From positions 1-44,095 of the forward strand of contig JACPTB010000012.1 of NCBI GenBank assembly GCA_016192995.1: a DNA stretch of 44,095 bases, written 5' to 3'. The position numbers were made by a program, and so were the translations under genes. The DNA is from Candidatus Woesearchaeota archaeon. Its GTDB lineage: Archaea > Nanobdellota > Nanobdellia > Woesearchaeales > DSVV01. Below are positions 1 to 44,095 of the stretch, one piece after another (within the stretch, counting starts at the first letter, position 1; the number at the start of each line of letters is the position of its first letter). Below the pieces are notes generated by a model. That model saw only the letters and a program-made list of their open reading frames with translations. It had not been told where the DNA came from and did not search any database.

Positions 1-943
1 CGAGAATATCCTTAATCAATTGGTAATGCTGATAGATAGCTTCACCTTTTTCCTGATTTTCTTTAATCTCCTGCTCTAATTTATTTACTTGAGTCTGCTG
101 GCGTTTGATAATAACTTCTGCTTTACTCAAATGCTGTGTTTTCTTTTGCTGCTGGACTTGTTTTTGCGAGATAATAGTTTGTTCAGTTAATTCTTTGTCA
201 AGCGCTTCATTAAAAGAGGCATATTTTTCTGGATCATAAGGTTTATATTCTAGTTTTTGCAAGTGTTGAAGTTCTTTGTATAATCTATTTGCTTCCTTAT
301 CATCGAGTGTTGTTTTATTTTTATCGATATTAGCGTTTTTGCAAAGTTCTTCAGCATATACTCCTCCTAAACCAAGATCTAGCGCTAAAGCTTTCACTAT
401 TGATTCTTTATCAGTTGCTTTGATTAATTCTTTGAGCTGGTCTTTTGCTAACGTTAAAAAATTGTATTTTAATGAAGGATGCTCATATTTTAAACCGCCA
501 CGAATTGTTCGTTCTTTCCAATTTTGATTGGAGAATGGTGAGAGAATTTTGTAATCCTGATCACAAAGAATAATATTTCCTTTGGAAAATAATTCTAACA
601 TTAAATGGTATGTTTTTTCTTTAACCTCAAACGTAAAGTCTAAAATACGTTCAAAATCTATCTGTTTAATTGCCCGCAACCGAGTGTTGTTTAAATGACG
701 GCGTAAGAATAAACAAAATCCATGTGGCTTTTCAGGCATTTCCTGCTTTGTTTCAGTAAGATATAAAAAGTCTGGAACAACAACCCGAAGTATTTTCTTA
801 CCAGTGTTTGGAAGATGAAACTGTACTAGAAGTTCCTGCTGTTCTGGCAGAAGGTAGATTTTCTCGACTTTTGCATTTATCAAACTAGGTTGTAATTCTT
901 TGATTAAGATTGCTAATTCCAAGGCTGAGAGTGAACGAGGCAT
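1..943 (-). CDS. rqcH: RqcH/Rqc2 (NFACT) ribosome-quality-control protein, C-terminal part beyond the window
   Basis: Open reading frame with no stop before the window's left edge; about 314 N-terminal residues are visible. It starts MPRSLSALELAIL and contains the NFACT-N region (FLRRHLNNTRLRAI near residues 79-92, then DFERI). A helical, Gln/Lys-rich segment at about 240-310 fits the family's coiled coil. Rqc2/NEMF/RqcH proteins bind stalled 50S/60S-peptidyl-tRNA complexes and can add C-terminal tails. The family's key Asp residues (D9 and D98 in yeast numbering) are Glu here (E9, E98), while R99 is kept. A TATA box at 965-974 lies about 26 bases upstream of the ATG, so the gene has its own promoter downstream of the ABC operon. 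Family assignment is confident; tailing activity is untested. Confidence 0.88.
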   Translation of the reverse strand, partial: MPRSLSALELAILIKELQPSLINAKVEKIYLLPEQQELLVQFHLPNTGKKILRVVVPDFLYLTETKQEMPEKPHGFCLFLRRHLNNTRLRAIKQIDFERILDFTFEVKEKTYHLMLELFSKGNIILCDQDYKILSPFSNQNWKERTIRGGLKYEHPSLKYNFLTLAKDQLKELIKATDKESIVKALALDLGLGGVYAEELCKNANIDKNKTTLDDKEANRLYKELQHLQKLEYKPYDPEKYASFNEALDKELTEQTIISQKQVQQQKKTQHLSKAEVIIKRQQTQVNKLEQEIKENQEKGEAIYQHYQLIKDIL

Positions 944-964
944 TTTAGGATTAAACTAAATATG

Positions 965-974
965 ATTTATAAAG
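965..974 (-). promoter_or_regulatory. TATA box of rqcH
   Basis: On the minus strand this reads CTTTATAAAT. It is centred about 26 bases before the ATG at 943, with no room for a ribosome binding site, so the transcript is probably leaderless. Confidence 0.6.
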
Positions 975-989
975 TTTTGTTAGATTTAT

Positions 990-1739
990 TTATTTCCCTG
1001 ACCAATGCACATATTTATTTTCAATCAACAGAAATATCAAATTAATCATATAACCAATTACGCCTGTTAGCAAAATAACTGCATAAACGCCTTTAATATT
1101 ATAGATATATTGAAAATCAATTATTTTCCTTCCTAAACCAGCATACGTTCCAATAAACATTTCTGTTACAATGATTATGACCAATGATAAACTCAGTGCT
1201 GTTCTTAGTCCTACAAATATCTGTGGTAAACTTTCCCAAAAATAGATGTGTTTTAATAATTGTATTTTTGTTGCACCCATAAGTTTAGCAGCCAATGCTC
1301 TCGATGGTTTAATGTGCATTACACCGTAGGCTGTGTTAAACACAATAATTAGTAATGATGCAAATGCCGCAACAGCAATTTTAGATTTATCATCAATACC
1401 GAAAATTAATAGGAATAAGGGAAACATTGCTGTGGCTGGAATTGATCTAAAAAAATCAATAACGAATTCAAAGTGTTTATAAATTTTCTTCGATGATCCT
1501 AATAATATACCTGTAGGAATACCTATTACCATTGCTATTAAAAATGCGAGACAGGTTCTTTTAAGTGTGAGCAGTATGTCAATGATGATGTTTTCTTCAG
1601 AGATTAATCTTAATAATTCTTTGAATGTTTCTAATGGTGTTGGAAGAAAAAATTGATTTATTAAGCTAAATACTGATATCATAAACCATACCAACAAAAT
1701 AATAAGAGGACCAATTAAAAAATTAAATTTAATTTTCAT
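990..1739 (-). CDS. ABC transporter permease, NitT/TauT (SsuC/TauC) type
   Basis: A 249-aa hydrophobic protein with about six membrane segments, the first at residues 8-28. The conserved cytoplasmic EAA-type loop is visible as AAKLMGATKIQLLKHIYF at about residues 150-168, the contact for the ATPase. The length is typical of this permease family. It overlaps the ATPase gene upstream by four bases, so the two are translationally coupled. With the ATPase and the binding protein it completes a three-gene importer. Relatives import sulfonates, nitrate, taurine or pyrimidine precursors; the substrate cannot be told from sequence. Confidence 0.9.
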   Translation of the reverse strand: MKIKFNFLIGPLIILLVWFMISVFSLINQFFLPTPLETFKELLRLISEENIIIDILLTLKRTCLAFLIAMVIGIPTGILLGSSKKIYKHFEFVIDFFRSIPATAMFPLFLLIFGIDDKSKIAVAAFASLLIIVFNTAYGVMHIKPSRALAAKLMGATKIQLLKHIYFWESLPQIFVGLRTALSLSLVIIIVTEMFIGTYAGLGRKIIDFQYIYNIKGVYAVILLTGVIGYMINLIFLLIENKYVHWSGK

Positions 1740-2500
1740 TGTAAAGCCTCTTTGAATAACAATAATACTTTGTCTTTAGTTTGATTATAAATTTCAGAAC
1801 TTAAAAATGAAATATCACGCGGATATGGCGCTCCATTGTTTATTACACCTATGATTTGTGTAGGATTTTTTGAAAAAACAATGATTTTATTTGCAAGATG
1901 CACAGCTTCTTCTATGTTGTGAGTTATAACTAAAATAGTAGGATTATATTTGAGATAATAATCCTGCAGATAAGTCCTTAATAACAAATTGTTTTCATAA
2001 TCCAATGCTGAAAAGGGTTCATCAATCAATAATAATTTTGGCTTATTGACTAATGCTCTTGCAAAAGCAATTATTTGCTGCTGACCACCGCTCAGTTCAT
2101 AAGGGTATTTTTCAAAGTTAAATTTAATATCCAACATTTTTCGAAGTTCATCAATTATTTTTACGTTTTCAGCGGTGTTTTGATTCTGATCAGTCTTATC
2201 TCCGTTTTGAATCATTAAAGGAAAAAAGAGATTATCGTATATAGTTGACCATGGCAATAGAGAATCCCTATAGTTTTGAAATACATAACTTATTTCCTGC
2301 TGTTTGAAATTTAACCTACATTCACCATGGTCTTTTTCAACAAGATTTGCAATAATATTCAGGATTGTTGATTTACCACAGCCATTGGGTCCAAAAAATG
2401 CAACTATATCTCCTTGATTAATATCAAAAGAAAGATCTTGAAAAATAAGTTGTTTACCAAACATCTTTTTCAAGTGCGATACTGCTATAGCGGTTTCCAT
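1736..2500 (-). CDS. ABC transporter ATP-binding protein, NitT/TauT type
   Basis: A 254-aa ABC ATPase. Walker A GPNGCGKST lies near residue 38, the Q-loop in YVFQNYRDSLLPW near 92, the signature LSGGQQQ near 137, Walker B LLLIDEPFSALD near 157, and the H-loop His in VITHN near 190. All catalytic elements are present. It drives uptake through the permease encoded directly downstream, with overlapping reading frames. The binding protein gene ends 23 bases upstream. The region after the signature matches the SsuB/TauB group; the substrate is unknown. Confidence 0.92.
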   Translation of the reverse strand: METAIAVSHLKKMFGKQLIFQDLSFDINQGDIVAFFGPNGCGKSTILNIIANLVEKDHGECRLNFKQQEISYVFQNYRDSLLPWSTIYDNLFFPLMIQNGDKTDQNQNTAENVKIIDELRKMLDIKFNFEKYPYELSGGQQQIIAFARALVNKPKLLLIDEPFSALDYENNLLLRTYLQDYYLKYNPTILVITHNIEEAVHLANKIIVFSKNPTQIIGVINNGAPYPRDISFLSSEIYNQTKDKVLLLFKEALQ

Positions 2501-2523
2501 GGACTCCCTTCAACAAGAGTGAC

Positions 2524-3531
2524 TTATTTACAATACAATAAGTCATCTATGTTTATCGTCCCATCAATAACACCATATTTAGTAAATAAAGAATAAAACT
2601 TTGTAATTGAGCTTATATCTTTATCATCTAAGTGATTACATAATTTAAAATCGACTAATGGAACGCTCCCTATAAATTCGTCAGGAAGAGAAGTGTATCT
2701 TTTGAGATATTTTCTGTACTCATTAGGATTTTGATTTATCTCCTGTATAGTTCTTTCAAAAATTGCAATTACTTTTTTTGCTGTTTCAGGATTTTCTTCA
2801 GCAAACTTAGTTGTTACTACGCCTGCACCTGCATAAAACGGATCTGCAATCATTTGCTTAGCTGGAGCTTTTATCCATAATTTAGCTACTCCTTTAGCTA
2901 CTGCAATTGTTGGCTGTGGTTCAAGCGCAAGAAGAGCATCAACTTGATGAGAAGCTATTGCTTGTACTTGTACACTTGGCGCTAATTCTACTATCGTAAC
3001 ATCCTTATCCATGTCTAATCCATTTTGAGTTAGAATTTCTCTCGTAATAGTTCTCCATTGAATAGTTCCTGCATTAATACCTAAACGTTTGCCTTTAAGC
3101 TCCTTAATGGAAGTAGTAGAAGTGATACTGCTATCAATAGGCACAATAAGATTTTCTCCAGCATTATCTCCTGTTTCTCCCGAAACTGCCCATACTAATA
3201 TTTTATTGGGATTTTTGTAATTTGCAATACCGGTTATTCCTAATGCAGTACTTCCATCGCCAAAATCAATTTGATCTTGCAATAATGCATCAATTATTTG
3301 ATTCGGAGCTTCAAATTTTACCAACTCGACGTCAAGACCTGCATCTTTAAAATAACCTTTTTCTAGAGCAACATATAAAGGTAAGCCATGGATAATGGGT
3401 AAATTTCCAATTCTTACTTTTGCTGTTTCTGTTAGACTATCGATTTTTATTAAAGAATACCATGTTACAGCGATTGCAATAATCAAAACAATAATGCAAG
3501 ATATTATTATTATTGATTTCTGTTTCATCAT
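2524..3531 (-). CDS. ABC transporter substrate-binding protein, SsuA/NMT1-like
   Basis: 335 aa from the chosen start. A hydrophobic N-terminal signal-anchor (about residues 5-25) is followed by a two-lobed periplasmic-binding fold: RIGNLPIIHGLPLYVALEKG, then KGYFKDAGLDVELVKF, then QIDFGDGST, as in NMT1/SsuA proteins. It probably stays tethered outside the membrane and delivers ligand to the permease. A GTG at 3549 would add six residues, but a TATA-like AATATTTAAG at about 3553-3562 lies about 26 bases from the ATG at 3531, favouring a leaderless ATG. It is the first gene of the operon and is divergent from the TrmB-like regulator. Confidence 0.88.
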   Translation of the reverse strand: MMKQKSIIIISCIIVLIIAIAVTWYSLIKIDSLTETAKVRIGNLPIIHGLPLYVALEKGYFKDAGLDVELVKFEAPNQIIDALLQDQIDFGDGSTALGITGIANYKNPNKILVWAVSGETGDNAGENLIVPIDSSITSTTSIKELKGKRLGINAGTIQWRTITREILTQNGLDMDKDVTIVELAPSVQVQAIASHQVDALLALEPQPTIAVAKGVAKLWIKAPAKQMIADPFYAGAGVVTTKFAEENPETAKKVIAIFERTIQEINQNPNEYRKYLKRYTSLPDEFIGSVPLVDFKLCNHLDDKDISSITKFYSLFTKYGVIDGTINIDDLLYCK

Positions 3532-3552
3532 TGATAGAATCGAAAACACCCT

Positions 3553-3602
3553 CTTAAATATTATTACCCCCTACAGTGGTGATAAAAGAAAGATTTATAT
3601 GT
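3553..3602. promoter_or_regulatory. Divergent promoter region with candidate TrmB operator
   Basis: An imperfect inverted repeat, TTATTACC (3561-3568) and GGTGATAA (3578-3585), has 7 of 8 positions complementary and a 9-base spacer. It sits between the TATA of the importer operon (about 3553-3562, minus) and that of the regulator (about 3591-3600, ATTTATAT, plus). The half-sites resemble the TATCAC/GTGATA halves described for Pyrococcus TrmB, though the spacing is longer. A protein bound here could control both directions. Confidence 0.5.
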
Positions 3603-3625
3603 ACTTGAGGATATCTTTATTCATT

Positions 3626-4381
3626 ATGGATCAAGAACAATTACTTAGCCAACTAGGATTATCGCAAAATGAAATAAAAGTATATTTTGGATTGTTAACC
3701 TTAGGAACAACTACGACAACACCTCTTGTTCGCGCAGTAAAGATTCCTATTTCAAAGATTTATCCTACTCTTGAAAAATTACTTCATAAAGGACTTGTTT
3801 CTTATATTATCAAAAATAATGTCAAATATTTTCAAGCGACTGATCCTGAGAAACTACTTGAACTTATTGGAAATAAACAAAAAGATCTTCTTCAACAAAA
3901 ACAACAATTAGAAAAACTTATTCCACAACTTAAACTTAAGCAGCAAGAAACTCCTGAAAAAGAAGAAGCAACCATTTACGAAGGAATTAAAGGATTGGAG
4001 ACGGTGTATGATGATTTATTGCGTTCTATGGAGAAAGGGGATGAATATTATGTGATTAATCTGCATCCTCAAGATAATTATCAGAGATACCAACTATTTT
4101 ATCGTAAATATCATATGAAGCGCGATGCAAAAGGCGTCCATGTTCATATTTTAACCCATACTTCCCAAAAAAAGCTTGCAAAAACTATTTTCAAAGGATT
4201 ACATCATTGCTCACTACGCTTTACTTCTGAAGCATTACCATCAAGCATGCTGATCTATAAAAATAAAGTTGCTACACTTCTCCTTAGAGAAGATCCTGTT
4301 ATTATTGTTGTTGAATCTCAACAAAATACTCAACAATACAAGCATTTTTTTCAGACCTTGTGGAAACAGGGGAAGAAATGA
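3626..4381 (+). CDS. TrmB-family transcriptional regulator
   Basis: 251 aa. An N-terminal winged helix (LGLSQNEIKVYFGLLTLG, then KIPISKIYPTLEKLLHKGLV) is typical of TrmB. A helical linker at about residues 85-115 is followed by a C-terminal effector domain of PLD-like/TrmB type. TrmB proteins regulate sugar or other transport genes in response to ligand. It is divergent from the importer operon with a candidate operator between, so local regulation is likely (inference). A longer in-frame extension upstream is rejected because a TATA box lies 28 bases before this ATG. It starts MDQEQ, like the HTH protein at 9600. Confidence 0.85.
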   Translation: MDQEQLLSQLGLSQNEIKVYFGLLTLGTTTTTPLVRAVKIPISKIYPTLEKLLHKGLVSYIIKNNVKYFQATDPEKLLELIGNKQKDLLQQKQQLEKLIPQLKLKQQETPEKEEATIYEGIKGLETVYDDLLRSMEKGDEYYVINLHPQDNYQRYQLFYRKYHMKRDAKGVHVHILTHTSQKKLAKTIFKGLHHCSLRFTSEALPSSMLIYKNKVATLLLREDPVIIVVESQQNTQQYKHFFQTLWKQGKK

Positions 4382-4445
4382 CATTATTTATAATGAACAA
4401 AGAGAACTTCTTGATAACGTTGAATCATACTATTTCTGAAGAGAT

Positions 4446-6197
4446 TTAAAGTACCGTTACACTCTTGGCCAAATTTCTTGGCTTGTCTATTTCTCGTTTA
4501 AGAAGTACAGCAATATAATAACTCAATAAATGTCCTATAATGCCTGCGTAAATTGCGAACTCTGCATCACAACATTGTGGAACAACAAATTCTTCAGCAA
4601 ATTTCGTTGTTGTTTTGTTATTAACAATGGTGATAACCTGCGCTCCTCTTGCTTCAACTTCTTTACACGCTGAAATCATGTCAGGATTATTATTAGGAAT
4701 TAAACTTATAACAGGCGTTCCTTCCTCTATCAACGCAATTGTGCCATGTTTTAATTCTCCTGCCATCATTCCTTCTGCATGAATATATGGTATTTCTTTT
4801 AGTTTTAATGCAATCTCTCGCGCCATCGGATAAGAAATTCCTTTGCCAAGCACAAAAATATCTTTTTTCATATGCAATTGTTTTGCTAATTGTTTTGTTT
4901 TATCTTCGTTCATCGTTATTGTTTCCTGAATACGATGAGCTATTTTTGGCAAATGTGTTTCATACCCTAATCTTCGACCAATTTCTAGCATCATAATAAC
5001 CTGGTTGGTGAAAGCTTTTGTTGAAGCAACACAGATTTCAGGACCTGCAAGGATTTGCAAAGCGACATCACTCATTCTTTGAATCGTTGAAAAAGGTACA
5101 TTGACCACTGCTATAATTTTTGCTCCTTGGGCTTTTGCATGCTTCAATACTGAAACAACATCCATGGTTTCACCGCTTTGCGATATTGCGATAGCAACAG
5201 TATCTGGATCAAAAGCTACAAAATTCTCAAGCTCAGAAGCAATATTTGAACGCGCGTTATACCCCATTTTTGTGAGAAGAATCGCACCTATCAAAGATGC
5301 ATGATAACTTGTACCGCAAGCAACAAACACTATTTTTTTTGCTTTTTTTATTAGATCAACAACCTTTTTCAAAGGGTGTTGTTGCGTTGTTGTAAAAGAA
5401 TTTATCAAACGCGCGCTTGTTGCCGGCTGTTCTTTGATTTCTTTAATCATATAATGAGGATATTGTTCTTTAGTTGTTTCTTCTTTCGTCCATTCAAAAA
5501 TGGTTGGTTGCTTAGATATCGTTTTACCTTCATGGTTATAAAATTGATAGCTGTTTTGGTTGATAATAGCAAATTCATCATCATCAAAGAATACTGCTTT
5601 ATTTGTTTCATCAGAAAAAGCATAAATGTCAGAACCGATAATGAATTTATCGCTGCAAATACCTAAGGCAAGAGGAGAATCACGCTTTAAGGCAAGTATT
5701 TTTGGGGTATTTTTTTGAAGAACAAGAATAGCAAACTGGCCTTTAATTGTTTTGATAAAATCAACACACGCTTCTTTTTCTTTTTTTGTTTTTAATGCTT
5801 CTTCGAAAAAATGCGCAATTACCTCTGAATCTGTTTCTGTGGTGAAAACATGACCTTTGTTCTGAAGCTGCAACTTTAATTCTTCAAAATTTTCAATGAT
5901 ACCATTATGAACAATAATAATATTGCCATCACACGACGTATGAGGATGGGCGTTTGTTTGTGTTACACCACCATGCGTTGACCAACGCGTATGCGCTATG
6001 CCAATAGTTGCTTTTGCTTGTTCGCTGATTTTTTCGACAAATGGCTGGATATGACCGATATCTTTTTCAATAATTCCTTCTTTTGTTGCAAAACCTACTG
6101 AATCATAACCACGATATTCCATCCTTTTCAGCCGCTGGAGGAGTTCGTGCTTTATTGAAAATGGTTTATTTGCAATAATTCCTGTAATACCGCACAT
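4446..6197 (-). CDS. glmS: Glutamine-fructose-6-phosphate aminotransferase (isomerizing)
   Basis: A 583-aa full-length enzyme. It makes glucosamine-6-phosphate from fructose-6-phosphate and glutamine, the entry step to UDP-GlcNAc. The N-terminal catalytic Cys is exposed after Met removal (MCGITGI). The glutaminase domain shows HTRWSTHGGVTQTNAHPH and NGIIENF; two SIS domains follow (CGTSYHASLIG near residue 293, then the second after about 430). The C-terminal tail PRNLAKSVTV is the family hallmark. It is the last gene of a minus-strand operon with glmM, glmU and a HAD phosphatase. It converges with the TrmB gene across a 64-base gap in which I see nothing. Confidence 0.96.
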   Translation of the reverse strand: MCGITGIIANKPFSIKHELLQRLKRMEYRGYDSVGFATKEGIIEKDIGHIQPFVEKISEQAKATIGIAHTRWSTHGGVTQTNAHPHTSCDGNIIIVHNGIIENFEELKLQLQNKGHVFTTETDSEVIAHFFEEALKTKKEKEACVDFIKTIKGQFAILVLQKNTPKILALKRDSPLALGICSDKFIIGSDIYAFSDETNKAVFFDDDEFAIINQNSYQFYNHEGKTISKQPTIFEWTKEETTKEQYPHYMIKEIKEQPATSARLINSFTTTQQHPLKKVVDLIKKAKKIVFVACGTSYHASLIGAILLTKMGYNARSNIASELENFVAFDPDTVAIAISQSGETMDVVSVLKHAKAQGAKIIAVVNVPFSTIQRMSDVALQILAGPEICVASTKAFTNQVIMMLEIGRRLGYETHLPKIAHRIQETITMNEDKTKQLAKQLHMKKDIFVLGKGISYPMAREIALKLKEIPYIHAEGMMAGELKHGTIALIEEGTPVISLIPNNNPDMISACKEVEARGAQVITIVNNKTTTKFAEEFVVPQCCDAEFAIYAGIIGHLLSYYIAVLLKREIDKPRNLAKSVTVL

Positions 6198-6213
6198 TTA
6201 TGACACCCCCATA

Positions 6214-6867
6214 CTACATTACCCCAAACAAGGTAATAATATTTCCATTAATTTCTGTCAAATTGTTGACGACAAGATCTGCTTCACTCAAGTTGCTTGC
6301 AGTGAATGAGTTGGTAACTGCTATGGTGTGCGTGCCAGCAGCTTTTGCGGATGTCAAACCTGCAATAGAATCTTCAATAACAATGCATTCTTCTGGCTGA
6401 AGCTGTAATTGCTCAATGGTTTTTTGATAGGGTTCTGGGTGTGGTTTTGGATGCTGAACATCATCGCCGCATACCAAAACAGGGAAATTATGCTTAAGAT
6501 TAAATTTTTCAAGAACAAATTGTGTATAAAAACGACTTGAAGAGGTGGTTATCGCTAATTTCATATTCTTTCCTTTTACCATAGTTAAAAAAGTTCTAAA
6601 TCCATGAAATAATTTTAATTTTTCTCTCATAAGCTCGAACAATATATTATCTCTTTGTTTGATAAAGTCTTCAACTGTTGGCTGAAGATTAAAGTCATGT
6701 TTTACGTTTTCAAAAAACTGCTTATCATGCACCCCAATAAAACGACTAATATAGCTGTGATCTATGTTCTTGCCATGAAGAGCTACGGTTTTTTGAAGTG
6801 CTTTAATATGCAATGGTTCTGAATCAATAATTACTCCATCTAAATCAAAAATAACTGCTTTAATCAT
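6214..6867 (-). CDS. HAD-superfamily phosphatase/phosphomutase (beta-PGM-like)
   Basis: 217 aa. Motif I DLDGVIIDSE carries the nucleophile and acid/base Asp (D8/D10). Motif II is ITTSSS, motif III the Lys in KPHPEPY, and motif IV VIEDSIAGLTSAKAAG. A helical cap sits between motifs I and II, as in beta-phosphoglucomutase and sugar-phosphate phosphatases. Its ATG overlaps the stop of glmU (ATGA), and glmS follows after 16 bases. Placement inside a UDP-GlcNAc operon suggests an amino-sugar or hexose phosphate substrate, but sequence alone cannot choose among HAD substrates. Confidence 0.85.
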   Translation of the reverse strand: MIKAVIFDLDGVIIDSEPLHIKALQKTVALHGKNIDHSYISRFIGVHDKQFFENVKHDFNLQPTVEDFIKQRDNILFELMREKLKLFHGFRTFLTMVKGKNMKLAITTSSSRFYTQFVLEKFNLKHNFPVLVCGDDVQHPKPHPEPYQKTIEQLQLQPEECIVIEDSIAGLTSAKAAGTHTIAVTNSFTASNLSEADLVVNNLTEINGNIITLFGVM

Positions 6868-8120
6868 GTTTTTTGCCTTTTTTCTTTTTTATCTACAGTA
6901 ACTACTTCACCAGCTCCTGTTGTAACATTAGGCCAAAGCTTTCTCCCTGGATTAATAGATGTATGTACACCCGTATGAACACCATCACTTACAATAGTGC
7001 CTAACTTTCTTTCTCCTGTATCTATTAATTTACCGTTAATCTCACTTTTGATGTTTACGTTGTCGTGTCTTAGGTTGGCAGTAATAGTACCTGCTCCAAA
7101 ATTAATATTATCACCAAGAACTGAATCACCTACATAACTGAGATGACCTACTACTGCATGATTACCAAGAATTGAAGCTTTAACTTCTACTGCATTGCCT
7201 ACTTTGCTTTTGTTGCCTATTGATGTTGGACCTCGAATATAGCAGTTTGGACCTATAATGCAGTCTTCACCAATAACTACTTTGCCTTCAATGTAGGTAC
7301 CTGATTTAAGTATAGAACCTTTACCAACAACAATATTACCTTTAATACTCACATTATCTTCAATAACTGCGTCTTTGCTGATATTATTTTGGTTTATTTG
7401 TGATAAAAAGTGAGTATTTGCATCAAGCAATGACCAACTATATGTTATAGGGAGCCAATTCTCAGCTTCTACGGTAAAAATATCTTTTTCTTTTGCCATC
7501 ATTGATATTAAGTCAACAAAATCATATTCTCCTCGTGATGATTTTTTAAGCTTGTCTTTGTAGTTAAAGATGGTTTTATCCAAATGAAAGACACCAATAT
7601 TTGCAAGATCGCCTATGACATGAGCTGGCTTTTCTACAATTGATGTTACTTTGTTTCCTTTATTGTTTTTTTCGGTTAAAACAATCCCAAAATGTTCAGG
7701 ATGAGGAACTTTTTTTACCAGCATGGCATACTGATGCTGTAATAATTGTTCTATATCATTTCTAAAATAAATATCATCACCATACATAAACAAAAATGTA
7801 TCTTTAATATAAGGTTCAGTGACGAGAAATGCGCTTCCTGTGCCATTGATATTTGGCTGCTCAACATAGGTTATTTTCATCCCTCCATAAGAATCACCAA
7901 CTGCATCAATGATTTGTTCCTTGAGATAATTAACAACAATAATCACTTCATCAACAAGTCCTTTGAGGTTGTCAAGAAAATAAAAAATAATTGGTTTATT
8001 TGCCACGGACAATAATGTTTTTGGCTTTGTCAAGGTAAGAGGATAGGTGCGCGTGCTTTTTCCCGCACAAAGAATAACTGCTTGCATTTTCTTTTCCGTC
8101 TTTGCTTCACTTTTCTTCAT
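6864..8120 (-). CDS. glmU: Bifunctional GlmU-like sugar-1-phosphate nucleotidyltransferase / acetyltransferase
   Basis: 418 aa. An N-terminal nucleotidyltransferase domain (AVILCAGKSTRTYPLTLTKPK, then NGTGSAF and GDDIYF) is followed from about residue 245 by a left-handed beta-helix of hexapeptide repeats (VIGEDCIIGPNCYIRG, VGHLSYVGDSVLGDN, FGAGTITANLRHD). It probably acetylates glucosamine-1-phosphate and couples it to UTP. Archaeal homologues work as Glc/GlcNAc-1-P uridylyltransferases, so specificity may be broader than in bacteria. The start overlaps the glmM stop as ATGA. A second in-frame ATG at 8087 (MQAVILCAGK) is an alternative that removes a charged 11-residue leader. Confidence 0.9.
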   Translation of the reverse strand: MKKSEAKTEKKMQAVILCAGKSTRTYPLTLTKPKTLLSVANKPIIFYFLDNLKGLVDEVIIVVNYLKEQIIDAVGDSYGGMKITYVEQPNINGTGSAFLVTEPYIKDTFLFMYGDDIYFRNDIEQLLQHQYAMLVKKVPHPEHFGIVLTEKNNKGNKVTSIVEKPAHVIGDLANIGVFHLDKTIFNYKDKLKKSSRGEYDFVDLISMMAKEKDIFTVEAENWLPITYSWSLLDANTHFLSQINQNNISKDAVIEDNVSIKGNIVVGKGSILKSGTYIEGKVVIGEDCIIGPNCYIRGPTSIGNKSKVGNAVEVKASILGNHAVVGHLSYVGDSVLGDNINFGAGTITANLRHDNVNIKSEINGKLIDTGERKLGTIVSDGVHTGVHTSINPGRKLWPNVTTGAGEVVTVDKKEKRQKT

Positions 8121-9487
8121 AGATTAACACCAACTTCTTGTTTTATGAAACCAGCGAGATCTTCAGCGATCATCTTGACCTGATCTTGTTGTTTACCTTC
8201 GACCATGATCCTGCAAATCATTTCTGTGCCTGAATATCTTATTAATATCCTTCCTTCTGTTCCGAGCAATTGTTCATACTCCTTAAGTTTAGAAGTAAAC
8301 TTAGGCAAAGTGCCTAATGGTTTCTTTTCTTGCACTTGAATGTTGATTAATACTTGTGGATATTTTTTGAAGTTATCAACTAATTCTGACATCTTTTTGT
8401 TTGTTTTACTAAGAATCTCCACTATTTTTAATGCTGAGACAATACCATCGCCCGTAGTATTATAATCGCCAAAAATAATATGACCTGAAGCCTCACCACC
8501 AAAATTATACCCTTTATTTTTCATTACTTCAATAACATATCTGTCACCATTTTGTGTTCTTACCACCTTGCCACCTATTGAAGCAAGGTAATTATCTAAT
8601 GCAAGATTGCTATATTCAGTGACGACTACTGTTTTGTGTTTTAAAGTGTTTTCAACGAGCATTTGTTGAGCGCAAAGCGCTAGGATGTAATCACCATCTA
8701 CGACGTTGCTTTTCTGATCAATGACCACAACTCTGTCAGCATCTCCATCAAAAGCAAAGCCAATATCAGCTTTAACTTCCATGACTTTTTTTTGAATTTG
8801 CTCGGGATGCATTGCTCCACAATGATCATTAATGTTTAAACCATTTGGTGCATCGTTAATAACGATAACTTCAAATCCTAATTCTTTTAACATCATCGGA
8901 GCAACTGAGTAACTTGCACCATTTGCGCAGTCAAGCACAATCTTCAGTTTTCGTTTAGGAAAATCCTTTATTGTGCTTTTAGCAAACTCAATGTATCTGC
9001 CCTTTGCATGGTCAATTCTGTAGGCCTTTCCTAAATTTTCAGGCGCAACATGATCTGTTGAAAGATGATTATGTATAACAAGCTGCTCTATTTCTTGCTC
9101 TAATGCATCTGAAAGTTTATAGCCATCCGAAGAAAAGAATTTAATACCATTATCTGAAGCTGGATTGTGGGAAGCTGTAATCATAATGCCTGCATCTGCT
9201 GCAAAACTTTTCGTTAAATGAGCAATGGCTGGAGTTGGCAAAGGACCGACTAAATACACATCAACACCCATGCTGCAAAAACCTGATGTTAATGCTGTTT
9301 CAAAAACATAACCGCTAATCCTCGTATCTTTACCAATAATAACTTTGCATTTTTCACCATCCTTATTTTTTTGCTTAAGCAATACTTTAGCTGCAGCTTG
9401 CCCTAGCTTCAAAGCTATTTCAGGAGTCATGGGAAAGCGATTTGCTTTTCCCCTTACGCCATCAGTTCCAAATAGTTGTTTTACCAT
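8117..9487 (-). CDS. glmM: Phosphoglucosamine mutase
   Basis: A 456-aa alpha-D-phosphohexomutase. The N-terminal substrate motif is GTDGVRGKANRFPMTPE. The phosphoserine loop TASHNPASDNG lies near residue 100, the Mg-binding DGDADR near 242, the sugar-binding GEASGH near 333, and the phosphate-binding RYSGTE near the C terminus. The GTDGVRG start is typical of GlmM rather than PMM/PGM, and the operon partners agree. It converts glucosamine-6-phosphate to glucosamine-1-phosphate. It is the first gene of the operon, with a TATA box and a perfect palindrome just upstream. Confidence 0.94.
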   Translation of the reverse strand: MVKQLFGTDGVRGKANRFPMTPEIALKLGQAAAKVLLKQKNKDGEKCKVIIGKDTRISGYVFETALTSGFCSMGVDVYLVGPLPTPAIAHLTKSFAADAGIMITASHNPASDNGIKFFSSDGYKLSDALEQEIEQLVIHNHLSTDHVAPENLGKAYRIDHAKGRYIEFAKSTIKDFPKRKLKIVLDCANGASYSVAPMMLKELGFEVIVINDAPNGLNINDHCGAMHPEQIQKKVMEVKADIGFAFDGDADRVVVIDQKSNVVDGDYILALCAQQMLVENTLKHKTVVVTEYSNLALDNYLASIGGKVVRTQNGDRYVIEVMKNKGYNFGGEASGHIIFGDYNTTGDGIVSALKIVEILSKTNKKMSELVDNFKKYPQVLINIQVQEKKPLGTLPKFTSKLKEYEQLLGTEGRILIRYSGTEMICRIMVEGKQQDQVKMIAEDLAGFIKQEVGVNL

Positions 9488-9490
9488 ACA

Positions 9491-9520
9491 GCAAACTCAG
9501 TTTGCTTGTAATTTATAAAT
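9491..9520 (-). promoter_or_regulatory. glmM promoter with palindromic operator candidate
   Basis: On the minus strand ATTTATAAAT (9511-9520) is the TATA box, about 28 bases from the ATG at 9487. Between them lies a perfect 15-base inverted repeat, GCAAACT-C-AGTTTGC on the plus strand (9491-9505), covering the expected transcription start. A repressor bound there would block the UDP-GlcNAc operon. Confidence 0.55.
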
Positions 9521-9599
9521 ACTATTCAAAAAAAATTTATAGTAATATTATAAATTTATTCATAATAATATAAAAATATTTAAATACCATTATATTATT

Positions 9600-10547
9600 A
9601 TGAATAAATTTATGGATCAAGAACAATATTTCATGATTAAAAAGGATGGTAAATTACAGTACAGTGATGCCTTATTTCTCGAACATCCAGAGGATATTAA
9701 GCTATTAAGCCATGAGGTTAAAATAAATATTTTACAGCTATTGCAGGGAAAACCACTTTATGCTATTGAAATAGCTAAAGAATTAGGTGTGCATGAACAA
9801 AACGTGTATTATCACTTAAATCAATTGATCCAAGCAGGTGTTTTACAAGTAGTTGAGAAAAAAGATATCAGAGGAACTACTGCAAAAAGGTATGCACCCA
9901 AACATCCTAATATTGGCATTTCTTTAGGCGGAATTTATAAGGATTTAAGCCAGCTTTCTCAAAAGAATACAAATCAGCTATTAACTCACTTTTTTAAAGG
10001 TTTTATAGCTGAAAATGAGTTCAAAGGACAGATTATTATAGGGAGCCCTGATCCTCACGGAGAACATAAAGCACGAGCAAGAGATGGACATTACGCTATC
10101 GAGATAGGAATGCTGCTTGGGCAGCTTATCTCTGTGCAAAAAGGATTTTCTACAGTATTGGATGTTAATGCTGATTTAAGCAAGATTAAATATGCCCTTG
10201 TGATAGGGGGGCCCGTTACTAATTTAATTGCTGCTAAGATAAATTCTTATGCTCCTGCAAAATTCAATAATAAACAACCATGGTGTATTATTACCCAAAA
10301 AGAAGATTATACTGAAGAAAGTGTAGGTGTAATCACTAAGTTCAAAAACCCATGGCATGAAGATGGTATGATCATCTCTATTGCTGGCGTAGGAAATTCT
10401 GGTACAAGAAGTGCCATTTTAAGCATTATAATGCATTATAATGAGTTATTAAGCCATTATAATGGCAAAGAACCTTGGTTTAAGATTGTCCAAGGATTTG
10501 ATTTAGATGGCGATGGAAGCATAGATTCTGTGGAAATTTTAGAGTAA
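9600..10547 (+). CDS. Winged-HTH regulator with C-terminal S-layer-like domain
   Basis: 315 aa. Residues about 30-100 form a winged helix (HEVKINILQLLQGKPLYAIE, then LGVHEQNVYYHLNQLIQAGVL) of ArsR type. The C-terminal half contains GSPDPHGEHKARARDGHYAI, ALVIGGPVTNLIAAKIN and ISIAGVGNSGTRSAI, resembling a domain found in archaeal S-layer-like proteins (from memory of the family). It ends in GFDLDGDGSIDSVEILE, which matches a canonical EF-hand loop. There is no signal peptide, so it is probably cytoplasmic. An in-frame ATG at 9612 (MDQEQY) is an alternative start given TATA spacing. Three CATTATAATG palindromes lie inside its 3' end. Target genes are unknown; the downstream array and transglutaminase gene are obvious candidates. 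Confidence 0.75.
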   Translation: MNKFMDQEQYFMIKKDGKLQYSDALFLEHPEDIKLLSHEVKINILQLLQGKPLYAIEIAKELGVHEQNVYYHLNQLIQAGVLQVVEKKDIRGTTAKRYAPKHPNIGISLGGIYKDLSQLSQKNTNQLLTHFFKGFIAENEFKGQIIIGSPDPHGEHKARARDGHYAIEIGMLLGQLISVQKGFSTVLDVNADLSKIKYALVIGGPVTNLIAAKINSYAPAKFNNKQPWCIITQKEDYTEESVGVITKFKNPWHEDGMIISIAGVGNSGTRSAILSIIMHYNELLSHYNGKEPWFKIVQGFDLDGDGSIDSVEILE

Positions 10548-11073
10548 ATAACTGTTTTTTACTCACTTTTAGATAGAATAATGGAATTTCGCGAGTTTAG
10601 AACCTTACTCTTCTCAATAGAATTCATTTTGAATGCATGATCATATTTGAGAGGTTAATAGAATGGTAAAAAGACCAATAAAAGAGCGTTACAATACATT
10701 ATAATGTGCATTGTAATGCGTTATAATGCATTGCAATGCATTATAATGGCAAATTGAGCTTTTCTTTAAAACAATTTTATGGAAGAGAAAATAAACGAGA
10801 AAGTTCAGCAACAAAAACAAGCATTTTTACGCAAAAAATGAAGCGAATGATATTAAAAGTGAGGCATAAATTGAATAAAGTATTAAAAAAGACAGGAGGT
10901 TACATGATAAATAATAAAATAACCTAAGAATAGTACAGGATAAGCATTATAATGCATTGCCAATGTTGGCAATGTAATGAAGATAATGTTAATAATGTTG
11001 GCAATGCCCATGAGTAAATGCTAGTCCAAGATAGTTATTACGGTGTTTAAACGTGTTATAATGCATTATAATG
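10424..11073. repeat. Array of 10-bp palindromes (CATTATAATG) in and after the HTH gene
   Basis: Exact CATTATAATG copies occur at 10424, 10434, 10455, 10697, 10739, 10945 and 11064. One-mismatch or sister palindromes occur at 10709 (CATTGTAATG), 10719 (CGTTATAATG), 10729 (CATTGCAATG) and 11054 (a TGTTATAATG-like unit). From 10709 to 10748 the units are tandem with an exact 10-base period. A related inverted repeat, CATTGCCAA (10955-10963) with TTGGCAATG (10966-10974), follows. The 594-base gap between the HTH gene and 11142 holds these repeats and no convincing long gene. A perfect AGGAGGT followed by ATG at about 10904 opens only a 7-codon frame. Confidence 0.85.
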
Positions 11074-11141
11074 GCTACTGAAAAAGTGGTGTTGCCAAAA
11101 AAAACGAATATTTATATCTGTATCCAAATATCTTTTTCCTA

Positions 11142-12344
11142 ATGAGATTTTCACGCTATGTAACACTATTAGCAGCTATTGCAGGATTTCTCGCTCCAGG
11201 AATTATTTCGAAGCAACAAAATATCTCCCTTAACCCTACAATAGGGGCAGCTTTAAGAGGATGCATCCCTACGTCATTGAAAGAGATATATACCCAAATT
11301 GCTTTGAAGGGTAATGCAGCTACCTTAGATTCTTTGTTATCTAAATATGATGGATCAGCAAATATTAAGGAAAAAGATTCGATTTTTGAAAAACATATTC
11401 CTGATTCTACATCTGAAGATAAAAGGAGAGAACTTCAAGTTTTAACACATATGTTTTGGGTTGAAATAACTGGTGCTGTGCCGTGGTCAGTACATGATTA
11501 TTCACCTTTAGAAATACAGGCTCTTCATGATTCTGATCCATTAGCGTATAACATTGGCTTTGAAAGGAGTAGGAGTAGTGGTGATTATAACCCTTATCGC
11601 GGTTCAAGAATCCTTTCAGAAACATATAAAGTTTATCCGTTGGTGAAGAAAATTATAGGTGATGCACAAAGTCATGAAGAAGCAGCTTGTGCACTGATTA
11701 CATGGGCACAAAAAAATTTTTTTCATTATGCTGCTGGAACAACTGATAAAAATAATCAAATGTGGCCACAATGTGATGAAATAAAGGTATGGAAAACACC
11801 TTATGCTTGTGATAATGCTCTAAAAGATCCCCATGTTTCAATTGAAGATGTTTTTAAAGATAGAGGTATAGGTTGCCATATAGGAACTATGGTTCTTGCA
11901 ACAATGTTTAGGTCAATAAATATTCCTGCAGACTATGTTCGTGATACATTTGGTCACGCTTCTCTTTATTTACCGACACTTGATAGATTTGTTCACGGAG
12001 ATATAATTGCATTTGGTGAAGCTATACCCTGTGGTAAGGTAATCATGACTGAAGAAGAATTAGTTAAACAAACACAAGGTGACTATGGTGGTTATAATCT
12101 ATTTGAGGGTGGAGATATAGTTTTTAATTTGTATTCCATACAATTATTAAGAACGCAAGAAGGATTATATATCAAAGGAAATCTTCCAAAAAAATCAACA
12201 CCCGCATTAGAATATGTTTTAAGAACGCTTAGTGAATACAAGATTAAGATTGGTGAAACAACTGATCCAAACGAAAATTTTAGCGACTGGGAAGGTTGGG
12301 GTGCTGTTACGAGTAAAATTGTTCCAGTTATACCATTAGAGTGA
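11142..12344 (+). CDS. Exported transglutaminase-like (papain-fold) protein
   Basis: 400 aa. A hydrophobic N terminus (about residues 4-22, LLAAIAGFLAPGII) suggests export or anchoring. The transglutaminase-like core has Cys in GIGCHIGTMVLATMFRSINIPADYV (two halves, near residue 247), His in FGHASLYLP (near 270) and a following Asp in FVHGD. These are the family's Cys-His-Asp triad in the expected order. Such archaeal proteins are thought to act as cysteine proteases or peptidases rather than crosslinkers; the substrate is unknown. A TATA box (ATTTATAT at 11110-11117) lies 28 bases before the ATG, so the mRNA is probably leaderless. It lies directly after the palindrome array, which may control it. 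Confidence 0.75.
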   Translation: MRFSRYVTLLAAIAGFLAPGIISKQQNISLNPTIGAALRGCIPTSLKEIYTQIALKGNAATLDSLLSKYDGSANIKEKDSIFEKHIPDSTSEDKRRELQVLTHMFWVEITGAVPWSVHDYSPLEIQALHDSDPLAYNIGFERSRSSGDYNPYRGSRILSETYKVYPLVKKIIGDAQSHEEAACALITWAQKNFFHYAAGTTDKNNQMWPQCDEIKVWKTPYACDNALKDPHVSIEDVFKDRGIGCHIGTMVLATMFRSINIPADYVRDTFGHASLYLPTLDRFVHGDIIAFGEAIPCGKVIMTEEELVKQTQGDYGGYNLFEGGDIVFNLYSIQLLRTQEGLYIKGNLPKKSTPALEYVLRTLSEYKIKIGETTDPNENFSDWEGWGAVTSKIVPVIPLE

Positions 12345-12400
12345 AGTAATATTCGTTATGCTGAGATAAGAAAAAGTAAAATAAAAAAATAACTCTTTGC

Positions 12401-13267
12401 TCATAACACCTGCAAATTATACACTTTCTTAATCCTTTCTTTATTCGTAATGGTGAATAGCTTTATTCCTGATGGTAACATATGCTCTTCAACTAAATTC
12501 TTACGCTTGAGAATGTTCATATTAACACGCACGGTATTAATACTATGGCCGGTTTTCGCTGCAATCTGAGCATAATTCATAGGTTCTGATTGATTAAATA
12601 AAAAGCTTAATAATTTCTTTTCAGGAGAGGTTAAATCAGATTGATACCCAGAGACAACTGATGGAATAGGCTGCAATGGTTGAAATATTGGTTGGACGGG
12701 TTGCTGTGATCGTTGCATATGTTGTATAGGAACTTCATGACTAAGATGTTCTTCATGACGAACAGCACGCTGTTCAAGCAATTTCTTCTTCTCTTTTGCT
12801 TCTCGTATTTTTTCAGCGTCCAATAATAGTTTAACCTCATTCATAAGCTGTTCTCTCAGCTTTTGCTCATCAACTTTAGGATGATTCTTAATCAGCTCAT
12901 AAATATCTTTAATATTTTTGTTATATAAAAGAAATGCTTTGCTTACATTTTCTTCAAGAGTTTTTATTCTATTTTCAAGGGCTTTGTTATTAGCATGAAG
13001 AAAATCGATCCATTTAGACATATGAGCAATATGCGTGTTTGTTTTGCTTTTATTGGCTTCATGGGATATTTTTAAATCAGTATGTGTTTTTGTTATTTCT
13101 TTATGCGCTTGAGCTAATGTTTGGTGGGATTGGTGCAAATAAGAAATCCATTTGTTTTGATTTTCAATATCTTTACGTAGATTAGTAAAAGAAGCTGCTA
13201 TCTGATTACGCATCATAGCTAATTGTGCAAGCTTTTTATCCTCTTTTTCTCCTAATAACCAACCCAT
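12401..13267 (-). CDS. Coiled-coil protein with C-terminal winged-HTH domain
   Basis: 288 aa. Residues about 5-175 are strongly helical with heptad-like repeats and several Trp/His segments (NQNKWISYLHQSHQTL, then HMSKWIDFLHANNKAL, an internal duplication). A Pro/Gln-rich linker at about 185-210 leads to a winged helix (SPEKKLLSFLFNQSEPMNYAQ onward, ending near ITNKERIKKV) of MarR/Lrp-like form. Such long coiled-coil HTH proteins are common in DPANN genomes; function is unknown. A TATA box on the minus strand at about 13287-13298 sits 26 bases upstream. A palindromic mobile element has inserted just beyond that promoter. Confidence 0.7.
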   Translation of the reverse strand: MGWLLGEKEDKKLAQLAMMRNQIAASFTNLRKDIENQNKWISYLHQSHQTLAQAHKEITKTHTDLKISHEANKSKTNTHIAHMSKWIDFLHANNKALENRIKTLEENVSKAFLLYNKNIKDIYELIKNHPKVDEQKLREQLMNEVKLLLDAEKIREAKEKKKLLEQRAVRHEEHLSHEVPIQHMQRSQQPVQPIFQPLQPIPSVVSGYQSDLTSPEKKLLSFLFNQSEPMNYAQIAAKTGHSINTVRVNMNILKRKNLVEEHMLPSGIKLFTITNKERIKKVYNLQVL

Positions 13268-13311
13268 GGATATTTTTAGAAGATATGGTTATATAAAGTT
13301 TTTGCTGGTTT

Positions 13312-13472
13312 GGCTCTGGTGAAAATCTCGGCATAGCCTCGGTTTTGGCATCAGTTCGGCTTTTAATGTAATTATGGATTGGATTTTTCTCTCTGGCACT
13401 CCGAAAAATCCCCATGAGTAAACTTTAAGAGCCTCACGAAAAGATGCCAAAAACTACATTTTCACCAGAGCT
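13312..13472 (+). mobile_element. Palindromic MITE-like element, copy 1
   Basis: 161 bp with terminal inverted repeats GCTCTGGTGAAAAT (13313-13326) and its complement (13458-13471), flanked by the perfect 8-bp direct repeat GCTGGTTT (13304-13311 and 13473-13480). The outer parts resemble copies 4 and 5 (CTCGGCATAGCCTCGGTTTT). The centre (GGATTTTTC ... GAAAAATCC hairpin) matches copies 2 and 3, so it is a mosaic. Its right end lies inside the AK6 gene and supplies that gene's last codons and stop. It encodes no protein. Confidence 0.88.
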
Positions 13473-13924
13473 GCTGGTTTTGAGGTATTAATTATCTTAA
13501 TTTTATGTCCAAGCTCTTGCGCTTCATGATAACAAATGTCGAATATCTCCGCATCAAGATTTTCTCTGATTTTAGCTGCATTATAATGTCTTTTTTTTAA
13601 TCGTGTTTGCAATTCTTTTAGATTTGTTTTTGTGATAATACAAAGAGTCACATACTTTGGCGGTAGATAATGAGCAAGATGAGAATCAATGATAAGATCT
13701 TTCTTTGTTTTATTTGCTGCGGTAATATACTTTATGAGAATTTTATTCAATTTTTTAATATTTATTAGTTTACACTTAGACCTTTTATCATAGCCTTCAC
13801 TTAACTTATGTTTTGTTATAACATGGGTTACATCAATATACTTTCCTTTGTTTAAGTTAGCTATTTTCTTAGCTATTGTTGTTTTTCCTGTTCCTGGTGT
13901 TCCTGAAACAATGATGATAACCAT
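13454..13924 (-). CDS. Adenylate kinase isoenzyme 6 / Fap7-family NTPase
   Basis: 156 aa. The P-loop GTPGTGKTT lies at about residues 8-16. The AK6-type lid region is KIRENLDAEIFDICYHEA near residues 117-135, and an Asp-Ser-His-Leu segment (IIDSHLAHYLPP) lies near 77-88. Fap7/AK6 proteins act in late small-subunit rRNA maturation and have adenylate kinase/ATPase activity. The last residues (ALVKM and the stop) are encoded by the terminal inverted repeat of element copy 1. Removing the element would give a different tail, KTLYNHIF. It starts two bases after the preceding gene, so the pair is an operon. Confidence 0.88.
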   Translation of the reverse strand: MVIIIVSGTPGTGKTTIAKKIANLNKGKYIDVTHVITKHKLSEGYDKRSKCKLINIKKLNKILIKYITAANKTKKDLIIDSHLAHYLPPKYVTLCIITKTNLKELQTRLKKRHYNAAKIRENLDAEIFDICYHEAQELGHKIKIINTSKPAALVKM

Positions 13925-13926
13925 TT

Positions 13927-14487
13927 TTACCTCATATAACTTATATCGCCTGGCTTGAATATTTTTCTGAAAACATCGATAAAAACTTCTGATTGCACAG
14001 GAATACCTGCGCTAATAAATGCTTGCGCTAATTCTTTACCACAAAGCTCTTCATCTGCTTCTGATCTGAAATTAAGAAGGTTTTTCAAGGTATTTTCGCA
14101 TAAAAAATCATTATTAAGCTGGAGAACGACTTTACTTCCTTGTTTTTGAATTGCACCTGTATTAAAATCCAAAATGATATCTTGGTATTGCCAAAGATTA
14201 TTATTTTCTTTTACTGGTGAAAATCCATGTTTATAAAGTTCGTACATGATATATTTTTTGACAATATCTTTTGCTCCTGTATTTTCAAGATAAACCTCAA
14301 GATCTTGATCTACGAAATCATTAAAGCTCTTCTCTTCTGGAAATTCAGATTTTGACTCTTTTGGTTCAAGGGTTACAACCCTCCCTAAATAACCAACGAC
14401 TTTTTGACGCGCGCCTTTTTTAGTCCATTGATTAACAACAGCATAAGCATAATAGAATTGTTTGATTTTCTTTATGCGAATAAACAT
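13927..14487 (-). CDS. Conserved hypothetical protein with basic N terminus
   Basis: 186 aa, not assigned. The N terminus (MFIRIKKIKQFYYAYAVVNQW, in two parts, then KVVGYLGRV) resembles the start of some archaeal transposase-like or nucleic-acid-binding proteins, but no catalytic motif follows. The remainder is mixed helix and strand with a conserved-looking LENTGAKDIVKKYIMYELYKHG. A TATA-like CTTATAAATC lies about 26 bases upstream of the ATG. It precedes the AK6 gene by two bases, so the two are co-transcribed. Confidence 0.6.
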   Translation of the reverse strand: MFIRIKKIKQFYYAYAVVNQWTKKGARQKVVGYLGRVVTLEPKESKSEFPEEKSFNDFVDQDLEVYLENTGAKDIVKKYIMYELYKHGFSPVKENNNLWQYQDIILDFNTGAIQKQGSKVVLQLNNDFLCENTLKNLLNFRSEADEELCGKELAQAFISAGIPVQSEVFIDVFRKIFKPGDISYMR

Positions 14488-14540
14488 AGAGTTAATTAGG
14501 CACTATGATTTATAAGTTTTATTATACTAGTTCGATTATA

Positions 14541-16793
14541 CTATTTAAATACTTCTTCAAAGACTGCATCAATATCCTCTTCGTTGTAGCTCTCGAGCAA
14601 TTTCTTTTTCAATTCTTTTTTAGAATAATCTTTTTTCTTAACCAATTCAACAATATCAGCTTCTATTTTTAGGCGCTCGACAAGATGGTCTGCTGATGCG
14701 TGTTCATGTTTCGATTCGCTTTTTTGATCCTGTTTTTCTTTTTTCTCAGTTTTAGGCTCTTCAAGAAGTTTTTCTACTTTCTTTCCTGCTTTTTTAACTA
14801 AGGTTTGTAAATGCTTATATTCCTCTACTGACAGATCACCAGTATCAACATGATCACCACCTTTTACCTCTTTTTCACCAATTTCTTCTAATCTTTGAAT
14901 AACATCTTCAGCTGAGCCGAGATTTTCTTTATCACTTACGTTAGTATGCTCTTTATCATGATGTTCTTCTTCATATTCTACTTCATTACCATGCTCATCT
15001 TTATGCGGCGATGACGAAAACTTGTCTTTGTATTTATGAAGCATTAATAAAAGAATAATAACGCCACCAACTATGAATGCGATTACATAAAATACTTGTT
15101 GTTTAATATCAGCCCAAGGACTTCCCAGTAGCATGATATTCATCATAACATTCTGACTTATAACATAAGGATTAAATTCTTTAATCGAAACAATAGTCTC
15201 ATTTCCATATTTTAAGATGGTATCTGAAAAAAATGCCATGGCGCTAAACACCACTATGTCAGCAAATACACTGGCTTCAAGATCTTTAATCATAATACCG
15301 ATAATAATACCTATGCTTGAGAATAAAGCTGTAATAAGGAATAAAGGAAGGATACTGAGATGGAAATGCGCAATAAATGCTTTTGTGGCAAAAAGTGAGA
15401 ATACTACAAAAATAAAGATAGAAACAACGAGATTGAAAACAAACGTTGTTGCAAAAAATTCGACAAGGGTGTCATAAAATAATTGCGGTGATTTGAAAAT
15501 GTCTACCTCAAACCTTTTTTCATGAATAAGATGCGTAGCAAGGAGCATTGTTACTAAGATTATAAGAAACAAATAAACACCTAACAATGCTGCTGAAGTA
15601 TCAGTATTTTCAATGCTTTTAAGGGAACTTGGACTCTTTTGAGATAATGAAGTAGTTGGTGTATTTTCTAAGTTGTTTATTACTTCCTGAACAACTGAAA
15701 GCGTATTAACCATTGTATCCAAATTATTAGAAATTGCTTTTACTTTTTGGCTTAAACTGATTATCTGAGGCGACGCTGCGGTTCCGCTTGCAGGTTCAAT
15801 CTTGCCTGAAGCATACGAAAGCGTGCTTTGGGCTTTGTTAATATCTGAGATTATAGTATCTAAACTTGTGTTTACTAACCCTGATTGCGCAGCAAGATCA
15901 GTTTTTAGTTCCTTCACTACATCATTTGCATCTTCAAGCAGTTCATTGACATTATCTTTTTGGCTTGATGATAAGTCTGAATCTTTAACTTCATCTTCAA
16001 TGTCATCTAACTTATTAGTAACTTTCTCCAAACCCTTAAATGTTAGATCATTTAGATCTTCAAGATCTTTAAGAAGTTGGCTTTTAGAGCTTGAAAAATC
16101 CATCTGTTCAACAGTCACACTTGATCCAGGAGATCCGCTACCTTGAGAAGAACCACTTGCTCCACTGCTTATTATACCTTTTAATTCTTGTTCTAAAGCT
16201 AAAACTCCATTTTTTGTTTCATCAAGCTGCTTTTTCTGCTGATCTAGTCCTGTATTTAATTTACTAATATCATTAAGGAAGTTAAGTTTTACATCGCCAG
16301 ATGAAAGAGAAGCCCCCTCTGTCGCAACAAACGACTTAAGTAATGAGCTTAAGTAAGGAATATTCTCACTACTCATGTAAATATGCATCGAACTAGTGTT
16401 TGACGTATTAGATTGCACTGATGCTAAACATGCATGAACAAGACCATATTTTACACTATAAACACATGCTTCTTCTGAAAGTAATTTTATGGTTAAAAAT
16501 CCCTGTTGAGCAAAAGCTTGTTCATAAGTTTGAGATACATTGTTTGCATTAGGAAAATAGTAACCTACTTTCATAGTCATAGCTGTTTCTTCATTGAATG
16601 CAATTCCTAATAAGAGCACTAAGATTATAGGAATGAAAATAGCTACTAACACCCCAAGACGAGAATTTGAGATATTTTTAAGATTTGTAGTTATCTTTTG
16701 AAATAATTCCTGTAACTTCACTGGATCACCAATTTTTGATTTTTTTGGTATTTTAACTATATAAAACTTATTGTTTTTTCGAGTTTGCTGCAT
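14541..16793 (-). CDS. ABC-2-type membrane protein with large coiled-coil extracytoplasmic domain
   Basis: 750 aa. One membrane segment at about residues 45-65 is followed by an outside region of about 330 residues rich in coiled coil (for example LNTGLDQQKKQLDETKNG). Six or so membrane segments lie at about 400-610 (ALLGVYLFLIILVTMLLATHL and similar). This layout is that of YhgE/Pip-like ABC-2 permeases. The last 140 residues are a highly charged cytoplasmic tail ending in a small helical domain. No ATPase gene is adjacent. A 153-aa helical protein gene lies 20 bases upstream and is probably in the same operon. The transported substrate is unknown. Confidence 0.72.
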   Translation of the reverse strand: MQQTRKNNKFYIVKIPKKSKIGDPVKLQELFQKITTNLKNISNSRLGVLVAIFIPIILVLLLGIAFNEETAMTMKVGYYFPNANNVSQTYEQAFAQQGFLTIKLLSEEACVYSVKYGLVHACLASVQSNTSNTSSMHIYMSSENIPYLSSLLKSFVATEGASLSSGDVKLNFLNDISKLNTGLDQQKKQLDETKNGVLALEQELKGIISSGASGSSQGSGSPGSSVTVEQMDFSSSKSQLLKDLEDLNDLTFKGLEKVTNKLDDIEDEVKDSDLSSSQKDNVNELLEDANDVVKELKTDLAAQSGLVNTSLDTIISDINKAQSTLSYASGKIEPASGTAASPQIISLSQKVKAISNNLDTMVNTLSVVQEVINNLENTPTTSLSQKSPSSLKSIENTDTSAALLGVYLFLIILVTMLLATHLIHEKRFEVDIFKSPQLFYDTLVEFFATTFVFNLVVSIFIFVVFSLFATKAFIAHFHLSILPLFLITALFSSIGIIIGIMIKDLEASVFADIVVFSAMAFFSDTILKYGNETIVSIKEFNPYVISQNVMMNIMLLGSPWADIKQQVFYVIAFIVGGVIILLLMLHKYKDKFSSSPHKDEHGNEVEYEEEHHDKEHTNVSDKENLGSAEDVIQRLEEIGEKEVKGGDHVDTGDLSVEEYKHLQTLVKKAGKKVEKLLEEPKTEKKEKQDQKSESKHEHASADHLVERLKIEADIVELVKKKDYSKKELKKKLLESYNEEDIDAVFEEVFK

Positions 16794-16813
16794 AATATTG
16801 ATTATGCGACAAA

Positions 16814-17275
16814 CTACCCTAAATAACCTAAATCTTCATGGAGCTGTTCTTCTTTTAACCAGCTGTCACGAATTTTTTCAAGAATAATCAGAATTTTTTC
16901 CCGAAGCTCTTGCCATTGCAGAGTTATTTTGCTTATAAACAATGCTTGCTCGTTTTTATCATTTTTAAGCAGAATAAATGTTGCGCTTCTCTGGAGATGC
17001 ATAAGTTGTTTATAAACAATAATAATATCTTTACGTTCTTCTTCTGAAAATACCTTTGCTTCATGAAGGGAAGCTAATGACGCTTCAGGTTCAATAAGAT
17101 TGTATATTATTTTCTCGTAATATTCAAGGTAATCAACAATATGTTTTAAGAGATCTGATAAAAGTGAGAGTTCTGTTGGTTCCAAACTGCATATATTGAA
17201 CGAACTATTAAGTTGATCGAAACTTGGAAGCTTGTATTGTTGCTGTGCTTTTTCATAGATTTCTTTAAATTCCAT
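16814..17275 (-). CDS. Hypothetical all-helical protein
   Basis: 153 aa with no signal peptide or membrane segment. It is predicted to be a helical bundle (SLLSDLLKHIVDYLEYYEKI, then EERKDIIIVYKQLMHLQRSA). Not recognised. It lies 20 bases upstream of the ABC-2-type membrane protein on the same strand, so it may act with it. A TATA-like TATTTAAAG lies about 26 bases before the ATG (near 17299-17306). Confidence 0.6.
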   Translation of the reverse strand: MEFKEIYEKAQQQYKLPSFDQLNSSFNICSLEPTELSLLSDLLKHIVDYLEYYEKIIYNLIEPEASLASLHEAKVFSEEERKDIIIVYKQLMHLQRSATFILLKNDKNEQALFISKITLQWQELREKILIILEKIRDSWLKEEQLHEDLGYLG

Positions 17276-17340
17276 ACTTTGGAGGAATATGTAGTTGTAT
17301 TTAAAGATATACTTATACTATTTTAAGGTATCATTGAAAA

Positions 17341-17494
17341 GTACGTAATAAGTCTTCTATGGTTTTAGTGCCGGTTCAGCTTTTGAAGTGTAGTTTTGAT
17401 TGGATTTTTCTCTCTGGCACTCCGAAAAATCCCCAAAGTGAACTTAAGAAGAGCTTCACAATATAGGCACTAAAACCCCAGACTTATTACGTAC
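17341..17494 (+). mobile_element. Palindromic MITE-like element, copy 2
   Basis: 154 bp. Perfect 15-base terminal inverted repeats GTACGTAATAAGTCT (17341-17355) and complement (17480-17494) continue inward as GGTTTTAGTGCC / GGCACTAAAACC. It is flanked by the 8-bp direct repeat ATTGAAAA (17333-17340 and 17495-17502). It is nearly identical to copy 3. The gap 17276-17636 holds this element and tRNA-Thr; I see no other gene there. Confidence 0.93.
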
Positions 17495-17505
17495 ATTGAA
17501 AAGAA

Positions 17506-17578
17506 AGCCTCCGGCGAGAATTGCACTCGCGACCTGCAGATTACAAGTCTGCCGCAATAGCTACTATGCTACGGAGGC
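17506..17578 (-). tRNA. tRNA-Thr (anticodon UGU)
   Basis: 73 nt. The acceptor GCCTCCG pairs perfectly with CGGAGGC, with discriminator U as usual in archaeal tRNA-Thr. Anticodon arm GCAGA-CTTGTAA-TCTGC gives UGU. The T stem GCGAG/CTCGC is perfect. CCA is not encoded. The elbow is odd: the T loop is TGCAATT, not TTCRAAT, and the D loop (AGTAGCTA) lacks the usual GG. Element copy 2 begins three bases beyond its 3' end, after a duplicated T-rich stretch. Confidence 0.9.
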
Positions 17579-17636
17579 ATGGTGGTAAGAACAAACAAAT
17601 GGTTTATAAATGTTATATTTTTACTGGTGAAAAATA

Positions 17637-18221
17637 TTAAAAATTCTGATCGGGAAATCCAAGAGCAGGAGCAAATGGCTGTATTGGTGTAACAAAGGTA
17701 TTTAATTCCATTTGACGTTTTACAAACTCTTGCAATTTATAAGCATCTTTTAACATATCTAGTTTGTGCTGTTCGAGCTGTTTTCGATAAAGACGTTTCC
17801 AGAATACGCTGAATATTGGGGCTAAAAACGGATTATTTCTAAACCTTTCTTTAACATCAACCTCTAACTTTGCTTTTACGAGAAATTCTACTTTTCCGGT
17901 AACTGCTTTAAACTTAAAATTTTGCTTGATCAATTCAACTTCAGTTAACCCTACACCATGAATGTCAAAAACAAATTTTTTTTTCACAAATGAATTTCCT
18001 TTAATGTCTTTTTCAGGTCTCCACCACACCCAGATCTCTTTTCCCCCTTTCTGTGTTCTTGTTTCAAACATAAAGGTCTCTGGAAATTCCGCATCACGAC
18101 CTTTTGAATACTCTTCCCGATAGAAATAATCGTGCAATGCTATGTATACTTTGTTAATAACTATTTTATCAGTAGACTTTATTTCAAACTTTGCAACGAG
18201 TATATCAAATGGCTCTCCCAT
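17637..18221 (-). CDS. Conserved hypothetical protein
   Basis: 194 aa, not assigned. The first 130 residues look beta-rich (ILVAKFEIKSTDKIVINKVY, then FMFETRTQKGGKEIWVWWRP, then FDIHGVGLTEVELIK), followed by a basic helical region (FWKRLYRKQLEQHKLDMLKD). There is no signal peptide. A membrane-surface role is possible because the helix is basic and aromatic, but this is speculation. The promoter has a TATA box at about 18243-18250 and a palindrome at the expected transcription start, immediately before the ATG. Confidence 0.6.
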   Translation of the reverse strand: MGEPFDILVAKFEIKSTDKIVINKVYIALHDYFYREEYSKGRDAEFPETFMFETRTQKGGKEIWVWWRPEKDIKGNSFVKKKFVFDIHGVGLTEVELIKQNFKFKAVTGKVEFLVKAKLEVDVKERFRNNPFLAPIFSVFWKRLYRKQLEQHKLDMLKDAYKLQEFVKRQMELNTFVTPIQPFAPALGFPDQNF

Positions 18222-18253
18222 ACTGTTTTAACAGTGTATGAATTTTATAAATG
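18222..18253 (-). promoter_or_regulatory. Promoter with palindrome at the predicted start site
   Basis: ACTGTT-TT-AACAGT (18222-18235) is an inverted repeat touching the ATG at 18221. A minus-strand TATA box (ATTTATAAAA) lies at about 18243-18252. The arrangement matches the glmM promoter: TATA, palindrome, start codon. Confidence 0.5.
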
Positions 18254-18268
18254 TTTTTACTAAATATA

Positions 18269-18429
18269 GGCTCTGCCCCGAATCTCGGCATAGCCTCGGT
18301 TTTGGTGCCGTGATTATCCCACTTGTGTATAAGAAGGAAAAAATTCCCATTGGAATTTCCTTTTTTCCCACGTATTACTTGAAGGATAATCACCAGCATG
18401 GCACCAAAAACTTTATTCTGGGCAGAGCC
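18269..18429 (+). mobile_element. Palindromic MITE-like element, copy 4
   Basis: 161 bp with ends GGCTCTGCCC (18269-18278) and GGGCAGAGCC (18420-18429). The ends continue inward through GGTTTTGGTGCC / GGCACCAAAAAC to a central GGAAAAAATTCC hairpin. It is the same subfamily as copy 5 (41945-42107). No 8-bp target duplication is visible, so it is older, recombined or hybrid. It separates two divergent promoters. Confidence 0.85.
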
Positions 18430-18473
18430 AATGATCAATAAACTATTTAAAACAACACTTTGTTCTTTAGCTT

Positions 18474-19673
18474 ATGTTTATTGGAGTAGTAGGCAAGCCA
18501 TCAGTGGGGAAAAGCACCTTTTTTAAGGCAGCAACATTAGCAAATGTAGATATTGCACCCTATCCTTTTACTACGATTAAACCTAATCATGCTATTGGTT
18601 TTGTCAAAGTTAAAGATGTTGCACTCGAGTTTGGAAAACACTCAAATCCCCGAACAGGATACTGTTTAGGAGATTATCGTTTTGTACCTATTGATCTAAT
18701 GGATGTTGCTGGATTAGTTCCAGGAGCTCATAAAGGTTTAGGAATGGGAAATCAATTTCTTGATGATTTAAGGCAAGCAGATGTTTTAATTCATGTTATA
18801 GATATCTCTGGAAGTGTTGATGAGAAAGGTGAATCTGTTGAACCTGGAAGTTATGATCCTATTAATGATGTCTTGTTTCTTGAAGAAGAGCTTGATTTTT
18901 GGTATTTAGGAATTCTCAAAAAAGGATGGGACAAGTTTGCGCGCACGATTATTCAAGAAAAAAAATCTGTTGTTCTAGCTCTTGCTAAACAATTAAGCGG
19001 ATTAAAAGTTACAGAACAAATGATCGATGCTGGTGTTAAGAAACTTTCATTGGATCCTTTTAAACCTACTTTGTGGCAAGAACAGGACTTGCATAGTTTA
19101 GCAAGATTTTTGCGAGAACAAACAAAACCCATGGTCATCGCTGCAAATAAAATTGATGTTCCTTGCGCAAAAGTAAATCTCATTAGAATTAAAGAGAAAT
19201 TTCCCCAGTATTTGATTATTCCTTGTAGTTCTGAAAGCGAATTAGCACTGCGAGAAGCTTCCCGACATAATCTTATAGAGTATATACCTGGTGAAAAAAC
19301 ATTTACTGTTAAGAATTCTGAGAAATTAAGTGAGCAGCAGAAAAATGCCTTGTCCTTTATTCAACAAAACATTCTGCAAGAATATGGAAGCACGGGGGTA
19401 CAAGAGGTTCTTAATACAGCTGTGTTTAGACTGTTGAAGTATATTGCTATTTTTCCCGGTGGTGTTAATAAACTCGAAGATAAAGATGGCAATGTATTAC
19501 CTGATTGTTTTTTGATGCCTGAACAAACTACTGCATTAGATTTTGCTTATAGATTACATACTGATTTTGGGAAGCATTTTATTTGCGCAAAAGACTGTAA
19601 AACAAAGATGACTGTTGGGAAAGAACATCGTTTAAAACATTCTGATGTTGTTGAAATTGTAAGTGGGAAATAG
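18474..19673 (+). CDS. ychF: YchF/OLA1-type translation-associated GTPase/ATPase
   Basis: 399 aa. G1 GKPSVGKST lies at residues 7-15, the G2 region in PYPFTTIKPN, G3 DVAGLVPGAHKGLG near 80, and G4 NKID near 226. The C-terminal TGS domain carries LHTDFGKHFICAKDC and ends KHSDVVEIVSG. The archaeal homologues have this length and an alpha-helical insert between the G domain and TGS. The family binds ribosomes. The TATA-like ACTATTTAAAAC is centred 27 bases before the ATG, so the mRNA is probably leaderless. It converges with the Zn-ribbon gene; element copy 3 lies between. Confidence 0.93.
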   Translation: MFIGVVGKPSVGKSTFFKAATLANVDIAPYPFTTIKPNHAIGFVKVKDVALEFGKHSNPRTGYCLGDYRFVPIDLMDVAGLVPGAHKGLGMGNQFLDDLRQADVLIHVIDISGSVDEKGESVEPGSYDPINDVLFLEEELDFWYLGILKKGWDKFARTIIQEKKSVVLALAKQLSGLKVTEQMIDAGVKKLSLDPFKPTLWQEQDLHSLARFLREQTKPMVIAANKIDVPCAKVNLIRIKEKFPQYLIIPCSSESELALREASRHNLIEYIPGEKTFTVKNSEKLSEQQKNALSFIQQNILQEYGSTGVQEVLNTAVFRLLKYIAIFPGGVNKLEDKDGNVLPDCFLMPEQTTALDFAYRLHTDFGKHFICAKDCKTKMTVGKEHRLKHSDVVEIVSGK

Positions 19674-19726
19674 AAGAAGGTAAGAGATTGATAGATTATA
19701 GGAATATACATAATGGATTATTTTAT

Positions 19727-19878
19727 GTACGTAATAAGTCTTCTATTGTTTTAGTGCCAGTTCAGCTTTTGAAGTCTGCTTGAATTGGATTTTTCTCTCT
19801 GGCACTCCGAAAAATCCCCACACCTAAACTTGAAGAGCCTCACGAAATAGGCACTAAAACCCCAGACTTATTACGTAC
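19727..19878 (+). mobile_element. Palindromic MITE-like element, copy 3
   Basis: 152 bp with perfect terminal inverted repeats GTACGTAATAAGTCT (19727-19741) and complement (19864-19878), flanked by the 8-bp direct repeat TATTTTAT (19719-19726 and 19879-19886). The right-hand duplication includes the stop codon of the gene at 19883-20305. It is nearly identical to copy 2 across both ends and the centre. Confidence 0.94.
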
Positions 19879-19882
19879 TATT

Positions 19883-20305
19883 TTATTCTTCTTCATGTTT
19901 ATGATCTTCAATACCCAAATCATTCAGATCAAGATTTCGCTTAAAACTTTCGGCAATATCGATCACATACTTTCCTTCTTCTAATTTGTAAATCAAAGGA
20001 TATTTCTTATTGAAAAGCCTTACTAAATCAAGCTCAAATTTTCCTGGTTCAAGAATTCTCACTGATTCAAGGTCGAGAACAACTGGCTGGTCTTCTTCAG
20101 TAATTTCATGACCTAACATTTCCGTAACATCTGTTTCAATTTGTTTTTTATCTTCTATGGTCAATTTATTTGTAATCACTTTTGCTTCTTCAAGACGTGC
20201 TTTTTTAATGTAGAAAAATAGCTTGCAACCACAGGTGCAACCAGAAAGGATTATACTTGATCCCTCATCGTATAGTATATTGCAACGAACACATTGGTGC
20301 GGCAT
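19883..20305 (-). CDS. Zn-ribbon protein (DUF2072/COG3364-like)
   Basis: 140 aa. The N-terminal zinc ribbon MPHQCVRCNILYDEGSSIIL continues SGCTCGCKLFFYIKKA, giving CxxC and CxCxC cysteine clusters. The acidic C-terminal two thirds (residues 60-140) end in DHKHEEE. The MPHQCVRC start and position after DUF2073 and an Era-like GTPase match a conserved archaeal neighbourhood that has been linked to replication-origin surroundings; the biochemical role is unknown. It starts 24 bases after the preceding gene. Its stop codon lies inside the target duplication of element copy 3. Confidence 0.82.
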   Translation of the reverse strand: MPHQCVRCNILYDEGSSIILSGCTCGCKLFFYIKKARLEEAKVITNKLTIEDKKQIETDVTEMLGHEITEEDQPVVLDLESVRILEPGKFELDLVRLFNKKYPLIYKLEEGKYVIDIAESFKRNLDLNDLGIEDHKHEEE

Positions 20306-20329
20306 AGTTTTACCTACAGTTTAACCAGA

Positions 20330-20698
20330 CTACTTATTCTTCGTGAGAAGCTCAATCTTGTTAGGATCTTGCTTAATTTCTTTGACAATGCTTGCAGGAC
20401 CAATAATAGTCAGTCCAATTCGATTCCCTAATAGCGTATTAATCATTTGATACTTTAACTTTCCTAAAAGATTAGCGTCTTTGTAATTTGGATAGACTAC
20501 TCCTAATTCAATTCCTTTAAAAGTATTAGAAATATCCTGCATTGTTTTTTTGATTAGATCTGCTTCTTCTTCTCGTGTCAATCTTCCTTCTAATAACAGA
20601 ATCTTATTAAGTTTAACTATATCGAGAAGTTTGCTAACTCTTTTGCTTGAGCTTAAGCTTTCAATTTCATGATATGGCACAAATTGCAATGTTAACAT
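20330..20698 (-). CDS. DUF2073-family archaeal protein
   Basis: 122 aa. It starts MLTLQFVPYHEIESLSSSKR and has KILLLEGRLTREEEADLI and IGLTIIGPASIVKEIKQDPN, the pattern I associate with DUF2073. It lies between an Era-like GTPase and a DUF2072 Zn ribbon on the same strand, the usual archaeal order. No catalytic motif is seen. The trio probably functions together. Its own promoter may be the TATA within the hairpin at 20763-20787. Confidence 0.8.
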   Translation of the reverse strand: MLTLQFVPYHEIESLSSSKRVSKLLDIVKLNKILLLEGRLTREEEADLIKKTMQDISNTFKGIELGVVYPNYKDANLLGKLKYQMINTLLGNRIGLTIIGPASIVKEIKQDPNKIELLTKNK

Positions 20699-20762
20699 GT
20701 TTCAACCCTTTTTCGTAGCTGACCAGTAATTATGTTCCTATAATTCATAGTGTTGATTATTT

Positions 20763-20787
20763 ATAAAGGTACTGGTCATACCTTTAT
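20763..20787. repeat. Inverted repeat between the GTPase and DUF2073 genes
   Basis: ATAAAGGTA (20763-20771) and TACCTTTAT (20779-20787) are perfect complements with a 7-base loop, 13 bases past the GTPase stop on the minus strand. It contains a minus-strand TATA-like TTTATAAAT. It may terminate the GTPase mRNA or bind a regulator of the downstream gene. A second pair, GACCAGT (20721) and ACTGGTC (20771), spans the gap. Confidence 0.5.
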
Positions 20788-20799
20788 AGTTATTATATT

Positions 20800-21432
20800 T
20801 TACCCTGCAAGCCCGAGCAATGCTTCATAAAATTGCTCCATTCCTTCGCCTTTTTTTGCTGAAATTCCTACAATTTCATATTGAGGAAATGCTGCCTGGA
20901 TTTTTTTAATATCTGCTTTTTTTAAATCGATCTTGTTAGCGACAATCAACACAGGAATACTTCTTGCTTGAAGATTTCCAATAATAGTTATATTTACTTG
21001 AGTATAAGGATCTTTGGTAGCATCTAATATGATAATAACAACATCCATATTGTCTAACCATTTAATAGCATCAATTACACCTTTAGTTGCTTCTTTTGCT
21101 CTTGTTTTTGCTTCGGCTTCCTTCATACCAACTTTAATAAAATCTTCATAATCGATCTTAGTTGCAATTCCAGGTGTATCAACTAAATTAAATGAGAGTT
21201 CTTTATTTTTTGCTTTAATAGAAATTTGTTCTTTAACTTGAACTTCCCGAGTTTCATGAGCAATTGGGGACGAAGTTCCTAATTCTTCACCTAACCAATC
21301 CATACAAATTTTATTAGCTAATGTTGTTTTTCCACTATTCGGCGGACCATATAAACCTAACTTAATTTGCTTTTTCTTTCCAAAAAGATCACGAAACACT
21401 TTTCGAATAAATTGTTGTATTAATTTCAGCAT
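20800..21432 (-). CDS. Era-like small GTPase of the archaeal DUF2073 cluster
   Basis: 210 aa. G1 GPPNSGKTT lies near residues 29-37, G3 DTPG near 83 and G4 NKID near 167. A switch region (SSPIAHETREVQVKE) lies between G1 and G3, and a basic N-terminal amphipathic helix (LIQQFIRKVFRDLFGKKKQ) could touch membrane or RNA. C-terminal GISAKKGEGMEQF is the G5 region. It is the first gene of the trio with DUF2073 and the Zn ribbon. It is divergent from the HTH protein at 21516. Confidence 0.88.
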   Translation of the reverse strand: MLKLIQQFIRKVFRDLFGKKKQIKLGLYGPPNSGKTTLANKICMDWLGEELGTSSPIAHETREVQVKEQISIKAKNKELSFNLVDTPGIATKIDYEDFIKVGMKEAEAKTRAKEATKGVIDAIKWLDNMDVVIIILDATKDPYTQVNITIIGNLQARSIPVLIVANKIDLKKADIKKIQAAFPQYEIVGISAKKGEGMEQFYEALLGLAG

Positions 21433-21515
21433 GGTAACAAGAGTGCGTACCAGTGTGTACTATTTATAATTTTCTATTCTAAAGATTTATATAGTTCTCA
21501 TTTCATAAAAATAGG

Positions 21516-22061
21516 ATGGAAGAACAGATACGATGTGACAGCTTACAAGTAATAAAAGATGTTATCAGAAATCTGAAAAATGAAGATTTCACTGCCATAG
21601 AAGAAGTAAGTGATCATGTTATTCATTGCGCTTCAGTATACCAAGATTCTTCGGCAATTAGCTTGTCCGTAAGTGTTTTTGCGCTTGCGAAAATGGTTCA
21701 AAGAAAGAAAAAAATTTTACCTCATATCTATGAAATCCTCGAAAACGCGAAGAACGCCTTACAAGAAAAAAATGATGCTGCTTATCTCCAAGCTCTTAAA
21801 AAACTTATTGCAACTATTTCTCAAGAAGATCACAAAGTACAAAAATATATACGAAGAGTTATGAATGATGCGCAAATTAAAAAAGGTTTTAAACTTTATG
21901 AACATGGGATTTCTTTGGGAAAAACTGCTGAACTTCTTGGTATTTCCCACTGGGAACTCATGAAGTATATTGGTAATGTAAATTTGCCTGAGATTGCTGT
22001 TGAGAAGATATCCCTGCCTCAAAGAATTAAATATGTACGAACTCTTTTTAATGTGAGATGA
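21516..22061 (+). CDS. Helical protein with C-terminal UPF0175-like HTH
   Basis: 181 aa. The first 130 residues are helical (FTAIEEVSDHVIHCASVYQD, SVSVFALAKMVQRKKKILPH). The C-terminal KLYEHGISLGKTAELLGISH followed by WELMKYIG is the helix-turn-helix seen in UPF0175/VapB-type antitoxins. The PIN-domain gene starts 68 bases downstream, which suggests an antitoxin-toxin or regulator-nuclease pair. The TATA box AGATTTATATAG is centred 27 bases before the ATG, a clear leaderless promoter. Confidence 0.7.
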   Translation: MEEQIRCDSLQVIKDVIRNLKNEDFTAIEEVSDHVIHCASVYQDSSAISLSVSVFALAKMVQRKKKILPHIYEILENAKNALQEKNDAAYLQALKKLIATISQEDHKVQKYIRRVMNDAQIKKGFKLYEHGISLGKTAELLGISHWELMKYIGNVNLPEIAVEKISLPQRIKYVRTLFNVR

Positions 22062-22129
22062 TGCTGTTATTGTTTTGGTTAGGTTATGTTGAGATAAAAC
22101 ATAAATTAGTTGATGTTGTTTAGGAGGTG

Positions 22130-22843
22130 ATGAACGTTAGAGCACTTGTATTTGATACCGGACCGATTATTAGTTTAACCATTAACAACTTGTTATGGCT
22201 CCTCGAACCATTGAAAGAGCGGTTTAGAGGAGCGTTTTATATCACTCCCCATGTATATGAAGAACTTATTGATAGACCTCTTGAAACAAAAAGATATAAA
22301 TTTGAAGCTCTTCAGGTTTTGCCTATTATCAGTCGAGGAATAATTGACACTATTTCTGAACCTGAGATGAAACAAAAAACAGAGTATCTGCTTAACCTGA
22401 TGAATACTTGTTTTTATATTGATACCATTGCCCTCACCTTGGTTCATTTTGCTGAGATTGAGACCTTAGCATGCGCTTTAATTACCGGTGCTGAAACGGT
22501 TGTTATAGATGAACGAACTGCGCGCAAATTTATTGAAGACCCTTTTTCACTCCAAAAAACACTTGAGAAAAAACTTCAAAAAAAGATTACGATGAATACT
22601 CCTTGTTTACAGAAGGTCCAGCAGGAGCTGAAAGGATTGCAGGTCATAAGATCGTTTGACTTAATAATGATAGCCTATGAACTAGGTTTATTAGATAGAT
22701 ATATACTCGATGAAGAAAAAAACGTTATTAAAAATCTCGATAAAGCTGTTTTAGAAGGGGCATTATGGGGTGTTAAATTAAACGGCTGCAGCGCACGGGA
22801 TGATGAAATTGAGCAAGCTGTTAGGCTTCTTAAAAGAAGATAA
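22130..22843 (+). CDS. PIN-domain protein
   Basis: 237 aa from ATG 22130 (a GTG one codon earlier is possible). Acidic residues expected of a PIN nuclease are visible: D in VFDTGPIISL near residue 8, E in PHVYEELID near 42, DE in VVIDERTARKF near 125, and D in RSFDLIMIAYELG near 174. It is larger than standard VapC (about 130 aa), with a helical insertion and a C-terminal helix. A strong AGGAGGTG abuts the start codon, unlike the leaderless genes around it, which fits translation of the second gene of an operon with the HTH protein. Confidence 0.72.
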   Translation: MNVRALVFDTGPIISLTINNLLWLLEPLKERFRGAFYITPHVYEELIDRPLETKRYKFEALQVLPIISRGIIDTISEPEMKQKTEYLLNLMNTCFYIDTIALTLVHFAEIETLACALITGAETVVIDERTARKFIEDPFSLQKTLEKKLQKKITMNTPCLQKVQQELKGLQVIRSFDLIMIAYELGLLDRYILDEEKNVIKNLDKAVLEGALWGVKLNGCSARDDEIEQAVRLLKRR

Positions 22844-22844
22844 G

Positions 22845-23057
22845 TTACCTTTTCCTTTTCTTTGATTTTTTCTCATTTAAGTTCTTGTAATAATCATTAG
22901 AATATTCAAGAATTTTTGTTAATTGCTTGTCTTCAGTCTCAAATTCCTTTTCTTCATCTTCAAGCTCTTGTTCAGTAACAATATGCTTGTGCTCTTCTTG
23001 CTTTGCTTTTCGCAAAGCAAACCATATCTTCCATTTTTCTTTTAGTTTTTCAAACAT
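22845..23057 (-). CDS. Small charged hypothetical protein
   Basis: 70 aa. A basic aromatic N terminus (MFEKLKEKWKIWFALRKAKQ) is followed by a very acidic middle and a Lys/Arg-rich tail. It is probably a single long helix. It is convergent with the PIN gene, with one base between the stops. Not recognised; its support is the open frame, orderly gene packing and codon use like the neighbours. Confidence 0.5.
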   Translation of the reverse strand: MFEKLKEKWKIWFALRKAKQEEHKHIVTEQELEDEEKEFETEDKQLTKILEYSNDYYKNLNEKKSKKRKR

Positions 23058-23105
23058 AAAATCTCTTGAAATTTAATTCTTTAAAAAATTTTTGAATTTA
23101 TCTGA

Positions 23106-24035
23106 TTAATTCAGAGCTTGGTCAATATAATACTTAAAAACTTCATACTTTTGATTACCAACGAGCATATGACCATCAATAATAAAAGTGGGAACTGCTG
23201 TAACCCCTAATTGTTTTCCTTCTTCAATGTCAGCTTTGACTTTATCTAGTTTTTTATGACTTTCTAAACAATCATTGAATACTTCACTATTTAGCTCTTG
23301 CTCTTGAGCAAACTCTTTTATCAGTTGAGAAGATAACTCTTTTTGAGCGTTAAATAGAAAATTGTGAAATTTTCTGAACTCACCTTGTTCTGCAGCACAT
23401 TCTAAAGCTTCTGCAGCAAGCACTGAGTCAGGATGTATTTCTTCGAGAGGATAATGCTTTAAGATTATTTTAACTTGATCACTATACTCATCCTTAATTT
23501 CACTAAGTGCCTTTTGAACATTTCGGCTGTTTTTAGATTGAAAATCAGTAAATTCATAGATGGTAACAACTTTTAATTGACTATGGGCCTCATAATAACG
23601 ATAGGTTGTAAACGTAGCAGCTAGAACCAGGAGCAGGACTAAGATATAAACTACTCCATTCCAAAAAGCATCATTATCTTCATTGGGGAATTTTGGAGTT
23701 TTTGAGGTAATTTCATTTTTATTTTCTTGTTTTACTGGTCTTGAAGATTTTCCTAAGGAAGATATTTTCTTTGCTGTTCCTTTAATTGATTTCTTTGAAT
23801 CATGAGTTTTTGAAGTTGCTACAGTCGAGGATAATTTCTCCTTCAAAATTTCATCAACAACACGCTTTGACGCTTCTTCATGACGTAGTTTAATCATTAA
23901 TTTGTTCAATTTCTTCATAACAGCATTTTTACTTGTTTGGTATTCATTATCTGTTATGATTCCCGTTTTATACGTCTTTTCGAGATGGGAAAGTTCACGC
24001 TGTAATTTACTAAGTTCTTCTTTGTGTTCCTTCAT
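23106..24035 (-). CDS. Membrane-anchored DsbA-like thioredoxin-fold protein lacking the CxxC
   Basis: 309 aa from ATG 24035. That start is chosen because the TATA-like AATTATATAAAC at about 24058-24069 lies about 28 bases upstream. An ATG at 24107 would add 24 residues encoded across that promoter. Residues 1-70 are coiled coil of SHOCT-like look (LEKTYKTGIITDNEYQTSK), and one membrane segment lies at 124-146. The DsbA-like domain from about 155 reads YEFTDFQSKNSRNV: the usual Cys-x-x-Cys is Ser-Lys-Asn-Ser (167-170). The cis-Pro loop TAVPTFIIDG is intact. It is unlikely to be an oxidoreductase and may be a binding or chaperone derivative. It is divergent from herA. Confidence 0.8.
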   Translation of the reverse strand: MKEHKEELSKLQRELSHLEKTYKTGIITDNEYQTSKNAVMKKLNKLMIKLRHEEASKRVVDEILKEKLSSTVATSKTHDSKKSIKGTAKKISSLGKSSRPVKQENKNEITSKTPKFPNEDNDAFWNGVVYILVLLLVLAATFTTYRYYEAHSQLKVVTIYEFTDFQSKNSRNVQKALSEIKDEYSDQVKIILKHYPLEEIHPDSVLAAEALECAAEQGEFRKFHNFLFNAQKELSSQLIKEFAQEQELNSEVFNDCLESHKKLDKVKADIEEGKQLGVTAVPTFIIDGHMLVGNQKYEVFKYYIDQALN

Positions 24036-24153
24036 AGAAGAACGGCACACCAGAATGTTTATATAATTTTCTATTGGAGAGTAGATACGCTTTTTGAGAT
24101 TAGGCAATATTTAAATAGCATGCTTTATTCGCTTATAAAGGAGAGAGTATACG

Positions 24154-25683
24154 ATGAGTTATAATATAAAAGGTAAAATCATTAGCGGTGAATTTGGTAA
24201 GATTCTTATTCGAGAGAAAGCAGGCACTTCTTTAGAATTAGGCGAACTTCTCATTGCTGATGAATATCCAAAAATCCTTTTACAAGTATATGATCTTGTT
24301 TATGGAAGCCAACTTTCCCAGGCTAATTTAGAACTTATTTCAGGGATGACTCTTGAAGAAAATCATGATCTTGGATTTATGGATCCACAATTAAGAAATT
24401 ATCGCTTAGCATTATTAAAAACACTCGTCACCATTACATCCCACGATGCACAGCTTTGTAAAACACTCCCTTCCTTCTTCTCTTCAGTAAGAGAAATTGT
24501 GAAAGAAGACTTTACGTTTCTTAATCACCCTGAGAAATCTCTCTATTTAGGGAATATTAGATCAGGATCCCGTAATTTAGAAATTCCTTTGCTTTTAGAT
24601 GGAGAAAAAGTATTTACCGAACATCTTTTAATTGCTGCTTCAACAGGGAAAGGAAAAAGCAATCTAATGTCTTGTATGCTCTGGCATTGCCTTGATAAGG
24701 ATTATTGTGGCATATTAGTGCTCGATCCACATGATGAGTATTATGGAAGGACAAAAAAAGGTCTCAAAGACCATCAACAAAGAGAGCGTGTTATTTACTA
24801 TACACCTACTACACCACCACCAGGAGCGCGATCGTTAAAAATTAATATTAAGGATATTCAACCACACCATTTTAATGGTGTGGTTGAATTTACTGATGCA
24901 CAAAAAGATGCTATTCATGCCTATTACAAACAATTTGGTGATGGATGGATTCAAGCTATTATTTCTGATCAACAACTGCTTAACGTGAATTTTTTTGAAG
25001 GGACGCTTGCTGTCATAAAAAGAAAGCTTATTCATTTATTAGATGTTGATGTTCATGAGACTAATCTGCGTTTCATGGGTATTTTTGATACCAACGCCGG
25101 CGCAACTACCATCCATGATATAGCACAGGCATTAGAAAACCAAGCTACTGTTATTGTTGATACTTCCCATCTTCGAAACGATGTTGAGATTTTAGTAGGA
25201 TCATTGCTTGCTTCGGAGATTTTTTCAAGGTATAAAAAATATAAGCTTAAAGGGATTACCAATAAACCAGTGATATCAATAGTTATTGAAGAAGCTCCAA
25301 GAGTTATTGGAAAAGACATTCTTCAAAAAGGCAATAATATCTTTGCTACTATTGCTCGAGAAGGAAGAAAATTTAAAGTGGGATTAACTGCCATTACTCA
25401 ATTACCTTCCCTTATTCCAAGAGATATTTTAGCTAACATGAATACTAAGATTATTTTAGGGCTTGAAATGGCTCCTGAAAGAAAAGCAATCATTGAGAGC
25501 GCCAGCCAGGATTTAAGCACTGATGACAGAAGTATTGCCAGCTTAGATAAAGGCGAAGCTATAGTAACCAGCACTTTTTCAAAATTTGCCATGCCTATTA
25601 AAATACCTGAATTTAAAACCCTACTTCCAGAAAAAGTTCATGAAACTAGTACCTACTCATTTAATGGGGTGGAGACATTATGA
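24154..25683 (+). CDS. herA: HerA-like DNA-translocating ATPase (first copy)
   Basis: 509 aa. An N-terminal beta-barrel (HAS-barrel-like, residues 1-50) precedes the HerA/FtsK-type motor. Walker A is STGKGKSN near residue 164, Walker [11 protein letters not shown] near 370, and an arginine-rich IAREGRKF segment near 400. HerA works with NurA, Mre11 and Rad50 in DNA end resection. The next genes are an exported protein (overlapping as ATGA) and mre11, so the operon is herA-X-mre11. A TATA at about 24108-24119 plus AAAGGAGAG before the ATG suggest a leadered mRNA. A perfect 15-bp inverted repeat lies inside this gene. Confidence 0.9.
24856..24889. repeat. Perfect 15-bp inverted repeat inside herA
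   Basis: ATTCAACCACACCAT (24856-24870), loop TTTA, and ATGGTGTGGTTGAAT (24875-24889). It encodes about residues 235-246 ([12 protein letters not shown]), so it is translated through. The mRNA would form a strong hairpin in mid-gene. Confidence 0.9.
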
Positions 25684-26240
25684 ATATGAATAAGTCAACC
25701 TATAAAAAATTGGGGCTGCTATTTTTGCTTTTGGGATTGCTCTTACCGACTATTACTTTAAGTTTAGGTGAATTATTCACCTTTGATAATGAACATAGAG
25801 AAACATCATTTAATACTGTTACTATTACTTTTATTGATGTTTCTGAAGATGACAGGTCATGTGTATTCAAAATCAATGGAAAAATTGTGGTTATAGAACG
25901 ACATCAGAATTATGATGGTGAAGGATTCAGCATTTGGGTCAGGGATGCTTATCCTGTCAGAGATCAATCAGGAACTAAAGATGTTTGTTTAGCAGTTATT
26001 TCAGGCATTGTTACCGGAAAAAAAGAGATTATAGAAGTAAAGCCAAAACTGTTTACTAATAACACCGAAAATAATGATACCACTTCAATCGCTCTGGACA
26101 ATAAAGGTAGTAATAAAGAGGATAAATTCTCTGATCAATCTCAACCCCTTGCTCCTCAAGAAACCCTGCCTCAGCCTCAACAACAAGGAAAAAATATTTT
26201 TTATAGAATTGTAAGATGGATTTTTTCCTTTATCTGGTGA
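25680..26240 (+). CDS. Exported/membrane hypothetical protein in the herA-mre11 operon
   Basis: 186 aa. A signal-anchor ([20 protein letters not shown], residues 12-31) leads to a beta-rich domain (about 40-120, with Cys in [10 protein letters not shown] and KDVCLAVIS, possibly disulfide-bonded). A Pro/Gln/Asn-rich linker follows, then a short aromatic C-terminal helix ([13 protein letters not shown]) that could enter the membrane. Not recognised. Its start overlaps the herA stop (ATGA) and mre11 begins four bases after its stop, so it is translated from the DNA-repair operon, which is unexpected for an exported protein. Confidence 0.65.
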
Positions 26241-26244
26241 AACT

Positions 26245-27474
26245 ATGAAATTTGCTCATCTCTCTGATATCCATATTGGTTCTTGGAGGGATCCTCAATT
26301 ACGAGAAGCAAGCACTTCAGCATTCATCAAAGCAATTGATATTTGTATTGAGGAACAGGTTGATTTTATTTTAATCAGTGGAGACTTGTTTAATACTTCA
26401 TTACCAACTATAGAACGGCTAAAAATTGTTGTTGCTTACTTGCGAGAACTCAAGAAAAGAAATATTCCCGTATATATTATAGCAGGAAGCCATGATTTTT
26501 CACCAAGCGGAAAAACTATGCTTGATGTTCTTGAAAAAGCTGAACTTTTTATCAATGTAGTTAAAGGTGATGTTGTTGATGGAACTTTGCAATTACGTTT
26601 TACTATTGATCAGAAAACAGGCACAAAAATTACTGGTATGCTTGGCAAAAAGGGACTTCTTGACAAAAAATATTATGAAAGGCTCGAACTTAAAAATCTT
26701 GAACAAGAAGAAGGCTTCAAAATTTTCATGTTTCACACTGCGATCACCGAATTTAAACCTTCAGACTTAGAACTCATGGATTCTGTACCGTTAAGTTTAT
26801 TTCCAAAACATTTCAATTATTACGCAGGCGGCCATGTCCATGCTCCCTTGCAACAGGATATTGAACATTTTGGTTTACTTACTTACCCTGGAGCTCTTTT
26901 CCCTAATAATTTTAAAGAACTTGAGAAATTCCATCATGGTGGATTTTATATTTATGATGAAAGCATCGAGAACAACATAAGATATATACCGATAGAACTT
27001 TATTCAGTTGTCTCCTTAGTTATAGATTGCAATATGAAAACACCTGAAGAAATCAAAGAACTTCTTCTTATCAAACTTAACCAACAACCAGTTAAAAATA
27101 GTCTTGTTACCTTGAGATTAAAAGGCGTATTACGCAGTGGAAAAATACGAGATATCAACTTTAAAGAGATCATTGAGCAGTTTTATGCAGCAGGAGCATA
27201 TCTTATTATGAAAAATACTGCTCAACTTTCTTCAGAAGAATTCGAAGAGATTAAGATTGATACTAAAGCTACTGAAGAGTTAGAGCAGAATCTTATTAAA
27301 CAACATCTTGGACAGATTGCTATTGAGGGTGTAACTCACGAAGCAGAATTTGTTATGAGCACTAAATTATTACAACTCCTTGCTACTGAAAAAAAAGAAG
27401 GAGAACGTGTTATTGATTATGAAGAACGGTTAAAAAAAGAATTTCTAGAGGGTTTAAATTTGGATTTGTTTTAA
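26245..27474 (+). CDS. mre11: Mre11/SbcD-like DNA exonuclease
   Basis: 409 aa. Calcineurin-like metal-binding motifs: I LSDIHIGSW, II LISGDLFN, III AGSHD (usual GNHD with Ser for Asn), later HTAI and GGHVHAP. The capping domain is C-terminal. It processes double-strand DNA ends with Rad50. Here it follows herA and an exported protein, and no rad50 or nurA gene follows; the next gene is convergent. The C terminus is rich in charged helix (ERVIDYEERLKKEFLEGLNL), which could be the Rad50-binding part. GSHD in motif III is worth noting, as the Asn normally contributes to metal binding. Confidence 0.88.
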   Translation: MKFAHLSDIHIGSWRDPQLREASTSAFIKAIDICIEEQVDFILISGDLFNTSLPTIERLKIVVAYLRELKKRNIPVYIIAGSHDFSPSGKTMLDVLEKAELFINVVKGDVVDGTLQLRFTIDQKTGTKITGMLGKKGLLDKKYYERLELKNLEQEEGFKIFMFHTAITEFKPSDLELMDSVPLSLFPKHFNYYAGGHVHAPLQQDIEHFGLLTYPGALFPNNFKELEKFHHGGFYIYDESIENNIRYIPIELYSVVSLVIDCNMKTPEEIKELLLIKLNQQPVKNSLVTLRLKGVLRSGKIRDINFKEIIEQFYAAGAYLIMKNTAQLSSEEFEEIKIDTKATEELEQNLIKQHLGQIAIEGVTHEAEFVMSTKLLQLLATEKKEGERVIDYEERLKKEFLEGLNLDLF

Positions 27475-27493
27475 TAAAAATAGATCAGCTGCT

Positions 27494-28546
27494 TTATTTA
27501 AGAGGGTAACTAATCTTAGCACTTGCTTTTAAACCATCGATATATTTTAGAATATCTTTTTCTGCATTTTGAGCTTCTAATTGCTTCTTTATTTTTTCCT
27601 GAAGTTCATCGAAAGAAGTTTTTCTATCAATTAATTTAATAACATGATAACCAAATTGCGTTTTAACTAATCCGGATACTTGATTCTTTGAAAGATTAAA
27701 AGCTGTTTCTTCAAATTCTTTCACCATTTGACCTCTTGTGAAATATCCCAAGTCACCGCCTTTTGCAGCAGAATTATCATCTGAGTATTCTTTTGCAAGT
27801 TCAGCAAAGTCTTTTCCTTCTTTTGCTTTTTTCAACACTTCCTCTGCTCTTGCCTTCGCATCTGCTTCTGTTCTTTCTGAGGTACAAAACATAGCTCCCT
27901 TATAACAAACTAATACATGGCTTGCTTTAACCTGCATAAGCTTATCCTTGTTTTCATCATAATATGTTTTAATTTGTTCATCACTAACTATAGGTTTTTG
28001 AATCTCCTGTTTCATTACTTTATTAATTAAGAGCTGATCATGATATGTTTGCCGCACCATAGCTAAGGTGATTCCCTGCTCTTGAAGAACTTTATTAAAT
28101 TCGTCTTCAGAAATACTCAGCTCTTCTTTAATATTTTTAAGTGCTTCATCAATCTCAGCATCACTAACTTGTAACTTTAGCTCTTTTGCTTTTTCCAATA
28201 AGAGTTCTTTAACAATCATCTGTTCTACAATCATTGATTTTAATTGTTCTTTATCCTGTAGAGCAACGACATTCTTTGGTAATTTGGAAAGCTCTGCGTC
28301 TATATCTTTAGAAGTTATATCAACACCATTAACAGTAACAACTGAAACTGTTAGTATTGTATCTGAATTATCTGGAGAACTATTATATTTCCAAATAACA
28401 AGGACTACTATAAGCAACACTACAAGCGCTCCCCACACCATATAGGTTTTTCTTTTGTTTTTTGCTGCATCTTGAGCATAATCTTCCTTTGGATACACAT
28501 GGATAATTTTAGGTTTGTGGTCTGGAGATAATTTTTTCTTTCCCAT
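27494..28546 (-). CDS. Membrane-anchored parvulin-type peptidyl-prolyl isomerase (SurA/PrsA-like)
   Basis: 350 aa. A cytoplasmic basic N terminus is followed by one membrane segment at about residues 32-52 (MVWGALVVLLIVVLVIWKY). A SurA-N-like chaperone domain covers about 65-195, and a parvulin domain about 205-310 (KASHVLVCYKGAMFC, LAKEYSDDNSAAKGGDLGYF, FGYHVIKLID). It probably assists folding of exported proteins on the outer face. The parvulin domain has two Cys seven residues apart (VCYKGAMFC), a possible disulfide or metal site. It is divergent from the second HerA with a palindrome between the TATA boxes. Confidence 0.88.
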   Translation of the reverse strand: MGKKKLSPDHKPKIIHVYPKEDYAQDAAKNKRKTYMVWGALVVLLIVVLVIWKYNSSPDNSDTILTVSVVTVNGVDITSKDIDAELSKLPKNVVALQDKEQLKSMIVEQMIVKELLLEKAKELKLQVSDAEIDEALKNIKEELSISEDEFNKVLQEQGITLAMVRQTYHDQLLINKVMKQEIQKPIVSDEQIKTYYDENKDKLMQVKASHVLVCYKGAMFCTSERTEADAKARAEEVLKKAKEGKDFAELAKEYSDDNSAAKGGDLGYFTRGQMVKEFEETAFNLSKNQVSGLVKTQFGYHVIKLIDRKTSFDELQEKIKKQLEAQNAEKDILKYIDGLKASAKISYPLK

Positions 28547-28565
28547 AGAGAATCCCTCTATCGAT

Positions 28566-28621
28566 TTATTATATAAAGTTTTCTGTTAGACTTTGCCTAA
28601 CAGAAAACAAAATATATAAAC
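28566..28621. promoter_or_regulatory. Divergent promoters flanking a 12-bp inverted repeat
   Basis: A minus TATA (ATTATATAAAG, about 28568-28577) serves the foldase and a plus TATA (AAATATATAAAC, about 28610-28621) serves the second HerA at 28643. Exactly between them are GTTTTCTGTTAG (28578-28589) and CTAACAGAAAAC (28597-28608), perfect complements with a 7-base loop. The layout repeats at 32701-32764. Confidence 0.6.
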
Positions 28622-28642
28622 ATATATGACGTTGAAATACTT

Positions 28643-29959
28643 ATGTATGATGTTATTATTGGAAGAAGTGAAGCTGATAGAAAAGCTTTTGGCAATGCCG
28701 GAACTATCTTTCTTGGAAAACAGTATGTAACTATGGGACAAACTACTTCGCTTTCTAATATTATTTACCTTGACGTTGTAAGAAGCCACGTCGTATTTAT
28801 CGTCGGCAAGAGAGGATCTGGAAAGTCCTACTCAATGGGCGTCATTGTAGAAGGGATTTCTGATCTGCCTGAAGATGTCAGAGAAAACTTGAGTGTTATT
28901 TTTCTAGATACTATGGGTGTTTATTGGACTATGAAATATCCTAATAAAAAAGAAGAACTTCTTTTAAAACAATGGGGTTTAGCTTCGAAACCATTGCCCA
29001 TCAAAATATATACTCCTACAGGATTTCATAAACGTTATTTGCAAGACGGCATTCCGACAGATCACCCTTTTTCCATTAAACCTGCTGAGTTAGATCCTCT
29101 CGACTGGATTATGACGTTTGACATTCCTGAAAATGATCCCATGGCAGTACTGATTGAACGAGTCTTGCATATGTTAAAAGAAACTAAGCATGAGTTTAGT
29201 ATTGATGAAATTGTTACTGAGGTACGAAATGATTCCCGCTCAGAAAAACAAACAAAAGACGCTGTTGAAAATAGATTCCTCAATACCAAAGCATGGGGTA
29301 TTTTTGATGTCCAAGGAACTACCCTTGCAGAATTGGCTGGACCTGGGGAAGTTACGGTGCTTGATTTAAGCTGCTATGCTACTCAAGAAGATGGTTGGAA
29401 AATTAAAAATCTCGTTGTTGGGTTAGTCGCACAAAAATTGTTCATTCAACGAATGATTGCACGAAAAAATGAGGAATACACTGAAGTTCATGGAAGCTTG
29501 CATTATTTTACTTCTGAACCAATTACTAAAAAGAAAATGCCGCTTGTTTGGCTAGTACTTGATGAAGCACATGAGTTTTTACCAAATCAAGGCCAGACAT
29601 TAGCAACACAGCCCTTAGTTACTATCCTTCGTGAAGGACGGCAACCTGGCATTTCTTTAATTCTTGCAAGCCAACAACCTGGAAAGATCCACACTGATGT
29701 TATGACCCAAGCTGATACTATTATAGCACATCGCATTACTGCTAAACTCGATACTGATGCGCTTGGCATATTAATGCAGAGTTATATGCGCGAAGGTTTA
29801 ACCAAACAAATAGATGATTTACCACGAACTTTTGGCTCAGCATTGATCTTCGATGATACTAATGAACGCCTGTATCCTATGAAAATCAGACCGCGATTTA
29901 CCTGGCATGGTGGAGAAAGCCCAACAGCAATGCCTGAGAAGAAGCAAGAAAATTTGTAG
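28643..29959 (+). CDS. HerA-like ATPase (second copy)
   Basis: 438 aa. Walker A is VGKRGSGKSYSMG near residue 54. Walker B is LVWLVLDEAHEF near 310, followed by VTILREGRQPGISLILASQQ near 332. A C-terminal PRTFGSALIFDD region resembles the sensor/strap end of HerA-type motors. It differs strongly from the first HerA (24154) and lacks a HAS-barrel-sized N-terminal domain. DUF87/HerA paralogues act in DNA repair, conjugation or virus packaging; no partner is adjacent. The promoter is leaderless (TATA centred 28 bases upstream). Confidence 0.85.
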   Translation: MYDVIIGRSEADRKAFGNAGTIFLGKQYVTMGQTTSLSNIIYLDVVRSHVVFIVGKRGSGKSYSMGVIVEGISDLPEDVRENLSVIFLDTMGVYWTMKYPNKKEELLLKQWGLASKPLPIKIYTPTGFHKRYLQDGIPTDHPFSIKPAELDPLDWIMTFDIPENDPMAVLIERVLHMLKETKHEFSIDEIVTEVRNDSRSEKQTKDAVENRFLNTKAWGIFDVQGTTLAELAGPGEVTVLDLSCYATQEDGWKIKNLVVGLVAQKLFIQRMIARKNEEYTEVHGSLHYFTSEPITKKKMPLVWLVLDEAHEFLPNQGQTLATQPLVTILREGRQPGISLILASQQPGKIHTDVMTQADTIIAHRITAKLDTDALGILMQSYMREGLTKQIDDLPRTFGSALIFDDTNERLYPMKIRPRFTWHGGESPTAMPEKKQENL

Positions 29960-29984
29960 AGAACTTTACAAAATACTCGCAAAG

Positions 29985-30434
29985 CTATTTCTTCTCCAAT
30001 TTATCCAGCTCTTCTTTGAATTCACTAATGTCTTCAAAATCATGATAGATAGAAGCAAATCTGATATAAGCTATTTTATCTAGTTTTTTTAATTCTCGAA
30101 TAACGGTTTCTCCGACTTTTTTACTCGGTATCTCCGTCGCGTTATAATTGTATAAACGCTGCTCAACCCTTTTAACAACTTCATCTATTTGTTGTTCAGC
30201 AACAGGACGCTTTTCACATGCCTTAAGAATACCCATCTTTAATTTTTGAATATTAAAGAGTTCCCGCCTTCCATCTTTCTTCACAATCATAATCGGAGGA
30301 GTTTCAACACGTTCATATGTTGTAAAGCGCTTTTCGCATTTTAAACATTCCCTTCGTCTCCTGGTTACTGCACCTTCTTCTAATTCACGTTTATCAATTA
30401 CTTTTGTTCCCTCCTGACAAAAAGGACATTTCAT
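29985..30434 (-). CDS. nrdR: NrdR-type transcriptional repressor
   Basis: 149 aa from the ATG at 30434, which gives the canonical start MKCPFCQ. Upstream TTG codons are rejected. The Zn ribbon is CPFC ... CLKC; RRRREC and FTTYERVE follow, then an ATP-cone (residues about 45-135). NrdR represses ribonucleotide reductase genes by sensing ATP/dATP, binding paired NrdR boxes. It is mostly bacterial but occurs in some archaea. It begins 17 bases after the ABCE1 stop, so the two may be co-transcribed. No reductase gene is in the window. Confidence 0.92.
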   Translation of the reverse strand: MKCPFCQEGTKVIDKRELEEGAVTRRRRECLKCEKRFTTYERVETPPIMIVKKDGRRELFNIQKLKMGILKACEKRPVAEQQIDEVVKRVEQRLYNYNATEIPSKKVGETVIRELKKLDKIAYIRFASIYHDFEDISEFKEELDKLEKK

Positions 30435-30451
30435 ATTTTTAAAGAAATCAT

Positions 30452-32209
30452 TCAAGTATAATAATATTTCCCTGTTCTTTTTTGCTCTTGATCTTTTTGT
30501 GAATCAAGCTTGTTAATTCTTGGACGATATGATGTTTCATCCCTCCGCAAGGTAATTTGCAAACTGCTTAATAACTTATTCATTCCTTCTTCTTTAGACA
30601 TCGGTCCATGGGAAGTTCCTTTTAATGAAGGTTGTCCGTCAAATACTAATAATTTGTCACTGAGGTAATCTAAAAACAAAAGATCGTGATCAATAACCAC
30701 AATACTTACTCCTTTTGTTTCTGCAAAATTTTTAATTATTTTAGACAATATTAACCTCTCTTCTACATCCAGATATGCTGAAGGTTCGTCTAAAAGTATA
30801 AGCTCTGCATCCTGGGCTAATGCTTCTGCTATTGCAACTCTCTGGAGTTCTCCCCCTGATAATTCATTAATTTTCTTCATAAACAAAGATTCTAAACGCA
30901 AAGGAGCAATAATATCTGCACTATGTTTTTTAATAGCATGCTGCAGTAAGGTCATCACTAATGCTTCTGAATCTGAAGTGATATATTGAGGCTTATAAGA
31001 AATTCTGATATGCTGCTCAAGTTTTGTTGCATCTGGACTAAGAACTCCTGCGAGTATTTTCATGAAGGTAGTTTTACCAATCCCATTCTCGCCTAAAACT
31101 CCAATTATTTCCTGTTGATGAATACTACCATGATGCGCTTTTACCTGAAACTTACCAAGCTGTTTTTCAAAATCTGGCCACGAAGTAAGGGATATTTTTT
31201 TATCCATGGACATAAATACTGTTTTTTCAAAAGTAACTTGTTTGTCTCTAAAACGCATGTTTTCTTCTCTCAAGAAGCCTTCAAGATACGCATTAATTCC
31301 CTGTTTTGTTGACCGTGGATTGCTTACCACACCAAAATTTCCTTGCTGACCATACATAATATGGACCATATCAGTCATGTAATCTAATGCAATTAAATCA
31401 TGCTCAATAACTATCACTGCCCGCTCTGGTGACGCTAAATTTCTTATGAATTTTGACACCCTCAAACGCTGCTTTATATCAAGATAGGACATGGGTTCAT
31501 CAAAGACATAGAAATTTGCATTTTTTAATACTGTTGCTGCTATGGCTACACGCTGAAGCTCCCCTCCTGAAAGTTCTTCTATGTTATTATCAAGAAATAT
31601 CTCTAAATCTAGTTCCTTAGCTACTTGTTGAAGCTTATTCTTTTCATCAACTTTTTTCAGAAGTTCTTTTACTGTACCTTTTGCAGTTTTAGGAATTCCA
31701 TCAACATATTGAGGTTTATAGGCAACTTTTATTTGCCCTCTTCTTACTCGATCGAAAAATTCATGAGCTGGCGTGCCTTTAAAATGTTCTATAATTTCAT
31801 CATACGCAATTTCAGTATTTTTACCAAAGTTAGGTTTTACTAATCCTGCAAGAATCTTAATAGCTGTTGTTTTTCCAATCCCATTAACACCTACAATCCC
31901 CACTACTTTGCCAAAAATCGGAATGGGCAGTGAGAAAAGAGCGAATTCATTTTTCCCATAACGATGCATTGGTTCATTGCTTAATACTTCAGGAAGATTA
32001 ATAATAGATAGCGCATCAAAAGGACATTTCAAAACACAAATATTGCAACCGATACAGGTTTCCTCAATAATATCTACTTTTGTATCCTTACCTTCTATAA
32101 TGCAATCAGTGCCTTGCTTATTTACCGGGCAGACCCTGATACAAAGATAGTTACCACAAGCATGAGGATTACATTTGTCCCTCCTTACAATTGCTATTCG
32201 TTTTGCCAT
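30452..32209 (-). CDS. abce1: ABCE1/Rli1 ribosome-recycling ATPase
   Basis: 585 aa. The N-terminal Fe-S domain has two 4Fe-4S clusters (CNPHACGNYLCIRVC, then CIGCNICVLKCPF). Two ABC cassettes follow, with Walker A GVNGIGKTT and GENGIGKTT, two LSGGELQRVAIA signatures, and Walker B segments FYVFDEPMSYLD and LILLDEPSAYLD. The length and domain order are as in archaeal ABCE1, which splits ribosomes after termination. It is the first gene of a unit with nrdR. With RqcH (1-943) the window holds two ribosome-recycling/rescue factors, but they are far apart. Confidence 0.96.
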   Translation of the reverse strand: MAKRIAIVRRDKCNPHACGNYLCIRVCPVNKQGTDCIIEGKDTKVDIIEETCIGCNICVLKCPFDALSIINLPEVLSNEPMHRYGKNEFALFSLPIPIFGKVVGIVGVNGIGKTTAIKILAGLVKPNFGKNTEIAYDEIIEHFKGTPAHEFFDRVRRGQIKVAYKPQYVDGIPKTAKGTVKELLKKVDEKNKLQQVAKELDLEIFLDNNIEELSGGELQRVAIAATVLKNANFYVFDEPMSYLDIKQRLRVSKFIRNLASPERAVIVIEHDLIALDYMTDMVHIMYGQQGNFGVVSNPRSTKQGINAYLEGFLREENMRFRDKQVTFEKTVFMSMDKKISLTSWPDFEKQLGKFQVKAHHGSIHQQEIIGVLGENGIGKTTFMKILAGVLSPDATKLEQHIRISYKPQYITSDSEALVMTLLQHAIKKHSADIIAPLRLESLFMKKINELSGGELQRVAIAEALAQDAELILLDEPSAYLDVEERLILSKIIKNFAETKGVSIVVIDHDLLFLDYLSDKLLVFDGQPSLKGTSHGPMSKEEGMNKLLSSLQITLRRDETSYRPRINKLDSQKDQEQKRTGKYYYT

Positions 32210-32282
32210 GTTTAAGAAAAGTTCAGTATAATTAATAAAGGTTATTGAAGGATCGGAAGTGTAAAGAATGTAGTAATAGTTT

Positions 32283-32349
32283 AGGTTGTGCAGAAAATCG
32301 CGGCATAGCTCACGAAATTGGTGCTAAAACTACATTTTCTACACAACCT
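32283..32349 (+). mobile_element. Palindromic MITE-like element, copy 7 (internally deleted)
   Basis: 67 bp. The ends AGGTTGTGCAGAAAAT and complement have one mismatch. It is flanked by the 8-bp direct repeat AATAGTTT (32275-32282 and 32350-32357). Its interior (CGGCATAGC joined to TCACGAAATTGG) is copy 1 with the centre removed, apparently through the short repeat GCCTC. Confidence 0.85.
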
Positions 32350-32382
32350 AATAGTTTATACATACTACTTATTGAAAACATA

Positions 32383-32474
32383 AGCCTCTAGCGAGAGTCG
32401 AACTCGCGACCTGCGCTTAACTCGAGTAATAGCACTTATACGAGAGCGCCGCTCTACCACTGAGCCACAGAGGC
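32383..32474 (-). tRNA. tRNA-Thr (anticodon CGU) with 20-nt intron
   Basis: 92 nt. Acceptor GCCTCTG pairs with TAGAGGC (one G-U pair), discriminator U. D arm GCTC-AGTGGTA-GAGC and T arm GCGAG-TTCGACT-CTCGC are normal. Anticodon stem is GCGCT/AGCGC, and the loop CTCGTA...A is interrupted after position 37 by 20 bases (TAAGTGCTATTACTCGAGTT). Intron CTCGAG pairs with the anticodon region as expected for a bulge-helix-bulge. No encoded CCA. Removing the intron gives a 72-nt tRNA. Confidence 0.93.
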
Positions 32475-32494
32475 GTAAACGTAAAATGTATGAT

Positions 32495-32550
32495 TAACAA
32501 AGAGGAAATGCTTAAGGAATTATAGATCCTTAAGCATTTCCTCCTTGTTA
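32495..32550. terminator. 24-bp inverted repeat at the 3' end of the small Zn-ribbon gene
   Basis: Arms 32495-32518 and 32527-32550 are complementary except at one position, with an 8-base loop. On the minus strand it spans the last codons and stop of the 52-aa gene, upstream of tRNA-Thr. It may act as a terminator or a processing hairpin between the gene and the tRNA. No long T run follows, so classic intrinsic termination is not shown. Confidence 0.6.
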
Positions 32551-32678
32551 TTATGAAATTTGTGCTGGCATTCAAAACAAATAGCATGCTGTTTTCCTTG
32601 TTTATCTTTTAAGTACGTACCTACAATCTTATTCAGAAATGTTTCTTCCAATTTATTACTGCATATTTCGCATTTCAT
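32520..32678 (-). CDS. 52-aa zinc-ribbon protein
   Basis: 52 aa: it starts MKCEICSNKLEETFL and ends in KEEMLKDL. Two CxxC pairs (CEIC at 3-6 and CFEC at 34-37) make a compact zinc ribbon with a KIVGTYLKD strand between. Short archaeal proteins of this form are common and unassigned. A minus-strand TATA (CATATAAAT at about 32702-32710) lies 26 bases before the ATG, so the gene has its own leaderless promoter. Its 3' end lies in a 24-bp inverted repeat, and tRNA-Thr(CGU) follows 45 bases beyond its stop. Confidence 0.8.
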   Translation of the reverse strand: MKCEICSNKLEETFLNKIVGTYLKDKQGKQHAICFECQHKFHNNKEEMLKDL

Positions 32679-32700
32679 ATCCTTAAACTATTTTGAGAGG

Positions 32701-32764
32701 ATTTATATGTTTTGCTTAGAATAGTATTTCCTCAAATACTATTCTGAGCAAAACATTTATAAAT
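32701..32764. promoter_or_regulatory. Divergent promoters built around a 23-bp inverted repeat
   Basis: Arms 32707-32729 and 32734-32756 (ATGTTTTGCT...GTATTT and complement) match at 22 of 23 positions, with the loop CCTC. Each arm ends in a TATA box: minus for the Zn ribbon gene, plus (ATTTATAAAT at 32755-32764) for the gene at 32820. The plus transcript would have about a 30-base leader with GGTGAT as ribosome binding site. Confidence 0.65.
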
Positions 32765-32819
32765 ACCAATGTCTATAAAAATCAAAATTACTTAATAATC
32801 ATAATAAAAAGGTGATAGA

Positions 32820-33185
32820 ATGGCTGAACATTCAAGCAAAGAAGGATTAGCATTGGTATTGATAGTAGGTGTTGTCGCTGTAGTTAGTATGGTTATGATG
32901 GCAAAAGGCAATGCCACAGGATATACTGTTTATGGACGACAAACTGAAAATGTCATTAAACCACTACCAACAAAATCATATGATGATTATGAAAAACCAT
33001 CATTATATTCTGATGAGGAAATGACAACACGATACGCTGACTGTATGAGTTATATTAATAATGAAGCATATTGCGCATGCAAAAGTAAAGGATTAGGTGA
33101 CTGTAAAGATCTTTTTGAAGTAACTAATAGTGGTGGAATAAACCAACCTAATGAAGATCCTAGATATGTTACAAGATATGAATAA
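32820..33185 (+). CDS. Small membrane-anchored hypothetical protein
   Basis: 121 aa. Membrane segment ALVLIVGVVAVVSMVMMAKG lies at residues 11-30. An outside domain with four Cys follows (ADCMSYINNEAYCACKSKGLGDCKDLF), likely two disulfides, then a polar tail. The short positively inclined N terminus and hydrophobic stretch resemble archaeal pilin-like or signal-anchored proteins, but no clear class III cleavage site is present. The ribosome binding site is AAGGTGATAGA before the ATG. Not recognised. Confidence 0.65.
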   Translation: MAEHSSKEGLALVLIVGVVAVVSMVMMAKGNATGYTVYGRQTENVIKPLPTKSYDDYEKPSLYSDEEMTTRYADCMSYINNEAYCACKSKGLGDCKDLFEVTNSGGINQPNEDPRYVTRYE

Positions 33186-33253
33186 GAATTTTTTATTTTT
33201 TCCTTTATTTCTATAAGATATCTTTTTAAATTAAACCTTATTTGTCTTTAGTT

Positions 33254-34279
33254 ATGACTCCAGACTTGCACAGATTGCTAGTTACAACTGAGGAAATCTA
33301 TCTAGCTCATTTCTCTCCCACAACCTGCTTTGAACGAGCAATTTTCTTTAGTTGGGGATGCAGTATAGGTGATTGCACGTTCTGCTATATGAGTACACAA
33401 CCAGATTCTAAAAAACCTGTTGAAACTAAACGTTCTTATGCCTCTATATTTGCTGAATTTATTCTAAGCAAACAATTAGGTTGGGAGATTGGATTTTTTA
33501 CCGGAGGAATAGGAGTATTTACTCCTGATGAAGTTGAGTTTATGTTAAAAGTTGCAGTTCAGATTATTGGTGATAAACTCTGGCTCTCTGTTGGACCTTT
33601 ATCAAAACCTTTGCTTATCAGATATTTGCCTTATATTAAAGGCGTTGTTGGATCGACCGAGACTATTAATCCAATTCTTCATAAACAAGTATGTCCTTCA
33701 AAACCATTAGAACCTTATCAAAATATGTTTGTTGCTGCTAATGAGTTAGGTTTGAAAAAAGCGATGACTTTTATTGTTGGGATGGGTGAATCACGCAATG
33801 ATATGGTGTTACTTAAAGAATTTATTATCAAATATAAGATTGATAAAATTCATATATATGGTTTAATTCCACAAAAAGGAACGCCTTTTCAACATAGTCC
33901 TCCACCAACTGCTGAAGAACAAGCATGGTGGATTGCTCAACTAAGGATGAGTTTTCCTCATTTAGATATTCAATGTGGCATATGGAAGGATAGAGTCGAT
34001 AGAATACCATTATTATTAAAAGCTGGAGCTAATTCCATCAGCAAGTTTCCTGCATTAAAAGAGTTTGGGAAACAAACTGCTATTAGTCTTGAAGAAGGAT
34101 GCAAACTTGCTGGTCGAGAAATGATCGGAACGTTGACCAAGCTGCCTTATTGCAATTGGGAGCAAGAAGTTACTCGATTAGATATTGATGAGGAGCTGAA
34201 AAAAGATATTTTAGATAAATTATTATTCTATTTAGAAGAAATGGGTGGAGAAAAATGTTTGATCCAAATAAAGCAGTGA
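33254..34279 (+). CDS. Radical SAM protein with atypical CX4CX2C cluster motif
   Basis: 341 aa from the ATG at 33254, chosen because a TATA-like TTTTTAAATTAAAC lies about 26 bases upstream. The cluster motif is GCSIGDCTFCYM near residues 38-49, with four residues between the first two Cys (canonical radical SAM has three). Later motifs fit a biotin-synthase-like TIM barrel: GFFTGGIGVF, VGSTETINP, GLKKAMTFIVGMGES, IYGLIPQKGTPF. Substrate unknown. Its 3' end overlaps nadE by 25 bases, so the two are co-translated, which may hint at a link to cofactor metabolism. Confidence 0.8.
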   Translation: MTPDLHRLLVTTEEIYLAHFSPTTCFERAIFFSWGCSIGDCTFCYMSTQPDSKKPVETKRSYASIFAEFILSKQLGWEIGFFTGGIGVFTPDEVEFMLKVAVQIIGDKLWLSVGPLSKPLLIRYLPYIKGVVGSTETINPILHKQVCPSKPLEPYQNMFVAANELGLKKAMTFIVGMGESRNDMVLLKEFIIKYKIDKIHIYGLIPQKGTPFQHSPPPTAEEQAWWIAQLRMSFPHLDIQCGIWKDRVDRIPLLLKAGANSISKFPALKEFGKQTAISLEEGCKLAGREMIGTLTKLPYCNWEQEVTRLDIDEELKKDILDKLLFYLEEMGGEKCLIQIKQ

Positions 34280-34965
34280 ATAATTTAGTTATGGAATTGA
34301 AGAATTTTTTTAAGTTTCGTGGGTTTAGTGACGCAGTTATAGGATTAAGTGGTGGCGTTGATTCCAGTGTTACTTGCGCATTAGCTGTTAAAGCTCTTGG
34401 CAAAGAACATGTTACTGGTATTATTATGCCTGAACTTGGCGTAAGCAGCAAAGAAAGTGTTAATGATGCACAACAAGTAGCTGGGCAATTAGGAATTAAA
34501 GTATTGTATCAACCGATTAATGATATTCTTAAGAGTTATCAATTACCGTTTTGTTTGAATAAGATTGCTCAGATGAATTTGAAAGCTCGTGTTAGAGCTA
34601 ATATTCTTTATGCTTATGCTAATACTCATGATGCTCTTGTATTAGGAACTGGCAATAAAACTGAAATTCTTATGGGATATGCAACTAAGTATGGCGATGC
34701 TGCCTGTGATGTATTGCCTATTGGCAGTTTGTATAAAATTCAGGTTTGGGAAATTGCTCGGCTGTTAGGAATACCTTTGCAGATTATTCGGAAGAAACCT
34801 TCTGCTGAATTATATCAAGGACAATTTGATGAAGATGAATTAGGGTATAGTTATCAAGAATTAGATCATTTCTTAATTGAAGGACCTGTTCCGTTGGAAA
34901 TTGCTAATAGGATTGATAGGAATAAACATAAGAGTGAAAGTGTGCCTATTCTGAAATTTGATTAA
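34255..34965 (+). CDS. nadE: NH3-dependent NAD+ synthetase
   Basis: 236 aa. The PP-loop SGGVDSS lies at residues 31-37. GTGNKTEILMGYATKYGD near 138-155 and RKKPSAELYQGQFDEDELG near 180-198 are the NadE hallmarks. There is no glutaminase domain, so ammonia is the expected nitrogen donor. It amidates nicotinate adenine dinucleotide to NAD+. Its start lies 25 bases inside the radical SAM gene. nadX (39394-40167) is another NAD-pathway gene nearby, but other pathway genes are not in the window. Confidence 0.95.
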   Translation: MFDPNKAVNNLVMELKNFFKFRGFSDAVIGLSGGVDSSVTCALAVKALGKEHVTGIIMPELGVSSKESVNDAQQVAGQLGIKVLYQPINDILKSYQLPFCLNKIAQMNLKARVRANILYAYANTHDALVLGTGNKTEILMGYATKYGDAACDVLPIGSLYKIQVWEIARLLGIPLQIIRKKPSAELYQGQFDEDELGYSYQELDHFLIEGPVPLEIANRIDRNKHKSESVPILKFD

Positions 34966-35020
34966 AAAGTATTCTTGCTATTGTTTATATTAAAAAAGAA
35001 TTAATAAAAGGGAAAAGAAA

Positions 35021-35776
35021 TTATTGCACATACACATAATCTAAAAGTACGACATCTGTTTGTTTTGTTGGCGTATTTACTTTCTTAATATCTTTTATTA
35101 TAAAAAACAAGTCAAACGGTTCAGGTACATACATATCATTAACGGACATCGCAGCTTTCTGCTTTCCATTTAAATCTAATAAAGGAAGCTCAAATTCACC
35201 AGATTCTGTTTTAATTTTTTTAGTTTTCAAGAATGTAATTACATGAGTGCTACCATAAGGTTTGAAAACAATTTGCTCATTTTTACTTAACCATTGATTA
35301 CCATGCTTCAATTTTGCATTGCAAGATCTCTTTAATGGATCTACCAAAGGAACAATATAACGAATATTGATAACATTAAAATTCTGTGATTCAGATGATA
35401 ATTGATTTATTTTATGGATAGTAAAAACAAGATGAGGATAATCTATGCTTTCTCCCTCCATTACCCAGAATTCTTCTCCTCCGTTAATTGACAACTTTGC
35501 AGAACTGATATTCGGATTACCTTCGGTGAAACCTTGCTTAACTTCAAAAAGTTTAATTGTATAAGTTTCCCCTATAGTTTTGACTATTAATTCATCTCCA
35601 ATGCTTAACCAATTGTTATCATTTAACTCTAAAGTCTTCAAACAACGCGCCTTATATCCTTGACCTGCAACATCATTAGATGTTTGCACACTATTTACAT
35701 CCATCACTACATACCCAACTGCTAAAACTGCTAAAATAAGAAATACTAATAACTCTTTTGATAATGGTTTACCCAT
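35021..35776 (-). CDS. Exported hypothetical protein A (duplicated signal cassette)
   Basis: 251 aa from ATG 35776. A GTG at 35800 would start inside the hairpin that holds the ribosome binding site, so it is rejected. The N terminus MGKPLSKELLVFLILAVLAV continues GYVVMDVNSVQTSNDVAG, a signal peptide or anchor. The body has two similar halves, each with a Cys and a beta-rich pattern (KTLELNDNNWLSIGDELIVK, then NAKLKHGNQWLSKNEQIVFK), so it is an internal duplication. The N-terminal 38 residues nearly match protein B (37365-38276) but the bodies differ. Probably a cell-surface protein. Confidence 0.7.
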   Translation of the reverse strand: MGKPLSKELLVFLILAVLAVGYVVMDVNSVQTSNDVAGQGYKARCLKTLELNDNNWLSIGDELIVKTIGETYTIKLFEVKQGFTEGNPNISSAKLSINGGEEFWVMEGESIDYPHLVFTIHKINQLSSESQNFNVINIRYIVPLVDPLKRSCNAKLKHGNQWLSKNEQIVFKPYGSTHVITFLKTKKIKTESGEFELPLLDLNGKQKAAMSVNDMYVPEPFDLFFIIKDIKKVNTPTKQTDVVLLDYVYVQ

Positions 35777-35866
35777 GATAACACCTCTTTTAGAGGTCAC
35801 TTGGATTTTAGTTATTTAAATATATATATATATATATATGAACATATAGTTTGTAGAATATGTTTT
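35664..35866 (-). repeat. Promoter/signal-peptide cassette, copy 1
   Basis: A 203-bp segment covering the promoter, leader, ribosome binding site and first 38 codons of protein A. It is almost identical to 38164-38364, in the same orientation 2,500 bases away. It includes a (TA)n run one unit longer than in the second copy. The few substitutions lie mostly in the signal-peptide codons. Confidence 0.92.
35783..35797 (-). promoter_or_regulatory. Hairpin sequestering the ribosome binding site
   Basis: On the minus strand ACCTCT-AAA-AGAGGT lies just before the ATG at 35776, with the Shine-Dalgarno AGAGGTG forming the 3' arm. The same hairpin occurs at 38283-38297 before protein B. Pairing would hide the ribosome binding site, so translation may depend on unfolding. 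Confidence 0.6.
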
Positions 35867-35933
35867 GTGAATGAAAACATTTATATAGTTAATATTATCA
35901 TAATAATATAATAATATTATCACGGTAATACTA

Positions 35934-37343
35934 ATGGAAAACAACACATTTTATGACAGGAAACAAGAACTTGCAATGTTAAAAAGCAAGTATGCTGCGT
36001 TGAAATCAGGAGAATTGCTTGTTATTTATGGGAGAAGAAGGGTAGGAAAGACTGAATTGATACGTCAATTTATTAAAAATGTACCTGAAAACAAGTTCTA
36101 TTTTTATGTTGATTTAGTGGAAAAACAAGGATTATTGGATTCCCTCTCTAAATCTGTCTATGAACAACTACAAGAAACAATGAGATTTGCGGATTTTAGT
36201 GATTTTTTAAGTTATATCCAAGCTAAATCTGACAATGGTTTTGTATTGGTACTTGATGAATTTCAAAGATTTCTTGAAGTTGCGCCAGAGTTTATAACAC
36301 AATTGCAAAATTATTGGGATCAACATTTGAAACAGAAAAAAATAATGATTGTTTTAGTCGGATCTTCAATTGGTATGATACATAAAATTACCAACAGCAA
36401 AACTGGCGCGTTATATGGGAGAGCAACGAGAATTAAAATATCTCCTTTTAAGTATGCAGATTTCAGGCTAATGTTTAAAGAATTATCTGAAGAAGAAAAG
36501 ATTATTCTGTTCTCAGTATTTGGAGGAACACCTTATTATTTAGAAAAAGTAAAAAAATTAGAAGGTGATGTATATGCTAAAATATCAGCATTATTGCTTA
36601 AGAAAGGAGCTGAACTATTTGAAGAACCGAAAAACTTGTTAGAATATGAGCAGGTTAGAATTCATGCCAAATATAATTCAATATTGCAAGCTGCGTCATC
36701 TGGGAAAGAAACAATTAAGGAAATTAATGATTTTACCGGCATACCCATAAATATCATGCCTGCTTACATAAACAAACTTGATGAACTGTTAGATTTGCTC
36801 ATGAAGAAAAATCCTGTTCTTGGCAAAGAAAGATTAGGGAGATATTGTGTCAGTGATAACTTTTTCAATTTTTGGTATAGATTTATCTTTCCAAACCAAA
36901 CCGCATTAAATCTAGGCAATTATACTTTAGTTCAAGACATTATAAAAGAAAATCTAAATTCATATGTTGGAAAAATGTTTGAAGAGATATGCAAAGAATT
37001 GCTCATTAGTTATCTTAATAAAAAAACAAATGGTTATACTCTTGACTTTCAAGATATCGGAACATGGTGGAACCGTTCAGGAGAAGAAATTGACCTTGTA
37101 GCCTACAATAACAAAACAAGAAAAATATTAGTTGGAGAAGTAAAATGGACTAATAAGCTTGTTGATGCCGAAGTATTAGATCAACTGATGAGAAAATCAA
37201 AAATGATTAATTTTAATGGTGAATATAAATTCTTGATTATATCAAAAAGTGGTTTTACTGATATATGCCTCAAAAAGATGAAAGAATTTAATGTTCTCTA
37301 CCTTGATTTAGAAGATATTGAAAAAATGTTTAATCAAATATAA
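35934..37343 (+). CDS. Archaeal AAA ATPase with C-terminal DUF234/nuclease-like domain
   Basis: 469 aa. It starts with FYDRKQELAMLKSKY, followed by Walker A YGRRRVGKTELI near residue 32, Walker B FVLVLDEFQRF near 105, and sensor VLVGSSIG near 140. A winged helix lies at about 245-300, and a DUF234-like C-terminal domain has WWNRSGEEIDLVAYNN and KILVGEVKW, a PD-(D/E)xK-like Glu-x-Asp/Glu-x-Lys pattern. This family is abundant in archaea and often mobile or virus-linked; its role is unclear. It lies between two copies of a 200-bp direct repeat. TATA is ATTTATATAG at 35880-35889. Confidence 0.85.
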   Translation: MENNTFYDRKQELAMLKSKYAALKSGELLVIYGRRRVGKTELIRQFIKNVPENKFYFYVDLVEKQGLLDSLSKSVYEQLQETMRFADFSDFLSYIQAKSDNGFVLVLDEFQRFLEVAPEFITQLQNYWDQHLKQKKIMIVLVGSSIGMIHKITNSKTGALYGRATRIKISPFKYADFRLMFKELSEEEKIILFSVFGGTPYYLEKVKKLEGDVYAKISALLLKKGAELFEEPKNLLEYEQVRIHAKYNSILQAASSGKETIKEINDFTGIPINIMPAYINKLDELLDLLMKKNPVLGKERLGRYCVSDNFFNFWYRFIFPNQTALNLGNYTLVQDIIKENLNSYVGKMFEEICKELLISYLNKKTNGYTLDFQDIGTWWNRSGEEIDLVAYNNKTRKILVGEVKWTNKLVDAEVLDQLMRKSKMINFNGEYKFLIISKSGFTDICLKKMKEFNVLYLDLEDIEKMFNQI

Positions 37344-37364
37344 AAAGAAAAAATTATTTTATCA

Positions 37365-38276
37365 TTAGTACTTGTATTTTATCACTAATGATTTTAGATC
37401 TTCTTTATCATATATCATTGAAGTCATATAGGTTTTAATTTCAATAAACCCATTACCTAAGTCATTTGTATGGTATTTTGTATTCTTAGGTTCTACATCT
37501 ACAATAATAGTGTCTTTATCATCACCATCATAATTTAAAAGCAGTATTTCTTGCTCGCCTTTTCCTGCGTTGAATATAATTTCTGATGATAATTGCGTGT
37601 CGACACTCCATCCACCAAGAACTAACGTCTTGCCTCCTAAAACATTAATCGGTTTTCCAGAGCCTGTTGATACAAATTTAATTCGATTTTTACTAATCAT
37701 TAATCTGAAACCCATATTACCTAACATAAAAGGAGTTACTTTGTTCATAGTAAACTTTTGATTGTTATATTGATTTCCATAGGTAAAATCTTTAAAATCA
37801 ACTTTGCTGTTTGATAAATCAATATTACCTATTTGAAGTAAATGCGCATTATTTTGCTTGTCAAGAACTATGAAATATCCACCGGTGCATGCTAACACAT
37901 TAGCATTTTCTTTTTGACCATCACATACTTCTCCTTCTAAATAAACAAGTTCATCAATATGTGAATTTTCACTAACTGGAGCATCTGTTCCATAATACAC
38001 TGGTTCATTCAACCCATTATTTGAACAGTCCACACAATTTTCGTCTGCTGCAAAAGGAATGGTAACTTCTTGACCATCGCTATTGGTAAATACTAACTCT
38101 GCTGATACTCCGCCAGTAACAACATGAAGCTCACCATATTTTGCTGGCTGTTGATATGCCTCTCCTGCAACATCATTAGATGTTTGCACACTATTCACAT
38201 CCATCACTACATACCCAACTGCTAAAATTGTCATAACAAGAAATACTAATAACTCTTTTGATAATGGTTTACCCAT
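37365..38276 (-). CDS. Exported hypothetical protein B (duplicated signal cassette)
   Basis: 303 aa from ATG 38276. The N terminus MGKPLSKELLVFLVMTILAV, then GYVVMDVNSVQTSNDVAG, is shared with protein A. The rest is beta-rich (GELHVVTGGVSAELVFTNSD, GYFIVLDKQNNAHLLQIGNI) with Cys pairs ENCVDC, VCDGQ and ACTGG that may form disulfides. There is no similarity to the body of protein A. Likely secreted or surface-anchored; function unknown. It converges with the DUF234 ATPase gene (21-base gap). Confidence 0.68.
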   Translation of the reverse strand: MGKPLSKELLVFLVMTILAVGYVVMDVNSVQTSNDVAGEAYQQPAKYGELHVVTGGVSAELVFTNSDGQEVTIPFAADENCVDCSNNGLNEPVYYGTDAPVSENSHIDELVYLEGEVCDGQKENANVLACTGGYFIVLDKQNNAHLLQIGNIDLSNSKVDFKDFTYGNQYNNQKFTMNKVTPFMLGNMGFRLMISKNRIKFVSTGSGKPINVLGGKTLVLGGWSVDTQLSSEIIFNAGKGEQEILLLNYDGDDKDTIIVDVEPKNTKYHTNDLGNGFIEIKTYMTSMIYDKEDLKSLVIKYKY

Positions 38277-38364
38277 GATAACACCTCTTTTAGAGGTCAC
38301 TTGGATTTTAGTTATTTAAATATATATATATATATATGAACATATAGTTTGTAGAATATGTTTT
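38164..38364 (-). repeat. Promoter/signal-peptide cassette, copy 2
   Basis: A 201-bp near-identical copy of 35664-35866, covering the promoter and first 38 codons of protein B. Similarity ends at TGTTTT on the upstream side and at the codons for the putative signal cleavage site on the other. Confidence 0.92.
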
Positions 38365-38461
38365 AAAATTTGATACAAATATTGGAAGCCGAAACATTTC
38401 CGATTTTGTCCAGTGTGAACTTTCGAATCAGGCTATAACCATCGAATTCTCAACTTTAAAG

Positions 38462-38507
38462 CCAGTGGACAGTTTTCCACTGGACATGGTGACGTAGGGT
38501 ATATAAA
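38462..38507 (+). promoter_or_regulatory. Operator-like inverted repeat and TATA box of the BRO-N gene
   Basis: CCAGTGGA (38462-38469) and TCCACTGG (38476-38483) form a perfect inverted repeat, followed by GTATATAAAG (about 38499-38508). A related GTCCAGTG occurs upstream near 38408. The gap 38365-38540 holds only this regulatory region. Confidence 0.55.
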
Positions 38508-38540
38508 GAGATTGTTATTTATTGTTTAAGGTGATTGTTT

Positions 38541-39386
38541 ATGAATCAAGAAAATGGCTTAATTGTATTTCAGGATAAAAAGATAAGAAGGATTTGGCAT
38601 AACAACCAATGGTTTTTCTCAGTCATTGACGTAATTGAAGTACTTACTGATAGTACAAATCCAAGAAATTATTGGAGCATGCTGAAAAAGAGAGAACTAG
38701 AATACCAAGTTGAGTTGTCCACATTTTGTGTACAACTGAAATTAACCTCCATAGATGGCAAATTATATGAAACAGATTGTGCAAACACAAAGGCATTATT
38801 CAGAATCATTCAGTCAATACCTTCTAAAAAAGCAGAGCCTTTCAAACAATGGCTAGCGCAAGTAGGCTATGAAAGAGTTGAAGAAATTGAAAATCCTGAA
38901 CTTGGACAAGATAGAATCAAACAATATTATGAAATGAAAGGTTATCCTGAAAATTGGATTGACAAGAGATTAAGAGGCATTGCTATTAGGCAGGATTTAA
39001 CTGATGAATGGAAAAAGCGTGGTGTTGAAGAAGGAAAAGAGTTTGCAATTCTTACTAACGAAATCACTAAAGCTACATTTGGAAAAACAGTTAAGGAATA
39101 TAAAGAATTCAAACAAGTAAATAAACTAAATCAAAATCTTCGTGACCACATGACTGATTGGGAGCTAATATTTACTATGCTTGGAGAAAAAGCAACTACT
39201 GACATTGCTAAAACAAGAGATACTCAAGGTTTTGAAGAAAATAAAAGCGCTGCTAAAAGAGGCGGACAAATAGCGCATAATACAAGAATGGAATTAGAAG
39301 AAGAAACAGGTACATCAGTTATTTCAAAGGATAATTTCTTAGGATTCACTAAACAGAAAAAGTTAGAAGAGAAGAAGAAAAGATGA
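38541..39386 (+). CDS. BRO-N domain protein (DinD/antirepressor-like)
   Basis: 281 aa from ATG 38541, preceded by AAGGTGAT at the right spacing. The BRO-N region lies at about residues 5-110 (IRRIWHNNQWFFSVIDVIEV, STNPRNYWSMLKKR, FRIIQSIPSKKAEPFKQWLA). The C-terminal part (YEMKGYPENWIDKRLRGIAI, then RGGQIAHNTRMELEEETG and SKDNF) matches DNA-damage-inducible protein D/antirepressor-type proteins. BRO-N proteins are common in viruses and mobile DNA and bind nucleic acid. With the DUF234 ATPase next door it supports an accessory region. Confidence 0.83.
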   Translation: MNQENGLIVFQDKKIRRIWHNNQWFFSVIDVIEVLTDSTNPRNYWSMLKKRELEYQVELSTFCVQLKLTSIDGKLYETDCANTKALFRIIQSIPSKKAEPFKQWLAQVGYERVEEIENPELGQDRIKQYYEMKGYPENWIDKRLRGIAIRQDLTDEWKKRGVEEGKEFAILTNEITKATFGKTVKEYKEFKQVNKLNQNLRDHMTDWELIFTMLGEKATTDIAKTRDTQGFEENKSAAKRGGQIAHNTRMELEEETGTSVISKDNFLGFTKQKKLEEKKKR

Positions 39387-39393
39387 AAAATGA

Positions 39394-40167
39394 TTATTTG
39401 TTAATTAGTTCCTTTATCTTCTGTAACGCCGACAAGCACGCTAAATAACTTGTTTTTGGATTGTTGGGAGATGGAATATTTTCTATTTTGAAATAGGCTT
39501 TGCCAAAATCACCTTCGATAAATATTTCATGCTGATTTGTTTTAATTTCAGGATCAACTATAATTTTCACGGTGATTTTGTTTTGATCTTTGGCAGCCAA
39601 TGCAATCCTCGCAGCAATATTAATATTTTGAGGGTATTTTTTAATTGCATCTTCAACATTTCCTTCAAAAATAATTTGTTTCTGTTTGATATTGCCAAGA
39701 GCAAGACTTTTAGGAGATTTAGTTGTTTGCAGCGTGATTTTGTTAATGTGGTCATATGCTGCTTCAATCAAATCAATACCTCCTATCGCACCAGATGGTA
39801 AATAGATCTTAACTCCTTTTGTTTTTAGATATTCATATACTTTTAAACAATCAATTAATCCGCCGATTGACATAATCATCACTTTTTTTTGGTATTGTTT
39901 TTGATTGTTTAATTCCGTGAGAAGATCGCCAACAACTAACGGATGCGCTGCTTCTATAATAACGTCAACGTTGCTAATTAATTCTCGTAATGACCATGCT
40001 ATCATTACTTTTATTCTTTTTTGCTCTAATTTTGAGATCGCATTACCGTCTTTATCGAAAACAAACAAAACAATTTTTTCAGATTTGTTAAGTTCATTAC
40101 AGAGAAAACTACCTATATTCCCAACCCCTATGATTCCTATTTTAGTAAGATTTGATGTTTGAGCCAT
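39394..40167 (-). CDS. nadX: L-aspartate dehydrogenase (NadX-like)
   Basis: 257 aa. The Rossmann start IGIIGVGNIGSFLCNEL is followed by EAAHPLVVGDLL, IMSIGGLID and LPSGAIGGIDLIEAA, the substrate region of aspartate dehydrogenase (His/Gly-rich loop), and NINIAARIALAA. The enzyme makes iminoaspartate for quinolinate and NAD synthesis, replacing NadB. NadE is encoded 4.4 kb away; NadA and NadC are not seen. A TATA-like TAATATATTC lies about 25 bases upstream. It converges with the BRO-N gene, seven bases apart. Confidence 0.9.
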   Translation of the reverse strand: MAQTSNLTKIGIIGVGNIGSFLCNELNKSEKIVLFVFDKDGNAISKLEQKRIKVMIAWSLRELISNVDVIIEAAHPLVVGDLLTELNNQKQYQKKVMIMSIGGLIDCLKVYEYLKTKGVKIYLPSGAIGGIDLIEAAYDHINKITLQTTKSPKSLALGNIKQKQIIFEGNVEDAIKKYPQNINIAARIALAAKDQNKITVKIIVDPEIKTNQHEIFIEGDFGKAYFKIENIPSPNNPKTSYLACLSALQKIKELINK

Positions 40168-40201
40168 ACCAAAGACAAGAAAAAAAGAATATATTAAAAA
40201 T

Positions 40202-41563
40202 TTATAGGTCTTCTGCAGTCAATATAGTCACTTTACCATTACCTTTCATTTTTCCATCCATAGTAATCAAGTACTTAACACCAATCTTCTCTGTTGTCTG
40301 TAATAATAGTTCATCAACAGTCCCATCGAATACTACTGCATAGATTCCTGAGCTTAAGCTTTTAATAGTTGCTACCAACTCAGAAAATGGCACTTTGCCA
40401 AGGATATTTAATTTATTGTCTAGCACATATGCTCCTCGCGTACCGATAAGATCCTCAAGCATTTTTGAAAATTTTGTTTTCTCTTCATCTGAAAGTTTTG
40501 AGGGCAGTTTTCTAGCCTGAAATGGCTGTTGGCGCCGGTCCATTCTCTCCATAGGACGCTGCTGAAATCCTTGCTGGCGCCGGTCCATTCTCTCTATAGG
40601 ACGCATATCTTTACCTCTATTCAGCTGAAGTGATTGTGCTTGTTGGCGCTGAGAATCTTCGGATGATTCTTGTGGTCTTGCCATCATAGGACGCTGGGAA
40701 AGCGGTGTTTTAAAACCGCCACCTTCATTTCCCTTTGCAACTTCCATTCGGGCTTGTTCAGCAGACATTCTTGATCGTATGCATTGATGAATTTCCTTTT
40801 TAGTCAATTCTTCGACTTCTTTGCCATCAGGAGCTTTGGTAATGAAATCAATATCTGCATTGATTAATTCCTTGATAATCAAATCTCCGCCTCTATCTCC
40901 ATCAACAAAAACAGTCACTGTTTTTTCCCGCGCTAAATCCATCACTGATTTAGGCACTGATGTTCCATTAATAGCAATCGCATTCTTAAAGCCATGCTTT
41001 AATAAATTAACAACATCAGCGCGACCTTCTACGATAATAATCTCATCTGAATCAGCTACCCCTGGCCCAGCAGGGAGATTATCAGGTCCAAACGAAGTAA
41101 TTTCCATGACACGGACTGAATAAGCGACTTCATCAGCTAATTCTTGAGAGTCAGGAATTGAACTATCCATAAGTAGTCTAAGCAATTCTTTTGCACGTTC
41201 AACCACAAAGGTACGTTTAGAAACACGAACATCTTCAATTTTCTCTACTTTGATCTTAGCATTGCATGGTCCAATACGCTGGATTATTTCTAAAGCAGCT
41301 GCAACGATAGCAGTTTCAGCCTTGTCCAAGCTTGAAGGTATAATGATCTGACCTCCACTTTTTCCAGCTTTAGTATCTACATTTACCTCAATTCTGCCAA
41401 TTCTACCTGAACGCTGCAATTCTCGCAATTCTAAGTCTACCCCTAAAAGACCTTCAGTCTGACCAAAAATTGCGCCAATAACATCAGGCTTATCTACAAT
41501 GCCATCAATTATAATACTTGCTTGAACAATATATTTAGCACTTACCGGGCTAATTTTTCCCAT
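40202..41563 (-). CDS. dnaG: Archaeal DnaG-type primase / exosome-associated protein
   Basis: 453 aa from ATG 41563, preceded by GGAGGGATTTATA. Four codons upstream another ATG exists, but spacing favours this one. The N-terminal archaeal domain (SAKYIVQASIIIDGIVDKPD) leads to a TOPRIM domain at about residues 165-245 (IIIVEGRADVVNLLKHG, then VTVFVDGDRGGD). A Gln/Arg-rich linker with a tandem 15-residue repeat (ERMDRRQQ twice) lies at about 315-355, followed by a C-terminal domain. Archaeal DnaG can prime DNA in vitro and is a stable subunit of the RNA exosome. Confidence 0.94.
   Translation of the reverse strand: MGKISPVSAKYIVQASIIIDGIVDKPDVIGAIFGQTEGLLGVDLELRELQRSGRIGRIEVNVDTKAGKSGGQIIIPSSLDKAETAIVAAALEIIQRIGPCNAKIKVEKIEDVRVSKRTFVVERAKELLRLLMDSSIPDSQELADEVAYSVRVMEITSFGPDNLPAGPGVADSDEIIIVEGRADVVNLLKHGFKNAIAINGTSVPKSVMDLAREKTVTVFVDGDRGGDLIIKELINADIDFITKAPDGKEVEELTKKEIHQCIRSRMSAEQARMEVAKGNEGGGFKTPLSQRPMMARPQESSEDSQRQQAQSLQLNRGKDMRPIERMDRRQQGFQQRPMERMDRRQQPFQARKLPSKLSDEEKTKFSKMLEDLIGTRGAYVLDNKLNILGKVPFSELVATIKSLSSGIYAVVFDGTVDELLLQTTEKIGVKYLITMDGKMKGNGKVTILTAEDL
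40530..40604 (-). repeat. Tandem 45-bp repeat in the dnaG linker
   Basis: Two copies of a 30-base segment (40530-40559 and 40575-40604, 29 of 30 identical) with a 45-base period. They encode two RP-x-ERMDRRQQ-x-FQ units. The segment begins with the palindromic GGCGCC. Confidence 0.88.
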
Positions 41564-41740
41564 TATAAATCCCTCCATTAAAAGAAAGAGCTTATTTAAT
41601 TAATTAAGGCATTTTATGTTCTTAATATAAATATTAGCTTATATTGAGCGTGAATAAATAAAATAAGGCTTATTTGCCGTTATTAATGGATATGAAGCTC
41701 TTTCCTTGTTTTAATCTTATTGATTATGATTAATAAAACT

Positions 41741-41885
41741 GTGTTGCCCGAGGCACGAACTCCCAAGCTCATAGCTTGCTTTTAGCGTAAGCTCCATTGA
41801 GTACTCTCAGTGTCGGGCTGGTATATGTAAGAGTGTCTCAAACTCACGGCTAATATTCAATATCAGCTCATAAGAGGACCCATTT
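41741..41885 (-). ncRNA. Possible structured non-coding RNA of unknown type
   Basis: A GC-richer stretch in an AT-rich, gene-free gap. GCCCGA (41746-41751) pairs with TCGGGC (41813-41818), enclosing AGCTT (41773-41777) with AAGCT (41789-41793). A second hairpin at 41849-41867 has a G-U pair when read on the minus strand but an A-C mismatch on the plus, favouring minus-strand transcription. ACATAT-type sequences on either side of this second domain could close it. It does not fit tRNA, 5S, SRP or RNase P consensus as far as I can see. The rest of the gap (41579-41740 and 41886-41944) holds the dnaG promoter and nothing else I can name. Confidence 0.35.
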
Positions 41886-41944
41886 ACACATATTTTATTA
41901 TATCATTATAGAGAAATAGTACTATATAAATGTGTGGGTTTTAC

Positions 41945-42107
41945 GGCTCTGCCCCAAATCTCGGCTAACGCCTCGGTTTTGGTGCCGTGATTATCTCACT
42001 TATTTATAACAAGGAAAAAATTCCCATTGTAATTTCCTTTTTTCCCACGTATTAATTTGAAGGATAATCACCAGCATGGCACCAAAAACTTCATTCGGGA
42101 CAGAGCC
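41945..42107 (+). mobile_element. Palindromic MITE-like element, copy 5
   Basis: 163 bp. The ends GGCTCTGCCCC and GGGACAGAGCC have one mismatch. It is flanked by the perfect 8-bp direct repeat GGTTTTAC (41937-41944 and 42108-42115). It is the close relative of copy 4, sharing the inner GGTTTTGGTGCC stem and central hairpin. It lies between dnaG and the VapC gene, next to the short copy 6. Confidence 0.92.
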
Positions 42108-42120
42108 GGTTTTACGTGGT

Positions 42121-42165
42121 AGTGTAGAATCACAAAATTGGTGTTAAAACTACATACTCTACACT
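42121..42165 (+). mobile_element. Palindromic MITE-like remnant, copy 6
   Basis: 45 bp. AGTGTAGA (42121-42128) pairs with TCTACACT (42158-42165). The interior CACAAAATTGGTGTTAAAAC, then TACAT, is a shortened form of copy 7. No clear target duplication. It ends five bases from the VapC stop codon. Confidence 0.65.
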
Positions 42166-42169
42166 GCTA

Positions 42170-42562
42170 CTACCAAACCACTATTTTTAACTGAGGAATA
42201 TGAGAAAAATGTTTGCCATTTCTTGTAATAAGCGTTGCGTTATGAGCTATGGCGATGCTTGCAATCATTAAATCGCTGTCTTGCGTTGGCTTGCCTTTTA
42301 TTTTCAATTCAGCAAAAAAATTCCCATATAGCTGAGAGGCAGTTTTATTAAATTCCTGCCAACCCATATCTTGGATAAATGATTGGATAAAACGAATAGA
42401 TTCTTCCTGCTTGCTCGATAAATAAGCGCCTTTATATAATTCTGCCAAAACTGGTCCGCATAAAGAAACGTCCTCTTCAGAAAGCTCTTGAAACTGTTTA
42501 GTTAATGAAATATCTCCTCTGAAAATATCAACAATGACATTAGTATCAAGACAATAATTCAT
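42170..42562 (-). CDS. vapC: VapC-type PIN-domain toxin
   Basis: 130 aa from ATG 42562, which overlaps the antitoxin's last codons by 17 bases. PIN motifs: D in YCLDTNVIVD near residue 6, E in VLAELYKG near 42, DxD in PTQDSDLMIASIA near 97-99, and LITRNGKHFSHI near 115. It is of normal VapC length and a predicted RNase. Its stop lies five bases from a palindromic element remnant. An upstream in-frame ATG would lie well inside the antitoxin gene and is rejected. Confidence 0.9.
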   Translation of the reverse strand: MNYCLDTNVIVDIFRGDISLTKQFQELSEEDVSLCGPVLAELYKGAYLSSKQEESIRFIQSFIQDMGWQEFNKTASQLYGNFFAELKIKGKPTQDSDLMIASIAIAHNATLITRNGKHFSHIPQLKIVVW

Positions 42563-42785
42563 GATAATCACGTGTTTTAAATTTTTTTCTGTCTTCTTCA
42601 AGGATTTTTGCTATTTTATCAAGTTCTTCTTTGCCACCTGGCCATTTACCAAAAAAATCCATGAGATTACCTTTTGGCTTCTTTTCAACTAATTTTATCA
42701 CTACATCAGAAAAAGAGTCATGTCCTTGTTTCAAAGCCTTTAATTCTTCATAAGCTTTATTTGATAATGAGATTACTTTCACCAT
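42546..42785 (-). CDS. vapB: VapB-type antitoxin (DUF217-like)
   Basis: 79 aa from ATG 42785. MVKVISLSNKAYEELKALKQ is the typical DUF217/VapB ribbon-helix-helix start, then GHDSFSDVVIKLVEKKPKGN and an acidic helical tail that would bind the toxin. It overlaps vapC by 17 bases. TATA is TATTTATATATG at about 42805-42816. A 12-bp palindrome lies between TATA and ATG, as expected for an autoregulated toxin-antitoxin operon. Confidence 0.88.
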   Translation of the reverse strand: MVKVISLSNKAYEELKALKQGHDSFSDVVIKLVEKKPKGNLMDFFGKWPGGKEELDKIAKILEEDRKKFKTRDYHELLS

Positions 42786-42796
42786 ACCACATACGC

Positions 42797-42816
42797 ATGC
42801 ATATGCATATATAAAT
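42797..42816 (-). promoter_or_regulatory. vapBC promoter and palindromic operator candidate
   Basis: ATGCATATGCAT (42797-42808) is a perfect palindrome touching the TATA box and covering the zone up to the start site of vapB. It is a good candidate for VapBC autorepression. Confidence 0.6.
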
Positions 42817-42882
42817 AGTTTGTGGTTATTTTTCACTTTTTAAACACTAATTTTAATAACTCAGCTTATTTTAAGGTAATTC

Positions 42883-43596
42883 ATGGCTAAAAAATGGAAG
42901 GAAGCTTGGAAAGTGATGGGGAATGTATTTGACCAATATACTATGAGGAACTTATTTAAGCTTCAATGTCAAGGTTATTTTGAGGAAATGCTCAGCCCTG
43001 TTTCTGTTGGCAAAGAAGCTAATGTGTTTACTGCTAAAAAAGAAGATGGCAGCTTGCTCATTGTTAAAATTTATCGGCTGCAAACCTGCGACTTCAATAA
43101 AATGTATGATTATATTAAGCTTGACCCGCGGTATGAACACCTTAAAAAACAACGGCGTAAAATTATTTTTTCTTGGACACAACGAGAGTTTAGAAATTTG
43201 ATGAAAGCACGGGAAGCTGGCATTCGCGTTCCCATCCCCATCACCTTTCTTGATAATATTCTTGTCATTGAAATGATAGGAGATGAACAACCTGCTCAAA
43301 AATTAAAAGATGCCCCACCTGTAAATAAGAAGGTCTTTTTTAATAAAATTGTCGAGTATATGACTTTGTATTGGAAAGCTGGGTTTGTTCATGGCGATTT
43401 AAGCAAATTTAATATTCTTAATTATCACGATGTTCCGGTGTTTATTGATTTTTCACAAGCAACAACAACCCAGAGCATGCATGCAAAAGAATTATTGCAA
43501 AGAGATGTTACTAATATTGTCAATTTTGGACAAAAACTTGGATTGAAATTGGATAAAGAGAAAGTGCTGAAGGAGATTCTAGGGAAGAAGAAATAA
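42883..43596 (+). CDS. rio1: RIO1-type atypical protein kinase
   Basis: 237 aa. The nucleotide loop SVGKEANVFTA (RIO1 usually STGKEA) lies near residue 41. IVKIYRLQTCDFNKMYDYI is the RIO1 signature, the catalytic loop HGDLSKFNIL near 165, and the metal-binding DFSQATT near 184. RIO1 acts in small-subunit ribosome maturation and the AK6/Fap7 protein (13454) works in the same process. The 3' end overlaps the convergent Zn-ribbon gene by 18 bases. Confidence 0.94.
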   Translation: MAKKWKEAWKVMGNVFDQYTMRNLFKLQCQGYFEEMLSPVSVGKEANVFTAKKEDGSLLIVKIYRLQTCDFNKMYDYIKLDPRYEHLKKQRRKIIFSWTQREFRNLMKAREAGIRVPIPITFLDNILVIEMIGDEQPAQKLKDAPPVNKKVFFNKIVEYMTLYWKAGFVHGDLSKFNILNYHDVPVFIDFSQATTTQSMHAKELLQRDVTNIVNFGQKLGLKLDKEKVLKEILGKKK

Positions 43597-43770
43597 TTTA
43601 TTCAGCGAAAATAACTTTGAACGAACGTACTTTTTAGCTTGCTCTTTTGTTAAGGTTGTAAATTTACATTGAGGACAAATCATTGCTTCAGTTTTAATAT
43701 GGTCAAATGCTGCTTTCTGTTTTTCTAACATTACTCCACAATCGCAGAGTATTTTCCTTTGTTTTGTCAT
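43579..43770 (-). CDS. Small zinc-binding hypothetical protein
   Basis: 63 aa from ATG 43770 (MTKQRKILCDCGVM). A CxC near the N terminus and CPQC near residue 33 could bind one zinc. A basic C terminus follows (KKYVRSKLFSLNKLF). Its last codons overlap the 3' end of rio1. Not recognised; small Zn ribbons of this type are common in archaea. Confidence 0.6.
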   Translation of the reverse strand: MTKQRKILCDCGVMLEKQKAAFDHIKTEAMICPQCKFTTLTKEQAKKYVRSKLFSLNKLFLLP

Positions 43771-43899
43771 GTTATTTTCACTGTAAGTTAGAATACTTGC
43801 TATCAACTATTATTTGAATTTTATTAAAAAAATAAAAAACAATAGTGTGAAGCCTTTGAATGCGTTTGCTAAGCGAAGTTTGCCTGACGCTTTATGACA

Positions 43900-44095
43900 T
43901 CAATAAACAACATACACAAATCCTAGCGGCGTTAGATATTGATTATGAAAATAGGTTGTTCTTGTTGGAACGCCAATGTCTGGCTTTGGATTGGTTGTAA
44001 TTGAAGTGGTATGCACTACTTTAGTTGTGTAGGTTGGATAACTATCAGTATCAACTACGATTGGAGCAGTGTACTTGTAGTAATGAGGTACTTGC
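43900..44095 (-). CDS. C-terminal end of a Thr/Tyr/Pro-rich protein, start beyond the window
   Basis: An open frame runs off the right edge; 65 residues are visible, ending GFVYVVY. It is rich in Thr, Tyr, Pro and Val (VPHYYKYTAPIVVDTDSYPT, VVHTTSITTNPKPDIGVPTR) with no Lys/Glu clusters. That composition suits an extracytoplasmic or surface-layer-associated protein. Codon order and absence of stops over 65 codons support it, but nothing shows its function. About 130 bases between it and the Zn-ribbon gene hold no recognised feature. Confidence 0.55.
   Translation of the reverse strand, partial: QVPHYYKYTAPIVVDTDSYPTYTTKVVHTTSITTNPKPDIGVPTRTTYFHNQYLTPLGFVYVVY

What the first reader, a model, noticed from the sequence alone, without database searches (positions are those of the whole stretch)
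10424..11073. Array of CATTATAATG palindromes, partly tandem at a 10-bp period, around an HTH/S-layer-like regulator
At least seven exact and several near copies of a 10-bp palindrome are clustered in 650 bases: inside the last codons of the regulator, in a tandem block at 10709-10748, and up to 70 bases before the transglutaminase gene. A 10-base period puts each site on one face of the helix, suiting cooperative binding of a dimeric regulator. CATTATATTATTATG at the regulator's own promoter (about 9588) is related. This could be a new operator array for a surface-remodelling regulon.
Basis: partly seen in the sequence, partly recalled or inferred. Interest (0 to 1): 0.72.

Follow-up and report, generated by a model that had tools for sequence, protein, structure and literature searches.

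The report
Archaeal DNA-binding gene with paired palindrome array
A cluster of short mirror-image DNA words in a Woesearchaeota genome turns out to sit beside a gene for an undescribed coiled-coil DNA-binding protein, and relatives of that gene carry their own, different word arrays, which suggests a protein-DNA pair that marks or anchors one spot on the chromosome.

Summary
The array is real: seven exact CATTATAATG in 10424-11073 (0.16 expected per window) plus near copies, tandem at 10 bp. Only 17 copies exist in the 1.62-Mb genome, and those outside the window are near chance level. The genome is a Woesearchaeota archaeon.

The array is conserved in relatives, but it tracks another gene: window 12401-13267(-), a long coiled coil, disordered linker and C-terminal MarR-like winged helix (CC-wHTH). 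All 15 genomes with a strong CC-wHTH homologue have CATTRYAATG-type sites (CGTTATAACG in one) beside it, almost always just 3' of the gene. Divergent CC-wHTH homologues carry different clustered motifs (TAGTCGACTA, TGTTATAACA, GGACATGTCC, GGTTCGG...), often also inside the coding linker.

Most likely these are cognate binding arrays of the neighbouring CC-wHTH protein, acting as one centromere- or tether-like locus. Binding and function are inferred, not shown. A replication origin is rejected in one complete relative (about 325 kb from orc1 and the GC-skew minimum). An exact motif-by-class prediction failed out of sample, although new arrays were found at three of those four class IV loci.

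The parts
10424..10443 (.). two tandem CATTATAATG palindromes, inside the regulator's coding sequence
10455..10464 (.). CATTATAATG, inside the regulator's coding sequence
10697..10748 (.). main block: CATTATAATG (10697), then tandem 10-bp units CATTGTAATG (10709), CGTTATAATG (10719), CATTGCAATG (10729), CATTATAATG (10739)
10945..10954 (.). CATTATAATG
10955..11010 (.). region of related half-site repeats (CATTGCCAATGTTGGCAATG ... AATGTTGGCAATG); similar CAATGTT/AACATT repeats occur in the G001, G004 and G006 arrays
11054..11073 (.). tandem pair TGTTATAATG + CATTATAATG
12401..13267 (-). coiled-coil + C-terminal winged-helix protein (CC-wHTH, P0003), proposed binder of the array
13579..13588 (.). 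isolated CATTATAATG inside the upstream kinase gene
13454..13924 (-). AAA_18 / putative nucleotide kinase, conserved neighbour of the CC-wHTH gene
9600..10547 (+). ArsR-type HTH regulator with an extra C-terminal domain (P0001); in other families its homologue is directly upstream of a CC gene on the same strand
7041..17168 (.). seven AAAAGTGAG copies (7041-, 7406+, 9985-, 10562-, 10855+, 15391+, 17160+) of only 16 in the whole genome

Best explanation
The palindromes are an array of binding sites for the CC-wHTH protein encoded next to it (window 12401-13267), not for the ArsR-like regulator. A dimer of the C-terminal winged helix would read each 10-bp palindrome; sites spaced by about one helical turn line dimers up on one face of the DNA, and the long coiled coil would join them into a large nucleoprotein complex at this single chromosomal place. 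The short aromatic then basic N-terminus (MGxFxxFxKK-like) may attach the complex to the membrane. The most likely use is a centromere-like or chromosome-anchoring site, working like the repeat centromeres of partition systems or the RacA tether. Shown by sequence: array, gene association, lineage-specific motifs, predicted fold. Inferred: binding, dimerisation, membrane contact, role in chromosome positioning. My estimates: cognate pair about 0.85, segregation or anchoring role about 0.45.
For: All 15 genomes of the order with a strong CC-wHTH homologue (E<1e-50) have CATTRYAATG-type sites next to it, one (G279) as CGTTATAACG. Divergent homologues carry different clustered motifs: TAGTCGACTA, TGTTATAACA, GGACATGTCC, GTGACACA, ACATGTTAC, GGTTCGG-type; this is what a protein and its site changing together would leave. 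22 of 30 CC loci exceed the 95th percentile of 600 random 3-kb windows for k-mer clustering. Clusters extend into the gene's own linker coding region in several lineages. In 400 kb of G058 the only clustered 10-bp palindromes are those of this array, and all three GGGACNGTCCC of the complete G020 genome are at its CC locus. At least seven arrays lie between convergent genes. AlphaFold: helices 7-128 and 134-176, disordered linker, winged helix 214-282 at high confidence; Foldseek best hits are MarR-type DNA-binding proteins. First-10-residue aromatic content 0.17 versus 0.07 in the rest.
Against: No binding data. No ParA, tubulin-like or other partition motor was recognised among the window neighbours scanned; the adjacent ATPase looks like a nucleotide kinase. 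The class-to-motif prediction written down beforehand failed on unseen loci: GGGACA was absent or single at four class IV loci and GGTTCRG reached only 2 copies at one class III locus. Three of those four class IV loci did have other arrays sharing a TGGGA half-site, but in G074 and G076 these lie 5' of the CC gene, where autoregulation is possible; G180 had no clear array apart from AAAGTGAG. In G020 the locus is far from the origin, near which bacterial parS sites usually lie. The N-terminal segment of the window protein itself has a low hydrophobic moment (0.10).
Confidence: 0.55

Rival explanations
1. The array is an autoregulatory or 3'-end control element of the CC-wHTH gene: the protein binds next to and inside its own gene to control its own transcription or termination.
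For: Sites are next to, and sometimes inside, the gene; in G074 and G076 they are 5' of it.
Against: In the fused CC-wHTH class the sites are 3' of the gene; in the window a 1.2-kb ORF lies between gene and array. Arrays of several sites spread over up to 0.8 kb are more than a simple operator needs.
Confidence: 0.2
2. Operator array of the ArsR/S-layer-like regulator at 9600-10547 controlling surface genes.
For: The regulator has a good HTH, the sites reach into its gene, and its homologues pair with CC genes in other families (G083, G073, G052, G012, G051, G026).
Against: The array persists where the regulator is absent from the locus (L058, L059, L060, L084, L085, L087, L088); no enrichment at other promoters.
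Confidence: 0.1
3. The locus is a replication origin and the palindromes are initiator iterons.
For: AT-rich repeats beside a winged-helix gene; within 8-11 kb of orc1 in G278, G279 and G280; two AAAAGTGAG lie upstream of the orc1 homologue in the own genome.
Against: In complete genome G020 the detrended GC-skew minimum (760.9 kb) coincides with the orc1 genes (764-767 kb), while the CC locus is at 436 kb.
Confidence: 0.06
4. Structured RNA, terminator hairpins or a degenerate mobile repeat.
For: The region folds better than shuffles as RNA (z -3.3); tandem palindromes can form hairpins.
Against: No Rfam match; a 10-bp perfect palindrome has no loop; motifs differ between lineages but keep the same gene association; no DNA match in plasmids and the gene order is chromosomal and conserved.
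Confidence: 0.04

Closest known systems
RacA and ram sites (Bacillus subtilis)
   Same: HTH plus coiled coil; binds centromere-like sites, oligomerises, tethers DNA to the membrane (PMC6593407)
   Different: RacA has an N-terminal HTH and reaches the membrane through DivIVA; ram sites are spread over the chromosome; no sequence homology found here; the present array is at one locus
Plasmid type III partition, TubR-tubC with TubY
   Same: DNA-binding protein on a repeat centromere; TubY is HTH plus coiled coil with an amphipathic membrane helix; [quoted passage not shown]
   Different: no TubZ-like motor recognised at the locus; tubC is upstream of its operon; chromosomal here
Archaeal SegAB
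   Same: site-specific protein on palindromes concentrated near its own locus (PMC12284271)
   Different: SegB is ribbon-helix-helix and pairs with the ParA-like SegA; its 13-bp motif is well conserved across genera, whereas here the motif changes between families
MarR/ArsR-family operators
   Same: predicted DNA-binding fold and palindromic sites
   Different: long coiled coil and linker; array mostly lies 3' of genes, not at promoters

Membership tests
Partition system (ParABS / SegAB / TubRZC) | site-specific DNA-binding protein | tested here: inconclusive
   winged helix predicted and array associated; binding not shown
Partition system (ParABS / SegAB / TubRZC) | centromere of clustered repeats next to the binder gene | tested here: met
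Partition system (ParABS / SegAB / TubRZC) | cognate motor NTPase (ParA, ParM, TubZ) encoded nearby | tested here: not met
   only AAA_18 / nucleotide-kinase-like and metabolic neighbours among the window genes scanned
RacA family | sequence or domain-order match to RacA | tested here: not met
   no such family match; winged helix is C-terminal, in RacA it is N-terminal
RacA family | membrane or pole attachment | not testable with these tools
   only an aromatic and basic N-terminus is seen
Archaeal replication origin | next to orc1/cdc6 at the GC-skew extreme | tested here: not met
   G020: 325 kb away; skew on G058 uninformative
Operator of the ArsR-like regulator | array follows the regulator gene in relatives | tested here: not met
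Operator of the ArsR-like regulator | sites at target promoters | tested here: not met
   outside sites near chance level, mostly coding; arrays between convergent genes

The most novel reading that the evidence does not exclude
A previously undescribed, order-wide and fast-diversifying chromosome-anchoring or segregation system of Woesearchaeota, in which a membrane-associated coiled-coil winged-helix protein and a lineage-specific palindromic centromere encoded beside it change together, without a recognised partition motor.
Probability: 0.35. Interest if true: 0.85.

Novelty: new variant of a known kind. Interest (0 to 1): 0.7.

Why it matters
How DPANN archaea position and segregate their chromosomes is little known: a search for Woesearchaeota with chromosome segregation found two papers, neither on this subject by title and abstract. 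A protein family with its own changing DNA array gives a natural set of matched and mismatched pairs, so DNA recognition, and whether the locus is a centromere or tether, can be tested directly with purified proteins. It would also add a case of rapid change of protein and site together, as known for plasmid centromeres, on an archaeal chromosome.

Tried and rejected
Regulon of the ArsR-like regulator: rejected as main reading. Replication origin: rejected in the complete genome G020; GC skew of 400 kb of G058 was uninformative. Absence of Cdc6 in the own genome: PF09079 gave no hit, but TIGR02928 matched and an orc1 homologue is at C4:89532-90609, so absence is not claimed. Structured RNA: no Rfam hit. 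Mobile element: no plasmid match. Simple one-class-one-motif code: in-sample 21 of 22 (motifs and classes were chosen after seeing these loci, so its P value is not independent), but the prediction written beforehand failed on new loci; the related TGGGA arrays there were found afterwards. A larger unseen set could not be fetched. Long-helix sequence hits to apolipoproteins and keratins were taken as coiled-coil composition, not homology.

Full report
Observation. The window holds eight exact CATTATAATG, seven of them in 10424-11073, against 0.16 expected; no shuffle of 100 reached eight. With near copies (10709, 10719, 10729, 11054) there are eleven units in 650 bases, many at exactly 10 bp. 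The whole genome (1,617,290 bases, 16 contigs, 99.6% complete; the window is contig C12) has 17 copies, against 1 for the reversed control. Scaling the shuffle value of 0.16 per 44 kb gives about 6 by chance outside the window, where 9 are seen, mostly single and in coding sequence. So this is one local array, not a genome-wide motif.

What the array follows. A DNA search of 98 relatives found similar arrays in several genomes, and a pattern search of 353 genomes of the order found CATTRYAATG tandem pairs, with at most one mismatch, in 15. Reading these loci showed one constant neighbour: a gene for a roughly 230-340 residue protein with a long coiled coil and a C-terminal winged helix, which in the window is 12401-13267 on the minus strand (CC-wHTH). 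Record titles name the close relatives as Woesearchaeota, one as Nanoarchaeota. A profile search found strong homologues (E below 1e-50) in 15 genomes of four families, and all have clustered sites of this type beside the gene, one as CGTTATAACG. In the class with a fused winged helix the array starts just 3' of the gene; in the window an extra ORF (11142-12344) separates them. In six other families its homologue sits directly upstream of a CC gene, so the two genes are linked, but the array does not need the regulator.

Different relatives, different words. More divergent CC homologues have other clustered motifs: TAGTCGACTA in G014, TGTTATAACA in G162, GGACATGTCC in G341 (both flanks and inside the coding linker), GTGACACA in G073, ACATGTTAC in G097, and GGTTCGG-type repeats in several families whose C-terminus reads LCGRTTFY. 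Against 600 random 3-kb windows from two relatives, 22 of 30 CC loci exceed the 95th percentile and 10 the 99th. In 400 kb of G058 the array is the only cluster of 10-bp palindromes, and the complete G020 genome has exactly three GGGACNGTCCC, all at its CC locus. A table of protein class against motif fitted 21 of 22 loci, but classes and motifs were chosen with those loci in view. I then wrote down a prediction and tested it on loci not used before: it failed for the exact motif (0 of 4 in class IV, and 2 copies where 3 were required in one class III locus). Three of the four class IV loci nevertheless had seven-copy arrays with an about 11-bp period and a shared TGGGA half-site; two of these lie 5' of the gene. 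The general association therefore held at three of four new class IV loci, while the simple code did not.

Mechanism. Palindromes imply a dimer; 10-11 bp spacing places dimers on one face; the predicted structure has helices 7-128 and 134-176, a disordered linker and a confident MarR-like winged helix. At least seven arrays lie between convergent genes, which speaks against promoter control. The N-terminus is rich in aromatic and basic residues in most members, compatible with weak membrane attachment but not proof; the window protein itself scores low. The best reading is a structural DNA site with its binder: centromere- or tether-like. No partition motor was recognised among the neighbours scanned. 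The origin reading fails in G020, where the skew minimum and the orc1 genes coincide 325 kb away, although in three f37 genomes orc1 is 8-11 kb from the array.

Second element. AAAAGTGAG occurs 16 times in the genome, seven of them in window 7041-17168, and clusters at CC loci in many other families and upstream of the orc1 homologue. Its binder is unknown.

Comparison. Architecture and logic resemble RacA (PMC6593407), TubR/TubY (PMC7762940) and SegAB (PMC12284271), but no homology to these was found, and the motor feature is not met among the genes scanned, so it is described as working like them, not as a member. I estimate 0.85 that protein and array are a cognate pair and 0.45 that the pair serves chromosome segregation or anchoring.

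Noticed in passing
window 7041-17168; G020 C1:437779-438205; L190 7610-9586: AAAAGTGAG is rare genome-wide (16 copies) but clustered around CC-gene loci across the order and near the orc1 homologue; a possible conserved second cis element.
   Followed up: partly
G000:C4:89532-90609 (L176 11532-12608): Orc1 homologue of the own genome; PF09079 does not match anywhere in the genome, so its C-terminal domain may be divergent.
   Followed up: partly
L118 1782-1855; L030 2721-2953; L116 1437-1490: DNA motif copies inside protein-coding linkers, giving peptide repeats such as KDMSGHEKDMSG; the protein sequence appears shaped by the DNA sites.
   Followed up: partly
window 10415-10464: Three palindromes inside the regulator gene encode HYN repeats where the G006 homologue reads differently, without an insertion.
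   Followed up: partly
window 32383-32474 (-): ARAGORN reports a tRNA of undefined type with a four-base anticodon (cgta), possibly intron-containing; Rfam also scores it as tRNA.
   Followed up: no
G020 C1:764200-766745 (loci L233 area): Two orc1/cdc6 genes lie in tandem at the GC-skew minimum, a likely origin of this complete genome.
   Followed up: no
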